The notes beneath the pieces are model-generated. The model saw only the letters and a program-made list of their open reading frames with translations, made no database searches and was not told the origin of the DNA. A stretch of 64,000 nucleotides of DNA, taken from positions 1,922,001-1,986,000 of the forward strand of contig NZ_JARXOW010000001.1 in NCBI RefSeq assembly GCF_030182585.1, in the 5' to 3' direction. Every line of letters begins with the position of its first letter. Within the stretch, counting starts at the first letter, position 1. Positions 1 to 64,000 of this stretch are shown here, piece by piece. The position numbers were made by a program, and so were the translations under genes. Origin of the DNA: Pedobacter faecalis. Its GTDB lineage: Bacteria > Bacteroidota > Bacteroidia > Sphingobacteriales > Sphingobacteriaceae.

Positions 1-167
1 TCACGGTATCGGTACCATATATTAAGGTTTGTGAAGAAAACGGAGACGGACAACAATGCGATCAGGAAATGATCGCGAAGCTTGAAAGTTTTTCTGTAGA
101 AAACAACACTGAAGAAAAAGAACAAAATGAAGACCCTCGTTGGGCCGAATTAAAAAAATTAAAATAA
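1..167 (+). CDS. YceD/DUF177 family protein, C-terminal part
   Basis: Only the last 54 codons are in the window; the reading frame is open from base 3 to the stop at 165-167. The tail has acidic, low-complexity residues followed by DPRWAELKKLK, the typical end of YceD/DUF177 proteins in Bacteroidota. The family is found immediately upstream of rpmF and the fatty-acid genes in many bacteria and is linked to 23S rRNA or ribosome maturation. Here it lies 18 bp before rpmF, which fits that order. The start and most of the protein lie outside the window. Confidence 0.85.
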   Translation, partial: TVSVPYIKVCEENGDGQQCDQEMIAKLESFSVENNTEEKEQNEDPRWAELKKLK

Positions 168-185
168 AAATTAAATAAATCAGCA

Positions 186-377
186 ATGGCACATCCAAAA
201 CGCAAGGTTTCTAAGAGCAGAAGAGATAAAAGAAGAACCCACTACAAAGCCGAGGCACCTTCATTAGCTACTTGTCAGACCACTGGTGCTATACATGCAC
301 CCCACAGAGCTTACAATGTAGATGGCAATCTGTATTATAACGGCAAATTGGTTATAGAAAATACCGCAATAGGTTAA
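186..377 (+). CDS. rpmF: 50S ribosomal protein L32
   Basis: A 63-aa basic protein starting [19 protein letters not shown], the classic L32 N-terminus. Length is normal for the family. It is a structural protein of the large ribosomal subunit. Only one cysteine is visible (TCQTTG), so it is not the four-cysteine zinc-binding form. It sits between the YceD-type gene and plsX, the conserved order that joins ribosome and fatty-acid genes. Confidence 0.97.
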
Positions 378-472
378 TTTTCCAAAAAATAGTTTGTGTT
401 TTAAGTCTTCGAAAGGTTAACTTTAGAAGCTGGAAACAAAGCATTCCGCTTTATACACAAACTGATTTTACT

Positions 473-1414
473 ATGAAAATAGGTCTCGATATAATGGGCG
501 GAGACTATGCTCCTAAAGCAAATATTTTAGGAGCTATAGCTGCCCATCCATTGTTATCTTCCAATGAGCAGATTGTGCTTATTGGAGACACCTCACAAAT
601 CAAACCCCTCATCGAAGAGGCCGGGTTTGATTCCCATCTTTTTGAATACGTCCACACAACCGAAGTAATCGGCATGGGCGAACACCCCACCAAGGCTATT
701 GTTCAAAAGCCGAATTCAAGTATTTCTGTAGGTTTTAATATGCTGAAAAACGGCGAGCTTGATGCTTTCGCCAGCGCGGGGAACTCCGGCGCTATGCTTG
801 TTGGTGCTGTTTTTAGCGTAAAAACAATTCCCGGTATCATCCGACCGTGTTTATCAACTTTTCTCCCAAAACTAAGCGGTGGTGTCGGCCTTATGCTTGA
901 CGTCGGTGCAAATGCCGACTGCAAACCGGACACACTCTTACAGTTCGGTGTGTTGGGAAGCTTATACGCAGAAAACGTCATGCAGATCAACAATCCTAAA
1001 GTCGCACTGATGAATATCGGGGAGGAAGATGAGAAAGGCAATATGCTAAGTATGGCAACCTTTCCATTGATGAAAGATACACAGCTGTTCAATTTCGTTG
1101 GAAATGTGGAAGGCCGGGATCTTTTCAACGATAAAGCTGATGTGGTTGTTTGCGATGGCTTTACCGGCAATGTATTACTCAAACTTGCGGAGTCATTTTA
1201 TGTACTTACGCTGAAACGCGGACTAAAAGATGCGTTTTTCGATCGCTTCAATTACGAGAATTACGGGGGAAGCCCGGTTCTGGGCGTTAACGCGCCTGTT
1301 GTAATAGGCCACGGAATTTCGAGTCCAACCGCAGTAAAAAATATGATATTGCAGTCGCGGGACATGATTACCACCGGACTGGTCGGTAAAATACAGACTG
1401 CTTTTAATAATTAA
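473..1414 (+). CDS. plsX: phosphate acyltransferase PlsX
   Basis: A 313-aa protein beginning [20 protein letters not shown], the PlsX signature. The enzyme makes acyl-phosphate from acyl-ACP, the acyl donor for PlsY in phosphatidic acid synthesis, and is peripheral on the inner face of the cytoplasmic membrane. Other visible family motifs are [10 protein letters not shown] and the [13 protein letters not shown] block. Length matches the family. It lies 95 bp after rpmF and 7 bp before fabH, and is probably cotranscribed with both. Confidence 0.96.
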
Positions 1415-1421
1415 TAGAAAA

Positions 1422-2411
1422 ATGAATAAAATTCACGCTGCAATTACTGCTGTTAACGGATATGTTCCAGAATACGTACTGACAAATAAAGAACTCGAAA
1501 GCATTGTAGATACAACGGACGAGTGGATCACATCAAGAACAGGAATAAAAGAGCGTAGAATTTTAAAGGGCGAAGGACTTGGGACTTCGGATATGGCCGT
1601 TCAGGCTGTAAACGGCTTGCTTCAGAAAAGAGGCATTGGTGCTGACGAGATTGAACTGATCATTTTCTGTACAACCACACCAGACATGCCTTTCCCGGCT
1701 ACTGCAAACATACTGGCCGATAAAATAGGAGCAAAAAATGCTTGGGGTTATGACCTTCAGGCCGCATGCTCGGGGTTTATCTTTGGTTTGTCAACAGCAG
1801 CACAATTTATAGAGTCTGGTAAACATAAAAAAGTACTTGTGGTCGGTGGAGACAAAATGTCGTCTATTATCGATTACAAAGATCGTACGACCTGCATTAT
1901 ATTCGGCGACGGATGCGGGGCCGTTTTGCTTGAACCCAATACAGAGGGTGTCGGCATTATGGATTCCGTTTTAAAGACGGACGGGTCAGGCAGGCAGTTT
2001 CTGCATCAGAAAGCAGGCGGATCGGTTCGTCCGGCCTCACATGAAACAGTCGATAATAACGAGCATGTTGTTTATCAGGAAGGTCAGGCCGTATTTAAGT
2101 TTGCTGTAACCAATATGGCAGATGTTGCAGCCGAGATCATGGAACGTAATAACCTCTCATCAGACGATGTGACCTGGCTTGTGCCGCATCAGGCCAATAA
2201 ACGTATTATCGATGCTACAGCTTCAAGAATGGGCGTAGGGGCCGAAAAGGTGATGATCAATATTCAGCGTTACGGGAACACCACAAACGGCACCATACCG
2301 CTCTGTTTATGGGAATGGGAGCATCAGCTGAAAAAAGGCGACAATATCATACTAGCTGCCTTCGGCGGCGGATTTACCTGGGGCTCGGTCTACTTAAAAT
2401 GGGCCTACTAG
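1422..2411 (+). CDS. fabH: beta-ketoacyl-ACP synthase III
   Basis: A 329-aa KAS III enzyme that condenses acetyl-CoA (or a branched acyl-CoA) with malonyl-ACP to start fatty-acid chains. The catalytic cysteine is Cys116 in LQAACSGF; the His and Asn of the triad appear in [11 protein letters not shown] and [12 protein letters not shown]. Length is normal. It begins 7 bp after the plsX stop, and its product acts with the acetyl-CoA carboxylase subunits encoded next. Confidence 0.96.
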
Positions 2412-2481
2412 TAATATTTACTTGAATTTATCATAACTTAGCTGATTCTAAAAAAACATTGTTTTCTTAAATAACACCAAA

Positions 2482-2967
2482 ATGGATATTAAACAGATTC
2501 AGGAACTCATCAAATTTGTTTCCCGTTCGGGAGTAAACGAGGTCGCTATAGAGCAAAATGATTTCAAGATCACGATCAAAACAAATCAAACGCCTACAGT
2601 TATTCAGACCACAGTTCCTGTACAACCTCCTGCGCCTGCGGCTAATGTTATGCCAGCGGCCGCCGCTCCTCAGCCTGTGGCAGCGGCCCCGGAAGCCAAA
2701 TCTCCTGCAACTGAAGACACTTCAAAATATATCACTGTTAAATCTCCGATGATCGGAACATTTTATCGTTCATCCAGTCCGGATAAACCAGCCTTTGTGA
2801 ATGTTGGCGATGAAATTTCCACAGGAAAAGTTATCTGCATCATAGAGGCAATGAAATTATTCAATGAGATTGAGAGCGAAGTATCTGGAAGGATCGTTAA
2901 AGTACTGGTAGACAATGCTTCCCCGGTTGAATATGATCAGCCTCTATTTTTAGTAGAGCCGGTTTAG
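2482..2967 (+). CDS. accB: biotin carboxyl carrier protein of acetyl-CoA carboxylase
   Basis: A 161-aa BCCP. The N-terminal helix region (residues 1-35) is followed by an Ala/Pro-rich flexible linker (about 45-75) and a biotinyl domain (about 82-161). The biotinylated lysine is Lys125 in [12 protein letters not shown]. It carries carboxybiotin between biotin carboxylase and the carboxyltransferase. accC follows after 92 bp. A short inverted repeat, GTCCCG/CGGGAC with a 12-nt loop, lies in that gap and might modulate the ratio of the two subunits. Confidence 0.96.
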
Positions 2968-3059
2968 TCGGTCAGTCGGTTTCACAGCGCATAACCTACA
3001 TCTTTATTATCAGAACATGTCCCGCGTTGCAGAACACGGGACCACGAAAATAAAACTCT

Positions 3060-4400
3060 ATGTTTAAAAAAATATTAATTGCCAACAGGGGCGAGATTGC
3101 TTTGCGCATTATCCGAACCTGTAAAGAAATGGGCATTAAGACAGTTGCGGTTTATTCTACGGCCGATCGCGAAAGCTTACATGTACGATTCGCTGATGAA
3201 GCTGTATGCATAGGTCCACCACCAAGCAGAGATTCTTATTTAAGCATTCCAAATATTATTTCCGCGGCTGAGTTGACTAACGCAGATGCCATACATCCCG
3301 GCTACGGCTTCCTGTCAGAAAACGCTAAGTTTTCTTCCGTATGCAGAGACTACGGAATTAAGTTTATTGGTGCCACACCTGAGCAGATCAACTCGATGGG
3401 CGACAAAGCTTCGGCCAAAGAAACCATGAAAAAAGCTGGTGTGCCGACGATTCCTGGGTCGGAAGGCCTGCTTGATAACATCAAGGAAGGTATAAAGCTG
3501 GCCAATGAGATCGGATACCCGGTAATTCTGAAAGCTACTGCAGGTGGCGGTGGCCGCGGAATGCGCGTGGTATGGAAAGATGAAGATTTCGAAAATGCAT
3601 GGGACAGTGCAAAACAGGAGTCTGGAGCCGCTTTTGGTAACGACGGACTTTATATGGAGAAATACATTGAAGATCCGCGACATATCGAAATCCAGGTTAT
3701 AGGCGATCAATATGGTAAGGCCTGTCACCTTTCGGAGCGCGACTGTTCTATACAACGGCGCCACCAGAAACTTGTAGAAGAAGCCCCTTCTCCGTTTATG
3801 ACCCCTGAACTCCGGGAAAAAATGGGTGAAGCCGCTATCAAGGGAGCTATTGCGGTGCAGTATGAAGGCGCTGGAACCATTGAATTCCTGGTTGACAAAC
3901 ATCGCAACTTCTATTTCATGGAAATGAACACCCGGATACAGGTGGAGCATCCGGTAACTGAGGAAGTTATCAATTACGACCTCATCAAGGAGCAAATCAA
4001 GGTTGCTTCGGGTGTACCTATTTCCGGCAGAAACTACATGCCGGATATGCACGCGATAGAATGCCGCATCAACGCCGAAGACCCCTTTAATAATTTCCGT
4101 CCGAGCCCGGGTAAAATAACCAACTTCCATTCTCCGGGTGGCCATGGCGTCCGCGTCGATACACACGTCTATGCAGGCTACCAGATTCCGCCAAATTATG
4201 ACTCTATGATCGCCAAACTTATCTGCGTCGCACAAACCAGAGAAGAAGCTATAAGTACCATGGAACGTGCCTTGAGTGAGTTCGTGATTGAAGGGGTAAA
4301 GACAACGATACCTTTCCACATGAAGCTGATGAAAGACCCTAATTTCCGGGCCGGTAACTTCACTACCAAGTTCATGGAAACCTTCGAATTTTCAGAATAA
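3060..4400 (+). CDS. accC: acetyl-CoA carboxylase, biotin carboxylase subunit
   Basis: A 446-aa ATP-grasp enzyme that carboxylates biotin on AccB. It has the N-terminal [17 protein letters not shown] motif, the glycine-rich ATP loop [12 protein letters not shown], the [16 protein letters not shown] block, and [15 protein letters not shown] in the active site. Length is normal for the family. It closes the plsX-fabH-accB-accC cluster and is followed by a strong hairpin terminator at 4435-4468. The carboxyltransferase subunits are not in this window. Confidence 0.97.
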
Positions 4401-4434
4401 CGATAGATAAAGGATTTATTTTGATATATACCGG

Positions 4435-4470
4435 AAATACCATTCTAAATAAAATTAGAATGGTATTTTT
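4435..4470. terminator. bidirectional-looking intrinsic terminator after accC
   Basis: A perfect 14-bp inverted repeat, AAATACCATTCTAA (4435-4448) and TTAGAATGGTATTT (4455-4468), encloses a 6-nt loop and is flanked by T-rich bases. It separates the lipid-synthesis cluster from tatC. tatC starts only 12 bp after the last T, so the same hairpin could attenuate read-through into tatC. Confidence 0.8.
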
Positions 4471-4482
4471 GCTTAACATATT

Positions 4483-5361
4483 ATGAGCGAAACTAGAACG
4501 AAGAAACTGATTGGCGCAATAAAGGAGAAAGGAAAGACGCTTGAAGCCGAAATGTCTTTCTTCGACCATATCGATATCCTGCGAAAACATTTGCTTAGGG
4601 CACTGGCCGTTATCTTTGTGTTGACCATTGGTGCGTTTTACTTTTCAGACTTCATCTTCAATGAAGTGATCATGGGCCCCAAAAACCCTGATTTCTGGAC
4701 CTATAAAATGATGTGCCAGCTTTATGAACGCTTTCCATCGATAGGTTCAGAATTTTGCATTACGAAGATCGACGCCAAGATCATCAACACACAGATGTCC
4801 GGGCAGTTTACCTTACAGCTAAACTCCTGTGTGATGGCCGGTGTAATCCTGGGGGTTCCATACCTTCTCTTCGAAATCTGGTTGTTCGTGAAGCCTGCCT
4901 TGCACGACAACGAACGAAAATCGGCAAGTGGTTTCGTATTCTTTGCTTCGTTTCTTTTCTTTTTGGGAATTCTTTTTGGCTATTACCTCATTTGCCCGCT
5001 TTCTATAAATTTTCTCACAAATTTTACAGTGAGCCCGGATATTGAGAACACCTTCACCATCGATTCTTACCTGTCATCGATTATGACATTGACGCTGGGC
5101 TCAGGTCTGATCTTTCAGCTGCCAGTCATTATTTTTGTATTGTCAAAACTTGGCGTAATGACTCCGGCCTTTATGCGTTCAAGCAGAAGATATGCCGTTG
5201 TGATCATTTTGATTGTGGCAGCAGTAGTTACCCCAACGGCCGACCCCTTTACCATGATGATCGTAGCCCTGCCTTTATTTATATTATATGAGGTGAGTAT
5301 TTACATCTCCGCCCATATTGAAAACAAAAGAAAAAGGGAACTATACAGTGCGGCAAACTAG
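4483..5361 (+). CDS. tatC: twin-arginine translocase subunit TatC
   Basis: A 292-aa polytopic membrane protein. The N-terminal cytoplasmic segment has the family pattern AEMSFFDHIDILRKHLLRAL, and about six membrane helices follow. TatC binds the twin-arginine signal peptide and forms the receptor of the Tat export pathway for folded proteins. It is somewhat longer than the E. coli protein because of an extra periplasmic loop (about residues 60-100), common in Bacteroidota. The TatA/B-type partners are encoded 20 kb away (25.7-26.3 kb), so the system is split. Confidence 0.95.
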   Translation: MSETRTKKLIGAIKEKGKTLEAEMSFFDHIDILRKHLLRALAVIFVLTIGAFYFSDFIFNEVIMGPKNPDFWTYKMMCQLYERFPSIGSEFCITKIDAKIINTQMSGQFTLQLNSCVMAGVILGVPYLLFEIWLFVKPALHDNERKSASGFVFFASFLFFLGILFGYYLICPLSINFLTNFTVSPDIENTFTIDSYLSSIMTLTLGSGLIFQLPVIIFVLSKLGVMTPAFMRSSRRYAVVIILIVAAVVTPTADPFTMMIVALPLFILYEVSIYISAHIENKRKRELYSAAN

Positions 5362-5394
5362 GAAACAAATTGTATATTAATAAAAAATACAGGT

Positions 5395-5835
5395 ATGTCT
5401 GATAATACGAAAATTAAAATAGCCATCGGCGCAGACCACGCCGGCTTTGAATACAAAGAAGCCCTGAAGGAATTTTTAAGCGCTTATGAGGTGAAAGACT
5501 TCGGCACCCATTCACTGGATTCTGTGGATTATCCGGATTTCGCCCACCCGGTTGCTTCAGCAGTGGAATCCAAGGCGTATACGCTTGGCATCCTGATCTG
5601 CGGCAGCGCAAATGGTGTGGCAATCAGCGCAAATAAACACCAGCAGATACGTGCAGCGATTTGCTGGCTGAACGAACTGGCCGCCCTTGCACGACAGCAT
5701 AATGATGCCAACGTCCTTTGTATTCCGGCCAGGTTTGTCTCCCTTGATCTTGCCAGGCAAATGACCACGACATTTATAAACACAGCCTTCGAGGGAGGCC
5801 GGCACGCGGGCAGGGTAAATAAAATTTCATGCTAA
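5395..5835 (+). CDS. rpiB: ribose-5-phosphate isomerase B (RpiB/LacAB family)
   Basis: A 146-aa sugar-phosphate isomerase interconverting ribose-5-phosphate and ribulose-5-phosphate. The substrate loop GADHAGFEYK, the catalytic Cys region LICGSANGVAI, and ARQHNDANVLCIPAR are visible. The usual CGSGNG is CGSANG here. Length is normal. Its last codons overlap the start of the M28 peptidase (5829), so the two are probably translated together. Confidence 0.93.
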   Translation: MSDNTKIKIAIGADHAGFEYKEALKEFLSAYEVKDFGTHSLDSVDYPDFAHPVASAVESKAYTLGILICGSANGVAISANKHQQIRAAICWLNELAALARQHNDANVLCIPARFVSLDLARQMTTTFINTAFEGGRHAGRVNKISC

Positions 5836-7433
5836 TGTACAGATACTTATATATTGCAGCTGTCCTTCTGGCCAGCCTCAACGGATACGGACAGAACAAA
5901 GAGGCAATAAAATTCGGAAAGCATGTCAATAAAGATGCGGCTTATAAGCATCTTTCAGTTCTGGCATCCGATGCCTACGAAGGTCGCGAAACAGGAACCA
6001 AGGGCGGTTGGATGGCGGCTGAATACATCAGAAATCACTTTAAAGCTATTGGACTTAAGGGGCCGGTCAACGGTGACTACTTTCAGCCCGTAGATATGGC
6101 CTCGTTTAGCCTCAACCAGCAGCTCTTGATCGCCGGACAAGCCGCTACGCCCATCACTGATTTCTACAACATGCCTCAGGCCGTCAGTGTAAAAGGATAC
6201 AACCTGAGCAGCCAGGATATATTGTTTGCAGGATATGGCCTCAATACGGAAGGTTACAACGATTACAAAGATCAAACCATAGCCGGCAAGATCGTCCTCA
6301 TCCTAAAATCCGGCAGTCCTGACGGTCAGCGTACAGACAATAACGCCCGTGCTGCAAGCGCTGCCTTGAATACTAAATTAAGATATTTGGCCGAGAATGG
6401 CGCAGCGGCGGTGCTGGTTATTGATCCGGCTGTGGACGTCATGCCTGACAATTTGAAGGCATACCTCAGTGAAGATCAAATGGTGATGAAGAGCGAAGAA
6501 AACGTTGCGCGGCTAAATCAGCCGCAATCAATGCCTGTAGTTACCATCACCACGGCTACGGCCAACCGAATCCTTAAATCGGCGGGCACGGATCTGGAAT
6601 CTGTTAAAGCCAGAATCAGGACAAGCGGCAAACCCGCCACGCAAGTGATCAAAACCCAAATCAATATCAGCGCTAGCAAAAGCGAGAAAAAAGTACGCGC
6701 TGAAAACGTGCTGGGCTACCTTGAAGGCTCTGATCCAAAACTGAAAGATGAAGTGCTGGTTATTACGGCGCACTACGATCACATAGGTATCACCCCGGGC
6801 GTAAAAGGCGATGATAAGATCAACAATGGTGCGGATGACGACGGCTCCGGAACCACAGGCGTTCTTCTCATTGCAGATGCCTTTATGAAAGCGAAAAAGG
6901 CTGGTAAAGGCCCTAAAAGAAGTATTTTGTTCATGACCGTTACCGGCGAAGAAAAAGGCTTGCTCGGATCAGAATGGTATTCAGATCATCCCATATTTCC
7001 GCTGGCAAATACGATTACCAACCTCAACATCGATATGATTGGCCGCGGCGATGCCGATCACGCCGGCGATAACAACTTCGTTTATATTATAGGCTCGGAC
7101 ATGTTAAGTACAGAACTTGACAGGATTGGAAAAAAGGCAAACAAGGACTATGTAAATATCAACCTGGACGAGCGTTATAACAACCGTACAGACCCAAACA
7201 GGTTCTACTACCGTTCTGATCATTACAATTTTGCCAAGCACGGAATTCCGGTGATCTTCTATTTCAACGGTGTGCACGACGATTATCACCAGCCTGGCGA
7301 CGAAGTAAGTAAAATTGACTTTCCGATGCTTGCAAAGCGGGCCCAACTGGTTTATTTTACTGCTTGGGAGCTTGCAAACGGGGCAAAACGGCCAGCGGTG
7401 GATAAGAATGAGGACGGCACCCCAAAACAATAA
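5829..7433 (+). CDS. secreted M28 family zinc aminopeptidase with PA domain
   Basis: A 534-aa protein with a signal peptide (about residues 1-20, ending near NGYGQ). A PA-like insert (about 100-250) precedes an M28 catalytic domain (about 285-520). Zinc-ligand motifs visible are TAHYDHIG, NNGADDDGSGT, TGEEKGLLGSEWY, NIDMIGRGDADH and DDYHQPGD. Such exopeptidases act in the periplasm or outside the cell. The first ATG (5829) overlaps the rpiB stop; a second ATG at 5835 is equally possible. Confidence 0.9.
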   Translation: MLMYRYLYIAAVLLASLNGYGQNKEAIKFGKHVNKDAAYKHLSVLASDAYEGRETGTKGGWMAAEYIRNHFKAIGLKGPVNGDYFQPVDMASFSLNQQLLIAGQAATPITDFYNMPQAVSVKGYNLSSQDILFAGYGLNTEGYNDYKDQTIAGKIVLILKSGSPDGQRTDNNARAASAALNTKLRYLAENGAAAVLVIDPAVDVMPDNLKAYLSEDQMVMKSEENVARLNQPQSMPVVTITTATANRILKSAGTDLESVKARIRTSGKPATQVIKTQINISASKSEKKVRAENVLGYLEGSDPKLKDEVLVITAHYDHIGITPGVKGDDKINNGADDDGSGTTGVLLIADAFMKAKKAGKGPKRSILFMTVTGEEKGLLGSEWYSDHPIFPLANTITNLNIDMIGRGDADHAGDNNFVYIIGSDMLSTELDRIGKKANKDYVNINLDERYNNRTDPNRFYYRSDHYNFAKHGIPVIFYFNGVHDDYHQPGDEVSKIDFPMLAKRAQLVYFTAWELANGAKRPAVDKNEDGTPKQ

Positions 7434-7484
7434 CCACAGCAAACCGTTAGCTTTATAACAATCTATTTTCACAGCAGCGACACG

Positions 7485-8873
7485 ATGAATATTGCAGAGG
7501 AGTTTCTAGTAAAATCGGACGAAAAGGCTTTCGATCTCGGTCACCGTACCACCATTAATTACAATATTGGCAAGTACAATACTGCTGTGGAACGCGGACT
7601 GTCCAGATTTGAAAATCTGGAGAACTCTAAGAAGAAGGCACATGCGATCAAGTGGCGCGTTATGGAGAACCTGGATAAATATCTTCCGGAGTTTGAAGCT
7701 AACTTCCAGCGCAGAGGTGGTAAAGTGATCTGGGCCAACGACGCTGCAGAGGCACAGAAAGAGATATTAAATATCATCAATAATGCCGGCGGAAAATCTG
7801 TAATAAAGTCCAAATCGATGACCACCGAAGAAATTCACCTGAACGAATTTCTCGAGAAAAACAACATCGAATCGCTAGAGAGCGACCTGGGCGAATACAT
7901 CGTACAGCTGCTTGGCCAGCACCCATACCATATCGTAACTCCTGCCATGCATCTTAGCAAGGAGGAGATCGCTCAGCTCTTTCATGAGAAGTTCGGCACG
8001 CCGGTAGACTATACACCGGAGCAGCTCACCCAGAAAGCGCGGGAATTGCTTCGGGACAAGTATCTGACTGCCGACATAGGCATTACCGGAGGTAACTTTC
8101 TGATCGCCGATACGGGCAGCATAGCACTTACGGAAAACGAAGGGAATGCCCGGCTTTCCACCACCTTCCCAAAGATTCACATTGCGGTGGTCGGTATCGA
8201 AAAGCTGATCCCTTCCATCGCCGATTTGGATTTGTTCTGGCCGCTTTTAGCGAGCCATGGAACCGGGCAGAACTTAACAGTTTACAATACCGTTCTCAGC
8301 GGACCCAGAAGAGGTGACGAAACAGATGGCCCGGAGGAGATGTATGTTATACTGCTCGACAACGGCAGAACGAAGCTGCTCGCACAGAAAGACCAGCGCC
8401 AGGGACTCTATTGCATCCGCTGCGGTGCTTGCCTGAACGCCTGCCCCGTGTATAAAAATATTGGCGGTCACACCTATAACACTACGTATAGCGGACCAAT
8501 CGGATCCATCATTACCCCACATTTCCAGGGGATGAAGAACTTTAAGCACCTGAGTTATGCCTCGAGCCTGTGTGGTAAATGTTCTGAAGTTTGTCCCGTG
8601 AAGATCGACATCCATAAAATGCTCCTGTTGAACCGCCGCGACGCGGCTTCCAGTGGCAGCAATACAAAAGCCGAGGAGATTGGCTGGAAGATGTGGAAAA
8701 CAGGAATGCAGCGGCGCTCACTGATGGACAGGTTTGGTGGTCGCATCAAAAACTTTCTTTTGAAATACCTGTTCAGGAAGAAGTGGGGAAAATACAGGGA
8801 AATGCCGCTAGTATCGGAAAAGTCCTTTGCTAAGCAGTGGCAGGAACGTCAAAAACTTCAGCAAGAGGATTAA
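7485..8873 (+). CDS. lutB: LutB/YkgF-type lactate utilisation iron-sulfur protein
   Basis: A 462-aa protein with an N-terminal LUD domain (about 60-300) and two cysteine clusters for [4Fe-4S] centres, CIRCGACLNACPVY (about 305) and CGKCSEVCPV (about 360). The family is part of the LutABC L-lactate oxidation complex and feeds electrons to the respiratory chain. The usual partners lutA and lutC are not next to it. Its 3' end overlaps the convergent SprT-like gene by 44 bp (8830-8873). Assignment to the family is firm; lactate as the substrate is inferred. Confidence 0.9.
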   Translation: MNIAEEFLVKSDEKAFDLGHRTTINYNIGKYNTAVERGLSRFENLENSKKKAHAIKWRVMENLDKYLPEFEANFQRRGGKVIWANDAAEAQKEILNIINNAGGKSVIKSKSMTTEEIHLNEFLEKNNIESLESDLGEYIVQLLGQHPYHIVTPAMHLSKEEIAQLFHEKFGTPVDYTPEQLTQKARELLRDKYLTADIGITGGNFLIADTGSIALTENEGNARLSTTFPKIHIAVVGIEKLIPSIADLDLFWPLLASHGTGQNLTVYNTVLSGPRRGDETDGPEEMYVILLDNGRTKLLAQKDQRQGLYCIRCGACLNACPVYKNIGGHTYNTTYSGPIGSIITPHFQGMKNFKHLSYASSLCGKCSEVCPVKIDIHKMLLLNRRDAASSGSNTKAEEIGWKMWKTGMQRRSLMDRFGGRIKNFLLKYLFRKKWGKYREMPLVSEKSFAKQWQERQKLQQED

Positions 8874-9447
8874 AAAGATAGATCTTTCCGTTGTCCAGGC
8901 ATGTGCACCTGTAGCGCTTCCGCAAGCGTTCGCCCTTTCTAAACCGTCGGCCGTCTTTGATACTGAACACCGCATCCGGCGGCAGTTCTTCGAGTTTAAA
9001 CACGCCATCAGCGCTTAAATCATATTTTTTTAACGCTCTTGAAAGCTTAAGGTCGGTGCAACTAGCCGCCGCAGGGTTATTCAGGTAACTTGCTATAGCA
9101 CGGCTTAGGTCATCAGGGAAAACGTCGCGTTCAAGAAAGGGAGCCATCATCCGCTGAAAGTTGCGCTTCCACTCGCCACCATGCGGTTTAACACGGTTCT
9201 TATACTCGTTCCAGGTCACCAAATGAGCAAATTCATGCACCGTTGTCACCAAAAAAGCATAAGGATTCAATGTCCTGTTTACCGAAATCTTATGCCCAAG
9301 TCCTTTAAAGGGATGCCGGTAATCGCCAAGCTTCGTAGCCCTGCCCTTCGATATGGTGAACTCACATTGGAAATAATCGATCCATCGTGCTATCATCGGT
9401 GCCGCCACCGCCGGCATATGCTGAGCTAAAATAGCAACCTTATCCAC
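8830..9447 (-). CDS. SprT-like zinc metalloprotease-fold protein
   Basis: 205 aa if started at the GTG at 9445-9447; 195 aa from the ATG at 9415-9417. The GTG start keeps a segment (KVAILAQHMPAVAAP) that looks like the usual family N-terminus and places the gene 17 bp after the feoB stop. The metal-binding motif VHEFAHLVTW (HExxH type) and KPHGGEWKRNF are typical of SprT-like proteins, related to the SPRTN DNA-protein crosslink proteases. Its role in Bacteroidota is unknown. It probably shares the feoAB transcript. Confidence 0.82.
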   Translation of the reverse strand: MDKVAILAQHMPAVAAPMIARWIDYFQCEFTISKGRATKLGDYRHPFKGLGHKISVNRTLNPYAFLVTTVHEFAHLVTWNEYKNRVKPHGGEWKRNFQRMMAPFLERDVFPDDLSRAIASYLNNPAAASCTDLKLSRALKKYDLSADGVFKLEELPPDAVFSIKDGRRFRKGERLRKRYRCTCLDNGKIYLFNPLAEVFDVPATA

Positions 9448-9464
9448 ACTGCAAGATAACCAAT

Positions 9465-11579
9465 TTACTTCAATAGCTGATAGGCGATCAAACTGGCGAG
9501 ATAAGCCAGAAGCGTCATATAGGTTAGCTGTATAAGCGGCCACTTCCATGACTTTGTTTCACGATACACTACCGCTACCGTACTCATGCACTGCATAGCA
9601 AAAGCATAGAAAAGCATAAGTGAAAACGCAGTTGCAAAAGTAAAGATTGGCAAACCCGTGTCAGGGTCTACCGCGTTTCTCATTTTGTTCCGGATGGTGT
9701 CAGTCTCTTCCGCGTCACCCACACTATAGATCGTCGCCATTGTGCCCACAAACGCCTCACGGGCGGCAAAAGAGGTAATTAGTGATATCCCGATCTTCCA
9801 ATCGAAACCCAATGGCCGTATGGCAGGTTCAATGGCATGCCCCAAAATACCGGCATACGAATTCTCCAGGTACTCGGCAGATTTATCCCGCTCCAGAGTC
9901 TCCACTACGGTACTATCCTGGCGAGCCTCCAGCACGGCGTATTTTTGATCTATAGCCTCCATCCTTTCTGAGGGACCGTACGATGCCAGTACCCACAGCA
10001 CAATAGATATCGCGATAATCACTTTACCAGCTTCAACAACAAAGGTCTTCGACTTCTCATACATGGTATAGATGACATTAGACCATCTGGGCATGCGGTA
10101 AACCGGCAATTCCATAATGAAATATGATCTTTCCTTCGCTTTAATCAAAAACTTCATTACCGCTGCCACCACGACAGCTGCCACGATGCTGATTACATAC
10201 ATGCCCATCAAGGTCAGGCCCTGCAGATTAATAAAGCCCCAAACCGTATCTTCTGGCACTACAAGCGATATCAGCAAGGTATAAACAGGCAGACGGGCAG
10301 AGCAACTGACCAGCGGGACTACCATAATCGTAATGATCCGGTCCTTCCAGCTTTCTATAGTACGTGCACTCATAATAGAAGGCACCGCGCAGGCCAGACT
10401 GCCGATCATGGGCACCACCGATTTGCCACTCAGACCAAACCTTCTCATGATCTTATCCATCATGAATGTCACCCTGGCCATATATCCCGTATCTTCAAGT
10501 ATCGAAATAAAGGCGAAGAGAATAGCGATCTGCGGGATAAAAATCACCACACCACCGAGACCTGCCAGTACACCGTCGATTAGCAGGCTCGACAGCACGC
10601 CTTCAGGCAAATGTGCATGACCATATTCCGTCAGAAACAGAAAAGCACCCTCAATCATGTCCATCGGATATGACGACCAGGCGAAAATTGAATTGAATAT
10701 GAAAAACAAAAGCCCAATAAAGATCAGGAAACCCCAAACCTTATGGGTTAGCACGGCATCCAGCCTGTCACTGAAAGTAAACTTCCTGGCGGCACCTGTG
10801 TCCTTCATCACACCACTTAACACGGTGCCGAGGTACCTGTACCGGGCTATTGTCTCGGCCGCTTGAAGCTTGGCGCTCTCAAAAGCCTGACCACTGCAGA
10901 TCCCATCAAGTGCAGCATGTTCCTCCTCCGTAAAGATATCCAGGTCCCGATGCTGATGCAGCATCTGTAAGGCCAGGTAGTCGTTGTCTATCTGCAATAT
11001 CGCCTTCGCCTCCCGGCGCGCCTCAGGTGCCAGAATACTTAGGTCTGCACCCGGCAACTGTGTCGGAATGCGGGTGGTGTTTGCCACGGCCGTTTTCAAC
11101 TGATCAAGCCCAATATTGCTACGCGCTGAAATCGGGACAACCTGAACACCAAGGCGTTCAGAGAGCTTATCAACATCAATGTCGATCCCCGCACGTTTGG
11201 CCATATCAGTCATATTCAAGGCTAGGATAACAGGCACCCCCATATCTGCTACCTGGGTATACAGAAGCAGATTCCGCCTAAGGTTAGTCGCATCTGCCAC
11301 CACAATAACCACGTCGGGAAAACCTGGATTGTTCCTATCCGCGAGGACCTGCAGTACAATTCGCTCGTCCCTGCTTTTCGGATAAAGACTATAAGTACCC
11401 GGCAGGTCGATGATCTCCGCTTTGCGGTCGGCAGACAATTTGCAATAGCCTACCTTTTTGTCGACCGTTATTCCCGGGAAATTACCGATTTTTTGATTAA
11501 GTCCGGTAAGGAGGTTAAAGAGCGTAGATTTTCCTGTGTTGGGGTTCCCAACCAACGCTATTTTAATGTATTCAGTCAA
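9465..11579 (-). CDS. feoB: ferrous iron transporter FeoB
   Basis: A 704-aa inner-membrane Fe(II) transporter. The N-terminal G domain shows G1 GNPNTGKST (about 11-19), the G3 region DLPGTYSL and G4 NMTD. A helical guanine-dissociation-inhibitor-like region follows, and the C-terminal half has many membrane helices with the Gate repeats (SCSARLPVYTLL is typical). Length is normal. It starts 3 bp after the feoA stop. Confidence 0.97.
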   Translation of the reverse strand: MTEYIKIALVGNPNTGKSTLFNLLTGLNQKIGNFPGITVDKKVGYCKLSADRKAEIIDLPGTYSLYPKSRDERIVLQVLADRNNPGFPDVVIVVADATNLRRNLLLYTQVADMGVPVILALNMTDMAKRAGIDIDVDKLSERLGVQVVPISARSNIGLDQLKTAVANTTRIPTQLPGADLSILAPEARREAKAILQIDNDYLALQMLHQHRDLDIFTEEEHAALDGICSGQAFESAKLQAAETIARYRYLGTVLSGVMKDTGAARKFTFSDRLDAVLTHKVWGFLIFIGLLFFIFNSIFAWSSYPMDMIEGAFLFLTEYGHAHLPEGVLSSLLIDGVLAGLGGVVIFIPQIAILFAFISILEDTGYMARVTFMMDKIMRRFGLSGKSVVPMIGSLACAVPSIMSARTIESWKDRIITIMVVPLVSCSARLPVYTLLISLVVPEDTVWGFINLQGLTLMGMYVISIVAAVVVAAVMKFLIKAKERSYFIMELPVYRMPRWSNVIYTMYEKSKTFVVEAGKVIIAISIVLWVLASYGPSERMEAIDQKYAVLEARQDSTVVETLERDKSAEYLENSYAGILGHAIEPAIRPLGFDWKIGISLITSFAAREAFVGTMATIYSVGDAEETDTIRNKMRNAVDPDTGLPIFTFATAFSLMLFYAFAMQCMSTVAVVYRETKSWKWPLIQLTYMTLLAYLASLIAYQLLK

Positions 11580-11582
11580 AGC

Positions 11583-11801
11583 TTATTGTTCGATTATGAT
11601 CATGGACGCCTCACTCTTCCGCAAGCAGAGCTGGTATCCCGCAATGCGGATGGCGACAGGGCAACCCATCGGAGCGAAGCGCTCTATCTCCACCACTTCA
11701 CCCGGAAGACAGCCCATTTCCATCAGCTTTACTGACATCTCCAGATCTGTAAACGAAATAATTGTAGCCTGTTCACCAGGTTTAAGCTGTGAAAGTTTCA
11801 T
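11583..11801 (-). CDS. feoA: FeoA family protein
   Basis: A 72-aa SH3-like protein (MKLSQLKPGEQATI start; LMEMGCLPGEVVEI core) that partners the G domain of FeoB. It lies directly upstream of feoB with a 3-bp gap. A candidate promoter is at 11829-11859. Length is normal. Confidence 0.95.
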   Translation of the reverse strand: MKLSQLKPGEQATIISFTDLEMSVKLMEMGCLPGEVVEIERFAPMGCPVAIRIAGYQLCLRKSEASMIIIEQ

Positions 11802-11828
11802 TTGTGCTATACGGAGTTATTTGACAGG

Positions 11829-11859
11829 CAAGATACCCTTTATCTATAATAAATCCAAA
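11829..11859 (-). promoter_or_regulatory. candidate promoter of feoAB
   Basis: Read on the minus strand: TTTG (11859-11856), a 20-nt spacer, then TATCTTG (11835-11829), close to the Bacteroidota TTTG-N19..21-TAnnTTTG pattern. It ends 27 bp before the feoA start. No clear Fur or DtxR palindrome could be picked out by eye. Confidence 0.5.
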
Positions 11860-11890
11860 TAACGAGACCGCCCGCACCAAGGATGACAGT

Positions 11891-12010
11891 TTATTTACCG
11901 AAAGACCGATAGCTTACCTTCGGACAATCGCAGCCTTGCCTGAACAGACCGCAGCCGTTCAGAACAAACATGAGCAGCGCAAGAAAAATTACCGAATATA
12001 ATGTTCTCAT
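11891..12010 (-). CDS. 39-aa Cys-rich small lipoprotein
   Basis: A short gene of 40 codons including the stop. It starts MRTLYSVIFLALLMFVL, a strong hydrophobic signal segment, then the lipobox LNGC with the lipidated cysteine at residue 20. The mature peptide is only 20 residues and carries two further cysteines (QGCDCPKVSYR). The ATG lies 8 bp after the vanZ stop, which places it as the third gene of gcvH-vanZ-lipoprotein. Function is unknown. The signal segment, lipobox and gene spacing argue against a chance reading frame. Confidence 0.7.
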   Translation of the reverse strand: MRTLYSVIFLALLMFVLNGCGLFRQGCDCPKVSYRSFGK

Positions 12011-12018
12011 ATCAGGGA

Positions 12019-12414
12019 CTAACTAACTACATTCTTCCGGTGCAACAGCACATAGCTGAACACACCCATGGCAACTCCAAGCATATCACAGCCAAAATCC
12101 CACCACTCGGCAGAGCGGTAAGTAAAAACCTTCCACTGAAGAATCTCAATCCCCCCTCCCACAAGCGAAGTGATCACAATGATCTTGAAGATGGTCAGTG
12201 AACGGAAACTGTAGCTATGCTGGTGTTTGATCTTACCGTAAAACAGCAATATCGTGAGGATGTAGAAAAAGCCGAGATGGGCAAGCTTATCAAATCCTTC
12301 AAAAAAAATGCCCGACCCACCGGTGTCAGGCATTTTCATATTGCAAAATATCAGTATCAGGACCGTCCATATTACAGCCCAGCTTTGATACTTCAATGCT
12401 TGCATTTTATTCAT
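12019..12414 (-). CDS. VanZ family membrane protein
   Basis: A 131-aa protein with about four membrane helices and the VanZ family pattern DKLAHLGFFYILTILL (about 42-57) and EWWDFGCDMLG near the C-terminus. Function outside teicoplanin resistance is unclear; in Bacteroidota it is a common single-domain membrane protein. It is preceded by gcvH with a 3-bp gap and followed by the small lipoprotein, so the three are likely one transcript. Confidence 0.85.
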   Translation of the reverse strand: MNKMQALKYQSWAVIWTVLILIFCNMKMPDTGGSGIFFEGFDKLAHLGFFYILTILLFYGKIKHQHSYSFRSLTIFKIIVITSLVGGGIEILQWKVFTYRSAEWWDFGCDMLGVAMGVFSYVLLHRKNVVS

Positions 12415-12417
12415 TTA

Positions 12418-12798
12418 TCAGGCACCTACCAATGCCTGGTAGCCTTCAGCATTTAACAGGCCATCTACTTCCGACGGATCCGTAAGAGATACCTTCACCA
12501 TCCAGCCCTGTCCATAAGGATCAGAATTAACCAGTTCAGGATTATCGTTCAACGCAGGGTTTACCTCAAGCACCGTAGCACTAACCGGCATGAACAGATC
12601 CGAAACGGTTTTAACCGCTTCCACGGTTCCGAATACCTCGTCTTTACTTACTTCCTCACCTAATGTGTTTACATCGATGTAAACGATGTCGCCAAGTTCG
12701 CGCTGTGCAAAGTCAGTGATGCCGATATAGGCCTCGCTACCTTCAACCCTCAACCATTCATGGTCCTTTGTGTACTTTAATTCTGATGGAAAATTCAT
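12418..12798 (-). CDS. gcvH: glycine cleavage system H protein
   Basis: A 126-aa lipoyl carrier protein that shuttles the aminomethyl group between the P, T and L proteins of glycine cleavage. The lipoylated lysine is Lys63 in [11 protein letters not shown]. Length is normal. Placement just downstream of sprA is a conserved Bacteroidota arrangement, but the promoter at 12858-12889 suggests separate transcription. The other gcv genes are not in the window. Confidence 0.97.
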
Positions 12799-12857
12799 CT
12801 TGTTGTTGTTTAAATATCTCGAGTTTTTTTATGTAAACAGCGGTCAAACCGTGTGTT

Positions 12858-12889
12858 CAAAGGTAATTAATCTAACACTTTATAACAAT
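12858..12889 (-). promoter_or_regulatory. candidate promoter of gcvH
   Basis: Minus strand: a perfect -7 element TACCTTTG (12865-12858) is preceded at about the right distance by a weak ATTG in place of TTTG. It lies in the 92-bp gap between the sprA stop and gcvH, leaving a leader of roughly 50-55 nt. Confidence 0.5.
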
Positions 12890-12890
12890 C

Positions 12891-15800
12891 CTAATTAAGG
12901 GTAATCCTCAAACTAAATCCAAAGTTGCTATATGCCGTATTGAAGCTCTGAGAGGTATAAGGCCGGGTAACATTCGAATCGTAGAATACCCGGAAATTAA
13001 ACCGCTGGTTCAGCACATAGTCAACAGTGGGCCGAAGCGTTATGTTCTTTGCACCAGAGGAAACCTCCGCCTCAAGAACATCCGGCCGGTAAATGACCGT
13101 TTTATTGTCCCTCAGTGCCACATCAAGCTTAAAGTCCATATTGTTATCCATCTTCAGTCCCGGGAACATTCCGAACGGGAAACGGAACTTGTTGGTACGG
13201 TAACCTAAGCCGAAGATCATGTTGTTCTCCGAAAGCTGTGCCAGCTGGCTGTTGGCCAGGCTCAAACCGAGCAGCCTCGACCTTCCGATCTCAAAGTTGG
13301 CCGTCAGGTTGCTTTTCAATCGTGCATCAACGCCAATAAGGGGAGCAAACTGTTCTGCAATTGTTACCTGGTTATACTGATATTTAGGCAGGAAGTTCCC
13401 GTTCGCATCTCGCGTCCTGGAATATCCGTTCAGCTCCTCGTAACGGATCAGTGTATTGAAACTGTTCACACTATAGGCCGAGCGATACGAATGCCGCAGG
13501 TCTATGGAACTGAAACGCTCCCCAAGAAATGGAATTCGCGTAAGCCCGCGATAATTCAAACGCCAGTTGGGCAGAGGCACCGATGGCATGGTATTTAAGC
13601 TCACTGAAGAAGCCGGTTTACCTGTATACGCGGCCAGGAACGCTGGTACAACTACATCCTGCGCATCCTTGCTGTATCCGTCGGCAAACCCGCCCCCGCC
13701 TGCCGAATTCGGGTTTAATGCACCGAGCCGCTGCGAAATCACCTGCCGGTTTTCCATAAACCGCCCAAAAACTTTCGAAACTGTACTTCCTGTACCATCA
13801 GAAAATGCAGTCTTCAGCGAGATAAAAGAGATACTGTAATCACCCGTAGTGTACGGACTCTGATTCTCAAAACCGCCCATCTCAGCGTCGTACCGGAAGT
13901 TCGTGGAAAAGTTTCTGGTCTGATTCTTATTCAGAGTAAGTGTGATGGTCAGGTCTCTGAGCGGTTCCAGCAGACTGGTGAAGCTCAGGTCTTCCCGCAG
14001 CGTGTTAATGTACAACTGCGACTGAAGCGTATCTCTGGTTAGCCAGCCATGCAGCATTGCTGTGTTTCGAATGTCGCGCTGACTTCCGAAAACAAAACCC
14101 AGACCCGGTGCGCCCGTCACATCATCTATACCAAAGAAACTGGAGCCGGGCAGATAGCCTGGTAAAAACGTTCCCTTGCTTTGCGTATAAGCTCCCACAA
14201 TATTTCGCACACCTGTAAGCAACCCGACGAAAAAGCCCGGCCCTGAGCCATCTGACCCTGCGCGCCTTACAAAGCCAAACTTATTGTATAAACCTGCCAG
14301 ATTAAGGTTGGGATTAATCTGTATAATCCGCGAATTCTGAATGGTATTTCCCATATCTATGTACGGGTTCCTCAAGGTCGACAACGGCTCAGTCTGCCAG
14401 TTAAAAGTTGTACCGTATCGGGTCGCAATGTTAACCCAATTCAGACCCGGGAGCTTGTTTACCGGGAGGTTGTACGTCAGGTTCATATTATGGCTGTAAT
14501 CCGTGGTGCGACCCAGCCGAAGCAAATTTTGCCACACTGTGTCCCGCTTAGAGCGATCCAGTCTTCCCTCCGGCTCATCAATAATAGAATAATTGGTGGC
14601 ATCGAAGTCTAGTGTCATCGACCTCGACAAATTCCAGGAGATGCCATAAACCCGTGTAACCAGGAAATTCTTGTTGAAAGTCGTGTTCACCGGAATATAG
14701 TTTGCCGGATCATTATTACGCAGACTGTTCTCAGAATAATACCGGTCCAGATCGATCCTGAAATTTATGGAATTCGGCAGCAAACTGAAATTGAACTCTT
14801 TAAGCAACGCAAGCATATTAGATTTAATGATGCGGTCAAAGGGTTGATAATTGCGCGACTGGCCGGAATAATTATAGGCCAGTGATGCTCTGTAAGTATG
14901 CTGCACACTGTGCTGATTGATGAAATCGCGGTGCAGGTACTTCGTCTGTGCATAGCTCACGTTCAGGTTCTCAACATCCCACAACCGCGGATTTCTTTCC
15001 AAGTCCGTCCGCTCCTTCCTCACATTATTAAAGCTGATGCTGTTTCGGGTGGTATAGTCCTGTGCATAGTTCAGCACCTCCTTCTTTTCTTCCTTCGTCG
15101 CACCCTCAAGCGAGTTCTTCAGTTCAATATCCGGCGTCCTCGGATCAAACTGCGGTGTGCTCACCTGACTTGAGTAGCTAACGAACATAGGAATCTTAAT
15201 TCCCGTCTTTTTGGGTAGCAGCATCCCCAGCTCCATGCTGGACGAGACGTCAAAAAACACGTGATCTGCCCGGTTTCGTTCACTCACGCGTTTCTCAATC
15301 GAGCCAAATCCTATGGTCGATTTGCTTCCGGAAATATTAACATCTGCAAAATCCGCCAGCTGCGCATTCATCCGTGCATTTGCGGCCCATCCTCCCCGCT
15401 CGTCAAATTCCGTAAGCCGCAGCTCATTAAACCACACAAGCGCATTCTTATCCAGTCCGTCGTCGCTCCCGGTGCCGGTCCGCAGGGGGTTTTTAACGCC
15501 AAGCATATAAACCCTCACCTTGCTCATGTCGGGCTGACCTTTAATGGTAATGGTTCGCCCGTTTTCCACATAGTCGAAAGGAACGTTCACGGGCCATGGC
15601 TGCCCGCCGAGCAAGGCCTTGTTCCTGGCCAGTTTGGCATGCTGGAAAGATTCCAGCTCGATGTCCACCTTGTTCTGCTGCGGCCATATGGCGTCCGGAT
15701 CACTTGTCCCCGGCTGCGTTACCCGGAGGGGCAGTGAATATTCGTAATAATTATCCTGATTGTCGGTGCCTATCCGCAAAAAAGCACTCAAATCGCCGTC

Positions 15801-18800
15801 GCTTAATATACCGCTACCCAGTGCTTCGGCGTGGATAAACATTTCCAGACGCCGGTACGATCTGAAATCATTGATCGCCGTTTTAAATGCCGCCCTTCCA
15901 TAGCCATCACGCAAATTTCTCACAGTAAGCGCGAGCGATTGTTCATTCTGACGCGCATCCCCCCTAAAATCGGTAAGGTTACGCTCCCGTTCTATGCCCG
16001 GTGGCACCACGTAAGGGATCGGGCTACGCTTACCATTTTCCTCGATATTCACGGTTGCCACCTCTATGGTTGAGTTATCAGGCGCTGCGGGAACCAATGC
16101 CTGATCGGCGATAACTTTATCTCCCTCATTGGCTGCGTTATACTGCCGCCATTCTCCACGGATCAGTTGAATCTTGCCAAACCGCAAAATTGCAGTATCT
16201 GCAAAATTGGTCATAAACATACGTATAAAGCGTATCGACTTAAAATCGGGGATATTGCCCACGCGCTGCTGGTACTGTGCCAGTGGGATCCTGATCTGGT
16301 ACCAGGTAACAGGCTGGGTTGAACCGTTGGCCAGCTTCACCTGCGACGTAACCTTATCGGTAATAAAGTTTTGCCCCACCATCAGATCGCCGGGACGCAT
16401 CGACACCTTGTACTGGAAATACTCGTCACTCTGCGTCATGTTGTTATCGCGATTTACATCCTCGCCATCAGGCAAAGAAGTCGAGGCTGAATTCTCCACA
16501 CCAAAGTCCTGTTGCGACTGCTGAGGTGTTTTGGAATTTCCTTCTGTCCCGTTATAGCGTTGGTAGCGTCGCAATATCCCCGCGTTTTCCTGGTCAAGCG
16601 CTCTCGATCTGTAATAGGAGTAGTCGTCCGATGAAGGATCGCTATCCAGGGCGGCAGCCGCATCCGGATTTAACTGTGCTTTGATCTGATTGATCTGGGC
16701 CGCAAACTTAATACGCTCCTGTTCACTGCTCAAGCCGTCAAGCCCAACGTCCTGTAATCTTCTGGCTTCAGGATCATTGTCGAATGCCTGCACTACTGGC
16801 TGTAGCTTAGGCACCCTTCCCCAATTGGTCTCGTCGTACTTAGACGGGTCGGCGTTTGCAGGCAGGCCGTTTTCGAGCGACTTCCGCCCGTCTTTTAAAA
16901 TATCCTCAGAAAGATTGCCCAAATTGAAGTACAGGTCCCCGCCTTCCGAATTCGGCTTATAAATAAAGGGATCCATGACCCAAAGCTCAATGAATTCGAT
17001 GTTCAGCGCTTCAAAATCGTTTGTTTCAATTCTGCGAAACAAACCTCCCCATCTCGAGCGCGGATTATTCAGTGAGCCATCAGCATTAAAGCCCGTTGTG
17101 CTGAAATTGTATGGCCCCCTTACCTTAGGATAAAAGGCAATGTCCAGTGTCGGCAACATCACCGGCTGGCCCGTTGCGATCTCTTTAAACGGAAACACCT
17201 CCTGCTCTATGATCTCCCTCACATAGTGGTTAGAAAGCTCATTCCGGTTCCCCCGGATACCCGCCGGGATTTCACCGCCGCCCCTGCCATAGAACAATGG
17301 ATCGATATTGTAAAAAGCGATCCGGGCCCTGTTATAGCCGTAAGCCAGATCGTTCACCAGTTGCGATTCGGGGAAAAGCTGGGGGGTGCCCGACAACTGC
17401 CAGGCAATGGAGCTTTTTAGATCTATTATCGACCTCGAACCCTCAAAATCATCTAAATAACTCACCCCTCCGGCTTTCCCCGCGAAATTCAGTGCGCGCG
17501 GATGGCCGGGCATCAGCTGGGCAAACTCTCCCGCGAAAGTAATGCTTGAAGGAGCCTTAGTAGAAATCAGGGGGAGCCTGTCGATCAGCCTCGTCAGAAA
17601 CCTGGAGTTGGAACTGTAATTCAGGTCCATCCCCCAGATCGTATTCGATATTGGTTCCTCGCCTATGTTTACTTTGGGTGTAAGCGGCTTCTCCGTCAGA
17701 TTCATGAGCGTACCGCCAATATTCCATTTATTGTTCACCCGGTAATCGAGCCGCGTACCGAAAAGCGAGCGTTGCTGAAGTCCGAACAATTCATTGTTCT
17801 CCGTCGAGATCCGGACCGGCTGGCCCGACAACAGCACGCCCGTGTTCAGGATTTTGACCCGGCCGCCCTGGTAGTCTACCGTATAGTCGACCCCTTCCTG
17901 AAGCGGGATGGTGCCTGAAAATACACGTACCGAGCCCTCTGGCACATTTATAGAATTCAGGCTAAACTCAGATGATATATCTGACTGGTAATTACCTTTG
18001 ATGATATACCTGTTCTGGCGCGTAAACAACTGCTGCGCGATGACTTTCGTCGAGTCATAAAGGGCGGGATAAGTATACCTGTCTATAAGCGCCTGTTCAG
18101 AGGGCAGGAACTGATCGGCCAGATCCTTGCCAAAAGGTTCAATGACAGGAAAAATAATCCTTCCATTAAAAGGATCTATGGTTATATATCCGTTTGTCAT
18201 ATTCGTGACCAACGACGTATTGCTGCTCCCCGACGCCGCTGTCCCCGGGGCAATCGCCGACGAGGTCTGCGCAGTGTTTGAACGTGGGTCAAAAGGCTTG
18301 TTCTCGGCTTCAAAATCAAATATCCCGTCCGGTTTCAGTTCATCCTGCTGATTCAGCCGGTCAAGCCCAAGCACCTGAATCCATTGCTTATCCCGCAACG
18401 GTCTGTTATCAGCATCCAGACGCTCGCCTTCGGTAATCACGGGCCTTTCCACGCCGCTGGCCTCATCTATACGGAAAATATCCAGTCTGAAATTCTGGGG
18501 ACTGATCTGGTATCCTCCGATCGCGTAGATATTTTTCATCATTAAATCCCAGGTCGGCAGACTGGTCTTCGTCGTTTCATTCTTAAGAAGCTTTGCAAAC
18601 AGCACGTTAGGTGTAGCCTGATCGTAAGGAACATCGGTGGAAAACTCACCCACCTGGTACTCCACCCCGTTATAGGTATAGCGATAGGCAACCGCCAAAA
18701 CCTCGTCGGCATTCAATGCATTATTCAACGAGATATAACCCAGTTTCGGGTGAAAGGTAAACTCCCGGTCGGCAAGCTTCCGGGCATACGTAAGCTTCGC

Positions 18801-20054
18801 GAAATTGTCTGTACCTCCTGTTCCCTGAAAATAAGAGAGTGCAGCGTTCGAGTTCGCTTGTCTGGCATCTGCTGGTAAATTCTCAAGTAAATTGTTGGAC
18901 GACCTTGGAAACAACGGATTTGAAAACCCGGAAGGTAAAGCGGTATAACCGGCCCCGCTTACCAGAGTAGTGTTAAAGGGGCTGTTCTCGCCGAGGTCAA
19001 TCAGCGCGAGTATATCTCTCGAATCCTGCGTCGTACCCGCCTTGTTAGTGATCCAGACTTCAATTTTCGTGATAATAACGTTGGATGTGATCACCGGCGC
19101 CGTAGCCAGTGCCCGGTTATAATTGTTGCGAAAGTACTGGGCCAGGAAGAAATGTTTATTAGCCTCATAGTTATCCCCGGAGATACGGAACTCGTTTTGC
19201 TGGGCCCCATTATTAATCACAATCTCCCTTGATTGCGATTTCTGCTGACTGAATATGGTGTTTACACTGAGCCTTCCAAACTGCAATTGCGTTTTTACCC
19301 CAAAGAGCGCCTGTGTTCCCGTAATTAGTGTAGTGTTTAGCGGCAGGCTCACATTTCCCGCCTCAATTTTCTTGATGATATCGTCCTCGCCACCTGTATA
19401 GTCTATCTTGATCCGGTTTTCGAAATCAAACTGAGCCTCGGTGTTATAGTTCATGTTCACCTTCAGTTTGGTCCCGATATTTCCGATCACATCCATCTGG
19501 ATGCGCTGGTTAAAATCGAAATTTCCCTGAACGCGCTGGCGCTCATTAAACAGCGGGTTCTCATTTCTGTTGATCCGCCCTAAAAAAGTCAGCTCGGCTT
19601 CACCGCGCGGCTGAATATCAATCGTATTTCCACCAAAAATACGCTCAAAAGCCTCACTGTTAACTTTAAGGCTCGGTATCACGCCTGTCCTGCGCACCTC
19701 AGCTACCTCCCTGTCCGACAGTCGCTTCCAGTTCTCCCGCTTGATCTCGCTTTCCAGCAGGCGCTGGTACTCCGTAATGCTTAAATACTGTGGCAGTCCG
19801 AATGCCCGGCCGCCGATAAGCTGCCTGATGACATAACGCTTGTTGGCCGCATCGTATTCAACCTGACGGGTAATATTACCCGGAAGGGGAGCAAAAGGCT
19901 TGCTGAGCGAACCTATGCCCAGTAGCCGCCTTTCTCTGAGGCCAAAGGTGTTCTTTAAGGTATCTGAGGTCACCCGCCCGGGACTAACCTGAGCGCGAAG
20001 CAGCCCGGAACCGCCAATAGCTAATAAAAGAAAGATCAGCGCTAACCTTTTCAA
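12891..20054 (-). CDS. sprA: type IX secretion outer-membrane translocon SprA (Sov)
   Basis: A 2387-aa secreted outer-membrane protein. Signal peptide at about residues 1-22 (LIFLLLAIGGSGLLRAQ). The rest is the very long SprA/Sov family sequence, known in Flavobacterium to form a giant 36-strand beta-barrel that exports CTD-tagged proteins through the type IX secretion system. Length is typical (about 2300-2500). The start is TTG at 20054, 11 bp after the ruvA stop; no ATG gives the signal peptide, so TTG is preferred. Gene order ruvA-sprA-gcvH is conserved in the phylum. Confidence 0.95.
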   Translation of the reverse strand: MKRLALIFLLLAIGGSGLLRAQVSPGRVTSDTLKNTFGLRERRLLGIGSLSKPFAPLPGNITRQVEYDAANKRYVIRQLIGGRAFGLPQYLSITEYQRLLESEIKRENWKRLSDREVAEVRRTGVIPSLKVNSEAFERIFGGNTIDIQPRGEAELTFLGRINRNENPLFNERQRVQGNFDFNQRIQMDVIGNIGTKLKVNMNYNTEAQFDFENRIKIDYTGGEDDIIKKIEAGNVSLPLNTTLITGTQALFGVKTQLQFGRLSVNTIFSQQKSQSREIVINNGAQQNEFRISGDNYEANKHFFLAQYFRNNYNRALATAPVITSNVIITKIEVWITNKAGTTQDSRDILALIDLGENSPFNTTLVSGAGYTALPSGFSNPLFPRSSNNLLENLPADARQANSNAALSYFQGTGGTDNFAKLTYARKLADREFTFHPKLGYISLNNALNADEVLAVAYRYTYNGVEYQVGEFSTDVPYDQATPNVLFAKLLKNETTKTSLPTWDLMMKNIYAIGGYQISPQNFRLDIFRIDEASGVERPVITEGERLDADNRPLRDKQWIQVLGLDRLNQQDELKPDGIFDFEAENKPFDPRSNTAQTSSAIAPGTAASGSSNTSLVTNMTNGYITIDPFNGRIIFPVIEPFGKDLADQFLPSEQALIDRYTYPALYDSTKVIAQQLFTRQNRYIIKGNYQSDISSEFSLNSINVPEGSVRVFSGTIPLQEGVDYTVDYQGGRVKILNTGVLLSGQPVRISTENNELFGLQQRSLFGTRLDYRVNNKWNIGGTLMNLTEKPLTPKVNIGEEPISNTIWGMDLNYSSNSRFLTRLIDRLPLISTKAPSSITFAGEFAQLMPGHPRALNFAGKAGGVSYLDDFEGSRSIIDLKSSIAWQLSGTPQLFPESQLVNDLAYGYNRARIAFYNIDPLFYGRGGGEIPAGIRGNRNELSNHYVREIIEQEVFPFKEIATGQPVMLPTLDIAFYPKVRGPYNFSTTGFNADGSLNNPRSRWGGLFRRIETNDFEALNIEFIELWVMDPFIYKPNSEGGDLYFNLGNLSEDILKDGRKSLENGLPANADPSKYDETNWGRVPKLQPVVQAFDNDPEARRLQDVGLDGLSSEQERIKFAAQINQIKAQLNPDAAAALDSDPSSDDYSYYRSRALDQENAGILRRYQRYNGTEGNSKTPQQSQQDFGVENSASTSLPDGEDVNRDNNMTQSDEYFQYKVSMRPGDLMVGQNFITDKVTSQVKLANGSTQPVTWYQIRIPLAQYQQRVGNIPDFKSIRFIRMFMTNFADTAILRFGKIQLIRGEWRQYNAANEGDKVIADQALVPAAPDNSTIEVATVNIEENGKRSPIPYVVPPGIERERNLTDFRGDARQNEQSLALTVRNLRDGYGRAAFKTAINDFRSYRRLEMFIHAEALGSGILSDGDLSAFLRIGTDNQDNYYEYSLPLRVTQPGTSDPDAIWPQQNKVDIELESFQHAKLARNKALLGGQPWPVNVPFDYVENGRTITIKGQPDMSKVRVYMLGVKNPLRTGTGSDDGLDKNALVWFNELRLTEFDERGGWAANARMNAQLADFADVNISGSKSTIGFGSIEKRVSERNRADHVFFDVSSSMELGMLLPKKTGIKIPMFVSYSSQVSTPQFDPRTPDIELKNSLEGATKEEKKEVLNYAQDYTTRNSISFNNVRKERTDLERNPRLWDVENLNVSYAQTKYLHRDFINQHSVQHTYRASLAYNYSGQSRNYQPFDRIIKSNMLALLKEFNFSLLPNSINFRIDLDRYYSENSLRNNDPANYIPVNTTFNKNFLVTRVYGISWNLSRSMTLDFDATNYSIIDEPEGRLDRSKRDTVWQNLLRLGRTTDYSHNMNLTYNLPVNKLPGLNWVNIATRYGTTFNWQTEPLSTLRNPYIDMGNTIQNSRIIQINPNLNLAGLYNKFGFVRRAGSDGSGPGFFVGLLTGVRNIVGAYTQSKGTFLPGYLPGSSFFGIDDVTGAPGLGFVFGSQRDIRNTAMLHGWLTRDTLQSQLYINTLREDLSFTSLLEPLRDLTITLTLNKNQTRNFSTNFRYDAEMGGFENQSPYTTGDYSISFISLKTAFSDGTGSTVSKVFGRFMENRQVISQRLGALNPNSAGGGGFADGYSKDAQDVVVPAFLAAYTGKPASSVSLNTMPSVPLPNWRLNYRGLTRIPFLGERFSSIDLRHSYRSAYSVNSFNTLIRYEELNGYSRTRDANGNFLPKYQYNQVTIAEQFAPLIGVDARLKSNLTANFEIGRSRLLGLSLANSQLAQLSENNMIFGLGYRTNKFRFPFGMFPGLKMDNNMDFKLDVALRDNKTVIYRPDVLEAEVSSGAKNITLRPTVDYVLNQRFNFRVFYDSNVTRPYTSQSFNTAYSNFGFSLRITLN

Positions 20055-20065
20055 GGATAAAACAA

Positions 20066-20650
20066 TTAAAGATTCTTCAAAGCCAACTTGATCATTTGCT
20101 CTACCAGTAAATCCTTCCCATGTACCTTTTCAACTGCCACAAGGGCCTTCTCCGATGCCGGCTTCGAAAAACCAAGCATAACCAGCGCAGCGATGGCCTC
20201 GTCCTTTACAGAATTCCTTACCGGGGCGGCCATGAGCGAGCCGCTACCCTCCTTTTTCAACTTATCCTGAAGTTCCAGAACAAGACGCTGGGCCGACTTT
20301 GCACCTATCCCCTTAATACGTTGTATAAGCGGAAGATCTCCCTGAATAATAGCCGCCTGGATCTCTGTCGGTGTAATCGATGAAAGCATCATCCTGCCCG
20401 TGTTAGGTCCAATACCCGATACCGAGATGAGGTGAAGGAACAACCGCCGCTCATCCTCATCGGCAAACCCGTAAAGTGTGTGTGCATCCTCCTTTACATG
20501 CAGCCAGGTATATATTTTACATCGCTCACCCTCGGGCAAACTACTGTATGTACTCAGGGAGATATTTATGTGGTAACCCACGCCGCCGGCTTCCACCACC
20601 ACATAAGCAGGGCATTTAAAAGTCAGCTTCCCATCGATATATGCAAACAT
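20066..20650 (-). CDS. ruvA: Holliday junction branch-migration protein RuvA
   Basis: A 194-aa protein with an N-terminal OB-fold (MFAYIDGKLTFKCPAYVVVE), two helix-hairpin-helix motifs (about 70-130; ISVSGIGPNTGRMML and IKGIGAKSAQRLVLEL) and a small C-terminal domain that contacts RuvB. It binds four-way DNA junctions. It starts 1 bp after the maeB stop and is followed 11 bp later by sprA. Confidence 0.96.
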   Translation of the reverse strand: MFAYIDGKLTFKCPAYVVVEAGGVGYHINISLSTYSSLPEGERCKIYTWLHVKEDAHTLYGFADEDERRLFLHLISVSGIGPNTGRMMLSSITPTEIQAAIIQGDLPLIQRIKGIGAKSAQRLVLELQDKLKKEGSGSLMAAPVRNSVKDEAIAALVMLGFSKPASEKALVAVEKVHGKDLLVEQMIKLALKNL

Positions 20651-20651
20651 G

Positions 20652-22967
20652 TTATTTTCTGGAAATTCTTTTCAAAAGCCCCCCTCTGTCCGATGTCGCG
20701 TCAAGTTTCTTCTCCTGGGCATCCACAACAGCGATGGTCACCATGTTAACGATCTCCCTCACCGAGCTTCCCAGTTGCACAATATGAACAGGTTTTTTCA
20801 GTCCAAGCAAAATAGGGCCTACAGCTTCTGCTTCGCCGAGCTCCTGCAGCAGTTTGTACGCAATATTGCCCGATTCCAGGTTTGGAAATACCAGCGTATT
20901 TGCCGGCGCATCAGCCAGCCTGCTGAACGGAAAATTATCCTTAAGCATGAGATTGTTTATGGCAAAGTTGGCCTGCATCTCGCCGTCAACGATCATTTCC
21001 GGGTGACGGTCATGCAGGATCCTGACAGCCTTCCTTACTTTTTCAGGTACCGGACCATCATTAGATCCGAAATTGGAATAGGAAAGCAGTGCAATCCGGG
21101 GTTGTATGTTAAACTTCCTCACCGCCCGTTCCAACAGCAACGTGAGGTCTACAAGCTCCTCCGCCGTCGGGTCCACGTTTACTGTGGTATCGCCAAAAAA
21201 CACCGGACCCTTACGGGTGATCATCATATACATACCCGCAACCCTGTTCACACCTTCCTGGGTACCGATCACGCGCAATGCAGGCTTAATAGTAGCCGCA
21301 TAGTTCTTCGTCAGGCCAGACACCAGCGCATCCGCCTCCCCGAACTCCACCATGGACGCCCCGAAATAGTTTCTGTCGCGCATGAGCTTGGATGCTTCCG
21401 AAGAAGTAATGCCCCGCCTTTGCCGCTTGCGGTAAAGCGCTTCAGCATATTTGCTCAACCGTTCAGTCTCCGCAAAATTATCTATGATTTCCACACCCTC
21501 AAGGTCAAGCTCATTCTCGTCGATGATCTTTTGGATCGCCTGTTTATTGCCAAGCAATATCGGAACCGCAATATTCTCATCCTTTACAATTTGGGCCGCC
21601 TTTAAAATCTTATAATTGTCAGCCTCTGCGAAAACAATACGCTTAGGGTCAGACTTAGCCCGGTTGGTCAATGCACGCATAATGGCGTCGTCTCCGCCAA
21701 GCCGGCGTTTAAGCTCCTCCTCATAGGCATCCCAATCAGAAATAACCTTACGTGCAACGCCCGACTCAATCGCCGCCTTAGCCACTGCTATCGATACATT
21801 CGTCATAAGCCGCATGTCCATCGGCTTGGGTATAATATAGTCTTTACCAAACTTGATGTTGTTTTGATTGTAGGCCATGTTCACCGCTTCAGGCACCGGC
21901 TTCCTTGCCAGTTCAGCTATAGCCCGCACCGCCGCAACTTTCATCGCTTCGTTAATTCCGGTAGCACGAACATCCAGTGCCCCCCTGAAGATATACGGGA
22001 AACCAAGCACATTATTCACCTGATTAGGATAATCAGACCGGCCCGTGGCCATGATGATATCCTTACGGCTCGACACAGCAAGGTCATAAGCAATTTCCGG
22101 ATCAGGGTTAGCCATCGCAAATACAATCGGATTCCGGGCCATGGATTTCAGCATTTCTTCTGTCACACAGTTACCTGACGACAAACCAATGAACACGTCA
22201 GCATCCTTCATCGCGTCGGCCAGGGTCTCCAGTTTTCTGGACGTAGCAAATTCTGCCTTAATTTCATCCAGGTTGTCACGTTTGTCCGTAATCACGCCAG
22301 AACGGTCGCACATCACGATATTCTCCTTCTTCGCGCCCAAAGATACATACAGACGCGTGCAGGAAATCGCTGCCGCACCGGCACCGTTAACAACGATCTT
22401 TACCTTATCTATTTTCTTCTTTTGCAGGTCGCAGGCGTTCAGCAGCGCAGCTGCCGAAATAATCGCTGTGCCGTGCTGATCATCATGCATCACCGGGATG
22501 TTCATTTCCGCTTTAAGCCTGCGTTCTATTTCAAAACACTCAGGCGCCTTAATGTCCTCCAGGTTTATGCCTCCGAAAGTGGGCTCCAATGCTTTAACGA
22601 TGTTTACGAACTCGTCAACATTTTTAGTATCCAGCTCAAGGTCGAACACATCAATATCGGCGAATATCTTAAACAACAAACCCTTACCCTCCATCACAGG
22701 CTTACCCGCTTCCGGCCCAATGTCGCCCAGCCCCAGTACCGCGGTACCATTGCTGATCACCGCAACAAGATTTCCCTTGGCGGTATATTTATATACTTCT
22801 TCTTTTTTATCCGCTATCCTCAAACAAGGTTCTGCAACCCCGGGTGAATATGCAAGAGTTAAATCCCTTTGAGAATTGGTAGGCTTAGTTGGCACTACCT
22901 GTATCTTCCCCGGCCTGCCCTGCGAATGATAATCAAGCGCATCCTGTCTCCTGTTAATTTTGCTCAT
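20652..22967 (-). CDS. maeB: NADP-dependent malic enzyme with C-terminal phosphotransacetylase-like domain
   Basis: A 771-aa fusion. Residues about 1-430 are the malic enzyme catalytic and NAD(P)-binding regions ([42 protein letters not shown]); about 440-771 resemble phosphate acetyltransferase and usually act as an acetyl-CoA-sensing regulatory domain. It decarboxylates malate to pyruvate and makes NADPH. Length is typical of MaeB. It is first in the probable maeB-ruvA-sprA operon, with a candidate promoter at 22991-23022. Confidence 0.95.
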
Positions 22968-22990
22968 AAAACCTCTTGAATATAAGGCGT

Positions 22991-23022
22991 CAAAGTTACA
23001 ATTCTTTTATATAGGGATAAAA
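22991..23022 (-). promoter_or_regulatory. candidate promoter of maeB-ruvA-sprA
   Basis: Minus strand: TTTT, a 20-nt spacer, then TAACTTTG (22998-22991), matching the Bacteroidota -7 element TAnnTTTG with a weak -33 element. It is 23 bp upstream of the maeB ATG. Confidence 0.5.
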
Positions 23023-23045
23023 TGAAATGCGCCATTACGGCGCAT
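23023..23045 (-). terminator. probable terminator of the 12-gene operon
   Basis: A perfect 7-bp stem ATGCGCC/GGCGCAT (23027-23033 and 23039-23045) has a 5-nt loop, followed on the minus strand by a T-rich run (TTTCATTTTAT). It lies 18 bp past the transglycosylase stop and overlaps the promoter region of maeB. Confidence 0.6.
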
Positions 23046-23062
23046 GGAATGAAATGAATAAT

Positions 23063-24235
23063 CTAGCTCTTGAGTGGCGACCTGTCCGCCTGCTCCTCGT
23101 CAGGAGGGTAAACCTTCAACTTCTGTCCGGGCACGATCACGGTGCTTTTCAGCTTGTTCCAGACCTTTAGATCCTGCACCTCCACGCGATACTTATCTGC
23201 TATTAATCCCAAACTTTGACCCTTGGCTACTTTGTGGATTCTGTAACCTGGACTCGAGGCAAAGACCACCTTACGCTCGTTGTCTCCTCCCCCGTTCAGC
23301 ACCTCATATACTGCGGCATAATCCCTCACAGCAATACGAGGAACCACCACACGTCGCGGTACGTTCATCGTGCCATTCACAATCTTCTTTTTGTACGACG
23401 GATTCAGTATCAGCAGATCTTCTTCAGGTACTGCAAGGGCCTGAGCCAGTTTCGGGAGCGACACGAAATGATTTACGTGAATGGTGTCTGCCTGCCGTGC
23501 CAATGCCGACGGCTTAACCTCAATCTCATGTTTCTTCCAGCACTTCATCATATATACCGTCGCGATAAAGGCCGGCACATAATTCCTGGTCTCCTGCGGA
23601 AGAAACTTCCGAACCACCCAAAAATCATTCGACTCCGCTTTCTCCATGGCGCGTTTCACGCCACCCATCCCGCAATTATACGCCGCTATAGCAAGCAGCC
23701 AGTCGCCGAGTTCTTCAAAAGCATCTCTGAAATACGCAGCAGCGGCATAGCTCGACTGCACAGGGTCCTTGCGCTCATCCACATAATTGTCTATGCCCAG
23801 CCCGTAGCCCTTTGCGGTGGCATACATAAACTGCCACAAACCTGTAGCTCCTACCCTCGACACGGCATGCGGGTTCAGCGAAGATTCGATGATCGGCAGG
23901 TATTTGATTTCATCAGGAATATCGTAGCTCTTCAGCGCCCGGGAAAATATAGGAGAATAATAATCAGACAGCCCCAGCATCTTGCCCATCATGTCTTTAC
24001 GGCCGGCGTAGATATCTATGTACTCCTGCACATACTCATTGTACGTAAGGGGAACCATATGCTGGATAGAATCCAGGCGGTTTTTCAAAAGATAGTTGTA
24101 AGAGGCAAACCGTGGCTGCTCTTCCACTTCGGGAATAGCGGTGGTATCCGTTAAGAGAGGCATCTGCTGGGCCGACACAGAAAAACTGATAAAAGCCAGT
24201 AAGCAATAAGATACTTTAAGTATTTTTTTGTTCAT
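23063..24235 (-). CDS. MltD-type lytic transglycosylase with LysM domains
   Basis: 390 aa from the ATG at 24235 (MNKKILKVSY); an upstream in-frame start at 24298 would overlap gatA and is not preferred. Signal peptide at about 1-22 (SFSVSAQQ). SLT domain at about 90-220 with the catalytic glutamate in LPIIESSLNPHAVS and the GATGLWQFMYATAKGYGL motif. Two LysM repeats lie in the C-terminal third (INGTMNV region and about 340-385, ending VIVPGQKLKVY). It cleaves peptidoglycan glycan strands. The gene starts 22 bp after gatA. Confidence 0.93.
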   Translation of the reverse strand: MNKKILKVSYCLLAFISFSVSAQQMPLLTDTTAIPEVEEQPRFASYNYLLKNRLDSIQHMVPLTYNEYVQEYIDIYAGRKDMMGKMLGLSDYYSPIFSRALKSYDIPDEIKYLPIIESSLNPHAVSRVGATGLWQFMYATAKGYGLGIDNYVDERKDPVQSSYAAAAYFRDAFEELGDWLLAIAAYNCGMGGVKRAMEKAESNDFWVVRKFLPQETRNYVPAFIATVYMMKCWKKHEIEVKPSALARQADTIHVNHFVSLPKLAQALAVPEEDLLILNPSYKKKIVNGTMNVPRRVVVPRIAVRDYAAVYEVLNGGGDNERKVVFASSPGYRIHKVAKGQSLGLIADKYRVEVQDLKVWNKLKSTVIVPGQKLKVYPPDEEQADRSPLKS

Positions 24236-24257
24236 AGGCACTTGGTGCTTAGCTTGT

Positions 24258-25697
24258 TTAGTTTGGGCCGGCAGGGTCCGACAGGTATTCATGGGCAAAC
24301 GACAGCAGACTTTCTTCCTGAAAGCGGCCGGCCATTAACTGAATACTTAACGGCAGATTCTGCTGATTATTGCCCAGCGGCAAAGCTATTGCCGGAATGC
24401 CCGTTAGCGAGGCCAGAACCGTAAAAATATCGGCCATATACATTACCAGGGGATCCGCTGTCTTTTCACCTATTTTAAATGCTGGTGTGGGTGCCACCGG
24501 CAAAACCAGCAGATCAAAACTGGTCAGCAATTTTTCCATGCGTTCGCGGATAAGCTGCCTTACCTGCTGCGCCTTTTGGTAGTAAGCATCATAATAACCG
24601 GCGCTTAACACAAAGGTGCCGAGCAATATCCTGCGCTTCACTTCCTCCCCAAAACCCTCTGCTCTGGAGCGCTTATACAGTTCATTCAGGTTTCCGGCCT
24701 CCATATTCCTGTAGCCGTAATGCACGCCGTCATATCTCGACAGATTAGAAGATGCTTCGGCGGTAGTGAGTACATAATAGGCAGGCACCAGGTACTCTAA
24801 AAGGTCGAAGGAAACATACTCCACACTGTGTCCCTGTGCTGTGAAGCGGTCTACAGCCTTATTTATCGCAGTCCGAACCTCAGGGTCCAGCGCCTCACTG
24901 TCCAAAGTTTCCTTCAGCACAGCAATTTTCCTCTTCGTGTTCTTATTCAGCGACGCGGTGTAATCAGGCACAGGAAGCTGAGAGACCGTACTGTCATGAG
25001 CATCCGCGCCCGCAAGCACTTTTAGCAGTAGCGCCGCATCGTATACCGAAGAAGTAATGGTTCCAACCTGGTCAAAAGAAGAGGCGTAAGCAATAACGCC
25101 ATACCGGGAAATGCGTCCGTAAGTCGGCTTCAGGCCGATATTCCCGCAGAAAGCCGCCGGTTGCCTTACCGAGCCGCCGGTATCCGTGCCCAGCGCACAC
25201 AGGCACATATCTGCCTGTACCGCTACAGCCGAACCACCTGAAGAGCCGCCCGGTACGCGCGATTCATCAGCAGCGTTTCGCACGGCACCGAAAAAAGAGG
25301 TTTCGTTCGAACCGCCCATAGCAAACTCGTCGCAGTTCAGGCGACCGATGATTACGGCGTCCTCACTAAGAAGACGCTCAACCACTGTTGCCGAATACGG
25401 CGAAATATAATTTTCGAGCATCTTAGAGGATGCCGACACCTGGTGATCCTTATAGCAGATATTGTCCTTAATACCGATAACCATTCCCGCAAGTCTGCCT
25501 GCGGTACCCGCATCAATTTTTTTCTGCACTGCCCGGGCCTGCTCGGCCGCAGAATGAAAAAACACCTCATTAAACGCATTAAGGTGTTCATTCTGGGCTA
25601 TTTGCTCCAAATAGTGGCTAAGCAGGGCAGGTACGCTAAGTTCTCCTTGCGCAATAAGGCCCTGTATCTCTGTCAGGCAGCTATACTTCTTATTCAA
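24258..25697 (-). CDS. gatA: Asp-tRNA(Asn)/Glu-tRNA(Gln) amidotransferase subunit A
   Basis: A 479-aa amidase-signature enzyme that releases ammonia from glutamine for transamidation of mischarged tRNA. The catalytic Lys is in GMVIGIKDNICYKDH, and the Ser residues in PGGSSGGSAVAV and GTDTGGSVRQPAAFCG. Length is normal for GatA. It is separated from gatB/gatC, as in many Bacteroidota. It starts 13 bp after the tatA stop. Confidence 0.94.
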   Translation of the reverse strand: MNKKYSCLTEIQGLIAQGELSVPALLSHYLEQIAQNEHLNAFNEVFFHSAAEQARAVQKKIDAGTAGRLAGMVIGIKDNICYKDHQVSASSKMLENYISPYSATVVERLLSEDAVIIGRLNCDEFAMGGSNETSFFGAVRNAADESRVPGGSSGGSAVAVQADMCLCALGTDTGGSVRQPAAFCGNIGLKPTYGRISRYGVIAYASSFDQVGTITSSVYDAALLLKVLAGADAHDSTVSQLPVPDYTASLNKNTKRKIAVLKETLDSEALDPEVRTAINKAVDRFTAQGHSVEYVSFDLLEYLVPAYYVLTTAEASSNLSRYDGVHYGYRNMEAGNLNELYKRSRAEGFGEEVKRRILLGTFVLSAGYYDAYYQKAQQVRQLIRERMEKLLTSFDLLVLPVAPTPAFKIGEKTADPLVMYMADIFTVLASLTGIPAIALPLGNNQQNLPLSIQLMAGRFQEESLLSFAHEYLSDPAGPN

Positions 25698-25710
25698 ACC
25701 AGGAAAAGAC

Positions 25711-25914
25711 TTATCTGATGTTCGATTGGTTCTGATCTGCTTTCTCTGAACTGTCTACACCGTCTTTACCTTCTTTAAATTCCTTCATCCCCTTACCCAG
25801 ACCGCGCATCAGCTCAGGTATTTTCTTGCCGCCGAAAAGTAAAAGCAAGGCTACAATAATCAGGGCAATCTCTCCGCCACCTAAACCAAAGGCTGCTATT
25901 GTTGTGTTTAACAT
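25711..25914 (-). CDS. tatA: twin-arginine translocase TatA/TatE family subunit
   Basis: A 67-aa protein with one N-terminal membrane helix ([19 protein letters not shown]), the FGGKKIPEL hinge and an amphipathic helix ([15 protein letters not shown]). It oligomerises to make the Tat translocation site. It is 11 bp after a second TatA/B-type gene, and is probably cotranscribed with gatA. Confidence 0.93.
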
Positions 25915-25925
25915 AATATTTCTTG

Positions 25926-26333
25926 TTAAGAATTTGTCTTTTCTGTATCTGTTGAGGTGTCCGTCTGCGTATAACTTCTGGACATCGGCATCGTATTCGG
26001 AATACCTGTCTCCACCGCAGGAGCAGGCTGCTCAAAAGCTTCTTCTTCCACGTCCTCTTCCGTAGCCTGAGAAGTGTCTGCCTCCGACACATCCTCCTTC
26101 GCCTCCCGGATCATCTCATCTATATCTTCCTTGATGCTTACCGCATTAATATTTCTGTGAATCTCACGCTTTACGTCGTCAGAAGCGTCTTTAAATTCCC
26201 GGATACCCTTGCCAAGTCCCCTGGCCAGCTCAGGCAATTTTTTACCGCCAAACAACAAAAGTATGGCAGCAACAATCAGCACCATCTCTCCTCCGCCTAT
26301 ATTCAGGAATTCAGCTAACGTTCCTATGTACAT
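25926..26333 (-). CDS. second TatA/TatB-type subunit with acidic tail
   Basis: 135 aa. The N-terminal half repeats the TatA pattern ([20 protein letters not shown], then [14 protein letters not shown]); the C-terminal half (about 60-135) is long, acidic and Ser/Thr/Gln-rich. The longer tail suggests a TatB-like role, but Bacteroidota TatA and TatB cannot be told apart safely by eye. It lies between the EnvC-like gene and tatA. Confidence 0.88.
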
Positions 26334-26390
26334 TGTTCCTCGCTATTTTGATTGTATTTGCAAATATAGTGTTTTTTAACCAGCCAGCTT

Positions 26391-27650
26391 TTACTTGGCA
26401 ATCCATGCCTCAGGATTTTGCGCGGCCATACCCCGTCTTATCTGGAACTGAAGCTGGGGTGTTCCGTCCGAATTAGCCACAGTTCCGATGGTCTGCTTTG
26501 TGGAAACTTTATCGCCGCGCGACACGCTCACGGACTTCAGGTTGGAATACACGGTAAAGTAAGCCCCGTGTTTAATCAGGACATAATACCTGCCCAGTTG
26601 CGAGTCTACTGCACTTACCACCCCTTCAAATACGGCACGTACCGCAGCGCCTTCGGCGGTCTCAATATTTACACCGTCATTGGTATAACTGGCCTGGCCT
26701 TCCTTGTGAACACCAAACCTCTCTGTGATAATTCCAGTAGCCACAGGCCATGGCAGTGATCCCCGGTTTCCTTCAAACTGTGAAGACAAACGTGCTGATT
26801 CAGGCGTAGCTGTCAGATAGCCACTGCTTGTCTTAGGCTTAGCCGTAGGCTCTGGCGCTTCCCTGTTCTCTGCTTTGGCTTTTGCTGCCGCTGCGCGGGC
26901 TTCTTCTTCCTCCCGTCGTTTTGCAGCCTCAATTTCACGCGCTATAGCTGCACGTAAACTTCGTTCAACCGCAGCTTGCGTCCGTTGTCTGGCCGCTATA
27001 TCCTGTTTAATCTGTTTCTCCTGTTTGCTGTACTGATTGAGCACCTTAGATTGCTCCGATTTATTTTTGCCGAGTTTGTTACGCTCGCTCTCCTGCTCTT
27101 TCAGCAAATTACTTTTCTCTTTCAAACTCTTGTCGAGCGTCACGATCCGGTAGTTGAGATCCTTCTGCTTGCCCTGGATATAATCAGCCTGTTTCTTCCG
27201 GTATTGCCCAAATTGCTGAAGGTATTTGATCCGCTTATACGCCTGGTTAAAATCCTTTGCCGCAAAAATGAACATCATTTTATCATAAGCATTCCGGTTT
27301 CGCTGGGCAAAGCGGATCATGCTGGCATATTCTTTTTTCAGTTGGCCCAACTGACCTTTCAGGTTAGTGACGGCATTTGTATTTTCATGGATTTCGTTGT
27401 CCAGATTCTTTATTTCTGAGTTGATCAGCGATATCTTGTTCTGCATGAGCCTGATCTTAGCGTTCAGCGCATTGATCTGGCTCAGCGTAAGGCGCTTTTT
27501 CTTCGCTGCCTCTGCGGCGTTTTTTTGTAGGAGATTAATTTCCCGCTGAATAGCCTCCTTCCTCCGTTTCAATTCTGCACTGCTTTGCCCGAAAGCTGCA
27601 GACCCACACAACATGAGCACAAAGAGAATAAGTAATGGATATCGCTTCAT
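26391..27650 (-). CDS. EnvC-like murein hydrolase activator (degenerate LytM domain)
   Basis: 419 aa from ATG 27650 (MKRYPLLILF); an upstream in-frame start would overlap the preceding stop. Signal peptide at about 1-21 (CGSAAFGQ), a long coiled coil (about 22-250, rich in K/E/Q/L) and a C-terminal LytM/M23 domain (about 300-419). The zinc ligands expected of an active M23 peptidase are missing: the HxxxD position reads NDGVNIE, the HxH position VYSNL and LQFQI. This matches EnvC-type activators that switch on cell-division amidases rather than cutting peptidoglycan themselves. Confidence 0.87.
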   Translation of the reverse strand: MKRYPLLILFVLMLCGSAAFGQSSAELKRRKEAIQREINLLQKNAAEAAKKKRLTLSQINALNAKIRLMQNKISLINSEIKNLDNEIHENTNAVTNLKGQLGQLKKEYASMIRFAQRNRNAYDKMMFIFAAKDFNQAYKRIKYLQQFGQYRKKQADYIQGKQKDLNYRIVTLDKSLKEKSNLLKEQESERNKLGKNKSEQSKVLNQYSKQEKQIKQDIAARQRTQAAVERSLRAAIAREIEAAKRREEEEARAAAAKAKAENREAPEPTAKPKTSSGYLTATPESARLSSQFEGNRGSLPWPVATGIITERFGVHKEGQASYTNDGVNIETAEGAAVRAVFEGVVSAVDSQLGRYYVLIKHGAYFTVYSNLKSVSVSRGDKVSTKQTIGTVANSDGTPQLQFQIRRGMAAQNPEAWIAK

Positions 27651-27670
27651 TCCACCAAAAGTATGAAAAA

Positions 27671-28459
27671 TCAATTTATTACCTCAAACTTGCCGGGAAC
27701 ATTAAACGGAAACTCCAGCGGTACGTTGCCCTCAATCTTCGAATATTCCAGCTGGACACCGATGGTCTGCTTTCCGGCCATAGAGTTTATTTTCAAAGCG
27801 GTCGGGAACAGCGTCTGCCCGATTTCCTGATACTCCCCGTAAGTTACCTTCAAACCCTGCCCGCTTTTTAACTCGTTCAGATGCTGCGCTGCTACCTTAA
27901 AGAGTGTATTAAAGCCGCTCCGGTACACCAGGTCCTCGCGCTGTCCCTTTAGTACCCAAACCCCGTTTTCCTGATTGAGGCTTGCTTCATTGGTCATAAA
28001 GCCTGTAATGGTATTGCCCAGGAGGATCGACTGCAGCAACTGGAAGTCCACCGACTTGCCGGTAAACCTATGTATATAATTAAAAGGCTTTTTAAGATAG
28101 ACGCTTTGCAGGTTATTCCGCACCTTAATGCTATCAGGAGTGATCAGTGCCCGCGCCACCTCAATGCCGGCGAAGGCGGTCAGGCTCACCCAGATCCTTT
28201 TGTCCTTCTCCATGCGGATGGTCATATTTACATTGCTGCTGTTGCCATTGATGTCCATGCTCGCACGTGCCTTCAGCGAAAGCGTATTGAAGTCAGCATC
28301 CTTACTCTGCAGAAGGCGCAAAGTTTCCGCCCTACCGTCTGGAGCCGCCACAACAGTATCTGCACGAGGCACTGTCACTACAGCTTTTTTGGTTTTACAT
28401 CCTGCTGCCAGTACCACCACCAGCAGGAGCAGCAAGCTATTTAATTGATTTCTTTTCAT
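27671..28459 (-). CDS. DUF4292 family lipoprotein
   Basis: 262 aa from ATG 28459 (MKRNQLNSLL). Signal segment, then lipobox LAAGC with the lipidated cysteine at residue 21. The rest is a beta-rich domain of the DUF4292 type, distantly similar to LolB/LolA-like lipoprotein carriers; that likeness is family knowledge, not visible here. It overlaps the TPR gene upstream by 23 bp and is followed by the EnvC-like gene, a conserved Bacteroidota order. Confidence 0.82.
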   Translation of the reverse strand: MKRNQLNSLLLLLVVVLAAGCKTKKAVVTVPRADTVVAAPDGRAETLRLLQSKDADFNTLSLKARASMDINGNSSNVNMTIRMEKDKRIWVSLTAFAGIEVARALITPDSIKVRNNLQSVYLKKPFNYIHRFTGKSVDFQLLQSILLGNTITGFMTNEASLNQENGVWVLKGQREDLVYRSGFNTLFKVAAQHLNELKSGQGLKVTYGEYQEIGQTLFPTALKINSMAGKQTIGVQLEYSKIEGNVPLEFPFNVPGKFEVIN

Positions 28460-29399
28460 TGATCTTCTTCTCCAAATCCAAATACACTTTATTTTCCGAA
28501 TCAAACTGCAGGGCCGATTTAATACGATCCAATGCCGGTTTCAGGTCCCCTTCCCTGAAAAGCGCCAGGGCAGCATAATAATAAAGCACTGCCTGGTTCG
28601 GGTATAAGCTTAACGCATCTTCGCTGCTTTTAATTGCCTGGCTGTACAGACCCAGCCCGATCTCACTTTGCAGTTTACGCTCCCAAACCTTAAACTGCCC
28701 CTTACCTGCTGCAAGAATCGCGTTAAATTGCACCAGCGCCGCCGCCAGGTCGCCCTGTTTATATAGCTGCTCCCCGGCCGCCATATCCGGCGCCACCGTA
28801 TTTTTGGGCAACTGCGGATGAGCAATGTCAGGATGCATATCTTTAGCACTTACACGTGCCCTCGCTTTGGTAAGGGCCTCCGACGAACCAAACTTCTTCT
28901 CGAGTTCGTCATAGCCGTCCATAGCCGCCTTGGTATTTCCCGAAAGCAGCAAGGCATTTGCCCGGTCAAAGTAAAAAGAGTCGTCGTTGGGCGAAAGCCG
29001 GATCAGCTCGTTAAAAACGTCAATAAGGCTAAGCATATCACCTTTCCGCTTATACAATTCAGCAAGCAACTTCCAGTACCAGACATTATTCCGCTCAACC
29101 GACGTTGCCCGCCGTATCGCCAGCTCAGCCTCGGGCAACCTGTTCTGTCTGAAGTTAAGCACAGCCAGTTCGTAATACGCCGCCGCATGGTTCGGGTCCA
29201 TCGCTATCACCTTCTCAAAACGCTCGGCAGCACGCGGATAATCCTCATTAAGCTTTTCCCGAAGCCCAGCGAAAAACAAGTCCTTAATAGCCGTTGTGTC
29301 CGGCAGCAACATCCGCGGTTGCTGCGCGCGCGCAGCAGCTGTCCATGTCAGCTGACACACGCCAAAAATCCCTGCTATCAAATATGCCTTTCGCCCCAT
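28437..29399 (-). CDS. secreted tetratricopeptide repeat protein
   Basis: A 320-aa protein with a signal peptide (about 1-25, TAAARAQQ) and several TPR units (for example AAERFEKVIAMDPNHAAAYY and SSEDALSLYPNQAVLYYYAA). It is likely a periplasmic scaffold. It sits between dut and the DUF4292 lipoprotein. The last eight codons overlap the DUF4292 start. Confidence 0.85.
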   Translation of the reverse strand: MGRKAYLIAGIFGVCQLTWTAAARAQQPRMLLPDTTAIKDLFFAGLREKLNEDYPRAAERFEKVIAMDPNHAAAYYELAVLNFRQNRLPEAELAIRRATSVERNNVWYWKLLAELYKRKGDMLSLIDVFNELIRLSPNDDSFYFDRANALLLSGNTKAAMDGYDELEKKFGSSEALTKARARVSAKDMHPDIAHPQLPKNTVAPDMAAGEQLYKQGDLAAALVQFNAILAAGKGQFKVWERKLQSEIGLGLYSQAIKSSEDALSLYPNQAVLYYYAALALFREGDLKPALDRIKSALQFDSENKVYLDLEKKINEKKSIK

Positions 29400-29410
29400 T
29401 ATGTTATATT

Positions 29411-29842
29411 TTACCTGCCGGTATGGCCGTAACCCCCCGCCCCTCTTGCCGTATCACTCAGTTCATCCACCAGGTTCCATTCCACTGTTTCATGGCGGGC
29501 CACTACCATCTGGGCAATCCGCTCACCGTCGTTTACCACAAAATCGGTGTCCGAAAGGTTCACCAGCAATACTTTGATCTCACCGCGGTAATCCGCATCT
29601 ATCGTCCCCGGAGCGTTTACAATGCTGATGCCATGCTTATAAGCCAGCCCGCTTCTCGGCCTGATCTGTGCCTCATAACCTACCGGCAGTTCAATATGTA
29701 TACCCGTTGGAATCAGCACACGCTGCAAAGGTTTAATGGTGATTGCAGATTCAACAAAGGCCCGCAGGTCCATTCCCGCTGCATGTGCCGTTTCGTATTG
29801 TGGCAAGGCATGGGAAGAATGGTTAATAATACTAATGTTCAT
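29411..29842 (-). CDS. dut: dUTP diphosphatase
   Basis: A 143-aa homotrimeric dUTPase hydrolysing dUTP to dUMP and pyrophosphate. Conserved motifs are visible: [11 protein letters not shown] (motif 1), [11 protein letters not shown] (2), [15 protein letters not shown] (3), GERIAQMVV (4) and GAGGYGHTG (5). Length is normal. It starts 1 bp after the flippase stop. Confidence 0.96.
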
Positions 29843-29843
29843 A

Positions 29844-31313
29844 TCACTTCTTTAAAAGGCTCATCACCGTTTGTTTTTCAAAATAAACGGCCGCGCCGAT
29901 AAACAGCAGCAGCAGTCCGTTTCCAATATAAATATTTCTGTCAAATACCCAGAAAGAAAGTACAACGAGCACAACGGCCGTACACAGGTAAGCCAGGATC
30001 TTTTTCAGGTCGTACGGTATCGGATAGTTGCGCTGCCCCAGCACATAGGAGATCACCATCATTAGAAAATAGGCCAGCAGGGAAACCCAGGCCGAACCCA
30101 TATAACCGTATTCCGGCACCAGTAAAAAGTTAAATACGATGGTAGCCACGGCGCCAACCACCGAAATATACAGCCCGTAGCGTGTCTGGTCCGACAAGCG
30201 GTACCAGACCGACAAATTCATGTAGATTCCCAGACAAACATAGCCAAGCAACAGGAAGGGAACCGCGCCAAGGCCCGACCAGTATTCGCTGTTAATGAAA
30301 TATTTCAGCAGTTCTATGTTGGCCACCAGGCCGACAAAAATGATGGCCAGGGCTATCGAAAAATAATTGAGGATGACCGCGTAGGTTTGCCGCGCATTGG
30401 CGTTTTTAGCGTGACTGAAGAAAAAGGGTTCGGCACCCAAACGGAAAGCCATGTTGAACAGGCTCAGGAACACTGCAATCTTGCAAACCCCGCCGTAAAC
30501 ACCCAGATCATGATCAGACACCCCAAGTTTACTGATGATCATCTTATCCAGGTGCTCATTGATCACGAAGGAAAGATTGGCCACAAGCACAGGCCAGGAA
30601 TACGAAAACATACTGGCAAACAAAGCCCGGTCAAACCGCAGCTGCAATTTCAGCAGTTCGGGCAGCAGCATAAAAAAGGTCACCGAACTGGCAATAAGAT
30701 TCGCAATAAACACATAACCTACCCATTCCGTGCGGTACCAGGAAGCAAACCAATGCCCCGTCGCCCCGCCCGTTCCTATGATCAACGGGATACCAAAAAG
30801 GAAGAAGAGGTTAAAGCCGATAAAACACCCAATATTCACAAACTTGATAATGCTATATCTAACCGGCTTTCCGTCGGCTCGTACCCGCGCAAAGGGGATC
30901 ACGCATATGGCGTCCACAAACAGCACCCAGATCACTGAGCGAACATATGTTTTGTAATCTTCAAGCTGCGTAGCACTTTCTGCAAGATAGCTGGCCACCG
31001 GGGTGGTAAACACAAGGCCGGTCACCAGAAAGAGGAGTGAAATGAATGCAATACAGAAAAAGGCATTGTTATAAACCTCCTGCCTCTTTTCCTCATGCTT
31101 GTTCAGGTAGCGAAAAAAAGTAGTCTCCATTCCGAAGGCCAGAATCGCATTGAGCAGGGAGGCAGACGCATACATCTTCGTAAAAATGGCATAAACCCCC
31201 GGTTTGAAGACATCCGTAAAGAGGGGGGTCAAGATAAAATTGAACAGCCTGGAAACCATGGTAGAGATACCATAAATTGCTGTCTGCCCCAGAAACCGCT
31301 TTAATGCCCCCAT
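29844..31313 (-). CDS. Wzx-like polysaccharide/lipid flippase (MOP superfamily)
   Basis: A 489-aa protein with about 12-14 membrane helices, starting [19 protein letters not shown] as in oligosaccharide flippases. It probably moves a lipid-linked glycan across the inner membrane. No glycosyltransferase genes are nearby, so this may be the conserved solitary flippase found with dut and TPR genes in many Bacteroidota. The substrate is unknown. Confidence 0.87.
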
Positions 31314-31315
31314 AA

Positions 31316-31594
31316 CTATTTTTTAAGGATCACAAAATCCTTATAATTTTTAAGCTCACCTGCCGTCACGGTACATGCCTCCACCCTCGCACGGTCCGGA
31401 CCATCCTCGCACCATTCCACAAAAGTGTCCAGTGCCCACTGATCACCTTCAGCCTCTATATAAACGGACCCGTCTGATTCATTTCTTACCAGCCCCTTAA
31501 TGCCGGCCTGATCGGCTACATACTTTGTCGTTTGCCGGTAGCCTACGCCCTGCACTTTGCCTGTTACCCGTATGGCAATATGTTGTTTTGTCAT
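31316..31594 (-). CDS. acylphosphatase
   Basis: 92 aa from ATG 31594, which overlaps the nitronate monooxygenase stop as ATGA. The catalytic Arg is in GKVQGVGYRQTT and the Asn in VRNESDGSVYIEAEG. It hydrolyses acyl-phosphates. A longer in-frame start (31636) would lie inside the upstream gene and is not needed: 92 aa is the usual family length. Confidence 0.93.
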   Translation of the reverse strand: MTKQHIAIRVTGKVQGVGYRQTTKYVADQAGIKGLVRNESDGSVYIEAEGDQWALDTFVEWCEDGPDRARVEACTVTAGELKNYKDFVILKK

Positions 31595-32532
31595 AAATTC
31601 ATTAATCTGTTCTTTTCCCGCAAAAACTCCGCCCACATATCCTCAAGAATTCGCGCGGCCGGCCGCACCTCTTTAAGCATGGCGGCTACCTGACCGATCT
31701 CCAGCTCACCCTCCTCCATATCGCCCTCAAACATCCCCAGTTTGGCACGTGCGCGACCCAGCAACTGTAGCAGCGTGGTCGAATCCGCCCCCTCGGCCTC
31801 CGCCTGTGCCACCGCATCAGCAAAAGTATTCTTCAGCAGGCGCACGGGCACCAGCTTCTTCATGCGCAGCCGCGTGTCACCTTCGCCTGAAGCCACGATC
31901 CTGTCTTTAAAGGCCGGATGCGCGGAAGACTCCTCTGCTACCGCAAAGGCAGAGCCCACTTGCACCGCCTCTGCACCCAGCGCCATTGCCGCCAGCATCG
32001 CACGGCCGCTGCCTATGCCACCTGCGGCGATAACCGGAATTTTCAAGGCATCGCAAACCATCGGTACCAGACACATGGTAGTCGTTTCTTCCCGACCATT
32101 ATGCCCGCCCGCCTCGAAGCCTTCGGCCACCACGGCATCTGCACCGGCGCTTTCCGCTTTAAGCGCAAACCTGGTGTTGGCTACCACGTGAACTACTGTA
32201 ATGCCCTGCTCTTTCAGATAGCCCGTCCAGGTGGCAGGATTACCTGCGGAGGAAAAGACAATCCCGACTTTCTCATCCACAATCACCTGCATCAGCGCCT
32301 CGATACTCGGATACAGCAGGGGCACATTCACCGCAAAAGGTTTAGCGGTGGCGAGCCGGCATTTACGGATATGTTCGCGCAAAACTTCCGGATACATCGA
32401 GCCCGCGCCAATGATGCCCAGTCCGCCCGCTTCAGAAACTGCCGAGGCAAGCCGCCAACCACTGCACCAAACCATTCCCGCCTGAATAATGGGATACCGG
32501 ATACCAAAAAGTGCTGTGATCCTGTTTGTCAT
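31591..32532 (-). CDS. nitronate monooxygenase / NPD-type flavoprotein
   Basis: A 313-aa TIM-barrel FMN enzyme. Motifs are YPIIQAGMVWCSGWRLA at the N-terminus, EGFEAGGHNG with the expected catalytic histidine, and phosphate-binding AAGGIGSGRAMLAAMALGA. It oxidises alkyl nitronates; FabK-like enoyl reductases share the fold, so the substrate is not certain. It starts 3 bp after the amidohydrolase stop. Confidence 0.88.
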   Translation of the reverse strand: MTNRITALFGIRYPIIQAGMVWCSGWRLASAVSEAGGLGIIGAGSMYPEVLREHIRKCRLATAKPFAVNVPLLYPSIEALMQVIVDEKVGIVFSSAGNPATWTGYLKEQGITVVHVVANTRFALKAESAGADAVVAEGFEAGGHNGREETTTMCLVPMVCDALKIPVIAAGGIGSGRAMLAAMALGAEAVQVGSAFAVAEESSAHPAFKDRIVASGEGDTRLRMKKLVPVRLLKNTFADAVAQAEAEGADSTTLLQLLGRARAKLGMFEGDMEEGELEIGQVAAMLKEVRPAARILEDMWAEFLREKNRLMNL

Positions 32533-32535
32533 CTC

Positions 32536-33714
32536 TTAATATAGTCGCCTCATTGCACTGCCCAGCATCACCCTGCCGTCACTTTCCTCAAATTGCAGCA
32601 GGTTTATACCCGGCCGCTTACCCACTTCGAGGCAACCATAACGATCGTCGACGCCCAAAAAGCGTGCGCCGTTCCAGGTTGCCCAAACAAGCAGTTCTTC
32701 TACAGGAACGCCGAAATGCTTCTGTAACGTAACCATTTCAGCAAAAATACTCAGACTTTCATTACTTGCCAGACTGTCCGTACCCAGCGTTATGGTGAGC
32801 CCCTCTTCGCGCAACATCTGCACGTCGGGCAGGCGGTTTTCGATATAAAGGTTGGCATTAGGACACAAACACCAGAACAGGTTCCGGTGCATGGCCCTGG
32901 CAAACTGCACGTCCGACCTCGAGGTAAAAGTATTATGTACCAGCAATACACGCTGGTTTGGCGGCAGCATGGGCAGGTAACTCCGCAGGGAAGACCTGCC
33001 CGTAGGCTTGTAGAAATCGATATTCAGTCCGAGCGACTCGTAAAGGCTGAGGAATGCACCCTGCTTACTTTCAAAAAAAGCATTTTCGTCAGCCGTCTCC
33101 TGGTTATGGATACTTAAAAACGTGTCTTCTTGTTCCACCACCTCTTTCAGTCGCTCAAACAGGGGTTGCGACACAGAATAGGGCGCATGCGGCGAAAGGG
33201 ATACCGACAGCGGGGCGAACTTCGCTTTGCTTTCCATCGCACGCTCCAGTACCTTACCCGCCACATCAGGGTTAAACCCCATCGTTTCGAGGAAAGTATG
33301 GTACCAGATCAGGCTTCCCCTTTTAATCATCTTTGAAACTGGCGTGTTGGAGATATCGCCAACGGCGACGATGCCGTTTTCCAGCATCTCTTTATCGGCC
33401 CTCCGCATAGCAGCATCAAGCGCATATTCATCTGCGGTACGCATCTTCATCACGGCCTGGACGAATTCTGGCAAACCAGTATGCTTGTCGATCTTTCCCC
33501 GCAAGCTCGAGAGCTCCAGGTGACAATGCGTATTCACAAAGCCTGGAACCAGCAGGCCATCATAATGCTTTGCATCGCCAATCCCCATAGCTGCAGCCTC
33601 TTGCTCCGTAAGCACTTGCCTGATCGTGCCCTTGGAGTCTACGCCAAGCACCCCGTTTTTTATAGGGGCTGAAGTGACCGGGTAAACATAACTCGCAGAG
33701 ATATATGAAACCAT
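32536..33714 (-). CDS. amidohydrolase-family deaminase
   Basis: 392 aa. Metal-binding motifs of the cytosine deaminase/chlorohydrolase group are present: VNTHCHLELSS (about 63), LSPHAPYS, HNQETADE, HNTFTS and TLGTDSLASNES. The substrate is unknown; 5-methylthioadenosine/S-adenosylhomocysteine or aminodeoxyfutalosine-type deaminases are plausible relatives. It is the first gene of the 12-gene minus-strand run ending at 23063. Confidence 0.82.
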   Translation of the reverse strand: MVSYISASYVYPVTSAPIKNGVLGVDSKGTIRQVLTEQEAAAMGIGDAKHYDGLLVPGFVNTHCHLELSSLRGKIDKHTGLPEFVQAVMKMRTADEYALDAAMRRADKEMLENGIVAVGDISNTPVSKMIKRGSLIWYHTFLETMGFNPDVAGKVLERAMESKAKFAPLSVSLSPHAPYSVSQPLFERLKEVVEQEDTFLSIHNQETADENAFFESKQGAFLSLYESLGLNIDFYKPTGRSSLRSYLPMLPPNQRVLLVHNTFTSRSDVQFARAMHRNLFWCLCPNANLYIENRLPDVQMLREEGLTITLGTDSLASNESLSIFAEMVTLQKHFGVPVEELLVWATWNGARFLGVDDRYGCLEVGKRPGINLLQFEESDGRVMLGSAMRRLY

Positions 33715-33737
33715 GATACAAAGAAAAGGTATTTCCG

Positions 33738-34391
33738 CTAAAGAATGGTCAATTCACCTAAGTAATTGCTTGTACTTACCGCATCACCGGCCGCAGCCAC
33801 AAACAACACATAGAGGTGCACCGCATCGCCTGTGAAGCTGCCGGGCAACTGCAGCAGGGCCTCCCGGTCCTTTCGGCAAGCCACCTCATGAAAGGTTACG
33901 AACTTTTCCTTGGCTGTATTGTACACCACCACGGTGATAAGGTCATCATCCGCATTAAATGCAGACGGCCTGTAATTCGCCCAGCTTAGGAAAAGCGCTG
34001 CCCCGCCCGCTGCAGCCGGTGTGGCAAACCAGGAACTAAGCAGTTCACCGCGACTGATCACTGCACGGGTATAATCAATGCCTTTCACCCCTTCGTCGAC
34101 CTTTATTGCATGTTTCATCAAATTCGAGATCGCCATATTCATGGGGGTAGGGCCCTCCGTAAACTGCTGGTACCCTATGGTTATAACCTCCCTGATGGAA
34201 CGCAGCCAGCTGCTCACGTCCGAAAGCAGCTTTCGTTGCCGCAACTGCTTTTCTGTAGGCTGCTGATTTGATTTGCCGGGCAGACTCCGGAAATAGTCAA
34301 CACCCCGCCAGGACACCCCTACCACCGTGCCCACTTTGCCATGAAAGCTCCCGTTTATACCATTCCTATATTTTGCCACGCTTGCCTCCAT
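33738..34391 (-). CDS. DUF6266 family protein (copy 1)
   Basis: 217 aa from ATG 34391 (MEASVAKYRNG). The N-terminal signature NGSFHGKVGTVVGVSWRG and RSLPGKSNQQPTEKQLRQR is shared with copy 2 at 35346-35993. The C-terminal half (about 120-217) is beta-rich and ends VSTSNYLGELTIL. Function is unknown; there is no signal peptide or membrane helix. The start overlaps the end of the CHAP-like gene by 26 bp, suggesting coupled translation. Confidence 0.8.
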   Translation of the reverse strand: MEASVAKYRNGINGSFHGKVGTVVGVSWRGVDYFRSLPGKSNQQPTEKQLRQRKLLSDVSSWLRSIREVITIGYQQFTEGPTPMNMAISNLMKHAIKVDEGVKGIDYTRAVISRGELLSSWFATPAAAGGAALFLSWANYRPSAFNADDDLITVVVYNTAKEKFVTFHEVACRKDREALLQLPGSFTGDAVHLYVLFVAAAGDAVSTSNYLGELTIL

Positions 34392-35004
34392 TTCTTTTTC
34401 CGGATTGCGGGCGACCCGCATTGTCCAGCCAGTTTGCCAGCTTAGCAACCGTTCGTTGGTGCCTTATCTTTCTATATACACCTTCACCATCGCGTGCCCC
34501 GCTCATGTTGGTATTTCCCTCCGTGCCAAGGACCCAATCGCCCTGCCAGCCCGTTACAATTCCGCAATGGCCCACCCGTCCCAGCGAGGGATAATACAGC
34601 CCATACACAAGGGCTTTTTCCTGACGCGCCGGTATACCTGCCATACGGTTTACCATCTCCCGTCCACTGGGGAACAAGGCCGGCGTCCAGGCGGTACGTG
34701 GATGAGCGAAACCCGCTTCAGCAAACACCCAGCTTACATACGCCGCGCACCACGGCGAACCTTTTCCGAGACCCACGTACTTAAGATATGCTTCAACACG
34801 CCGACCACAATTTTCACAACCTTCCTCCCTAACGCCGATCTCATTTTCGGCGATTCTGATAATTCTTTCCTCATCATTCTCCTTTTTGTACATCAAAAAA
34901 CGCTGCTCCGACACCCGGGCTGCTACAACACCGCTGCCAGGCAGCCAACCCCCGCAAACAAAAGCAAGGCAAAACAAGCCAGATAAAAACTTAACTGTAC
35001 CCAT
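34366..35004 (-). CDS. CHAP-like peptidoglycan amidase/endopeptidase
   Basis: A 212-aa protein. The core (about 45-185) shows the catalytic cysteine in GSPWCAAYVSWVFAEAGF, the histidine in GRVGHCGIVTGW and TEGNTN, the layout of CHAP/NlpC-type cell-wall hydrolases. The first start gives a hydrophobic, signal-like N-terminus but overlaps the upstream membrane gene by 82 bp. The ATG at 34893 (MYKKENDEER) gives a 175-aa cytosolic, endolysin-like form starting 30 bp after that stop. Either start is possible. Neighbours are a three-helix membrane protein and DUF6266 proteins. Confidence 0.75.
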   Translation of the reverse strand: MGTVKFLSGLFCLAFVCGGWLPGSGVVAARVSEQRFLMYKKENDEERIIRIAENEIGVREEGCENCGRRVEAYLKYVGLGKGSPWCAAYVSWVFAEAGFAHPRTAWTPALFPSGREMVNRMAGIPARQEKALVYGLYYPSLGRVGHCGIVTGWQGDWVLGTEGNTNMSGARDGEGVYRKIRHQRTVAKLANWLDNAGRPQSGKRNGGKRGKI

Positions 35005-35294
35005 ACATCCATCTCCTTAATTTTTAAAGCCAAAACACCCGGGCTTGGCAAACCCAGGTAAATCAAAAAACCCTTCAGCAGCCACAGACTCATCCCTATC
35101 ACCATCAGAAAACAAAGCATGCTGATCACGATAAGCACCACAATGCCCGGATCTACATAGCCCGACCTCACATCGAGAGCGAGCACCATACGCTGAACCA
35201 ACGGCCATATCAGCACCAGCGTTGTAAACACCAGCACGCGCCTGGTCAGCTCATAATTGCCTTTGCGAAATACGCTTAATAATAAACCGCCCAT
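34923..35294 (-). CDS. three-helix membrane protein, holin-like context
   Basis: 123 aa with three predicted membrane helices (about 19-39, 47-75, 97-121) and a short basic N-terminus (FRKGNYELTRR). No family is recognised. The size and its place just before a cell-wall hydrolase resemble holin-lysin pairs, but that is inference from context only. The intrinsic terminator at 35306-35336 stands between it and the upstream DUF6266 gene. Confidence 0.65.
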   Translation of the reverse strand: MGGLLLSVFRKGNYELTRRVLVFTTLVLIWPLVQRMVLALDVRSGYVDPGIVVLIVISMLCFLMVIGMSLWLLKGFLIYLGLPSPGVLALKIKEMDVWVQLSFYLACFALLLFAGVGCLAAVL

Positions 35295-35305
35295 AAAATA
35301 TTCAT

Positions 35306-35336
35306 TTAAAAAAGGCGGCGCACATCGCGCCGCCTG
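35306..35336 (-). terminator. strong intrinsic terminator after DUF6266 copy 2
   Basis: A 9-bp GC-rich perfect stem, AGGCGGCGC (35313-35321) and GCGCCGCCT (35327-35335), with a 5-nt loop. On the minus strand it is followed by TTTTTT. It lies 10 bp past the DUF6266 copy-2 stop. Confidence 0.85.
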
Positions 35337-35345
35337 ATACTACCA

Positions 35346-35993
35346 CTACGCGATATCCATATCGCCCAGATACACACTGTCACTGGCATGCTTGCCATCA
35401 GCGCTTATAAAGAACACCCAGATATCTACACTGTCGCCGCTAAAATCCGGTGGGAGTGAAAGCGCATAGCTTTGGGTCGACCGCGCCACGGCGTCCTGCA
35501 CCACAACGAAGCGGTCTTTCACCGCATTGTACACCACAATCGTGACCTTGTCAGTGCCATTGGTGTTTCCCAGACCAGTACCTGCATTGTTCAGCCAGCT
35601 AAAATCAAGCTGCGCATCTACCGCGGCCGAAACATCCATAACCGGTGGCTCCAGCAGCGGGCCGCGGCTGAGCGTGATCTTGCTGTAGTCGAGCGACAGG
35701 TCCGGATACACACCAACGATCGCCTCGTTCAGGTTATACTGCATCGCGGCGTTATTGGCCGACTGCCCCCGCTTCCTGTTCCTGAATCCAGCCTTAAGCA
35801 CCGGACCTATCGGGCGGAAAAACCCGATCATCAAACCAAAAGCAGCACGCTGTGCGAGCTGCGCCGCCGTAGCCGGCTTACTCGATTTCGACGGCAAACT
35901 TCGCATCGTCCATTCACCTTCACGAACGGCACCAATCACCGTCCCAACTTTTCCTGAGAATGGCCCCAGGATACCTTTACCAAATTTTCCCAT
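35346..35993 (-). CDS. DUF6266 family protein (copy 2)
   Basis: 215 aa from ATG 35993 (MGKFGKGILGPFSGKVG). It shares with copy 1 the N-terminal pattern GxxGxFxGKVGTVIG, MRSLPSKSSKPATAAQLAQR and the C-terminal SDSVYLGDMDIA. A beta-sandwich-like second half is inferred from alternating hydrophobic strands (KVTIVVYNAVKDRFVVVQ). Function is unknown. A terminator follows, so this copy may be expressed apart from the lysin and copy 1. Confidence 0.82.
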   Translation of the reverse strand: MGKFGKGILGPFSGKVGTVIGAVREGEWTMRSLPSKSSKPATAAQLAQRAAFGLMIGFFRPIGPVLKAGFRNRKRGQSANNAAMQYNLNEAIVGVYPDLSLDYSKITLSRGPLLEPPVMDVSAAVDAQLDFSWLNNAGTGLGNTNGTDKVTIVVYNAVKDRFVVVQDAVARSTQSYALSLPPDFSGDSVDIWVFFISADGKHASDSVYLGDMDIA

Positions 35994-36117
35994 AATGTTT
36001 ATTTGTTTTAAAAAGTCAATACACGAGCGCGTTAATCTCTTTCTGTTACACCATTTGTAACCCAATATGTCAAAGAACTTACTTCAGCACCCCCCGGTAC
36101 CTAAATTGCTTTTGTTA

Positions 36118-36312
36118 TGCTTTTGCTGAGCTGACCTGAGCGGCTTTGTTGCGGAGCTTCAAAGGAGGCCTTTCCAGTGGGCAAAAAAATTGCTTTTGCT
36201 GAGCTGACCTTAGCGGCTTTGTTGCGGAGCTTCAAAGGAGGCCTTTCCAGTGGGCAAAAAAATTGCTTTTGCTGAGCTGACCTTAGCGGCTTTGTTGCGG
36301 AGCTTCAAAGGA
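36118..36312. repeat. three tandem copies of a 73-bp repeat
   Basis: Units start at 36118, 36191 and 36264, exactly 73 bp apart; the third stops after about 49 bp at 36312. Copies 1 and 2 differ by one base in the part inspected (CTGACCTGAGCGG against CTGACCTTAGCGG), apart from the ends. Each full unit holds GAGCTGACC, TTGTTGCGGAGCTTC, a small inverted repeat AAAGG-agg-CCTTT and the A-run GCAAAAAAATTGC. The array fills the 252-bp gap between DUF6266 copy 2 (start 35993) and the end of the 120-aa gene at 36318. No reading frame is seen. Confidence 0.9.
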
Positions 36313-36317
36313 TGCAG

Positions 36318-36680
36318 TCAGCGAAGCAAATGCAATTTTTTAACAGCATAATCAAACTCCGCAATACTGCAGTCACAAGCAAACTCACACCTCACTTCAC
36401 CTTGAAAAGCATCCAGCCTGCGCCACAAATTCACAGAAACCATCCGCGCCGCACAGGAAACCTCCAGTACAAACTCATTGCAGGCCTCATCAAGCAAATC
36501 AAACCAGCTCTCCCGGCCGCCACCAGCAATTACTGCACGGCGCAACTGCTCCAGTTTGGCTACGAAAGGCAGCACACCAACCAAACGCGAAAGCTTAAAC
36601 GCAAAGCCATTCGCAGCAAAAACCACTTCGGCCTTGTCATCCGCTACCGCTCCTAAAGAAATCTTAAATCTATCATCCAT
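36318..36680 (-). CDS. hypothetical protein, 120 aa
   Basis: Starts at ATG 36680 (MDDRFKISLGAVADDKAEVV). No signal peptide or membrane helix, and no family is recognised. It contains short hydrophobic beta-like stretches and four cysteines (ACNEFVLEVSCAARM; CEFACDCSIAEF). Its stop abuts the 73-bp repeat array, which would lie in its 3' untranslated region. It points the same way as the DUF6266-lysin genes. Confidence 0.55.
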   Translation of the reverse strand: MDDRFKISLGAVADDKAEVVFAANGFAFKLSRLVGVLPFVAKLEQLRRAVIAGGGRESWFDLLDEACNEFVLEVSCAARMVSVNLWRRLDAFQGEVRCEFACDCSIAEFDYAVKKLHLLR

Positions 36681-36831
36681 AATACCTGATCGTTTAACCT
36701 GACACAAAAGTCGCCTTCTGAAAATCAAACAGATCAGGGTGTAGTGAGAATGGCACTGGCCGACACAACTTTGTCACCAGTTGTCGGACTTTATTGATAA
36801 AATCCTTAACTTAGCTCATATATAACCTGTT

Positions 36832-37170
36832 ATGAAAAAAACGCTTACCCCAATTGCCGCACTTACCTTAATCGCCCTGGCAAGTCATGCCCAGCAGACA
36901 GAAATCGAGAAGCTCGACTCGACATATAAAAAAACTGACACGGTTAAGATCAGAGGCTTTCACATCAGTCGGGGCAAGTCCGGACCTTTCGTTAAAAAGA
37001 TGGGAACAGATACAGTACATGGCCCAGTTAAGATGCCCAACGGCTACCGGGAATCTAGAATCGAACCCGTTTCCATGCCCACTTACCGGATCGGGGAACC
37101 GGGAGAGCCAAAAGTCCGGGGCCTGAACATTCAAAACCTTGAAAAACCTAAAAAGAATAAGAAGAAGTGA
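36832..37170 (+). CDS. small secreted hypothetical protein
   Basis: A 112-aa protein with a signal peptide (about 1-20, LALASHAQQ type) and a basic tail ending in KKNKKK. The mature part is rich in charged and proline residues and has no recognised domain. Upstream bases 36775-36825 are AT-rich and may hold its promoter. It converges with the TPR gene at 37174, with only 3 bp between the stops. Confidence 0.6.
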   Translation: MKKTLTPIAALTLIALASHAQQTEIEKLDSTYKKTDTVKIRGFHISRGKSGPFVKKMGTDTVHGPVKMPNGYRESRIEPVSMPTYRIGEPGEPKVRGLNIQNLEKPKKNKKK

Positions 37171-37173
37171 TGC

Positions 37174-38043
37174 TTAAAGTTTTTGCTTCATGTCGTTCAA
37201 ATTCCGCATCATCACAGAATTTGGATTAGCAATAAGTTGTTCCGCTTTCTTATACCACTCCTCAAATTTACCTTTGTTCCGTACGCTAAAAAAGCCATAC
37301 GCCATATTGTAGGCCATTTCCATTTTTTGCGGGCTTTGCCCAGCAAGATCAATCCCTGCTGAATAAGTCTTTTCGGCGTCCTCCAGTTTGCCTAGATTCA
37401 TATACGTATAGCCAAGTTCGCGGTAAAACCAGAAGTTTTTCGGATCATGCCTCATCGCCACGTTTAACACTTCGGCAGCTTTATCAAACTTTTTGTTAGC
37501 ATTATAATTAAAAGCAAGTTCAAATTCAAGGCCTGCTGCATGAGGCTCTTTCGCGTATGCATTAAGCAAATATTCTAATGCCTTAGCGTAAGCACCTACA
37601 TGGTTGTAGTGCCGGCCCCAGGTAACAATGTTCCTGGTCTCTTCCATGTTTACCTTATAATGCTTGAGGAATGCAGCTTCTTGAGGGAGATTCAACTGCT
37701 TCAGCCGGTCAGCCGACAACGGAGAAACCTGGGCAATGTTTGTCTCGAGCCGGACTTTCGCATTTCCACTATTGCTGAATGGCCTGGCGGAGAAGGTTCC
37801 GTCGTCCATGACCTTAAATGTACCTTGAAAATCAAAAGTAAAACCCGCTGAGGAATCGACATAAACCACTCCGTAAGCATAAGCAGAATCTGTATGCTTT
37901 TTAGGGAACACCACCCACTGATTTTCCATGTCGTAGAAGTTCTTATTGAAAACAAGATCGGTTGCAGCTTTTTGCTGTGCAGAAAGAAACAGGGGTGCAA
38001 TGCTTATCAGCAAAACGAGGCATTTAAATGGAGAGAATTTCAT
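37174..38043 (-). CDS. secreted tetratricopeptide repeat protein
   Basis: 289 aa with a signal peptide (about 1-23, APLFLSAQQ). The N-terminal half (30-130) has no recognised domain; TPR-like helices occupy about 145-270 (AAEVLNVAMRHDPKNFWFYR, GKLEDAEKTYSAGIDL). Likely periplasmic or outer-membrane associated. It is divergent from the small membrane protein gene at 38155. Confidence 0.75.
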   Translation of the reverse strand: MKFSPFKCLVLLISIAPLFLSAQQKAATDLVFNKNFYDMENQWVVFPKKHTDSAYAYGVVYVDSSAGFTFDFQGTFKVMDDGTFSARPFSNSGNAKVRLETNIAQVSPLSADRLKQLNLPQEAAFLKHYKVNMEETRNIVTWGRHYNHVGAYAKALEYLLNAYAKEPHAAGLEFELAFNYNANKKFDKAAEVLNVAMRHDPKNFWFYRELGYTYMNLGKLEDAEKTYSAGIDLAGQSPQKMEMAYNMAYGFFSVRNKGKFEEWYKKAEQLIANPNSVMMRNLNDMKQKL

Positions 38044-38104
38044 AAGCGGTAATTAACGTTTGGCAACCTAATATAACATTATTAAATAAATTATCTAAAA
38101 GCAC

Positions 38105-38136
38105 TTTGAATTACAAAGTTATTATATATACCTTTG
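38105..38136 (+). promoter_or_regulatory. Bacteroidota-type promoter
   Basis: TTTG at 38105-38108, a 20-nt spacer, then TACCTTTG at 38129-38136: a full match to TTTG-N19..21-TAnnTTTG. It drives the small membrane protein gene at 38155 and leaves a leader of only about 10-15 nt. Confidence 0.7.
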
Positions 38137-38154
38137 TATCAAACATGTAGAACT

Positions 38155-38499
38155 ATGACAACATCAGTTAAAAACATCGAACCCAAACAACCACTCTTTT
38201 CTCCGTTACTAACCCGCAGAATGATCGCCTGCGCACTCGTAGGGCTTATCGTGGTCGGCGTATTTGTTATCGGAGCCGGAGAAGGCGATCCTTCCTGGGG
38301 TAAATACTGGCGCATCAAACCTTTACTGCTTACTCCGGCGCTTTGTGCTGTTGTTGGACTATGCTATGACATCACGCAGCCCCTCAGGGATATTAAAGGC
38401 TGGAGAGGTAATGTACTTTTTATTTTAAGCCTGCTTGCAATGCTCGTTGGCTTATGGATGAGCCTGATCCTCGGCTTAAACGGCACCATGTGGGACTAA
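38155..38499 (+). CDS. small three-helix membrane protein
   Basis: 114 aa from ATG 38155, just downstream of a clear promoter; an upstream in-frame TTG at 38134 lies inside the promoter and is excluded. There are about three membrane helices (31-49, 63-79, 91-110) and a cytosolic N-terminus. Similar short proteins in Sphingobacteriaceae are often named KefB-like, but nothing here shows potassium transport. Role unknown. Confidence 0.65.
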   Translation: MTTSVKNIEPKQPLFSPLLTRRMIACALVGLIVVGVFVIGAGEGDPSWGKYWRIKPLLLTPALCAVVGLCYDITQPLRDIKGWRGNVLFILSLLAMLVGLWMSLILGLNGTMWD

Positions 38500-38523
38500 G
38501 TACCGGGTAGATGCATAAGATCG

Positions 38524-38877
38524 TCAAGAAAGCGAAATCTTGTCAACGAGCGCATCAATATCAAATGGCTTGGCAATAAAGCCATCGGCACCCGCGGCCA
38601 TAGCAACAGACTGGCCGTCGCGGCTGGCCGACATAATGATCACCTTGGTTTCCCTGGTGCGCTCGTCTTCCCTCAACCGCTTCAGCACCTGGTCTCCGGA
38701 AAGGCCGGGCATCCACAGATCCATCAGCAGCAGATCCGGATTAAGGTTAAGCACCTGATCCAAAACCTTTCTGCTGTCTGTTTCTGTAACTATTTCAAAC
38801 GGGGTATCCTCAAGCACCATTTCGAGCATCTCTAGGATGTCCGCATCATCATCACAAATGATAAGCTTTTTAATCAT
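38524..38877 (-). CDS. single-domain response regulator
   Basis: A 117-aa receiver domain only. The acidic pocket is in ICDDDAD, the phosphoacceptor Asp in LLLMDLWMPG, the Ser/Thr switch in IIMSAS, and the conserved Lys in FIAKPFD. There is no output domain, so it must act by protein contact, as a phosphate sink or through another partner. It overlaps the LOV histidine kinase gene by 8 bp, so the two form a pair. Confidence 0.93.
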   Translation of the reverse strand: MIKKLIICDDDADILEMLEMVLEDTPFEIVTETDSRKVLDQVLNLNPDLLLMDLWMPGLSGDQVLKRLREDERTRETKVIIMSASRDGQSVAMAAGADGFIAKPFDIDALVDKISLS

Positions 38878-40390
38878 TCCCCACCTCCCTGCTTTCTACC
38901 GGCAACGTTAAACTGAACGTGGAGCCGCGGCCCAGCTCACTGTCTACCCAAAGCGTTCCGCCATGATGCGATACGATCTGCTGACAGATATATAAACCAA
39001 TACCCATACCCGGAAATTTTCGTTGTATATCGTTCGCCCTGTAAAAACGATCAAAAACCCGTTTCTGATCGTCTGCGGAAATGCCGATACCATAGTCCGT
39101 CACCGCAATCTTCGCATATTCACTCACCTCCGAAAGATGCACGCTGACCGCTTCAGAGTCTGGCGAATACTTGATCGCGTTAACGATGAGGTTTGTCAGC
39201 ACCTGTGCAAGCTGCGAATCATCACCCAAAACATTGCGCCTCACTTTGCCTACCACCAGAATCTTATGATCGGGATGATTCGGCCGGAGTTCATCCGCAA
39301 CCTCAGATACCAGCAAATTCAAATCAAGCGACTCCTTGTTTACCGTAAAAATGCCATTCTGTATTCTCGACATCTCCAGCAAACTCGTGATAATACTATC
39401 CAGGCGCGCAATCTGCTTTCCTGTCTTTTCTACAATCGTCCGGATCTTTGGCTGGGTGTCCAGGGGAAGATACTTTTTCAGGGCCTGATGATAACCCTTA
39501 ATCGTCGTCAGCGGAGTTTTAAGTTCATGACTGGACACCGAAAGGAAATCGTCCTTTCTGTTTTCCGCAGCGCGTACCTCCGTAATGTCCTCTATAGCCA
39601 GCAAAATGCGGTCCTTATAAGTGCCTTCCAGCTCAACCCTATGCGCATTTAGCAACATAAGTTTCCTTCCGATATGCGGAAAGTCATGCTCCACCTCAAA
39701 ATCGAGCACCGGGTTATTGGTAGGAAGGATACGCTCAAGCAATTCCTTCAAACGCGTGATGTTCCACTGTCCGTTTCCAAGCTCATACAGACTCTTCCCC
39801 TCGGTTTCCCGCTTCTCCACCTTAAATGTTTTCAGAAAAAAATCATTCGCAGAAATCACCCGGTAGCCCGAGTCAAGTACCAGCAGCCCCTGTCTTATCG
39901 TTTGTACAATACTGTCCAGGTACTCCTCGCTTTCCCTGAGCTGTGCCGTACGCTCGGCCACCTTGCCTTCTACCAGCTCACGCTCATGGATCAGGTCTTC
40001 CTCTGCATTCTTTCGGCGGGTCACATCATTCTGAACGCCTACAAAATGCGTCACATTCCCGCTTTCATCTCTTATAGGAGAAATATACAGCTCATTCCAG
40101 AAGAACTGACCGTTTTTCCGGTAATTGCGTATCTCAACAGTCACAGCCTCACCGCTGTCAACAGCCGCCCTTATGGCTGCCCTTGAAGCCTGTTCGCGTT
40201 CGCTGCCCTGAAGGAACCGGCAGTTCCTGCCAATAACCTCCTCACGCTGGTAGCCTGAAAGTTTAACAAAGGCCTGGTTACAATATATAATCGGATTATC
40301 CGGGAGTTGGTTATCCGTAACAATAATCCCACAGGTAGAGGCGTCGAGGGCAGCCCGCAGCAACTGGTTTTCCGCGTTAGAATTATTCAT
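38870..40390 (-). CDS. LOV-domain (blue-light) sensor histidine kinase
   Basis: 506 aa. Residues about 8-130 form a PAS domain with the full LOV signature GRNCRFLQG; Cys57 would form the flavin adduct. LPDNPIIYCNQAF, NYRKNGQFFWN and HFVGVQNDVT match flavin-contacting positions. A short coiled linker, a second PAS (about 155-275), HisKA (VSSHELKTPLTTIKGYH) and HATPase_c (NLIVNAIKYSP, DYGIGIS, GMGIGLYICQQI) follow. It is soluble, with no membrane helix. Predicted role: light-controlled phosphorylation of the adjacent response regulator. Confidence 0.92.
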   Translation of the reverse strand: MNNSNAENQLLRAALDASTCGIIVTDNQLPDNPIIYCNQAFVKLSGYQREEVIGRNCRFLQGSEREQASRAAIRAAVDSGEAVTVEIRNYRKNGQFFWNELYISPIRDESGNVTHFVGVQNDVTRRKNAEEDLIHERELVEGKVAERTAQLRESEEYLDSIVQTIRQGLLVLDSGYRVISANDFFLKTFKVEKRETEGKSLYELGNGQWNITRLKELLERILPTNNPVLDFEVEHDFPHIGRKLMLLNAHRVELEGTYKDRILLAIEDITEVRAAENRKDDFLSVSSHELKTPLTTIKGYHQALKKYLPLDTQPKIRTIVEKTGKQIARLDSIITSLLEMSRIQNGIFTVNKESLDLNLLVSEVADELRPNHPDHKILVVGKVRRNVLGDDSQLAQVLTNLIVNAIKYSPDSEAVSVHLSEVSEYAKIAVTDYGIGISADDQKRVFDRFYRANDIQRKFPGMGIGLYICQQIVSHHGGTLWVDSELGRGSTFSLTLPVESREVGND

Positions 40391-40537
40391 AGTTATTCGA
40401 GATTCTAAATGCTGAAAAATCTAAGCAATTGCTTTGCCAAACAAGTAGTTTTACGGACGGCTTGCGGAAAACACCGAAAACTTGTTGCCTTCACTTTGCC
40501 TGTCGATATTTGGCTCAGCATTAGCAGTTATCTCAGT

Positions 40538-41070
40538 ATGGAAAAGGAGAAGATACAAAATAAGGAACTGACCGAATTTCCAATATGGGGTCAGGAACAT
40601 ATCGAGTCTGGCGCGCTTGCACAAATGCGGACCGCCATAAACCTGCCCATAGCGGTTGCAGGTGCGCTTATGCCCGATGCACATCAGGGCTACGGCCTCC
40701 CTATCGGCGGTGTGCTGGCTACAGCAGCCAACACCATCATCCCTTTCGCCGTGGGCGTCGATATTGCTTGCCGAATGTGCCTGAGCATTTACGACCTGCC
40801 GGCCGAAGCCGTGGATACAGAAAAAGATAAGCTAAAAAGGATATTGGTAAACAACACCTATTTCGGCATGGGCTGTACCACCAAATCATACTTCGACAGT
40901 TCCTTGTTCGACAAGAAAACGTGGAACGAGACCGATCGCGATGATCGAAAACCATCTACAAAGACATCCATGCCATCATGGCCGCACAGGACGACCTCGT
41001 AGAAATACTTGCCAGATTTGAACCGCGAATCGTCACAATGGCCAATCCTAAAGAAAAACCGGAAGATTGA
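40538..41070 (+). pseudogene. rtcB: rtcB RNA ligase remnant with internal deletion
   Basis: From ATG 40538 the frame encodes the RtcB N-terminus (MPDAHQGYGLPIGGVLAT, FAVGVDIACRMCLSIYDLP) up to about residue 140. It then joins, in a different frame, to the RtcB C-terminus (IYKDIHAIMAAQDDLVEIL, 40954-41070). The whole middle, about 280 residues by family length, is missing, including the guanylylated histidine and other metal ligands. In the N-terminal frame translation runs on to 41002 with unrelated residues. It cannot be an active RNA ligase. Confidence 0.85.
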
Positions 41071-41147
41071 TATCCCGATATATTCAGCAGCATGCGGCAC
41101 AGATTGCAAAATAAAAATGCGACCTTTACGAATAAAAACCTGACCTT

Positions 41148-42050
41148 ATGGACTTTGGCCAAGATTCAAAAACGCCGGGCAAACGCAGATATCTCTTCGC
41201 GCTGACACTGCTTCCCCTTATCGCTATCATCTGGGTGATCCTTGGCCCCGGGGAGGGCGACGATTTCAGACTGGCCAAAAGGGAGGTTTTGCTACGCAGT
41301 ATCGGACATGAGCTACTCTTACAATCGGGCGACACCAGTTCAAGGGTGCTCCCGGTTCAAAAAGTCGCTGAACACGAATATCAGATTACTTTCGAAAAGG
41401 CCTTTACTTTTCAGCCCGATTCATTGGTCAATACTGCGCAGCGTGTGCTGGGCCGGGATCCGCATTCAGATGAGTATATCGTCAATGTACTGAACCCCCA
41501 TAATGCCGGTGTAGCGTATGGATTTGCAATCGCCAAAAATAAAAAAGACGATATCGTCGCCTGCAAAGGAAGAAAGCAACCCACAGCGCGCTATACGATA
41601 AACATCAAATTTAAGCCCACAGGAACATTTGCGACAAAGCGTGAATACTTTCTGGGCGGCCTCTCCATGTTGGCTTTTGTGGGCTTGGTATTTCTCAAAT
41701 CAGCCAGGCCCCCGCGATCTACACCATACACTCAGCACACCCGGATCCACAGATTAGGCGCCCTTTTGTTTGATCCGGAAAGCCAAACAATTACCCTGGA
41801 TGGCACAACCACCGACCTGACGGGAACTGAAACAAGGCTACTTAGCATCTTCGCAGAGTCACCCAATGAAGTCATACCCAGAAGCCGCCTGCAAAAAGAG
41901 ATCTGGGAAGACCAAGGGGTTATTGTTGGGCGAAGTCTCGACATGTTCATATCAAAACTACGAAAGAAACTCGAACCCGAGCCTGATGTCAATATCGTTG
42001 TAATCCGCGGTAAAGGCTATAAGCTCGAAGTACGCAGTGCTTTTACGTAA
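41148..42050 (+). CDS. transmembrane winged-helix transcription regulator
   Basis: 300 aa. TM1 about 15-34, a roughly 130-residue extracytoplasmic sensor region, TM2 about 167-187, and a C-terminal OmpR-type winged helix (about 205-298; ETRLLSIFAESPNEVIPRSR, then VVIRGKGYKLEV). This is a one-component membrane regulator with the DNA-binding domain at the C-terminus, the reverse of ToxR. The signal is unknown. It converges with the Gdx exporter gene (3 bp between stops). Confidence 0.85.
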   Translation: MDFGQDSKTPGKRRYLFALTLLPLIAIIWVILGPGEGDDFRLAKREVLLRSIGHELLLQSGDTSSRVLPVQKVAEHEYQITFEKAFTFQPDSLVNTAQRVLGRDPHSDEYIVNVLNPHNAGVAYGFAIAKNKKDDIVACKGRKQPTARYTINIKFKPTGTFATKREYFLGGLSMLAFVGLVFLKSARPPRSTPYTQHTRIHRLGALLFDPESQTITLDGTTTDLTGTETRLLSIFAESPNEVIPRSRLQKEIWEDQGVIVGRSLDMFISKLRKKLEPEPDVNIVVIRGKGYKLEVRSAFT

Positions 42051-42053
42051 GCC

Positions 42054-42374
42054 CTAATCCACAGAAGAAAACTTCATTAAGATCAGGCCTGCAACAATCA
42101 GGCATGCCGCAATCACGCGGGTAGCGGTAAACTGCTCACCGAGGAACACTACGCCAAGGATAAAGGCGCCCACAGCACCAATCCCTGTCCAGATGGTATA
42201 CGCGGTACCGAGGGGAAGCGTACGCATAGAAATTGACAGCAGACCAAAGCTTGCCACCATAGCTACAATGGTCACAAGCGAAGGAGTAAGCCGGCTAAAA
42301 CCTTCCGACTGCTTCATTGCATAAGACCACACAACCTCCAGGGCTCCTGCAAGAATTAAAAATAACCAAGCCAT
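42054..42374 (-). CDS. SMR-family guanidinium exporter (Gdx/SugE type)
   Basis: 106 aa with four membrane helices. Residues that define the Gdx subgroup are present at the usual positions: Gly10, Glu13, Trp16, Ser42, Tyr59 and Lys101, along with the SugE-like stretches GFSRLTPS and GTAYTIWTGIGAVGA. Gdx proteins export guanidinium in exchange for protons as antiparallel dimers. The leader upstream (42394-42474) carries ACGR-loop hairpins that fit a guanidine-II riboswitch, which supports the substrate call. EmrE-like polyaromatic export is the alternative. Confidence 0.88.
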   Translation of the reverse strand: MAWLFLILAGALEVVWSYAMKQSEGFSRLTPSLVTIVAMVASFGLLSISMRTLPLGTAYTIWTGIGAVGAFILGVVFLGEQFTATRVIAACLIVAGLILMKFSSVD

Positions 42375-42393
42375 TTGCTTAATCAGGATAATA

Positions 42394-42474
42394 TCGGGTC
42401 GTCCCGAAGTATTTTTCCCACTATGGGGGAGGCCGTTCCTCCTAAGAACTCCCTTTCGGGAGGTTACAAAGATA
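42394..42474 (-). promoter_or_regulatory. promoter and candidate guanidine-II riboswitch leader
   Basis: Minus strand, in order: -7 element TATCTTTG (42474-42467); hairpin CTCCC-GAAA-GGGAG (about 42463-42450); hairpin GGAGG-AACGG-CCTCC (42442-42428); a 20-nt linker; hairpin TCGGG-ACGA-CCCGA (42407-42394), then 19 nt to the exporter ATG. Two neighbouring hairpins with ACGR-type loops are the hallmark of guanidine-II (mini-ykkC) RNAs. The distal loop is exact; the other carries one extra A. The first CCTCC could also pair with GGAGG, giving a possible alternative fold. Confidence 0.55.
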
Positions 42475-42496
42475 AGGAATTGCCATCAATTGTATA

Positions 42497-43085
42497 TTAC
42501 TTGCCCGACTGCGCAAGCCTGAAATCCTTCAACAAACAGCCGTCTGCAAACCCAGGGGAATAGATCAGTTTAAATAAGTCAGCATATCGACGGGCAAACA
42601 CTACTTTATCCTGCCTGACTTCAAACAGCTTGATGGCAGTGCCCGGTTCCTGCGGCATGGGCATCAAGCTAAAGTACAAGGCATCAATAATACTCCGCTG
42701 TCTCAAACTGTCATCAATCTTACGGTTTTATTGATGCAGAAGAAGCAGAATCAGCTAAAGACAATCTTATCGGCAAACCCAACTGATTGATCTCCGCAAT
42801 GGCCTCCTTCACAAAACTTTTATGCTCGGCCGATTGATTGCCGGAGATAGCAATCGTAGGATCATCATTCCACTTAGAAATGTTATTCAGTTTCTCACTA
42901 CTGAAGTCCTCATGGAACACCGTCTCATAAAAGTAATTCAGGGTCTCGACATCATACTTACCCTTCAGGCGTTCTAAATCCTCATCACTGATAGTCTGGC
43001 CACCCCCTGCAGAGCAGCCCATAACTATTGCCGCAAAACTGATCCCGAGCACCCAAAGGGTAAGTCGAATTTGCATCCTGATCAT
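42497..43085 (-). pseudogene. frameshifted lipoprotein gene, DUF2927-like
   Basis: The upstream frame (43085 to 42720) encodes a signal segment with lipobox VMGC and a DUF2927-like stretch (ETLNYFYETVFHEDF, then NISKWNDDPTIAISG). It stops right after the A-run in ATAAAACCGTAA. Removing one A continues into the second frame (to 42497), RKIDDSLRQRSIIDALYFS and on to KLIYSPGFADGCLLKDF, which looks like the family C-terminus. The joined product would be about 190 aa and seems short in the middle for DUF2927. A sequencing error in the A-run is an alternative. Confidence 0.55.
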
Positions 43086-43120
43086 TTAGTCAAGATATAA
43101 CTTCGTGCAATCTAAAGCAA

Positions 43121-43516
43121 CTAAATCCTCGAAACACTTACGATTTCATAAGTCTTCATTCTGCCTTCAAACTCCCATTGCACCGTTGCCCCCTCCGGGT
43201 AGCCCACCATAGCAAGGCCCATTGGAGACAGGATAGAAACCGTACCATTCTTCTTCCTCGCACGGTCCGGAGCAAGAAATTTGAACACCTCCTGCTCCCC
43301 TGTAGTCGTATCCTGCACCGTAACCATCGTTCCAATCGCCACCACATCCGGAGGCAGATCCCTTGTCACCACCTGAGTGGCCTTCCTCAACTGCGCCTCA
43401 AGTTCCGCTTCGTTAAGCTTACTCAGCTTCTTTCGTCTGATGTGATCTTTCAATAAGTCGTACATTCCCTTAGTAAGTATTACAGGAGATTCATTCATCT
43501 CATTTATAGTTGTCAT
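43121..43516 (-). CDS. GreA/GreB C-terminal-domain (Rnk-like) protein
   Basis: A 131-aa protein with a short helical N-terminus (about 10-55) in place of the long Gre coiled coil, followed by the FKBP-like GreA/GreB C-terminal domain (SPMGLAMVGYPEGATVQWEF). Such Rnk-like proteins bind RNA polymerase and modulate elongation or ppGpp effects. The end of the upstream small membrane protein gene overlaps its start by 17 bp. Confidence 0.82.
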   Translation of the reverse strand: MTTINEMNESPVILTKGMYDLLKDHIRRKKLSKLNEAELEAQLRKATQVVTRDLPPDVVAIGTMVTVQDTTTGEQEVFKFLAPDRARKKNGTVSILSPMGLAMVGYPEGATVQWEFEGRMKTYEIVSVSRI

Positions 43517-43712
43517 AATAATTCTTTAATCGTTTCTGATGATATTGCCTAAGCTTATACCGGATCTGTTGTTCATTGTGAAGCCATCTCAAAGCAGCGC
43601 AGCCAATGATGGCCAGCAAAATCAATAGCGGCTTACCTACAAATACCGCAAGTGAAATGACCAGCAAATCCAAAGCAATAAGCAATGCAAAAGCCAGCTT
43701 CATTAAGCCCAT
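43500..43712 (-). CDS. small membrane protein, 70 aa
   Basis: Two hydrophobic helices (about 4-25 and 28-43) are followed by a strongly basic tail (NEQQIRYKLRQYHQKRLKNY). No family recognised. It overlaps the Rnk-like gene by 17 bp in another frame, suggesting translational coupling. The 323 bp between its start (43712) and the lipoprotein gene at 44036 hold no gene I can support. Confidence 0.55.
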   Translation of the reverse strand: MGLMKLAFALLIALDLLVISLAVFVGKPLLILLAIIGCAALRWLHNEQQIRYKLRQYHQKRLKNYYDNYK

Positions 43713-44010
43713 ATCGTAAAAATTTAAGTAAATAAAAAATGGAGGTATCCCCGACCCGGACCGGGCGGGGCTTACTGTATAAAGTCCTTACTGCTTTTCA
43801 GGAAAGCATCTCCAAGGCTGTATTGCAGCTGCAAAAACCGGCCAAACATACCCGTGGCAATACGCAATTGCTGAGCAAGCTGCACGCTAAAAGAATAAAG
43901 TATGCTATAATAGACCATTATTACAATGATACGAAAAATAGCCCTGATAAGCAAATCCTGCTTACACAAAAGGCACTTCACTGTTCAAAGTGTGATGATT
44001 CTCTTATTTT

Positions 44011-44029
44011 TTTTGATATTGTATCAAAA
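44011..44029. promoter_or_regulatory. 19-bp palindrome before a lipoprotein gene
   Basis: TTTTGATA (44011-44018), a TTG centre, and TATCAAAA (44022-44029) form a perfect 8-bp inverted repeat ending 6 bp before the ATG at 44036, preceded by a T-run. It may be an operator or an RNA hairpin over the ribosome-binding region; which is unknown. Confidence 0.45.
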
Positions 44030-44035
44030 ATAGAA

Positions 44036-44692
44036 ATGACAAGATTCATCCCACTCCTGGCCTGCGCCCTTATCTTCTCATCCTGCGGAAACAAAAAACC
44101 ATCCGGCCAGGCCCTTGAAACCGCATCGGATTCCGTAGAAACCCGGCAACCCGAAAAAATGATTGTTACCCATACCGACACCCTGCAGTTCATTCATTTC
44201 GAAGGAAACTTCGACTATTGGTATAACATCTTTCTGAACGCTTCCAAAGACACCATAAGCCTCGTTACCGATAGCGCTATCGACGACCGCTTTAAAAACA
44301 CCTTGTTCGAGGTCAAATGGTTCGCTGATACCCTTTATGAGGCTGGCGACAATGACAGTAAATACACCGCGAACCGCATGTCGCATTTCAGGCCCCTCAA
44401 AGGAAAACCCGTTGTAGCGCCTATTACCGAAGAACAGATTCTGCGGGACATCAGGAATATCCCCGAAGTACGCAGCGGTGCAGATCAGGCAGGTATAGCA
44501 GAACGACCCAGCGAAGGGAAAAACTACTACCTTGTTGAAACCGGATCAAGGGAAGAGGATAATTTTTCAAGGTTCATGATGTTCAGGGTCTACATCTATC
44601 CGCATTACGAAATCAAGGTTTACGATCCTGCGCAGGACACAGACTTCAGCCTTGAAGCCTGGAGAAAGCTCAGCGCTTCTGTTTCACCATAA
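44036..44692 (+). CDS. hypothetical lipoprotein, 218 aa
   Basis: Start chosen at ATG 44036 because it gives a lipoprotein signal (MTRFIPLLACALIFSSCGNK, lipobox FSSC, lipid Cys at residue 17). The frame is open upstream to 43739, but that extension lacks gene-like character. The mature domain has alternating strands and acidic patches, with no recognised family. Its 3' end overlaps the convergent gene at 44670 by 23 bp. Confidence 0.65.
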   Translation: MTRFIPLLACALIFSSCGNKKPSGQALETASDSVETRQPEKMIVTHTDTLQFIHFEGNFDYWYNIFLNASKDTISLVTDSAIDDRFKNTLFEVKWFADTLYEAGDNDSKYTANRMSHFRPLKGKPVVAPITEEQILRDIRNIPEVRSGADQAGIAERPSEGKNYYLVETGSREEDNFSRFMMFRVYIYPHYEIKVYDPAQDTDFSLEAWRKLSASVSP

Positions 44693-45494
44693 ACACCCGG
44701 CCCTGGCCAAACGAGGGTTTGTAAACAAGAAACGCAGGAACTTTTTTGGCAAACGATCCGGGAAACTTACAGTAAGACAGGTCCGTCCCGAAATCATGCG
44801 GTTCCTGAAGCAGAAAGCCATCCCTCGTTGCGGGCGACCTGAAACGGATCGTCTCTCCTTCTACATGCAGATCAAAATAACCCGTTCCTGCCCAGGCCGG
44901 AGCAGATCCGACACCTGTCGGACTACCCATTCCCCGAAACGGATTCAACCAGTGCGTCCTGAATTCCTCCACGCCAAAATGCCGGAGCTGCAGCTCTGAG
45001 CGATCCGCCTTCCAGTTCGGGAAATTCGGGATATGGTCTGGTAACAGAATACTATGCTTACGCCATTCCTGCTTAATGTTATACATTTCGCTGATGTGGC
45101 CAGACGCCCTCCCGTCAACGTCGAAAAAACAAACGTGTTTCAGTTCATCCATCATCCCACTTTTGTCCACAACATACTCAGTCGTGGCAACCATAAACAG
45201 GTTCTTCAACGTGTCAAAACAAACATAGCCTCCATCTTTCGGCCAGTATCGTCCGGGCTCCAGTCCGGGATATGCTTTTCGCATTTCCTCAGAACGGTCG
45301 GCAATCCCTTCCTCACGCATATATTCCAGTTTCTGGCCTTTCAACTCAAGCTCCAGCAAGACGAAGTTTTCACTCCCTGCCTCCTGCCCCAAAGCCGGGT
45401 ACGTCTTTTCCAGATTTCCCGACTTAATCCGGTTGATCAAGATCAGCAAAACGGGAATAAGCAAAACAATTAAAATAACGGTGAGGACTTTCAT
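44670..45494 (-). CDS. hypothetical membrane-anchored protein, 274 aa
   Basis: Start at ATG 45494 (MKVLTVILIVLLIPVLLIL), a single N-terminal anchor helix. The body is rich in aromatic and charged residues (GRYWPKDGGYVCFDTLKNLF, WLNPFRGMGSPTGVG) and no family is recognised. Likely faces the periplasm. The following gene on the same strand (45549-46322) may be cotranscribed upstream of it, with a 54-bp gap. Confidence 0.6.
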   Translation of the reverse strand: MKVLTVILIVLLIPVLLILINRIKSGNLEKTYPALGQEAGSENFVLLELELKGQKLEYMREEGIADRSEEMRKAYPGLEPGRYWPKDGGYVCFDTLKNLFMVATTEYVVDKSGMMDELKHVCFFDVDGRASGHISEMYNIKQEWRKHSILLPDHIPNFPNWKADRSELQLRHFGVEEFRTHWLNPFRGMGSPTGVGSAPAWAGTGYFDLHVEGETIRFRSPATRDGFLLQEPHDFGTDLSYCKFPGSFAKKVPAFLVYKPSFGQGRVFMVKQKR

Positions 45495-45548
45495 AGCTCT
45501 TTCGTTTAGAAAATTCAAGGTCAAAATACCTTTCGGTGAGTTCCCAAA

Positions 45549-46322
45549 TCATAAAACATACCATGCATACACCGGTTGCGATTCAAAATCCTTGATTTTT
45601 AACACACCCTGTCGCATGGCTAAATACAGGTCAGTCCTATCAATCAACATCGACGTTGGATATAGAGAGCCCCAATATATCGGCGACTTCAGGACTTCCG
45701 TAGTTTTAAAGCCTCTTCCCAACTTAAGTAGATGCTGTGAAGTGACGATCAGGAGCTCATCCCCGAAGCGCTCTATAAGTATGGGTGCATCGACAAGCGT
45801 GGTAAGCAATCTGCAAGACCATCTATCGCCTTCTTTAAAAATTTCCAGAATCTGCCCGCTGTAGCTACCTAAATGCGCAAGCCCTTCAATAGCCAGTAAC
45901 TTTCCGTTATATTCAATGATGGAACGAACATTGATACGGTCCCGAACCACCTGCAGTCCTCCATCGAGACCAATAAAAAACAAACCGCCGCCAAACTCAC
46001 CGCCATCCTTCCCCACCAGAAAGCCGTCAGAAACTCTTTTTACAAAAGACTGTCCCCTCTCCAGCCCAACTTTACGTTTCACATCAGAAGTAATAAGACC
46101 TGGTGGAATGCTGTCACCTTTTTGCTGCCCATCTTTGTTTTGAACAACTTTCCATTTGCCACCGGTCAACTTAAAAAGCCAGTTGTCAGCCGAATGATTA
46201 GCCGTATAGAAACGTTCGCCGACAGGAAGACTATCAAGTTTCCAATTCATCAAATCCGGCACTTGAGCGTCCGATACCAGAGAAGATAATACCAGCGCAA
46301 TTAATATGGAGAAAGCTTTCAT
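45549..46322 (-). CDS. hypothetical secreted protein, 257 aa
   Basis: Start at ATG 46322 (MKAFSILIALVLSSLVSDAQ), a signal peptide. The rest consists of repeated beta-strand-like segments (GGGLFFIGLDGGLQVVRDR, IEYNGKLLAIEGLAHLGSY), suggesting a beta-propeller-like fold, which is inference. No family recognised. Confidence 0.6.
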   Translation of the reverse strand: MKAFSILIALVLSSLVSDAQVPDLMNWKLDSLPVGERFYTANHSADNWLFKLTGGKWKVVQNKDGQQKGDSIPPGLITSDVKRKVGLERGQSFVKRVSDGFLVGKDGGEFGGGLFFIGLDGGLQVVRDRINVRSIIEYNGKLLAIEGLAHLGSYSGQILEIFKEGDRWSCRLLTTLVDAPILIERFGDELLIVTSQHLLKLGRGFKTTEVLKSPIYWGSLYPTSMLIDRTDLYLAMRQGVLKIKDFESQPVYAWYVL

Positions 46323-46435
46323 ATGACAAGAGATATACCCAAATATAACAATTCCATTCCGCGCTTGCATGATCCAGTGCGGCAAGTCTTGTCAATTTCG
46401 GCATTCCCGGTGACCAGACCATTCACAGTGCCACA

Positions 46436-46528
46436 TCAAAAACCAGTTGTCCCTATGGCCAGATACCAAACCACGGAAGCGAAAAGCACTATAAGAACCC
46501 AATCAACTGAAGTGAACGATTTAAACAT
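46436..46528 (-). CDS. possible 30-aa single-helix membrane peptide
   Basis: A 31-codon frame starts MFKSFTSVDWVLIVLFASVV and continues into a membrane helix ending at a stop. It lies 49 bp downstream of the XRE regulator on the same strand, in the otherwise empty 255-bp gap 46323-46577. No family recognised; it may be a chance frame or a fragment of a lost gene. Confidence 0.3.
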   Translation of the reverse strand: MFKSFTSVDWVLIVLFASVVWYLAIGTTGF

Positions 46529-46577
46529 AAGGCAGATTTTTGCTAGCCAGAAAGCAATGGTCGTGCCAATGAGGATC

Positions 46578-46838
46578 CTACTCCTCAAACCCCTCTGAAA
46601 AAAACTCTTCCAGGGTCATATCAAAGGCCTTGACAATCTTCACCAGTGTAATGTATTTAAGGTTCATACCTTTTTCGTAACGCCCCCATTGCGAGCGGGA
46701 GATCCCATGGTCATAAGCGAATGCCTCGTAGCTTTTGTAGTTTGCTTTGAGACGAAGACTTTTAATTCTCTCGGCCAATTTCCTGAGATCCTCCGGACTG
46801 AAGTCTTCTTGGGTTGAGATATCTTTGTCACCTTGCAT
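46578..46838 (-). CDS. XRE-family helix-turn-helix regulator
   Basis: 86 aa from ATG 46838 (MQGDKDIS). The HTH_3 domain spans about 20-80 (AERIKSLRLKANYKSYEAFA, HGISRSQWGRYEKGMN, ITLVKIVKAFDMTLEEFF). Probably a small DNA-binding repressor. It is divergent from the 74-aa gene at 46952, and an 8-bp inverted repeat at 46874-46901 lies between them as a candidate operator. Confidence 0.88.
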   Translation of the reverse strand: MQGDKDISTQEDFSPEDLRKLAERIKSLRLKANYKSYEAFAYDHGISRSQWGRYEKGMNLKYITLVKIVKAFDMTLEEFFSEGFEE

Positions 46839-46873
46839 GATGCAAAACACGCAAATAAGCCCCTCCCGTACAA

Positions 46874-46901
46874 CCACTTATAAGAAACACCTCATAAGTG
46901 G
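46874..46901. promoter_or_regulatory. inverted-repeat operator candidate
   Basis: CCACTTAT (46874-46881) and ATAAGTGG (46894-46901) form a perfect 8-bp inverted repeat with a 12-bp spacer. It is 36 bp upstream of the XRE gene and 50 bp upstream of the divergent 74-aa gene, the usual place for an autorepressor site. A -7-like TAACTTTG (46922-46929) follows for the rightward gene. Confidence 0.5.
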
Positions 46902-46951
46902 CTTTTTGTGTTTTCTTTGATTAACTTTGCCGTAAATTAAAATAGTTCAAA

Positions 46952-47176
46952 ATGAAAAATTTCAGCCACCCTATACTTCAGCGAACATTTGCTGACTTAA
47001 ATTTCAGCCCGAAATTCCTTGAATTTGCAGCGGAAGAGCAGTTCCCCACTCCCGCAGACATGCTGCAGCTGTCCGTATTCCAACTTGAAACACGTGGCAT
47101 GGATGAAGATCTCATTTTCGAATTCGTACGCTTTCTTGAGAAAGCCGGACTAGGCGATCTTCTTACGGAGAAGTAA
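46952..47176 (+). CDS. small helical protein, 74 aa
   Basis: A short acidic, mostly helical protein (PTPADMLQLSVFQLETRGMD, LIFEFVRFLEKAGLGDLL). The pattern recalls the small helical domains of RNA polymerase alpha C-terminal type, but that likeness is weak. It is divergent from the XRE regulator and has a TAACTTTG promoter element 22 bp upstream. It converges with the TlpA-type gene at 47194. Confidence 0.6.
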   Translation: MKNFSHPILQRTFADLNFSPKFLEFAAEEQFPTPADMLQLSVFQLETRGMDEDLIFEFVRFLEKAGLGDLLTEK

Positions 47177-47193
47177 AGCATGGCTTCTCTCTA

Positions 47194-48270
47194 TCAATCC
47201 AGCAGTTCCCTCAGCTTATTTTCCAGCATCTCTCCCCTTAAGTCCTTCGCTACGATTTTTCCTGACGGATCTACCAGTAAATTGCTGGGGATGGCCCGGA
47301 TACCAAAAAATACCGACACCTCATTGTCCCAGCCTTTCAGGTCCGACAGCTGTGTCCAGGGCATTTTGTCGTCCCGTATAGCCTTTTTCCAGTTGGCCGC
47401 TTTGTCGTCCAGTGAAATCCCCAGAACAGTGAAGCCTTTTTCTTTAAAAGTATTATAGGCTTTCAGTACACTCGGGTTTTCTGCACGGCAGGGCATGCAC
47501 CAGCTCGCCCAAAAGTCCACCAGCACGTACTTGCCTTTAAACTCGCTGAAGCTTACCGGCTTACCGGCAGTATCCGCCTGTACAAAATCTTTTACCTGCG
47601 TCCCGATCTGGCTGTTGGCCATAACACTTAATAGTCCGGCAATTCTCTTCCCGGCACGGGTCTGTTTTGCCGATTCGTGAAGCATGGCGTACAAGCGGCT
47701 TTTCTCCTGGTATTCACCTTCCAGCCCAACCAGATACACGCTGAATGAACTTTTAGGGTGGTTGGCAATAAACTGTGCCGTTCTAAGTGCAAACTGCTTT
47801 CGGTTTTCATCCCGCTGCTGCTCAATCGCAGCTTTTTTCGCCTCGGAAGTGGCACTTTTTAAGCGCACATACAGCGAATCCCACTGTACCCTTAAGTCCT
47901 TGGTCATGGCTACAAACACATCATTATCGCGTTGCATCGGTGCGCCGGTCAGTTTGTAAGATGCCAGGGAGTCCTTTATTCCGGTGAGCTTCATGCGACC
48001 GGGCTCGGCAAAAAAATAATAATTTTTACGGCCGGTTATCAGGGCAATCCGCACAGGTTCTTCCAGGTCCGCTTTCCAGATAAAGGCATCATTGGATGCG
48101 GTTAGGGTATCTGTTGCAGATACCCCGTCCTTATTGTAAAAGATTTCAATGGTGCCGTTGGCAAGTCCCTTGAGCTTTCCCGAAAGCACAGTGTTTTGTG
48201 CTCGGGAAGTCATGGTCAGGGTAAGCAGTGCAAGGAATACACCACTCAGGTATTTCAGTTTTTTCATCAA
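47194..48270 (-). CDS. TlpA-like thiol-disulfide reductase with DUF4369 domain
   Basis: A 358-aa protein. Signal peptide about 1-24 (TMTSRAQ), DUF4369 domain (about 30-130), a helical linker, and a thioredoxin-like AhpC/TSA domain (about 225-358) with the redox motif WASWCMPCRAENP. It reduces disulfides in the periplasm. It follows the SusD gene by 37 bp; such proteins often accompany SusC/D loci in Sphingobacteriaceae. Substrates unknown. Confidence 0.9.
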   Translation of the reverse strand: MMKKLKYLSGVFLALLTLTMTSRAQNTVLSGKLKGLANGTIEIFYNKDGVSATDTLTASNDAFIWKADLEEPVRIALITGRKNYYFFAEPGRMKLTGIKDSLASYKLTGAPMQRDNDVFVAMTKDLRVQWDSLYVRLKSATSEAKKAAIEQQRDENRKQFALRTAQFIANHPKSSFSVYLVGLEGEYQEKSRLYAMLHESAKQTRAGKRIAGLLSVMANSQIGTQVKDFVQADTAGKPVSFSEFKGKYVLVDFWASWCMPCRAENPSVLKAYNTFKEKGFTVLGISLDDKAANWKKAIRDDKMPWTQLSDLKGWDNEVSVFFGIRAIPSNLLVDPSGKIVAKDLRGEMLENKLRELLD

Positions 48271-48307
48271 TGTGTGTTTTACAGGAATAATAAAAGCCTC
48301 TTAGTGT

Positions 48308-49720
48308 TTAGCGGTATCCGTCGTTTTGGTCGAGGGAGGTGTTAAGGTCCCGCTGAGCCTGGGGCACCGGGTACAAGGCTGCCGCTGGGGTGTAACCGGC
48401 CTTCACGACGTTCAGTACAGTTGCGGCTGAGGTCGACGGTGTCACGTTACGTTTCAGATCAAACCAGCGGTTTCCCCATTCAAAACACAACTCCACCTGG
48501 CGTTCATGCATTATGGCATTTAATACCGCATCCTGTGAGGTCACATCTGCCGTGCTGGCTTCCAGACCCGCGCGCTCGCGGATGATATCAACATCTGATA
48601 AAGCGTTGGCGAGGTTGTTCAGACGGGCAGCGGCTTCGGCCCGGATCAGCAGCACTTCGGCCAGCCTCAAGATCATGTATCCTTCGAGCGGCAGATTGGT
48701 TGCCTGTCGGTTACGATACTTGGCGGGATAGCTGAGCGGGTTACCGTTAACGACCGTGGTACCCACCCAGCGCTGCCGGCGCTGGTCTCCTGCCTCAAAC
48801 TTGTTCAAAAGAAAAGGCGTCACCAGATACCTTGGCGTTGTTGCACCGGAAGGGATGAAGTTCTGCGCCTCGGCGGTCTGCTGATAGGAGTTTTTCGCTG
48901 GTATCTGCCATATGGCTTCTTCACTTCCGTCAAGAAACACTGCGTTTAAAGGAACCTCGCTCAGGCGGTAAACATTCGAGCCGACAACATCATCGGCCTC
49001 ATCATACGCCGCCTGCCATTTGCCCTGGTACAGGTATACTTTGGCTAGTAAAGCTTTCGCGGTATACAGGTTCGGCCGGTACCTTGCCTCTGAGGGGTAA
49101 TCGGGCGACAGCCTGTTGAGCGCGTCATTCAGATCGGCCGTGATCTGTGCATACACCGCATCCACGGAAGCCCTGGGCAAACGTGCGTTTACGCGGTAGT
49201 CGGTCGACGTGACCAGGGGCACCCCGCCGAAAATATTGACCAGGTTAAAGTAGTACAATGCCCTCAGCACCTTCATCTCTCCTGTTAGCTGATTTACGAG
49301 GGAGGCCGAGAGCTTATTATTGTCAGAAATTCCTTCCAGCACATCGTTCACCTTGTAAAGGGCCTGATAGGGATATTGCCACAAGCCAATAATGCTTCCG
49401 TTTAAGGGGGTAAGGGAATAGTTATAGAACTGTGGCCTGTCTGAAGAACTGAGGGTGGTCGACAGCTCATCGGCGGAAAGTCCTGTCGCTATGGTAAAGT
49501 TGGCATCGCTGTAGCCAAAGCCTTTCGACTGGTTATAGGTATACACGCCGGCTACGACCGACATCACTGAGGCGCTGTCTGCAAATTGCTGTTCCCTGTT
49601 AATAAAAGATGGCGGGTTACCCGGTAACTCGACCAGTTTTTTACAGGACGCAAGTATGCCTAACATGATCAGCAAATAACCTGCGTTAAATATATTTTTA
49701 TTAAATGACCTTGTTTTCAT
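48308..49720 (-). CDS. SusD/RagB family outer-membrane lipoprotein
   Basis: 470 aa. Signal with lipobox ILASC (Cys about 26). N-terminal SusD-like region and TPR-type helices (VLRALYYFNLVNIFGGVPLV, YTAKALLAKVYLYQGKWQAA), and the C-terminal family block (VDIIRERAG, then NRWFDLKR). It sits on the cell surface and caps the TonB-dependent SusC barrel to capture ligand. It starts 9 bp after the SusC stop. Confidence 0.95.
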   Translation of the reverse strand: MKTRSFNKNIFNAGYLLIMLGILASCKKLVELPGNPPSFINREQQFADSASVMSVVAGVYTYNQSKGFGYSDANFTIATGLSADELSTTLSSSDRPQFYNYSLTPLNGSIIGLWQYPYQALYKVNDVLEGISDNNKLSASLVNQLTGEMKVLRALYYFNLVNIFGGVPLVTSTDYRVNARLPRASVDAVYAQITADLNDALNRLSPDYPSEARYRPNLYTAKALLAKVYLYQGKWQAAYDEADDVVGSNVYRLSEVPLNAVFLDGSEEAIWQIPAKNSYQQTAEAQNFIPSGATTPRYLVTPFLLNKFEAGDQRRQRWVGTTVVNGNPLSYPAKYRNRQATNLPLEGYMILRLAEVLLIRAEAAARLNNLANALSDVDIIRERAGLEASTADVTSQDAVLNAIMHERQVELCFEWGNRWFDLKRNVTPSTSAATVLNVVKAGYTPAAALYPVPQAQRDLNTSLDQNDGYR

Positions 49721-49729
49721 GACAACGAG

Positions 49730-52700
49730 TTAAAATTTAAAGTTCATACCAAATGCGACGATCCGTTGAATCGGGAAGGCTGTATACGTGCCCGGCTGTT
49801 CAGGATCGCCCGCCTTATAATTCGTAATCGTAAACAGGTTCTGTGCGTTTATATAAATACTGCCGCCGCGCACATGCATTTTCTTCAGAAAATTGTCCGG
49901 TAGGGCATACGACAAGGCGACCGTTTTTACGCGCAGATAGGTATTGTTGCTGTATATGCCGTCCGACTGCGTAAAGGGCGGAATCGTACTCAGTGAACCG
50001 GAGTAAAAGCTGCTGCCTAACCGCTGTATGGTGACCTGATCGTTGGGATTTTTCCAGTAATTGCCCAATATTTCTGCGGGTTGGTTCACCTGCGAACCCG
50101 GGAAGTCACTGTAATAAAGCCCTGCAAGATAATTCGGCGCATTGCTGCTGGAGAACTGGCAGAAAACATATAGGCCGAAATCTCCGTAGGTAAAATTATT
50201 ACCAAAACCACCCATATACTTCACTTCCATATTCCCTATCGGGACCTGGTCGCCGCCATTGGCTATCCTGCCCGATTTCGGACTGGAGGTCACCTCTCCG
50301 TTTCTATCGTAAAACTCATAGAGCCCGGTTTCTGGGTTTACCCCTTTATACTTATAGCCGATGATGGTCGAGACGGGCTGTCCGACGATATATTTATTGG
50401 CATACGCCGACGACTCCAGGTTCGGGAACTCAAGCAGTTTATTCCGGTTTAAGGTTAAATTGAAGGTGGTCGACCATGTAAAATGCCGTCCTTTAACATT
50501 GGCGGTTGTCGTCGTAAATTCCCAGCCCTTATTTTGCACAACCGCATCCAGATTTCCGAACACACGGGTGAAACCGCTTTGCGCAGCTAGAGGCATATCT
50601 ACCAGTTGGTTGCCTTCCCTGTTCCGGTAATACGTAGCATTTAATACCACCCGGTTATCGATAAAACCAAGATCCAGCGCCAGGTTCAGCGACTTCTTGG
50701 TGGCCCAGCTGAAATCCGGGTTATAAAGATTATAGGCATAAGCTTGTTTAATGTCCTGGAATGCCGGCACACTAGATAAGTTCTGATAAAGCGCCTGATA
50801 AGAGTAAGCCCTGGAAGCGTCCCCTCCCGATGTTCCGTAACTTCCCGATAACTTTCCATAGGTCAGGATCGGGAAGGTATCAAACAGGCTTTCCTCCGAA
50901 AATATCCAGCCGGCACCCACAGAGGCAAAGTTTCCGAACTGCCTTCCCGGACCGAAATTGCTGGAACCGTCTCTCCTGCCCGACACCTCCACAATATACT
51001 TCTCGTCGTGCACGTATTTAAGTCGCGCAAAGCCCGCACTGTACCTGAGCAGATTTAACGTTTCGGAAGGATAGGTCGTCGTAGCACCAACAATGGTCCG
51101 CAAAAAATAATCGCTCGAGTAGCCGTAGCCCTCCACGCGGTAGGCATCGCTGCTCACCTTTTTGTAGGTACCACCCAGTAAGGCGGTCAGCACACCTTTA
51201 CCTAACGGCAGGGTATAATTCAGCTGCGGCTCCACGTTAATCGTCTGGGCCACGTTATCGCCAAAGGCTGCACTTGGCTCCGCCCAGGTAGGTTCCTGGG
51301 AACTGGCCGGGTTTTCAGAACGCTCCACGGTACTGCTCCGGTTAAAGCCGATGTTAGCACCTAAAGTCAGGCCGGTCAGCACCTTGTAAGAAACATTTAG
51401 TGCCGTGTTAAAGTTGTAATTCTGAAGATATACAGGCCGCAAAAGCCCGGCGTAGAAATTCTGCCCATCCAAAGAATATCCCTTATAGTTCCAGATCAGG
51501 TTGCCCGAGGCATCTTTAAGATCGGGTAGGTTCGGAGCAAGTACGATATTCTGGTTCCCGCCATAAGCGGCAGAGTTGTTCTGGTCATAGCCATAGTCGG
51601 TAACCAGGTCGAGGGAAAGGCGATTATTGGCCGATCCGCTGTGCAAGGCACTGTGTAAAGTAAACCGCTGATCTGAAAAATCTCCCGGATAATTATAGTT
51701 CGAGCGGGTATAGCCTGCCGCCACCAGGTAGGTGTTCGACGCAGTTCCGCCAGATACCGTGGCATGGAAGTCGGTATTATTTGTTGTCCTTCCCCTGATG
51801 ATCTTTTGCCAGTCGGTATATTTATTCTGGTCGAAAAGCGTTAAGTCAGGGGCATAACCCATGTAATCGTCCGGGTCACCGGAAGGTGTAATTTCATCCG
51901 CGGCAAAGGCTTCTCTCCGCAGCTGGAGATATTGCTGCGTGTTCAGCATTTCCACCGGACGGGCCACATAGTTAAACTGCGTATTGAGGTTCACGTCAAG
52001 ACTGGTTTGCCCGGACTTGCCACGCTTTGTTGTAATTAAAACCACCCCATTTGCGCCCTGCGAACCATAGATGGAGGTGGCAGCGGCATCTTTAAGGATG
52101 GTGATGCTTTCAATATCGTTGGGATTAATGCTGTTAAACGGACTGATCCCTGTGGCCTGACTGATACCGCCGGTAAAGGATTGTGCCGTGGCCAGACTGT
52201 TAAGCTGGTTGATGTTCACGTTTTGCTGTGCAAAAGGCACACCGTCGATAATAAACAGGGGCTGGTCGTAAGGCTTAACCTGGAGGGTAGTGCCCAGCGT
52301 ATTCTGCCCGCGCACCTGTACCAGCGCTGTGGAACCGGGTACACCATTGGTGCCGTTCACGGCAAGTCCCGCAACCCGGCCCTGCAAGGCAAGCAGCGGA
52401 TTGGTCACCGGCTGCTTCTCGATCTCACTGGCATTTACTGAAGCAACGGAGCCGACACTAAAGCGCTTCTCTTCGTTGCCGTAAGCGATAACCTGCACCT
52501 CGTTAAGTTTCGACTCGATCAGCTCCAGGGCAATATCACCAAGCTCTGGTCTTACAACGACTCTCCTGGTCAGATAGCCCACATAAGAAATTTCGATCTC
52601 AGCTTTTTCATTCACTCCGCCCAGATAAAAGGTTCCGTTTGAGCTGGTCTTCGTGCCCTTAGCTTCTCCTACTACCGAGATGTTGGCGCCTGCAAGAGGC

Positions 52701-53137
52701 TTACCGTCCCGGTCTACAATACGGCCGCGCACATCAATATTTGCAAAAATGGCGCTCACCTTCTCAAAAATGGAAGGCTCCTTCTTTTTAATGACGATCG
52801 TTTTTTCGAGAAGTACATAGGTAAACGGCTGGTTTTCCAGGCAGGCACTTAAAGCGTCCTGAACACTGGCGTCGTGGATGTTCAGGCTAACCGGCCTGGC
52901 GTTCCGCAGCAGGTTCTCCTTCACGACAAAATCGTACCCGCTTTGCTGCCGGATCGCGTTGAAGACCTGTTCAAGCGACAAATCTTTTCCTTTCAGCGAG
53001 ATCCTCTGCCCGTAACTGGCAGCCGCGACCTGCATAAAGGTGAATAGCAATAATACGGTGGTTAGTCGCATAATAAGCAGAATTTTAGCGGCATAGCGTT
53101 TAGGCACCGCACGGTTGTTGGTGTAAATTTTATACAT
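49730..53137 (-). CDS. SusC/RagA TonB-dependent transporter with N-terminal STN domain
   Basis: 1135 aa from ATG 53137 (MYKIYTNNRAVPKRYAAKIL). Signal anchor, an STN signalling domain (about 60-120; SLEQVFNAIRQQSGYDFVV), a carboxypeptidase-D-like domain (about 140-220), plug with GSQGANGVVLITTKRG, and a long beta-barrel ending in an aromatic. The STN domain couples ligand transport to the FecR anti-sigma factor encoded upstream. No glycoside hydrolase lies nearby, so the nutrient cannot be inferred. Confidence 0.95.
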   Translation of the reverse strand: MYKIYTNNRAVPKRYAAKILLIMRLTTVLLLFTFMQVAAASYGQRISLKGKDLSLEQVFNAIRQQSGYDFVVKENLLRNARPVSLNIHDASVQDALSACLENQPFTYVLLEKTIVIKKKEPSIFEKVSAIFANIDVRGRIVDRDGKPLAGANISVVGEAKGTKTSSNGTFYLGGVNEKAEIEISYVGYLTRRVVVRPELGDIALELIESKLNEVQVIAYGNEEKRFSVGSVASVNASEIEKQPVTNPLLALQGRVAGLAVNGTNGVPGSTALVQVRGQNTLGTTLQVKPYDQPLFIIDGVPFAQQNVNINQLNSLATAQSFTGGISQATGISPFNSINPNDIESITILKDAAATSIYGSQGANGVVLITTKRGKSGQTSLDVNLNTQFNYVARPVEMLNTQQYLQLRREAFAADEITPSGDPDDYMGYAPDLTLFDQNKYTDWQKIIRGRTTNNTDFHATVSGGTASNTYLVAAGYTRSNYNYPGDFSDQRFTLHSALHSGSANNRLSLDLVTDYGYDQNNSAAYGGNQNIVLAPNLPDLKDASGNLIWNYKGYSLDGQNFYAGLLRPVYLQNYNFNTALNVSYKVLTGLTLGANIGFNRSSTVERSENPASSQEPTWAEPSAAFGDNVAQTINVEPQLNYTLPLGKGVLTALLGGTYKKVSSDAYRVEGYGYSSDYFLRTIVGATTTYPSETLNLLRYSAGFARLKYVHDEKYIVEVSGRRDGSSNFGPGRQFGNFASVGAGWIFSEESLFDTFPILTYGKLSGSYGTSGGDASRAYSYQALYQNLSSVPAFQDIKQAYAYNLYNPDFSWATKKSLNLALDLGFIDNRVVLNATYYRNREGNQLVDMPLAAQSGFTRVFGNLDAVVQNKGWEFTTTTANVKGRHFTWSTTFNLTLNRNKLLEFPNLESSAYANKYIVGQPVSTIIGYKYKGVNPETGLYEFYDRNGEVTSSPKSGRIANGGDQVPIGNMEVKYMGGFGNNFTYGDFGLYVFCQFSSSNAPNYLAGLYYSDFPGSQVNQPAEILGNYWKNPNDQVTIQRLGSSFYSGSLSTIPPFTQSDGIYSNNTYLRVKTVALSYALPDNFLKKMHVRGGSIYINAQNLFTITNYKAGDPEQPGTYTAFPIQRIVAFGMNFKF

Positions 53138-53252
53138 TTGTTTGTCTTGGTTAGTTGATAAGTCAATTTTTTTCGCCTGATCCGGACATTGGCCAGCTGT
53201 GTTGCAACCACATCTGGCTTTTTCATGGATCATTGAGAGATAGTGTTGGTAG

Positions 53253-54428
53253 CTATTTCGTCACAGTAACCCTCCTTCCTTCTATCTCAAAGTGAACTTC
53301 CCCTGTTGCTTCTATGACTTTTAATATGGCAGATATATTTTTAGACCTGGAAACCACGCCTACCAGTTTCAGGTTTGAGGGGGCAGACGGCGTGTAAACG
53401 ATTTCCACGTTATACCATCTTGCGATCTTCCGCATCAAAACATCGAAATCAGTATCCCTCAGCACAAAATCACCGTTCTTCCAGGCAACAACACCTGCGG
53501 TATTTACAGCATTTACCTGGATCTTACCAGCGGGGGTTAGGGCCGACTGCTCACCGGGCCGCAGCCTGGCCTTCTGTAACGACAATACGTTCACGCTGCC
53601 CTCCAGCAAGGTGGTTTTAATGACCGGCTCGTCATCATAGGCGTTAATGTTAAAATGGGTACCCAGCACTTCTACCGTCTGATTTTTAGAGGACACCAGG
53701 AATGGCACACGTTGTGCAGTTTTCGCAACCTCAAAATAAACCTCACCGGTGATCTCCACTTTACGGACTTTCAGTCCCGCAAAGGAGGCTGGAAATCTGA
53801 TAGACGAACCTGCATTCAGCCACACTTTAGTCTGATCGGGCAGGATCAGCTGATACTGCTGTCCTTTGGATGTAGTCAGCGTATTAAAAGATTGCTCCCC
53901 GCCCTGCGCTTCAATTCCCTTGGCCTGGTACAATACCTGACCATCCGTGGCCTTAACAATGCTCGTCCCGGATTCTTCTGCAAGCTTACCTTCCAGGGCA
54001 TCAGAAAGGCTGATGTGCCGACCGTCACCCAGGGTTAAGGTAGCGCCATTTGTCCCGGCCGGTATGTCTTTCGAACGGCTTATACCTGCAATTTCCCTTT
54101 CCCTCGTATTCCAGCTAAACCATAGCAGCGCAACCGATCCAACGATCAATAGCATAGCTGCGGCAATGATCTTATAGGAGAAAGGATAACGCTTTTTGGT
54201 TTCAAGCTTCTGGAGCGTCTTGTTCCATACGGCATCCTCATCAAAAGCATTATACTGAACCAGCAAATCCCGCAGCCGCTCCTCAGTACCGAACTGCTCG
54301 CTGAGATACCTGCTGTTTTCAGGGGAAGCAGCGATCCATGCGTTCAATTCAGCCGCCTGTTCTTCGCTCAGTTCTCCCTTTAGGTAGCCGGCGATAAGCC
54401 TTGAAATATAAAATGGTTCTTTTAGCAT
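53253..54428 (-). CDS. FecR-type anti-sigma factor
   Basis: 391 aa from ATG 54428 (MLKEPFYISRLIAGYLKGEL). A cytosolic N-terminal region (about 1-85), one membrane helix (about 87-107), and a periplasmic FecR domain (GQQYQLILPDQTKVWLNAGS, VEVLGTHFNINAY) with a C-terminal DUF4974 domain. It holds the ECF sigma factor until the SusC STN domain signals. It lies between sigma and SusC, as usual. Confidence 0.93.
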   Translation of the reverse strand: MLKEPFYISRLIAGYLKGELSEEQAAELNAWIAASPENSRYLSEQFGTEERLRDLLVQYNAFDEDAVWNKTLQKLETKKRYPFSYKIIAAAMLLIVGSVALLWFSWNTREREIAGISRSKDIPAGTNGATLTLGDGRHISLSDALEGKLAEESGTSIVKATDGQVLYQAKGIEAQGGEQSFNTLTTSKGQQYQLILPDQTKVWLNAGSSIRFPASFAGLKVRKVEITGEVYFEVAKTAQRVPFLVSSKNQTVEVLGTHFNINAYDDEPVIKTTLLEGSVNVLSLQKARLRPGEQSALTPAGKIQVNAVNTAGVVAWKNGDFVLRDTDFDVLMRKIARWYNVEIVYTPSAPSNLKLVGVVSRSKNISAILKVIEATGEVHFEIEGRRVTVTK

Positions 54429-54504
54429 CGGTCGGGTTTGGTTCCTGCGTTTAATATAGAAACGAAGCAGCCTCCGGTTCAACCCATAAAACCTGAAAAA
54501 TATT

Positions 54505-55101
54505 TTAGCGGCTTTCAATAAAAAGAAGCAGGGCTACTATGCCCATTGATGAAATGCCCCTTTTCAGCATTGCCGTTTTGAGCAGATTTACCGCCCTGGT
54601 TTTATAATTTCGCACCGTTTGCTCAGACAGGCCCAGCCGATCTGCAATCTCCTCTGTCTTTTTGAGATCAAAATAAATCAGCTTAAAAACTTCCTTATAG
54701 TTATCCGGCAGCATCTCGATCTCCTCGTCCAGTATCGCGAGGACCTCCGCCGTAATCATGTGATTTAAAATCGTGTTTTCCCCTCCCTCCTGCGCATCGG
54801 AATACGCTTTTTGCGCACGGGTTTTCACCTTAGCGCGACGTATAACGTCCAGACAGGCATTTCGGCAGCTGATATAGAGAAAAGCTTTGATGTTTTCCTC
54901 CGTTTTAAAATCCCTTCTTCGCTCCCAAAGCTTCGCGAAACACTCCGCTACAACATCTTCAGCCTCCAGCGGATCGTTAATAAGACGGTTAGCAAAAAAG
55001 CCGAGCGACCTTGCATGAAGCTTAAAACAAAAAGACAAGGCCGAATGATCACCACTACGTAGAGATTCTGTCCAGTTCTTTTGCCCCTGCCATGCCATCA
55101 T
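54505..55101 (-). CDS. ECF RNA polymerase sigma-70 factor
   Basis: 198 aa from ATG 55101 (MMAWQGQKNW); an in-frame start at 55125 is possible. Region 2 (about 20-90; DPLEAEDVVAECFAKLWERR) and region 4 (about 130-185; LPDNYKEVFKLIYFDLKKTE, LGLSEQTVRNYKTRAVNLL) are present. It belongs to the FecI/SusC-linked ECF group of Bacteroidota and likely activates the SusC/D operon. It is followed by FecR after 76 bp. Confidence 0.93.
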   Translation of the reverse strand: MMAWQGQKNWTESLRSGDHSALSFCFKLHARSLGFFANRLINDPLEAEDVVAECFAKLWERRRDFKTEENIKAFLYISCRNACLDVIRRAKVKTRAQKAYSDAQEGGENTILNHMITAEVLAILDEEIEMLPDNYKEVFKLIYFDLKKTEEIADRLGLSEQTVRNYKTRAVNLLKTAMLKRGISSMGIVALLLFIESR

Positions 55102-55289
55102 AAGCCCTTGTATTTTATGATGCAATATCTTTAATTATTTTGACTTCGCCAGATTTCCCCAAAAGTGAAGCGCAATCCCTCTAACATATCATTCATCAAG
55201 AATTGGAAAAGCGGAATTTAAAGGTCTATTTCAGGTTGAATTAAAAGGAAGTTTTAAAACAAGATGTTATTTTTGTATCTTTAACTATT

Positions 55290-55493
55290 ATGGCAAGTAG
55301 ATCAAGAACAAGTGATGGGTTTGCTTATCTTACTAAACGAATAGTTGTAAGTAAAGCAAAAAGTGCTGGTAAAGCCGCTGCTAAGAATGCAATGGAACTG
55401 ATGGGCTATGTCGTAACTGTTAAGGGTGACTGGGTAGTGAAGGAATATCAGGATGGAAGTTCCGAACGAATTGAAAAACTTCAAAAGGCCTAA
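55290..55493 (+). CDS. small antitoxin-like partner of zeta toxin
   Basis: 67 aa, basic and helical at first (TKRIVVSKAKSAGKAAAKNA), then a short strand region (MGYVVTVKGDWVVKEYQDGS). It lies 11 bp upstream of the zeta-type toxin gene in the same direction. Size and position fit an antitoxin, but it does not resemble the classical epsilon antitoxin, so the pairing is inferred from context. Confidence 0.7.
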   Translation: MASRSRTSDGFAYLTKRIVVSKAKSAGKAAAKNAMELMGYVVTVKGDWVVKEYQDGSSERIEKLQKA

Positions 55494-55504
55494 TTCTATC
55501 ATCT

Positions 55505-56284
55505 TTGTCGGAGCAAACTACACCACAACTTCGTCTTAGGGTTTTTGCCGGCCCCAACGGCTCCGGTAAAAGCACTGTTATTAAAAGCATTCGTGAAACT
55601 GAGGTAGACGACAACATCAAGCTTGATGTCGGGGTTTACATTAATGCAGACGATATAGCAAAAGATTTAAGTGCTGGAGATTTTTCCTTTCAATCATACA
55701 GCGTGGAGTGTACTGCCACTGATCTCGTTAAATTTGGTGAGACATCCGGATTATTGTCCAACGAATTTCCGGCAGATCAATTTCGCAATTCTATTAAAAT
55801 TTCGGGACCGAAGCTTTCTTTAATCATACCAGAAAGCCTGGATCGCGTGGCGCAGATTATTGCTAGGTTTTTAAGGCATGCATTTATTAAAGCCAGGCGA
55901 CGATTTTCGTTTGAAACCGTGTTTTCTCACGAATCTAACCTAGATGACATGCGCCTAGCCGCTAAAGCAGGCTATAAGGTTTACCTTTATTTCGTTGGGA
56001 CCGAATCTCCTGAAATTAATAAGTTTCGCGTAGCACTGCGGGTCAAGGGAGGGGGACATCATGTTCCCGCTGATCGGATTGAAAAGCGATACGTGCGCTC
56101 TATGGAACTTCTTAAAGAAGCTGCAGAGATCGCTTACCAAGGATATTTCTTTGATAACTCTATCAATGATGAACCTTACCGGCTTGTAGGCCACTTCAAA
56201 GTGATAGCCGGAAAAAAGGAATGGGATGCTATTCCTGAAGATCAAGTTTCGATCTGGTTCAGAAAATACTATTCTAAAACATAA
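55505..56284 (+). CDS. zeta-toxin family kinase
   Basis: 259 aa from a TTG start at 55505; no ATG or GTG gives a full N-terminus after the upstream stop. P-loop GPNGSGKST at 16-24, then FSFETVFSHE (substrate-side glutamate) and KGGGHHVPADRIEKRYVRSM (arginine-rich region), as in zeta-like toxins that phosphorylate UDP-N-acetylglucosamine and block wall synthesis. Some relatives act on other substrates. The weak TTG start should keep toxin output below that of its partner. Confidence 0.85.
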   Translation: MSEQTTPQLRLRVFAGPNGSGKSTVIKSIRETEVDDNIKLDVGVYINADDIAKDLSAGDFSFQSYSVECTATDLVKFGETSGLLSNEFPADQFRNSIKISGPKLSLIIPESLDRVAQIIARFLRHAFIKARRRFSFETVFSHESNLDDMRLAAKAGYKVYLYFVGTESPEINKFRVALRVKGGGHHVPADRIEKRYVRSMELLKEAAEIAYQGYFFDNSINDEPYRLVGHFKVIAGKKEWDAIPEDQVSIWFRKYYSKT

Positions 56285-56341
56285 AGCAGCGTTTAGGCTT
56301 CAGCAAATGCCCAAGCCGAAATCCATGCTGGTCGGCTAGCA

Positions 56342-56383
56342 TTACTAACATTTTTAGCTAAATTGCAAAAAATTGTACCTTTG
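56342..56383 (+). promoter_or_regulatory. operator site and promoter of alkB copy 1
   Basis: TTACTAACATTTTTAGCTAA at 56342-56361 contains CTAA-N5-TTAG and covers the expected -33 position of a promoter whose -7 element is TACCTTTG (56376-56383). The ATG follows only 4 bp after the -7 element, so the mRNA may be leaderless. The same site recurs at 63278-63297 and 63318-63337. Confidence 0.6.
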
Positions 56384-56387
56384 TATC

Positions 56388-56990
56388 ATGAACCTTTTTG
56401 CAGAGACCGAACTGTTTGACGGAGGCATAGAGAAGTATACCGACTTCCAATTGCCGGATACCGAATTACGGCTATGGCAGCATTTTTTCGAAAAGCAGGA
56501 AGCAGATAAATATTACAATACCCTACTCAAAGAATCCCCCTGGCAGCAGCGCTCCAGGAAGATGTACGACAAGATCGTTGCCGATCCAAGACTGACCGCA
56601 TACTATGGAGGAGAAAACGGCCACCCCTGGACACCGATGTTACTGGAAATTAAAGCGACGATTGAAAAGATCACGGAGATCAGCTTTGACCGCGTACTGC
56701 TAAACCTCTATCGCGACGGCAAAGATTCCGTAGCCTGGCATAGCGACAACCTCCCGGCAGACGGCAAGCACCACCACATCGCTTCCGTAACCTTCGGCGA
56801 TACCAGAGTTTTCAAAGTGCGCCATAAATACAAAAAAGAGATCAGGCAGCTAGACATCCCGTTAACCCACGGAAGCTTGCTGCTCATGGGCGAAACCATG
56901 CAGGAATACTACGAACACCACGTCCCCAAAACAGCCAGAGCCATTGGGCCAAGGATTAATTTGACGTTTAGGATATCGGAGTCTATTTAA
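56388..56990 (+). CDS. AlkB-type alkylated DNA repair dioxygenase (copy 1)
   Basis: 200 aa from ATG 56388. 2OG-Fe(II) oxygenase: iron ligands in VAWHSDN (HxD) and EHHVPKTAR (distal His), and the 2-oxoglutarate arginines in PRINLTFR. AlkB-family enzymes oxidatively remove methyl groups from N1-methyladenine and N3-methylcytosine in DNA or RNA. Length is normal for the short bacterial type. A near-copy lies at 63364-63929, beyond the mutasome genes, in the same orientation. Confidence 0.92.
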   Translation: MNLFAETELFDGGIEKYTDFQLPDTELRLWQHFFEKQEADKYYNTLLKESPWQQRSRKMYDKIVADPRLTAYYGGENGHPWTPMLLEIKATIEKITEISFDRVLLNLYRDGKDSVAWHSDNLPADGKHHHIASVTFGDTRVFKVRHKYKKEIRQLDIPLTHGSLLLMGETMQEYYEHHVPKTARAIGPRINLTFRISESI

Positions 56991-57167
56991 ATATGTCAAG
57001 TATTATGTTCGCTTTACTTGACAATGCATCACAAGTTATTTATTACAAAAATCAACATGGGAACAATATAAGTTACTAATAAACAGATTTTTGCAAATAA
57101 AATGAGAGTCCTTTTTTGATATTTATTCTTGTTTTATTTTTTTCTTGCCAAATCTTAGGTTCCCCCA

Positions 57168-57524
57168 TTAGAAAGCTTCCCCAAAAGTCAACAGGTTATG
57201 ATCCGGGTCCAGCAAAGAAAACTCTACCTGCCCCCAGGGCTTACGCATCAGGGAACCATTCGGATGTATCGCTACGCCCCGATCTACCAACGCCTGATAA
57301 AACTCGCTGATACCCACACACCGGAGATACACCTGCCCGTAGTTTTCCGTTGGATTTAACTCCCTGAATAGAAAAAAATGAAGCTCGACCCCATCCCTGC
57401 CTACCATCAGGTACTCAGGATAGTCTGCGTCACCCAGAACCGCAAACCCAAGTTGATTTACATAATAATCCAATGTCGCAGCCTTGTCGCGCATCGGAAG
57501 TTTAGGGCAAACAGATTTTATCAT
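57168..57524 (-). CDS. VOC-family (glyoxalase/bleomycin-resistance fold) protein
   Basis: 118 aa, starting MIKSVCPKLPMRDKAATLDY with YYVNQLGFAVLG, then VELHFFLF and WGQVEFSLLDPDHNLLTF, the two-module VOC fold. Bleomycin-binding-protein-like members share this length. A role in drug or reactive-metabolite protection is possible but not shown. The 177 bp upstream of its stop (56991-57167) is AT-rich with no gene visible. Confidence 0.88.
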   Translation of the reverse strand: MIKSVCPKLPMRDKAATLDYYVNQLGFAVLGDADYPEYLMVGRDGVELHFFLFRELNPTENYGQVYLRCVGISEFYQALVDRGVAIHPNGSLMRKPWGQVEFSLLDPDHNLLTFGEAF

Positions 57525-57564
57525 AACAAAAGCTTACCCCCAATTTACTAATTTAGGTCAACAT

Positions 57565-57783
57565 ATGTTAAAAGTGAAGGACAAATCCATATCAAGTGTC
57601 TTCATTAATTTAGGGCAGAATGCCGACGCTATGGAGCTTTTATTTTTCTTCGACTTGGAGGACTTATCGCAGACCCAGTACATAGCAAAAAATATTCTGA
57701 AAGAGTGGGCACACGATTTCAAAGACAGGTATGGGTTCAATCATTTCATTTGTAGAGAGGAATTAGCAGGAGATATCACCTAA
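57565..57783 (+). CDS. possible small protein, 72 aa
   Basis: From ATG 57565 the frame encodes an acidic-hydrophobic peptide (NADAMELLFFFDLEDLSQTQ, NILKEWAHDFKDRYGFNHF). No family recognised. It starts 41 bp from the divergent VOC gene and its stop overlaps the dnaE2 stop by 8 bp. The amino-acid composition looks protein-like, but there is no other support. Confidence 0.4.
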   Translation: MLKVKDKSISSVFINLGQNADAMELLFFFDLEDLSQTQYIAKNILKEWAHDFKDRYGFNHFICREELAGDIT

Positions 57784-60700
57784 AATTCCTCCCCCCATGA
57801 AACGCCTCCTTCGTAACCTCTTCCCTCACCTGCGACCGCTTATTCTGACTCGGATAAGGCACCTCCTTCTCATCTGCTCTGGATAAAGTCAGCACAGGCA
57901 GATCATCCACCTCCCGTTGCACCAGCTTGCCGAGCATCTTCGTCAGATCCACACACTTGCTCACAATCACATGCACCACGCGGCCTTCCCGCTGCAAACG
58001 CCCTTCCACCATCAGCAGCCGCGCATGCAAGATCTCCTTTCGGTACGTCTCAAACAACTTCTCGAACACCACCAGGTTGGCATAGCCCGTTTCATCTTCA
58101 ATGGTAATAAAACACACCCCCCCGGCAGTTCCCGGCCGCTGGCGCACCAATACCAAGCCAGCCACCTTGACGAGCTGACCGGCGCTTGCATCGTTATTGA
58201 TCGCATGGCAGGAACGGATGTTCAGCATCTCCAGTTGCGGACGCACAAAGCTCACCGGGTGGGCCTTTAGCGACAAGCCCACACTCGCGTAATCCTGCAC
58301 CACGTGTTCCCCCTTAGTCATCAGGGGCAATTCGACCTGGGCTTCCAGCTGACTTTCCGAAACCTGCCCTTTAAAAATCTCCACCGGCATATCCGCCAGG
58401 GCCGTCACCTCCCAGAGGGCCTTACGCCTATCTAATCCTAAAGACCGAAAAGCATCGGCATCTGCCAGCACCTGCAAAGCCGTCAGGGAAACACCCGCAT
58501 CCCGCAGGGCTGTTACGGTCGCATAACGCGAACCACGGCCTCCGACCAAAGCTTCCACGTCTTCTTCCCGGATCCCCTTGATCTGCCGGAAACCCAGTCG
58601 CAGCGCGAAATACTTCCCCGACTGCTCCTCCAGCACATTATCCCAGAAAGAATAATTCACATCCACCTCCCTCACCTCTACCCCATGCTTGCGCGCATCG
58701 ATCACAATCTGCGCAGGCTGATAAAAACCCATGGGCATACTGTTCAGTAAAGCCCCGGCAAAGGCATCCGGATAATAATGCTTCACCCAGCAGGAAACAT
58801 ACACCAGCAGGGCAAAGCTCGCGGCGTGACTTTCCGGGAAGCCATAACTCCCGAATCCCTCCAGCTGCTTAAAGATCCGCTTGGCAAATTCTACGGTATA
58901 GCCTTTGGCCACCATGCCGCTGATCAGCTTCTCCTCCCACTGGTTCACCATCCCCTTAAACTTAAAGGTGGCCATGGAGCGCCTCAGCCCATCTGCCTCA
59001 GCAGGGGTAAAACCCGCCGCTACAATCGCGATCTTCATCGCCTGTTCCTGGAACAGCGGCACACCCATAGTCCTGCCCAGGATCTCTTCCAGTTCTTTAG
59101 AAGGATAAGTCACCGGCTCCTCGCCATTGCGCCTGCGCAGGTAGGGATGCACCATATCACCCTGGATCGGACCGGGACGCACAATCGCCACCTCGATCAC
59201 CAGATCATAAAAACAGGCAGGTTTCAGGCGGGGCAACATCTGCATCTGGGCGCGACTCTCAATCTGGAACACCCCCAGCGTATCGGCCAGCTGGATCATG
59301 CCATATACCGCATCGTCGTCCTGGGGGATGTTTGCGAGGGTTAGCTCGCGACCGTACTTCAGCTTCACCAGGTCAAAAGCCTTGCGGATACAGGTCAGCA
59401 TCCCCAAAGCCAGCACATCCACTTTCAGGAAGCCCAGGGCTTCAATATCATCCTTGTTCCATTCAATATTCGTCCGGTCGGCCATCCGCGCATTCAGGAT
59501 CGGGCAGAGGTCCGTCAGCTTGCCGTTGGTGACCACAAAGCCGCCGGTGTGCTGACCTAACTGCCTCGGGAAGCCCATCATCTGGGCGGTCAGCTCGAGC
59601 GTCTTTTTCAGGTGCGGATCATTCGGGTTCAGCCCCGATTCGGTCACCCGCTTGCCTTCAAACCATTCGTCGGTAAACTCCCATAGGGAAGAGGATAGCT
59701 TGTTCACCGTATCCAGCGATAAACCCATGGCCTTGCCTACATCCCGGATCGCGCCTTTCTGGTGCAGTTGGGTCACGGTGGCTACAATCGCTGCGCGGTC
59801 GCGACCATACTTATCATAGATGTACTGAATGATCTCCTCCCGGCGTTCATGCTCAAAGTCCACATCAATATCCGGGGGTTCATTCCTGGCCGATGAAATA
59901 AAGCGTTCAAAGAGCAGGTCAAACTTCATGGGGTTAACGGAAGTAATGCCCAGACAAAAACAGATGGCCGAGTTGGCTGCCGATCCCCTGCCCTGGCATA
60001 AAATCCCACGGTTCCGGGCTTCGCTGACAATATCCTCCACAAACAGAAAGTAGTTCGCATAATCCATCTTTCGCACAAATTCCATCTCATGGGCAATCAT
60101 GTTCACCACCTTTTCCGGCACCTCTTCCCCGTAAAAGGCATGGGCGCCCTTCCAGGTCAGATATTCCAGTTCTTCCAGGGGCGTCCTACCGCTCGCATTG
60201 ATCTCCGAAGGATACACATACCGCAGTTCATCCAGCGAAAAAGTGCAGGCAGAAACAATCTCCGAAACCGAGCGCAAAGCCTCGGGATATTTTCGGAACA
60301 AGCGATGCACTTCGGCGACCGGCTTCATATACCGCTCCGCATTGGCATGCAGGCGGAACCCGGCATCCTGGATCGTGCATTTCTCCCTCACGCAGGTCAG
60401 CACATCCTGCAATTCCCGCCGCGAGGGATCATGATAATACACATCACCCGTAGCCACAATAGGCAGGTGAAAACGTTCGGCCAGCTGCTGCGTGCGAAAG
60501 ATCAGCTTTTCATCATAACCGGTATACATCCGGGAAACGGAGAGATAGAGCCGGCCTTGCAATTTCCAGGCGTAGTCCCGCACCGCAGCAATAAAAGATT
60601 CCTCATATTCAAAACGCCTGTTCAACACCGAGGGCATCACCAAGATATACAGCATCCCCTCGGAATGGGCAAAAACATCGGCTCTCGACAAATGGCATTC

Positions 60701-61006
60701 CCCTTTCTCTGCCCGCATATTGCCCAGGGTCAGCAAGGCGGAAAGCCGGCCATAAGCAGCTTTATCGGTAGGATAAGCCAGTAAACTCGGCCCATCCAGC
60801 AAGTCCAGTCTGCAAGCCGGGATAAAGCCGATCCCTTTCTCCTTACAGGCCACATGCGCCCGCACGATGCCCGCCAGCGTATTCCGGTCGGTTACCGCGA
60901 TCTTTTTGTAGCCCAGTTCTGCCGCACGCGCCGCCAGCTCATGGGCATGGGAAGCCCCGCGCAAAAAACTAAAATTAGAGGTAACCTGCAATTCACTGTA
61001 CTCCAT
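57776..61006 (-). CDS. dnaE2: error-prone DNA polymerase DnaE2 (ImuC)
   Basis: 1076 aa from ATG 61006 (MEYSELQVTSNFSFLRGASH). PHP domain (about 1-280), polymerase palm with catalytic Asp residues in NEPPDIDVDFEHERRE, finger and HhH region, and C-terminal OB-fold (about 950-1030). It lacks the extended C-terminus of replicative DnaE. With ImuA and ImuB it performs mutagenic translesion synthesis after DNA damage. It starts 5 bp after the imuB stop; the three genes overlap or abut as one operon. Confidence 0.95.
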   Translation of the reverse strand: MEYSELQVTSNFSFLRGASHAHELAARAAELGYKKIAVTDRNTLAGIVRAHVACKEKGIGFIPACRLDLLDGPSLLAYPTDKAAYGRLSALLTLGNMRAEKGECHLSRADVFAHSEGMLYILVMPSVLNRRFEYEESFIAAVRDYAWKLQGRLYLSVSRMYTGYDEKLIFRTQQLAERFHLPIVATGDVYYHDPSRRELQDVLTCVREKCTIQDAGFRLHANAERYMKPVAEVHRLFRKYPEALRSVSEIVSACTFSLDELRYVYPSEINASGRTPLEELEYLTWKGAHAFYGEEVPEKVVNMIAHEMEFVRKMDYANYFLFVEDIVSEARNRGILCQGRGSAANSAICFCLGITSVNPMKFDLLFERFISSARNEPPDIDVDFEHERREEIIQYIYDKYGRDRAAIVATVTQLHQKGAIRDVGKAMGLSLDTVNKLSSSLWEFTDEWFEGKRVTESGLNPNDPHLKKTLELTAQMMGFPRQLGQHTGGFVVTNGKLTDLCPILNARMADRTNIEWNKDDIEALGFLKVDVLALGMLTCIRKAFDLVKLKYGRELTLANIPQDDDAVYGMIQLADTLGVFQIESRAQMQMLPRLKPACFYDLVIEVAIVRPGPIQGDMVHPYLRRRNGEEPVTYPSKELEEILGRTMGVPLFQEQAMKIAIVAAGFTPAEADGLRRSMATFKFKGMVNQWEEKLISGMVAKGYTVEFAKRIFKQLEGFGSYGFPESHAASFALLVYVSCWVKHYYPDAFAGALLNSMPMGFYQPAQIVIDARKHGVEVREVDVNYSFWDNVLEEQSGKYFALRLGFRQIKGIREEDVEALVGGRGSRYATVTALRDAGVSLTALQVLADADAFRSLGLDRRKALWEVTALADMPVEIFKGQVSESQLEAQVELPLMTKGEHVVQDYASVGLSLKAHPVSFVRPQLEMLNIRSCHAINNDASAGQLVKVAGLVLVRQRPGTAGGVCFITIEDETGYANLVVFEKLFETYRKEILHARLLMVEGRLQREGRVVHVIVSKCVDLTKMLGKLVQREVDDLPVLTLSRADEKEVPYPSQNKRSQVREEVTKEAFHGGRNFR

Positions 61007-61011
61007 ATCTC

Positions 61012-62520
61012 TCAGGCAAAAAATCCATGTAAAAACCACTGCCAGCCCTTGCGGTCGTTGTAGTGACCAGAGCGGTACATCCAGAAACGCTGACCTTTAT
61101 CATCCTCGATCCGGTAATAATCCCGGTGTTCGCCCTCATCCATCCACCATTCCCGTTCTATCCTTTCCGGCCCGTCGGCACGAATCACCTGGTGCTGTTT
61201 ACCCTGGTACACGAAAAACCTTGGCGGATGATCGGGAACAAGGGCCATCACCTCCACGGCTACCGGTCGCTCCAGCAGTTCCGTCGGACGGGGCTTGTCT
61301 ACACGCCAGTCGTCCAGGCGCACTTCCGTGACCGAGCGTGCATGGCCGATGCTCCGTTCCGGCCAGTACCTGGAGGCGGGGATATAGCGGTGCACGGCTC
61401 CGGGGCCAACCTTACCGGCTACCCGGTCGATGAGCTGCAACACACTTTTATTGTTCAGGCCGGGCTTCGAACTCCATAAGGCCTCCTGCGGCACTTCCAT
61501 TGCATCCACCTGGCTGGCTTCCAGCTCAAACAACTCTATGCCCAAACCCGGGCGGATCTGGTCAATCTTCAAGGCAAACAGCGTAAACAAATGACTCACA
61601 CTATGCGAGGCCGTGCTCGTCCCGATGGTCACCTGCACCAGCTTGCTGTCGATCCGGTAGCCCGACAAGGTCCCTTTACGCAAACCCTTGCCTTCCGCTT
61701 CCAGGCGTTTGCACAGGGCCGACAACAGTTCTTTGATGGCAAGCTCAATCCCTACGCGGGTGCGGATCGGTTCCAGGCAGGGCAAACGCTCCCGGAAAGC
61801 CACCGGCAGCTGCAAGGGCACCAGTACCTCGTCTTCCGTACCCAAAGCCTGGGCGATACGCAGCAGAAAGCCTTCGCCGAAACGTCTGCGCAGTACCGAA
61901 CGCGGCATCCCCAGAAAACTTTTGATCTGGTAAAATCCCAGCTTTTTCAGCTTAGCCAGCGTCGCCTCTTCCAAACGCAATGCCGATGGTGGCAGCGGAG
62001 AAATAGCCTCCACGATCCCGCCTTCAGGCACCAGCGGAGATACCTTGCCGAAACGCGATACCGCCCATGCCGCGCCAGGGGTGTCCGCAATTGCGCAGCG
62101 CACGGAATAGCCCTTAGACTTCAGCCTGGAAATAATCTCTTTCAGATAACCCCGCTCACCGCCCCACAAATGCGTACAGCCCGAAGCATCCACCAGTAAA
62201 CCATCTTTACCAAAGGCATCCACCGCCACAATGGGCGAATAGCGGATACACCACTCCCCCAAAGCCCGCAGCAACTTTTCCGCACGGCCAATCTTATCAT
62301 CCAGCACCTCAAGGCCGGGACAAATCGCCCTGGCATCTGCACCGCGCATGCCCAGGCTAACGCCCCGTTCGGCGGCCTGGGGACTAACCGCCGTTACCAG
62401 CATACGCCCGTGATCGGGCAATACAAAAACAAAAGGAACCTCCTTTAGCTCCGGTCTGCGGATCACCTGCCAGTCGCTCAGCAAATGATAAAACCATATG
62501 GAAACATAGCGGCGCCCCAT
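61012..62520 (-). CDS. imuB: ImuB, Y-family polymerase-like mutasome hub
   Basis: 502 aa from ATG 62520 (MGRRYVSIWFYHLLSDW). It keeps the Y-family polymerase layout but lacks catalytic acids: the first motif reads SIWFYHLLSDW instead of an Asp-containing motif, and the second reads VAVDAFGKDGLLVDASGC without the usual DE pair. That is typical of ImuB, which binds the beta clamp and recruits DnaE2. Its start overlaps the imuA stop. Confidence 0.92.
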   Translation of the reverse strand: MGRRYVSIWFYHLLSDWQVIRRPELKEVPFVFVLPDHGRMLVTAVSPQAAERGVSLGMRGADARAICPGLEVLDDKIGRAEKLLRALGEWCIRYSPIVAVDAFGKDGLLVDASGCTHLWGGERGYLKEIISRLKSKGYSVRCAIADTPGAAWAVSRFGKVSPLVPEGGIVEAISPLPPSALRLEEATLAKLKKLGFYQIKSFLGMPRSVLRRRFGEGFLLRIAQALGTEDEVLVPLQLPVAFRERLPCLEPIRTRVGIELAIKELLSALCKRLEAEGKGLRKGTLSGYRIDSKLVQVTIGTSTASHSVSHLFTLFALKIDQIRPGLGIELFELEASQVDAMEVPQEALWSSKPGLNNKSVLQLIDRVAGKVGPGAVHRYIPASRYWPERSIGHARSVTEVRLDDWRVDKPRPTELLERPVAVEVMALVPDHPPRFFVYQGKQHQVIRADGPERIEREWWMDEGEHRDYYRIEDDKGQRFWMYRSGHYNDRKGWQWFLHGFFA

Positions 62521-62522
62521 CA

Positions 62523-63257
62523 CTAACCAATATTTTCAAAGGGCAGGTATACCGGCGCTTCTGTGGCAGCGCGATCCAGCTGCACAAAACCATCCCCCTG
62601 CCATTCCAGTAACCATTTACCCGGACTCCCGCTGCGCACCTTCAGCAGCTCCACCTCCCAGCGCGGAAAACCAACACCCGGCATCCCGCTCTCCTCTATG
62701 GAAGGCACCGGAACAATTCGCCAGCGCGCGGTAGACACCGTACTCGCCATCCGCTTCAAGTCCTTACGGATCACCAGGCCCGGAATCCCGTTCTTCTCCA
62801 CCGCCAGTTGCAGGCGCCTGGAATCGATGAGCGACAAACCATCCACTTCAGCAACCACCGCGGCCAGACCATCGCAACGCAAAGCCTCCTCCATAATCCA
62901 CAGCACCTCCTTCTCCGACTTTACATCTATGAAGATGATGCGGTCGGGCTCCAGACCAAAAGATGCCAACGCCGCCGGAAACAATCTTCGCCGCGTACCG
63001 ATCCAGACACAGCCCGCCCCGTCAGTCATCAAACTGCCAAGAAGCCCTGCGATAAAGCCGTCCGCAGCGGCAGCTTCGGCGGGGGTGTGACAAACAAACT
63101 CATGAATCGCCTGGCGCGGAAAAACCCCATAAGGAAAAGCCTGCTCAATCTCCCCAAGCCCCACCCGCTCGGCCTTACCCGAAGCCTGTGGCTTGAAGCC
63201 CTGCAGGAGGAGGAGATCCTGCTGAAGCTTGAGAAATATTTCCTTTTTTGAATCCAT
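62523..63257 (-). CDS. imuA: ImuA, RecA-like mutasome protein
   Basis: 244 aa from ATG 63257 (MDSKKEIFLKLQQDLL). It resembles the RecA core without a clear Walker A motif (HEFVCHTPAEAAAADGFIAG, CVWIGTRRRLFPAAL, SLIDSRRLQLAVEKNGIPGL), as in ImuA proteins. It supports the ImuB-DnaE2 pathway. It is first in the imuA-imuB-dnaE2 operon and has an operator-like site at 63278-63297. Confidence 0.9.
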   Translation of the reverse strand: MDSKKEIFLKLQQDLLLLQGFKPQASGKAERVGLGEIEQAFPYGVFPRQAIHEFVCHTPAEAAAADGFIAGLLGSLMTDGAGCVWIGTRRRLFPAALASFGLEPDRIIFIDVKSEKEVLWIMEEALRCDGLAAVVAEVDGLSLIDSRRLQLAVEKNGIPGLVIRKDLKRMASTVSTARWRIVPVPSIEESGMPGVGFPRWEVELLKVRSGSPGKWLLEWQGDGFVQLDRAATEAPVYLPFENIG

Positions 63258-63266
63258 CACCAATTA

Positions 63267-63305
63267 CACAACAAAGTAAAGCTAAAATTGTTAGTAAATT
63301 ACAAA
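63267..63305 (-). promoter_or_regulatory. operator site and promoter of imuA
   Basis: The site on the minus strand reads TTACTAACAATTTTAGCTTT (63297-63278) and holds CTAA-N5-TTAG. It lies between a TTTG (about 63305-63302) and a TTTG-ending -7-like element TTACTTTG (about 63279-63272). A repressor bound here would block the promoter. It differs from the alkB copy-1 site at only two or three positions. Confidence 0.6.
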
Positions 63306-63317
63306 ATGTTGAAAACT

Positions 63318-63359
63318 ATACTAATATTTTTAGTTATTCCACAAGAATTGATATCTTTG
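63318..63359 (+). promoter_or_regulatory. operator site and promoter of alkB copy 2
   Basis: ATACTAATATTTTTAGTTAT (63318-63337) with CTAA-N5-TTAG, then a -7 element TATCTTTG (63352-63359). The ATG is 4 bp further on, as at copy 1. The site sits over the -33 position. Confidence 0.6.
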
Positions 63360-63363
63360 TATT

Positions 63364-63929
63364 ATGAACCTTTTAGCGGAGACCTATTTAAACAATCCCC
63401 CTGGCAGCAACGCTCCAGGAAGATGTACGACAAGATCGTTGCCGATCCAAGGCTCACCGCCTACTATGGCGGAGAAAACGGCCACCCCTGGACACCGATG
63501 TTACTGGAAATTAAAGCAACCATTGAAGAAATCACGGAGATCAGCTTTGACCGCGTACTGTTAAACTTCTATCGCGACGGCAAAGATTCCGTAGCCTGGC
63601 ATAGCGACAACTTGCCGGCAGACGGCAAGCACCACCACATCGCTTCCGTAACCTTTGGCGATACCAGGATCTTCAAAGTCCGCCATAAATACAATAAAGA
63701 GATCAAGCAGCTAGACATTCCATTAACCCACGGAAGCTTGCTGCTTATGGGCGAAACCATGCAGGAACACTACGAACACCACGTCCCAAAAACAGCCAGA
63801 GCCATTGGCCCAAGGATTAATTTGACGTTTAGGATATCGGAATCGTCTAAGCCGGTATATGAGGCGTTCCTGCGGCGACTTCAGTTGGTTGATAGTCAAT
63901 TTCGCAGGTTACCGCATGTCGGGAGCTAG
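63364..63929 (+). pseudogene. second alkB copy with 5' deletion and frameshift
   Basis: The ATG and first codons (MNLLAET) match copy 1 after one or two changes. About 115 bp corresponding to 56409-56523 are then missing, leaving the rest out of frame with that ATG. The remaining frame is intact from PWQQRSRKMYDKIV to the end, keeps the iron and 2-oxoglutarate residues, and is about 20 codons longer at the C-terminus. An internal ATG at 63423 could give a 168-aa protein; TTG 63288 or ATG 63306 could give a fused N-terminus if transcription began further upstream. Confidence 0.75.
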
Positions 63930-63960
63930 GGAACTGATCTTAACGTTGTAAGGTTCATTT

Positions 63961-64000
63961 TTAGTCCACTTCAACCACTTTTCCTCTTGAAATTTTTCCA
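63961..64000 (-). CDS. possible C-terminal end of a gene leaving the window
   Basis: On the minus strand bases 64000-63961 read in one frame as GKISRGKVVEVD followed by a stop (TAA at 63963-63961). Only 12 codons are present, so this may be chance. It would converge with alkB copy 2. Confidence 0.25.
   Translation of the reverse strand, partial: GKISRGKVVEVD

Follow-up and report, generated by a model that had tools for sequence, protein, structure and literature searches.

Predicted SOS operators of the non-canonical LexA type before alkB and the imuA-imuB-dnaE2 operon of Pedobacter faecalis

The non-canonical LexA of Bacteroidetes is an S24/phage-CI-like repressor, and the palindrome CTAA-N5-TTAG is one of two operators of proteins of this kind (Sanchez-Osuna et al. 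2021, PMC8565304). According to the main text of that study, the P. actiniarum repressor binds the palindrome in gel shifts, with binding abolished by substitutions in the arms, and mitomycin C induces the target genes in the species studied. The same text lists imuA-imuB-dnaE2 as a target in several species, names Sphingobacteriaceae among the families with large CTAA-N5-TTAG regulons, and gives TTAC-AAATT-GTAA as the operator of a paralogous S24 regulator in E. anophelis. The operator, the type of repressor and the control of imuA were thus already known before the present analysis. The terms alkB, COG3145, alkylat-, oxygenase and demethylase are absent from that main text, the supplements of which may list alkB, and a literature search by title and abstract found no report of alkB in a Bacteroidota SOS regulon; the novelty of the locus described here is therefore the probable membership of alkB. 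In another phylum, alkB is reported as part of the canonical LexA/RecA regulon of Streptomyces venezuelae (PMC9380542) and of M. tuberculosis (PMC8151990).

We analyzed a 64-kb stretch of the P. faecalis genome, referred to below as the window. Three near-identical sites holding CTAA-N5-TTAG had been described there by a reading made from the letters of the window alone (the sequence-only reading), and all three were present exactly as written. One predicted SOS operator precedes alkB copy 1 (56342..56361, + strand; core CTAA-N5-TTAG at 56345-56357) and lies 43 bp 5' of the ATG. Another precedes imuA (63279..63298, - strand; core at 63282-63294), 37 bp 5' of the start codon, and the divergent promoter between imuA and alkB holds a second operator, before alkB copy 2 (63318..63337, + strand; core at 63321-63333). 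The -7 element of Bacteroidota promoters has the consensus TAnnTTTG. This is fitted by the -7-like element of the alkB copy 1 promoter, TACCTTTG (56376..56383, + strand), and the copy 1 operator occupies the expected position of the -33 element. A -7-like element was likewise read before alkB copy 2 (TATCTTTG, 63352..63359, + strand), and both promoters probably belong to this class.

On the - strand, between the two alkB copies, the window carries a mutasome cassette in the order imuA-imuB-dnaE2. The operon starts with imuA (62523..63257), followed by the Y-family polymerase-like gene imuB (61012..62523; PF00817, IMS) and by dnaE2/imuC (57776..61006), which encodes an error-prone DNA polymerase and matches NF004225 with 1350 bits, the cut-off being 939. 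The NCBIfam ImuA model gave 57 bits, below its cut-off of 150, so that the identity of imuA leans also on operon context.

The first alkB copy (56388..56990, + strand) is intact and encodes 200 aa, matching PF13532 (2OG-FeII_Oxy_2) with 98.6 bits over profile positions 2-194. Its closest solved structures are ALKBH3, in first place, and ALKBH2, in second. In an alignment of 19 sequences, H118, D120, R189 and R195 were invariant and H177 nearly so; we take these to be the metal and 2OG residues. The second copy (63364..63929, + strand), which the sequence-only reading had counted as an alkB gene, proved to be broken. A 115-bp deletion near the 5' end takes away the N-terminal part of the domain and, together with a frameshift, the frame from the native ATG at 63364 is lost, the open frame that is left matching profile positions 66-194 of PF13532 only. 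Apart from these two copies, the genome has no AlkB match. In another genome of the same species (G521), a single alkB, with no internal stop, is divergent from imuA, and its promoter is 99% identical to that of copy 2. Given this shared promoter and the divergent placement, copy 2 likely occupies the ancestral alkB place; the intact copy 1 sits across the operon from it, downstream of dnaE2. The alkB DNA of G521 is 91-93% identical to either window copy, as against 97% for the imuA-imuB-dnaE2 stretch, which suggests recombination at the alkB locus.

Failure of the motif to recur upstream of imuA or other repair genes in related genomes was among the observations named beforehand as refuting the sequence-only reading. 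A match to imuA was present in 63 of the 121 genomes of our family sample, and the exact site was found within 400 bp of imuA in 67 of 74 rows (own gene included, with a few genes counted in two loci); as background, 3 of 339 ORFs had an exact site within 400 bp upstream. The seven misses correspond to six genes. One of these (G089, two rows) has a small gene intervening between imuA and the site, and each of the other five (G063, G073, G090, G107 and G112) adjoins a divergent S24 paralog with 35-40% identity to the repressor of the window genome, the paralog in G090 having an internal stop. Before these five imuA genes, palindromes of the form TYAY-N5-RTRA were picked out by eye, without statistics. 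They are close to the TTAC-AAATT-GTAA operator described for the S24 paralog of E. anophelis, whereas the window operator is CTAA-N5-TTAG.

The sequence-only reading had further guessed that the site binds a damage-responsive repressor of S24- or XRE-like type that controls alkylation repair and mutagenic synthesis together, and had noted no such repressor gene in the window. This interpretation is supported: the site matches the published operator to which the Bacteroidetes non-canonical LexA was shown by experiment to bind, and an XRE+S24 gene whose promoter also contains the site was found elsewhere in the genome (contig C1, 197999-198772). Its product of 258 aa matches PF01381 (HTH_3, 53.4 bits) and PF00717 (Peptidase_S24, 30.8 bits), both above cut-off. 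The winged-helix domain of canonical LexA, PF01726, is absent among the five family matches of the protein, which has an HTH_3-type domain instead. Reading by eye rather than from an alignment to published proteins, we noted Ala-Gly in KASAGYL, Ser in GDSM and Lys in VYKRAG. The promoter of the repressor gene holds two operators, 44 and 110 bp 5' of the start. Matches to the repressor at E 1e-20 or better occurred in 114 of the 121 family-sample genomes (own included), and an operator was present within 300 bp upstream of the repressor gene in 30 of the 30 family loci fetched, again with the own locus included. The string TACTAAYAWTTTTAG occurs without mismatch at four places in the genome, namely the three window sites and one before this repressor gene.

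To describe the rest of the regulon, 24 of the 45 cores in the genome were inspected, comprising the three in the window and 21 in 18 further stretches, which were mostly picked for AT-rich spacers. Of these 21 cores, two lie before the repressor gene, two before recA, two before a PA0069-type radical SAM gene and two before a gene for a DinB-superfamily protein (PF05163); umuD and the genes for rSAM_link_UDG, an RNase_T/GIY-YIG exonuclease and a C5 cytosine methylase have one each, which makes twelve in front of the repressor gene itself or of recA, umuD, repair-like, DinB-superfamily and methylase genes. The remaining nine lie within genes or before genes with no evident link to damage or repair. 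Sites before recA and before the S24 gene were among the things that the sequence-only reading had asked to be looked for, and they were found before both in the own genome. No umuC-sized frame was found beside umuD in the window genome, so this umuD operon is not of the textbook type. When compared with the regulon set out in the main text of PMC8565304, the present one has the same CTAA-N5-TTAG operator, the same HTH_3 plus S24 repressor and the same placement of an operator before the repressor gene. Targets in common are imuA-imuB-dnaE2, recA and umuD, as well as splB-like radical SAM, UDG-linked radical SAM and exonuclease genes. The difference is that here the operator also precedes alkB.

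We next consider how far this holds for other alkB genes of the same kind. Window-type alkB, defined by more than 60% identity, comprises 16 distinct genes besides those of the window, some of them outside the genus. Within the genus, 145 genomes were searched and 10, own included, have this type. All 11 alkB genes in the nine other congener genomes have the exact site, at -38 to -45. Six named loci also exceed 60% identity, one from Pedobacter and five of Chitinophagales type; five of the six have the exact site, at -42 to -45, and the sixth (L231) has a site with one mismatch at -34. The locus of Pedobacter polysacchareus (L230) and a congener locus (L371, from G553) have an identical alkB promoter and were counted once. 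Thus, the proposed recurrence before window-type alkB orthologs was borne out, with exact sites 38-45 bp before the called start in 15 of the 16 other genes and one mismatch in the remaining one. The 11 congener promoters and that of window copy 2 were all kept for a comparison, in which mean pairwise identity was 0.99 over the 13-bp operator, as against 0.41 over the 30 bp on its upstream side and 0.44 on its downstream side. A wider set of 17 promoters, picked for exact sites and therefore with arms identical by construction, gave mean pairwise identities of 0.73 in the spacer, 0.34 upstream and 0.41 downstream. Conservation of the site across the window-type lineage argues that alkB is probably a conserved SOS gene in this lineage and that its site is no accident of duplication.

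We consider that the three sites are predicted operators of the Bacteroidota non-canonical LexA, through which alkB and imuA-imuB-dnaE2 are co-controlled, and put the probability of this reading at about 0.92. Part of the data would also be expected if the sites were a coincidence of AT-rich promoter sequence. The bare core CTAA-N5-TTAG was observed three times in the window against 0.89 expected, with three or more in 6 of 100 shuffles, and in the whole 3.63-Mb genome it occurred 45 times against 54 for a reversed control pattern. Being weak in the window and not above the control in the genome, the core count alone proves nothing and was dropped as evidence. It is the extended site that carries the argument. 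With a symmetric 21-mer matrix for which other genomes supplied 59 distinct imuA sites, the own genome being left out, the copy 2 site (27.6 bits), the imuA site (23.9 bits) and the copy 1 site (23.6 bits) took ranks 1, 2 and 3 in the window, and the next-best place scored 10.2 bits, leaving a gap of 13 bits. Windows of matching composition generated by a first-order Markov model had on average 0.003 places at the lowest operator score, and none of 300 had three. The claim that the sites exceed chance therefore stands for the extended site by the matrix and falls for the bare core, in window and genome alike. With such ranks, and with the sites conserved in other species before both imuA and window-type alkB, coincidence has a negligible probability. 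A different regulator that uses the same sequence by chance, for example an alkylation-specific one of the Ada-like kind, comes to mind because alkB of E. coli is reported to be under Ada control (PMC1839093). We regard such a regulator as very improbable, given that in the window genome the S24 repressor gene, recA, umuD and imuA all have this site in front of them, and that it was the S24 repressor of P. actiniarum that bound the site in the published gel shifts with arm mutations (PMC8565304).

The alkB sites might, alternatively, be passive leftovers with no role of their own, retained from part of the divergent promoter after alkB had been copied next to imuA. Such an origin would agree with the gene order in six congener loci, that of G521 among them, in which alkB is divergent from imuA, and with the 99% of the promoter that copy 2 shares with G521. 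It does not agree with the way in which these same divergent loci are built, since all six (G521, G587, G592, G613 and, twice, G614) have two operators, one near each gene. Nor does it account for the alkB genes that stand alone with an operator of their own. Among the 11 alkB genes of congeners, five (L369, L370, L371, L374 and L375) have no imuA match in the 8-10 kb on either side, yet have the site at the same distance. Among the named close loci, four with 8 kb on each side have no imuA match, three of them with exact sites and the fourth (L231) with one mismatch; two further loci (L233 and L235) have exact sites but only 1359 and 209 bp of upstream sequence, so that imuA could be missed there. 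Finally, a passive remnant would hardly be expected to keep an operator identity of 0.99 between flanks at 0.41-0.44. On balance, we judge the leftover explanation to be unlikely and retain the reading of the three sites as predicted operators of the non-canonical LexA.

Outside the close group, the picture is more varied. An alkB match was present in 90 of the 121 family-sample genomes, and the AlkB tree separated, with support of 100, a clade A that includes the window type (38 rows) from a clade B (71 rows). By an automatic walk that takes operons into account, the site was found in 15 of 38 clade A rows, a count that includes the two window copies (13 of 36 without them), as against 2 of 71 in clade B (Fisher 1.2e-6, ignoring relatedness), and one of the two clade B sites is a site shared with imuA. 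The other 23 of the 38 clade A alkB genes had no site by this walk, which misses distant sites such as those at -359 in L041 and, behind a leader frame, at -370 and -356 in L051 and L053. Two of the small leader ORFs were scanned against Pfam and gave no family. The nearest tree neighbor of the window pair, L031 (G090; about 54% identity), has no site by the same walk.

Among the best 80 named loci, eight have the exact site within 400 bp, namely the five close ones and three from Mucilaginibacter that adjoin imuA, and 72 have none within that distance. When the search was widened to other families at class level, seven more loci (46-53% identity) were obtained, and none of them had a site. 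A role of alkB as a family-wide SOS gene was rejected on the clade B count, the siteless majority of the named loci and these seven. The pattern GGA-N5-TCC was considered as a candidate operator before Flavobacterium alkB. In the 17 loci L236-L252, 16 of which are labelled Flavobacterium, it was found within 400 bp of alkB in one (L250), several of these loci having their operon start further away; beside a repressor-like gene, the pattern was found in one of 12 loci inspected (L237).

Other arrangements also bring alkB together with mutasome genes. In L045, L054 and L101, alkB and imuA are divergent and share a single site. It is the fourth gene after imuA-imuB-dnaE2 in L187, L091, L092 and L243 (Flavobacterium beibuense), it follows dnaE2 only in L212, and in L225 it stands beside a umuDC pair, whose UmuC and UmuD-type domains were confirmed.

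By extension from the published system, regulation in P. faecalis would proceed as follows. In the absence of damage, the S24 repressor would sit on CTAA-N5-TTAG over the -33/spacer region and block transcription. Upon damage, RecA filaments would bring about self-cleavage of the repressor and, with the repressor gone, alkB and imuA-imuB-dnaE2 would be transcribed along with recA, umuD and the repressor gene. That the repressor binds and is cleaved in this organism, that its targets are induced, and that alkB obeys it, is in this scheme expected by analogy.

Taken together, the data indicate that alkB is probably a new member, well conserved in the close lineage, of an already described SOS regulon. 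As in the Actinobacteria for which this is reported, alkB and dnaE2-type mutasome genes would answer SOS together; the systems differ in that the actinobacterial one works through canonical LexA and another operator, in another phylum. We infer that the SOS wiring of alkB arose separately in Actinobacteria and Bacteroidota. A bolder proposal, to which we give somewhat less than even odds, is that a distinct Bacteroidota AlkB subclade is a standing partner of ImuABC that was wired to SOS repeatedly and that clears alkylated single-stranded DNA templates before error-prone copying. The routes of wiring in such a partnership would be an operator of its own, a shared divergent promoter, a place as fourth gene of the operon and a place beside umuDC, and at least two repressor/operator lineages would take part, one with CTAA-N5-TTAG and one a diverged paralog with TYAY-N5-RTRA. 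In the window-type lineage, a direct-reversal alkylation repair enzyme would thereby join the Bacteroidetes SOS regulon described in 2021 and be tied to mutation-prone DNA copying. The parallel with actinobacterial alkB makes this a testable case in which the pairing of AlkB with error-prone synthesis may have been selected more than once.

In the window, the interval from a -7-like box to the alkB ATG spans 56376-56390 at the intact copy 1 (56388-56990) and 63352-63366 at the broken copy 2 (63364-63929). In both copies just 4 bp separate the end of the box from the ATG, so the alkB mRNA may be leaderless; a -7-like box lies similarly near the alkB ATG in several congeners. Upstream of copy 1, a 259-aa ORF (55505-56284) weakly matched the zeta-toxin family (PF06414, 23.6 bits against a cut-off of 22.3). 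When compared with a locus from a same-species genome (L378), the DNA of the two alkB copies differed by 7-9% and the adjoining imuA-imuB-dnaE2 by 3%, a hint that alkB underwent recombination or was replaced.

In several relatives, one or more ORFs intervene between the predicted operator, CTAA-N5-TTAG, and alkB, which thereby stands second or third in a small operon. At five loci (L272, L273, L222, L170 and L094), a small ORF of 86-102 aa, reading GRILFD...WIYDG or similar, comes next after the operator, with the same layout at L111 as judged from frame lengths only. Some relatives carry an additional 164-aa ORF immediately 5' of alkB. A Pfam scan of two of the small ORFs yielded no match in either.

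Predicted operators were also found elsewhere in the genome that holds the window. On contig C2, a 21-bp operator, TTTACTAATATTATTAGTAAA, whose palindrome is centred on the middle base, lies ~106 bp upstream of the start of a C5 cytosine DNA methylase gene (L322 2028-3412, ~400.1-401.5 kb; PF00145, 267.6 bits), which possibly represents an SOS-controlled methylase or restriction system. The same contig carries umuD under an operator (L327 2046-5501, ~410.0-413.5 kb), with no umuC-sized frame found adjoining it. On contig C1, two divergent DinB-superfamily genes (L318 1431-2616, ~743.2-744.4 kb; PF05163 and PF12867, not polymerase) share a promoter holding two operators. A strong operator-like site on C1, AAAACTAATATTTTTAGCATT (L323 2021-4001, ~1180.8 kb), lies 25 bp upstream of the gene for a large protein (at least 650 aa) that looks exported and has no Pfam match.

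Six imuA cassettes that lack CTAA-N5-TTAG (L091, L092, L192, L201, L202 and L243) adjoin a divergent S24 gene and have in common a palindrome, read by eye as TYAY-N5-RTRA; three of these operons (L091, L092 and L243) include alkB in fourth position. At these cassettes, the S24 repressor and its operator appear to have diverged together.
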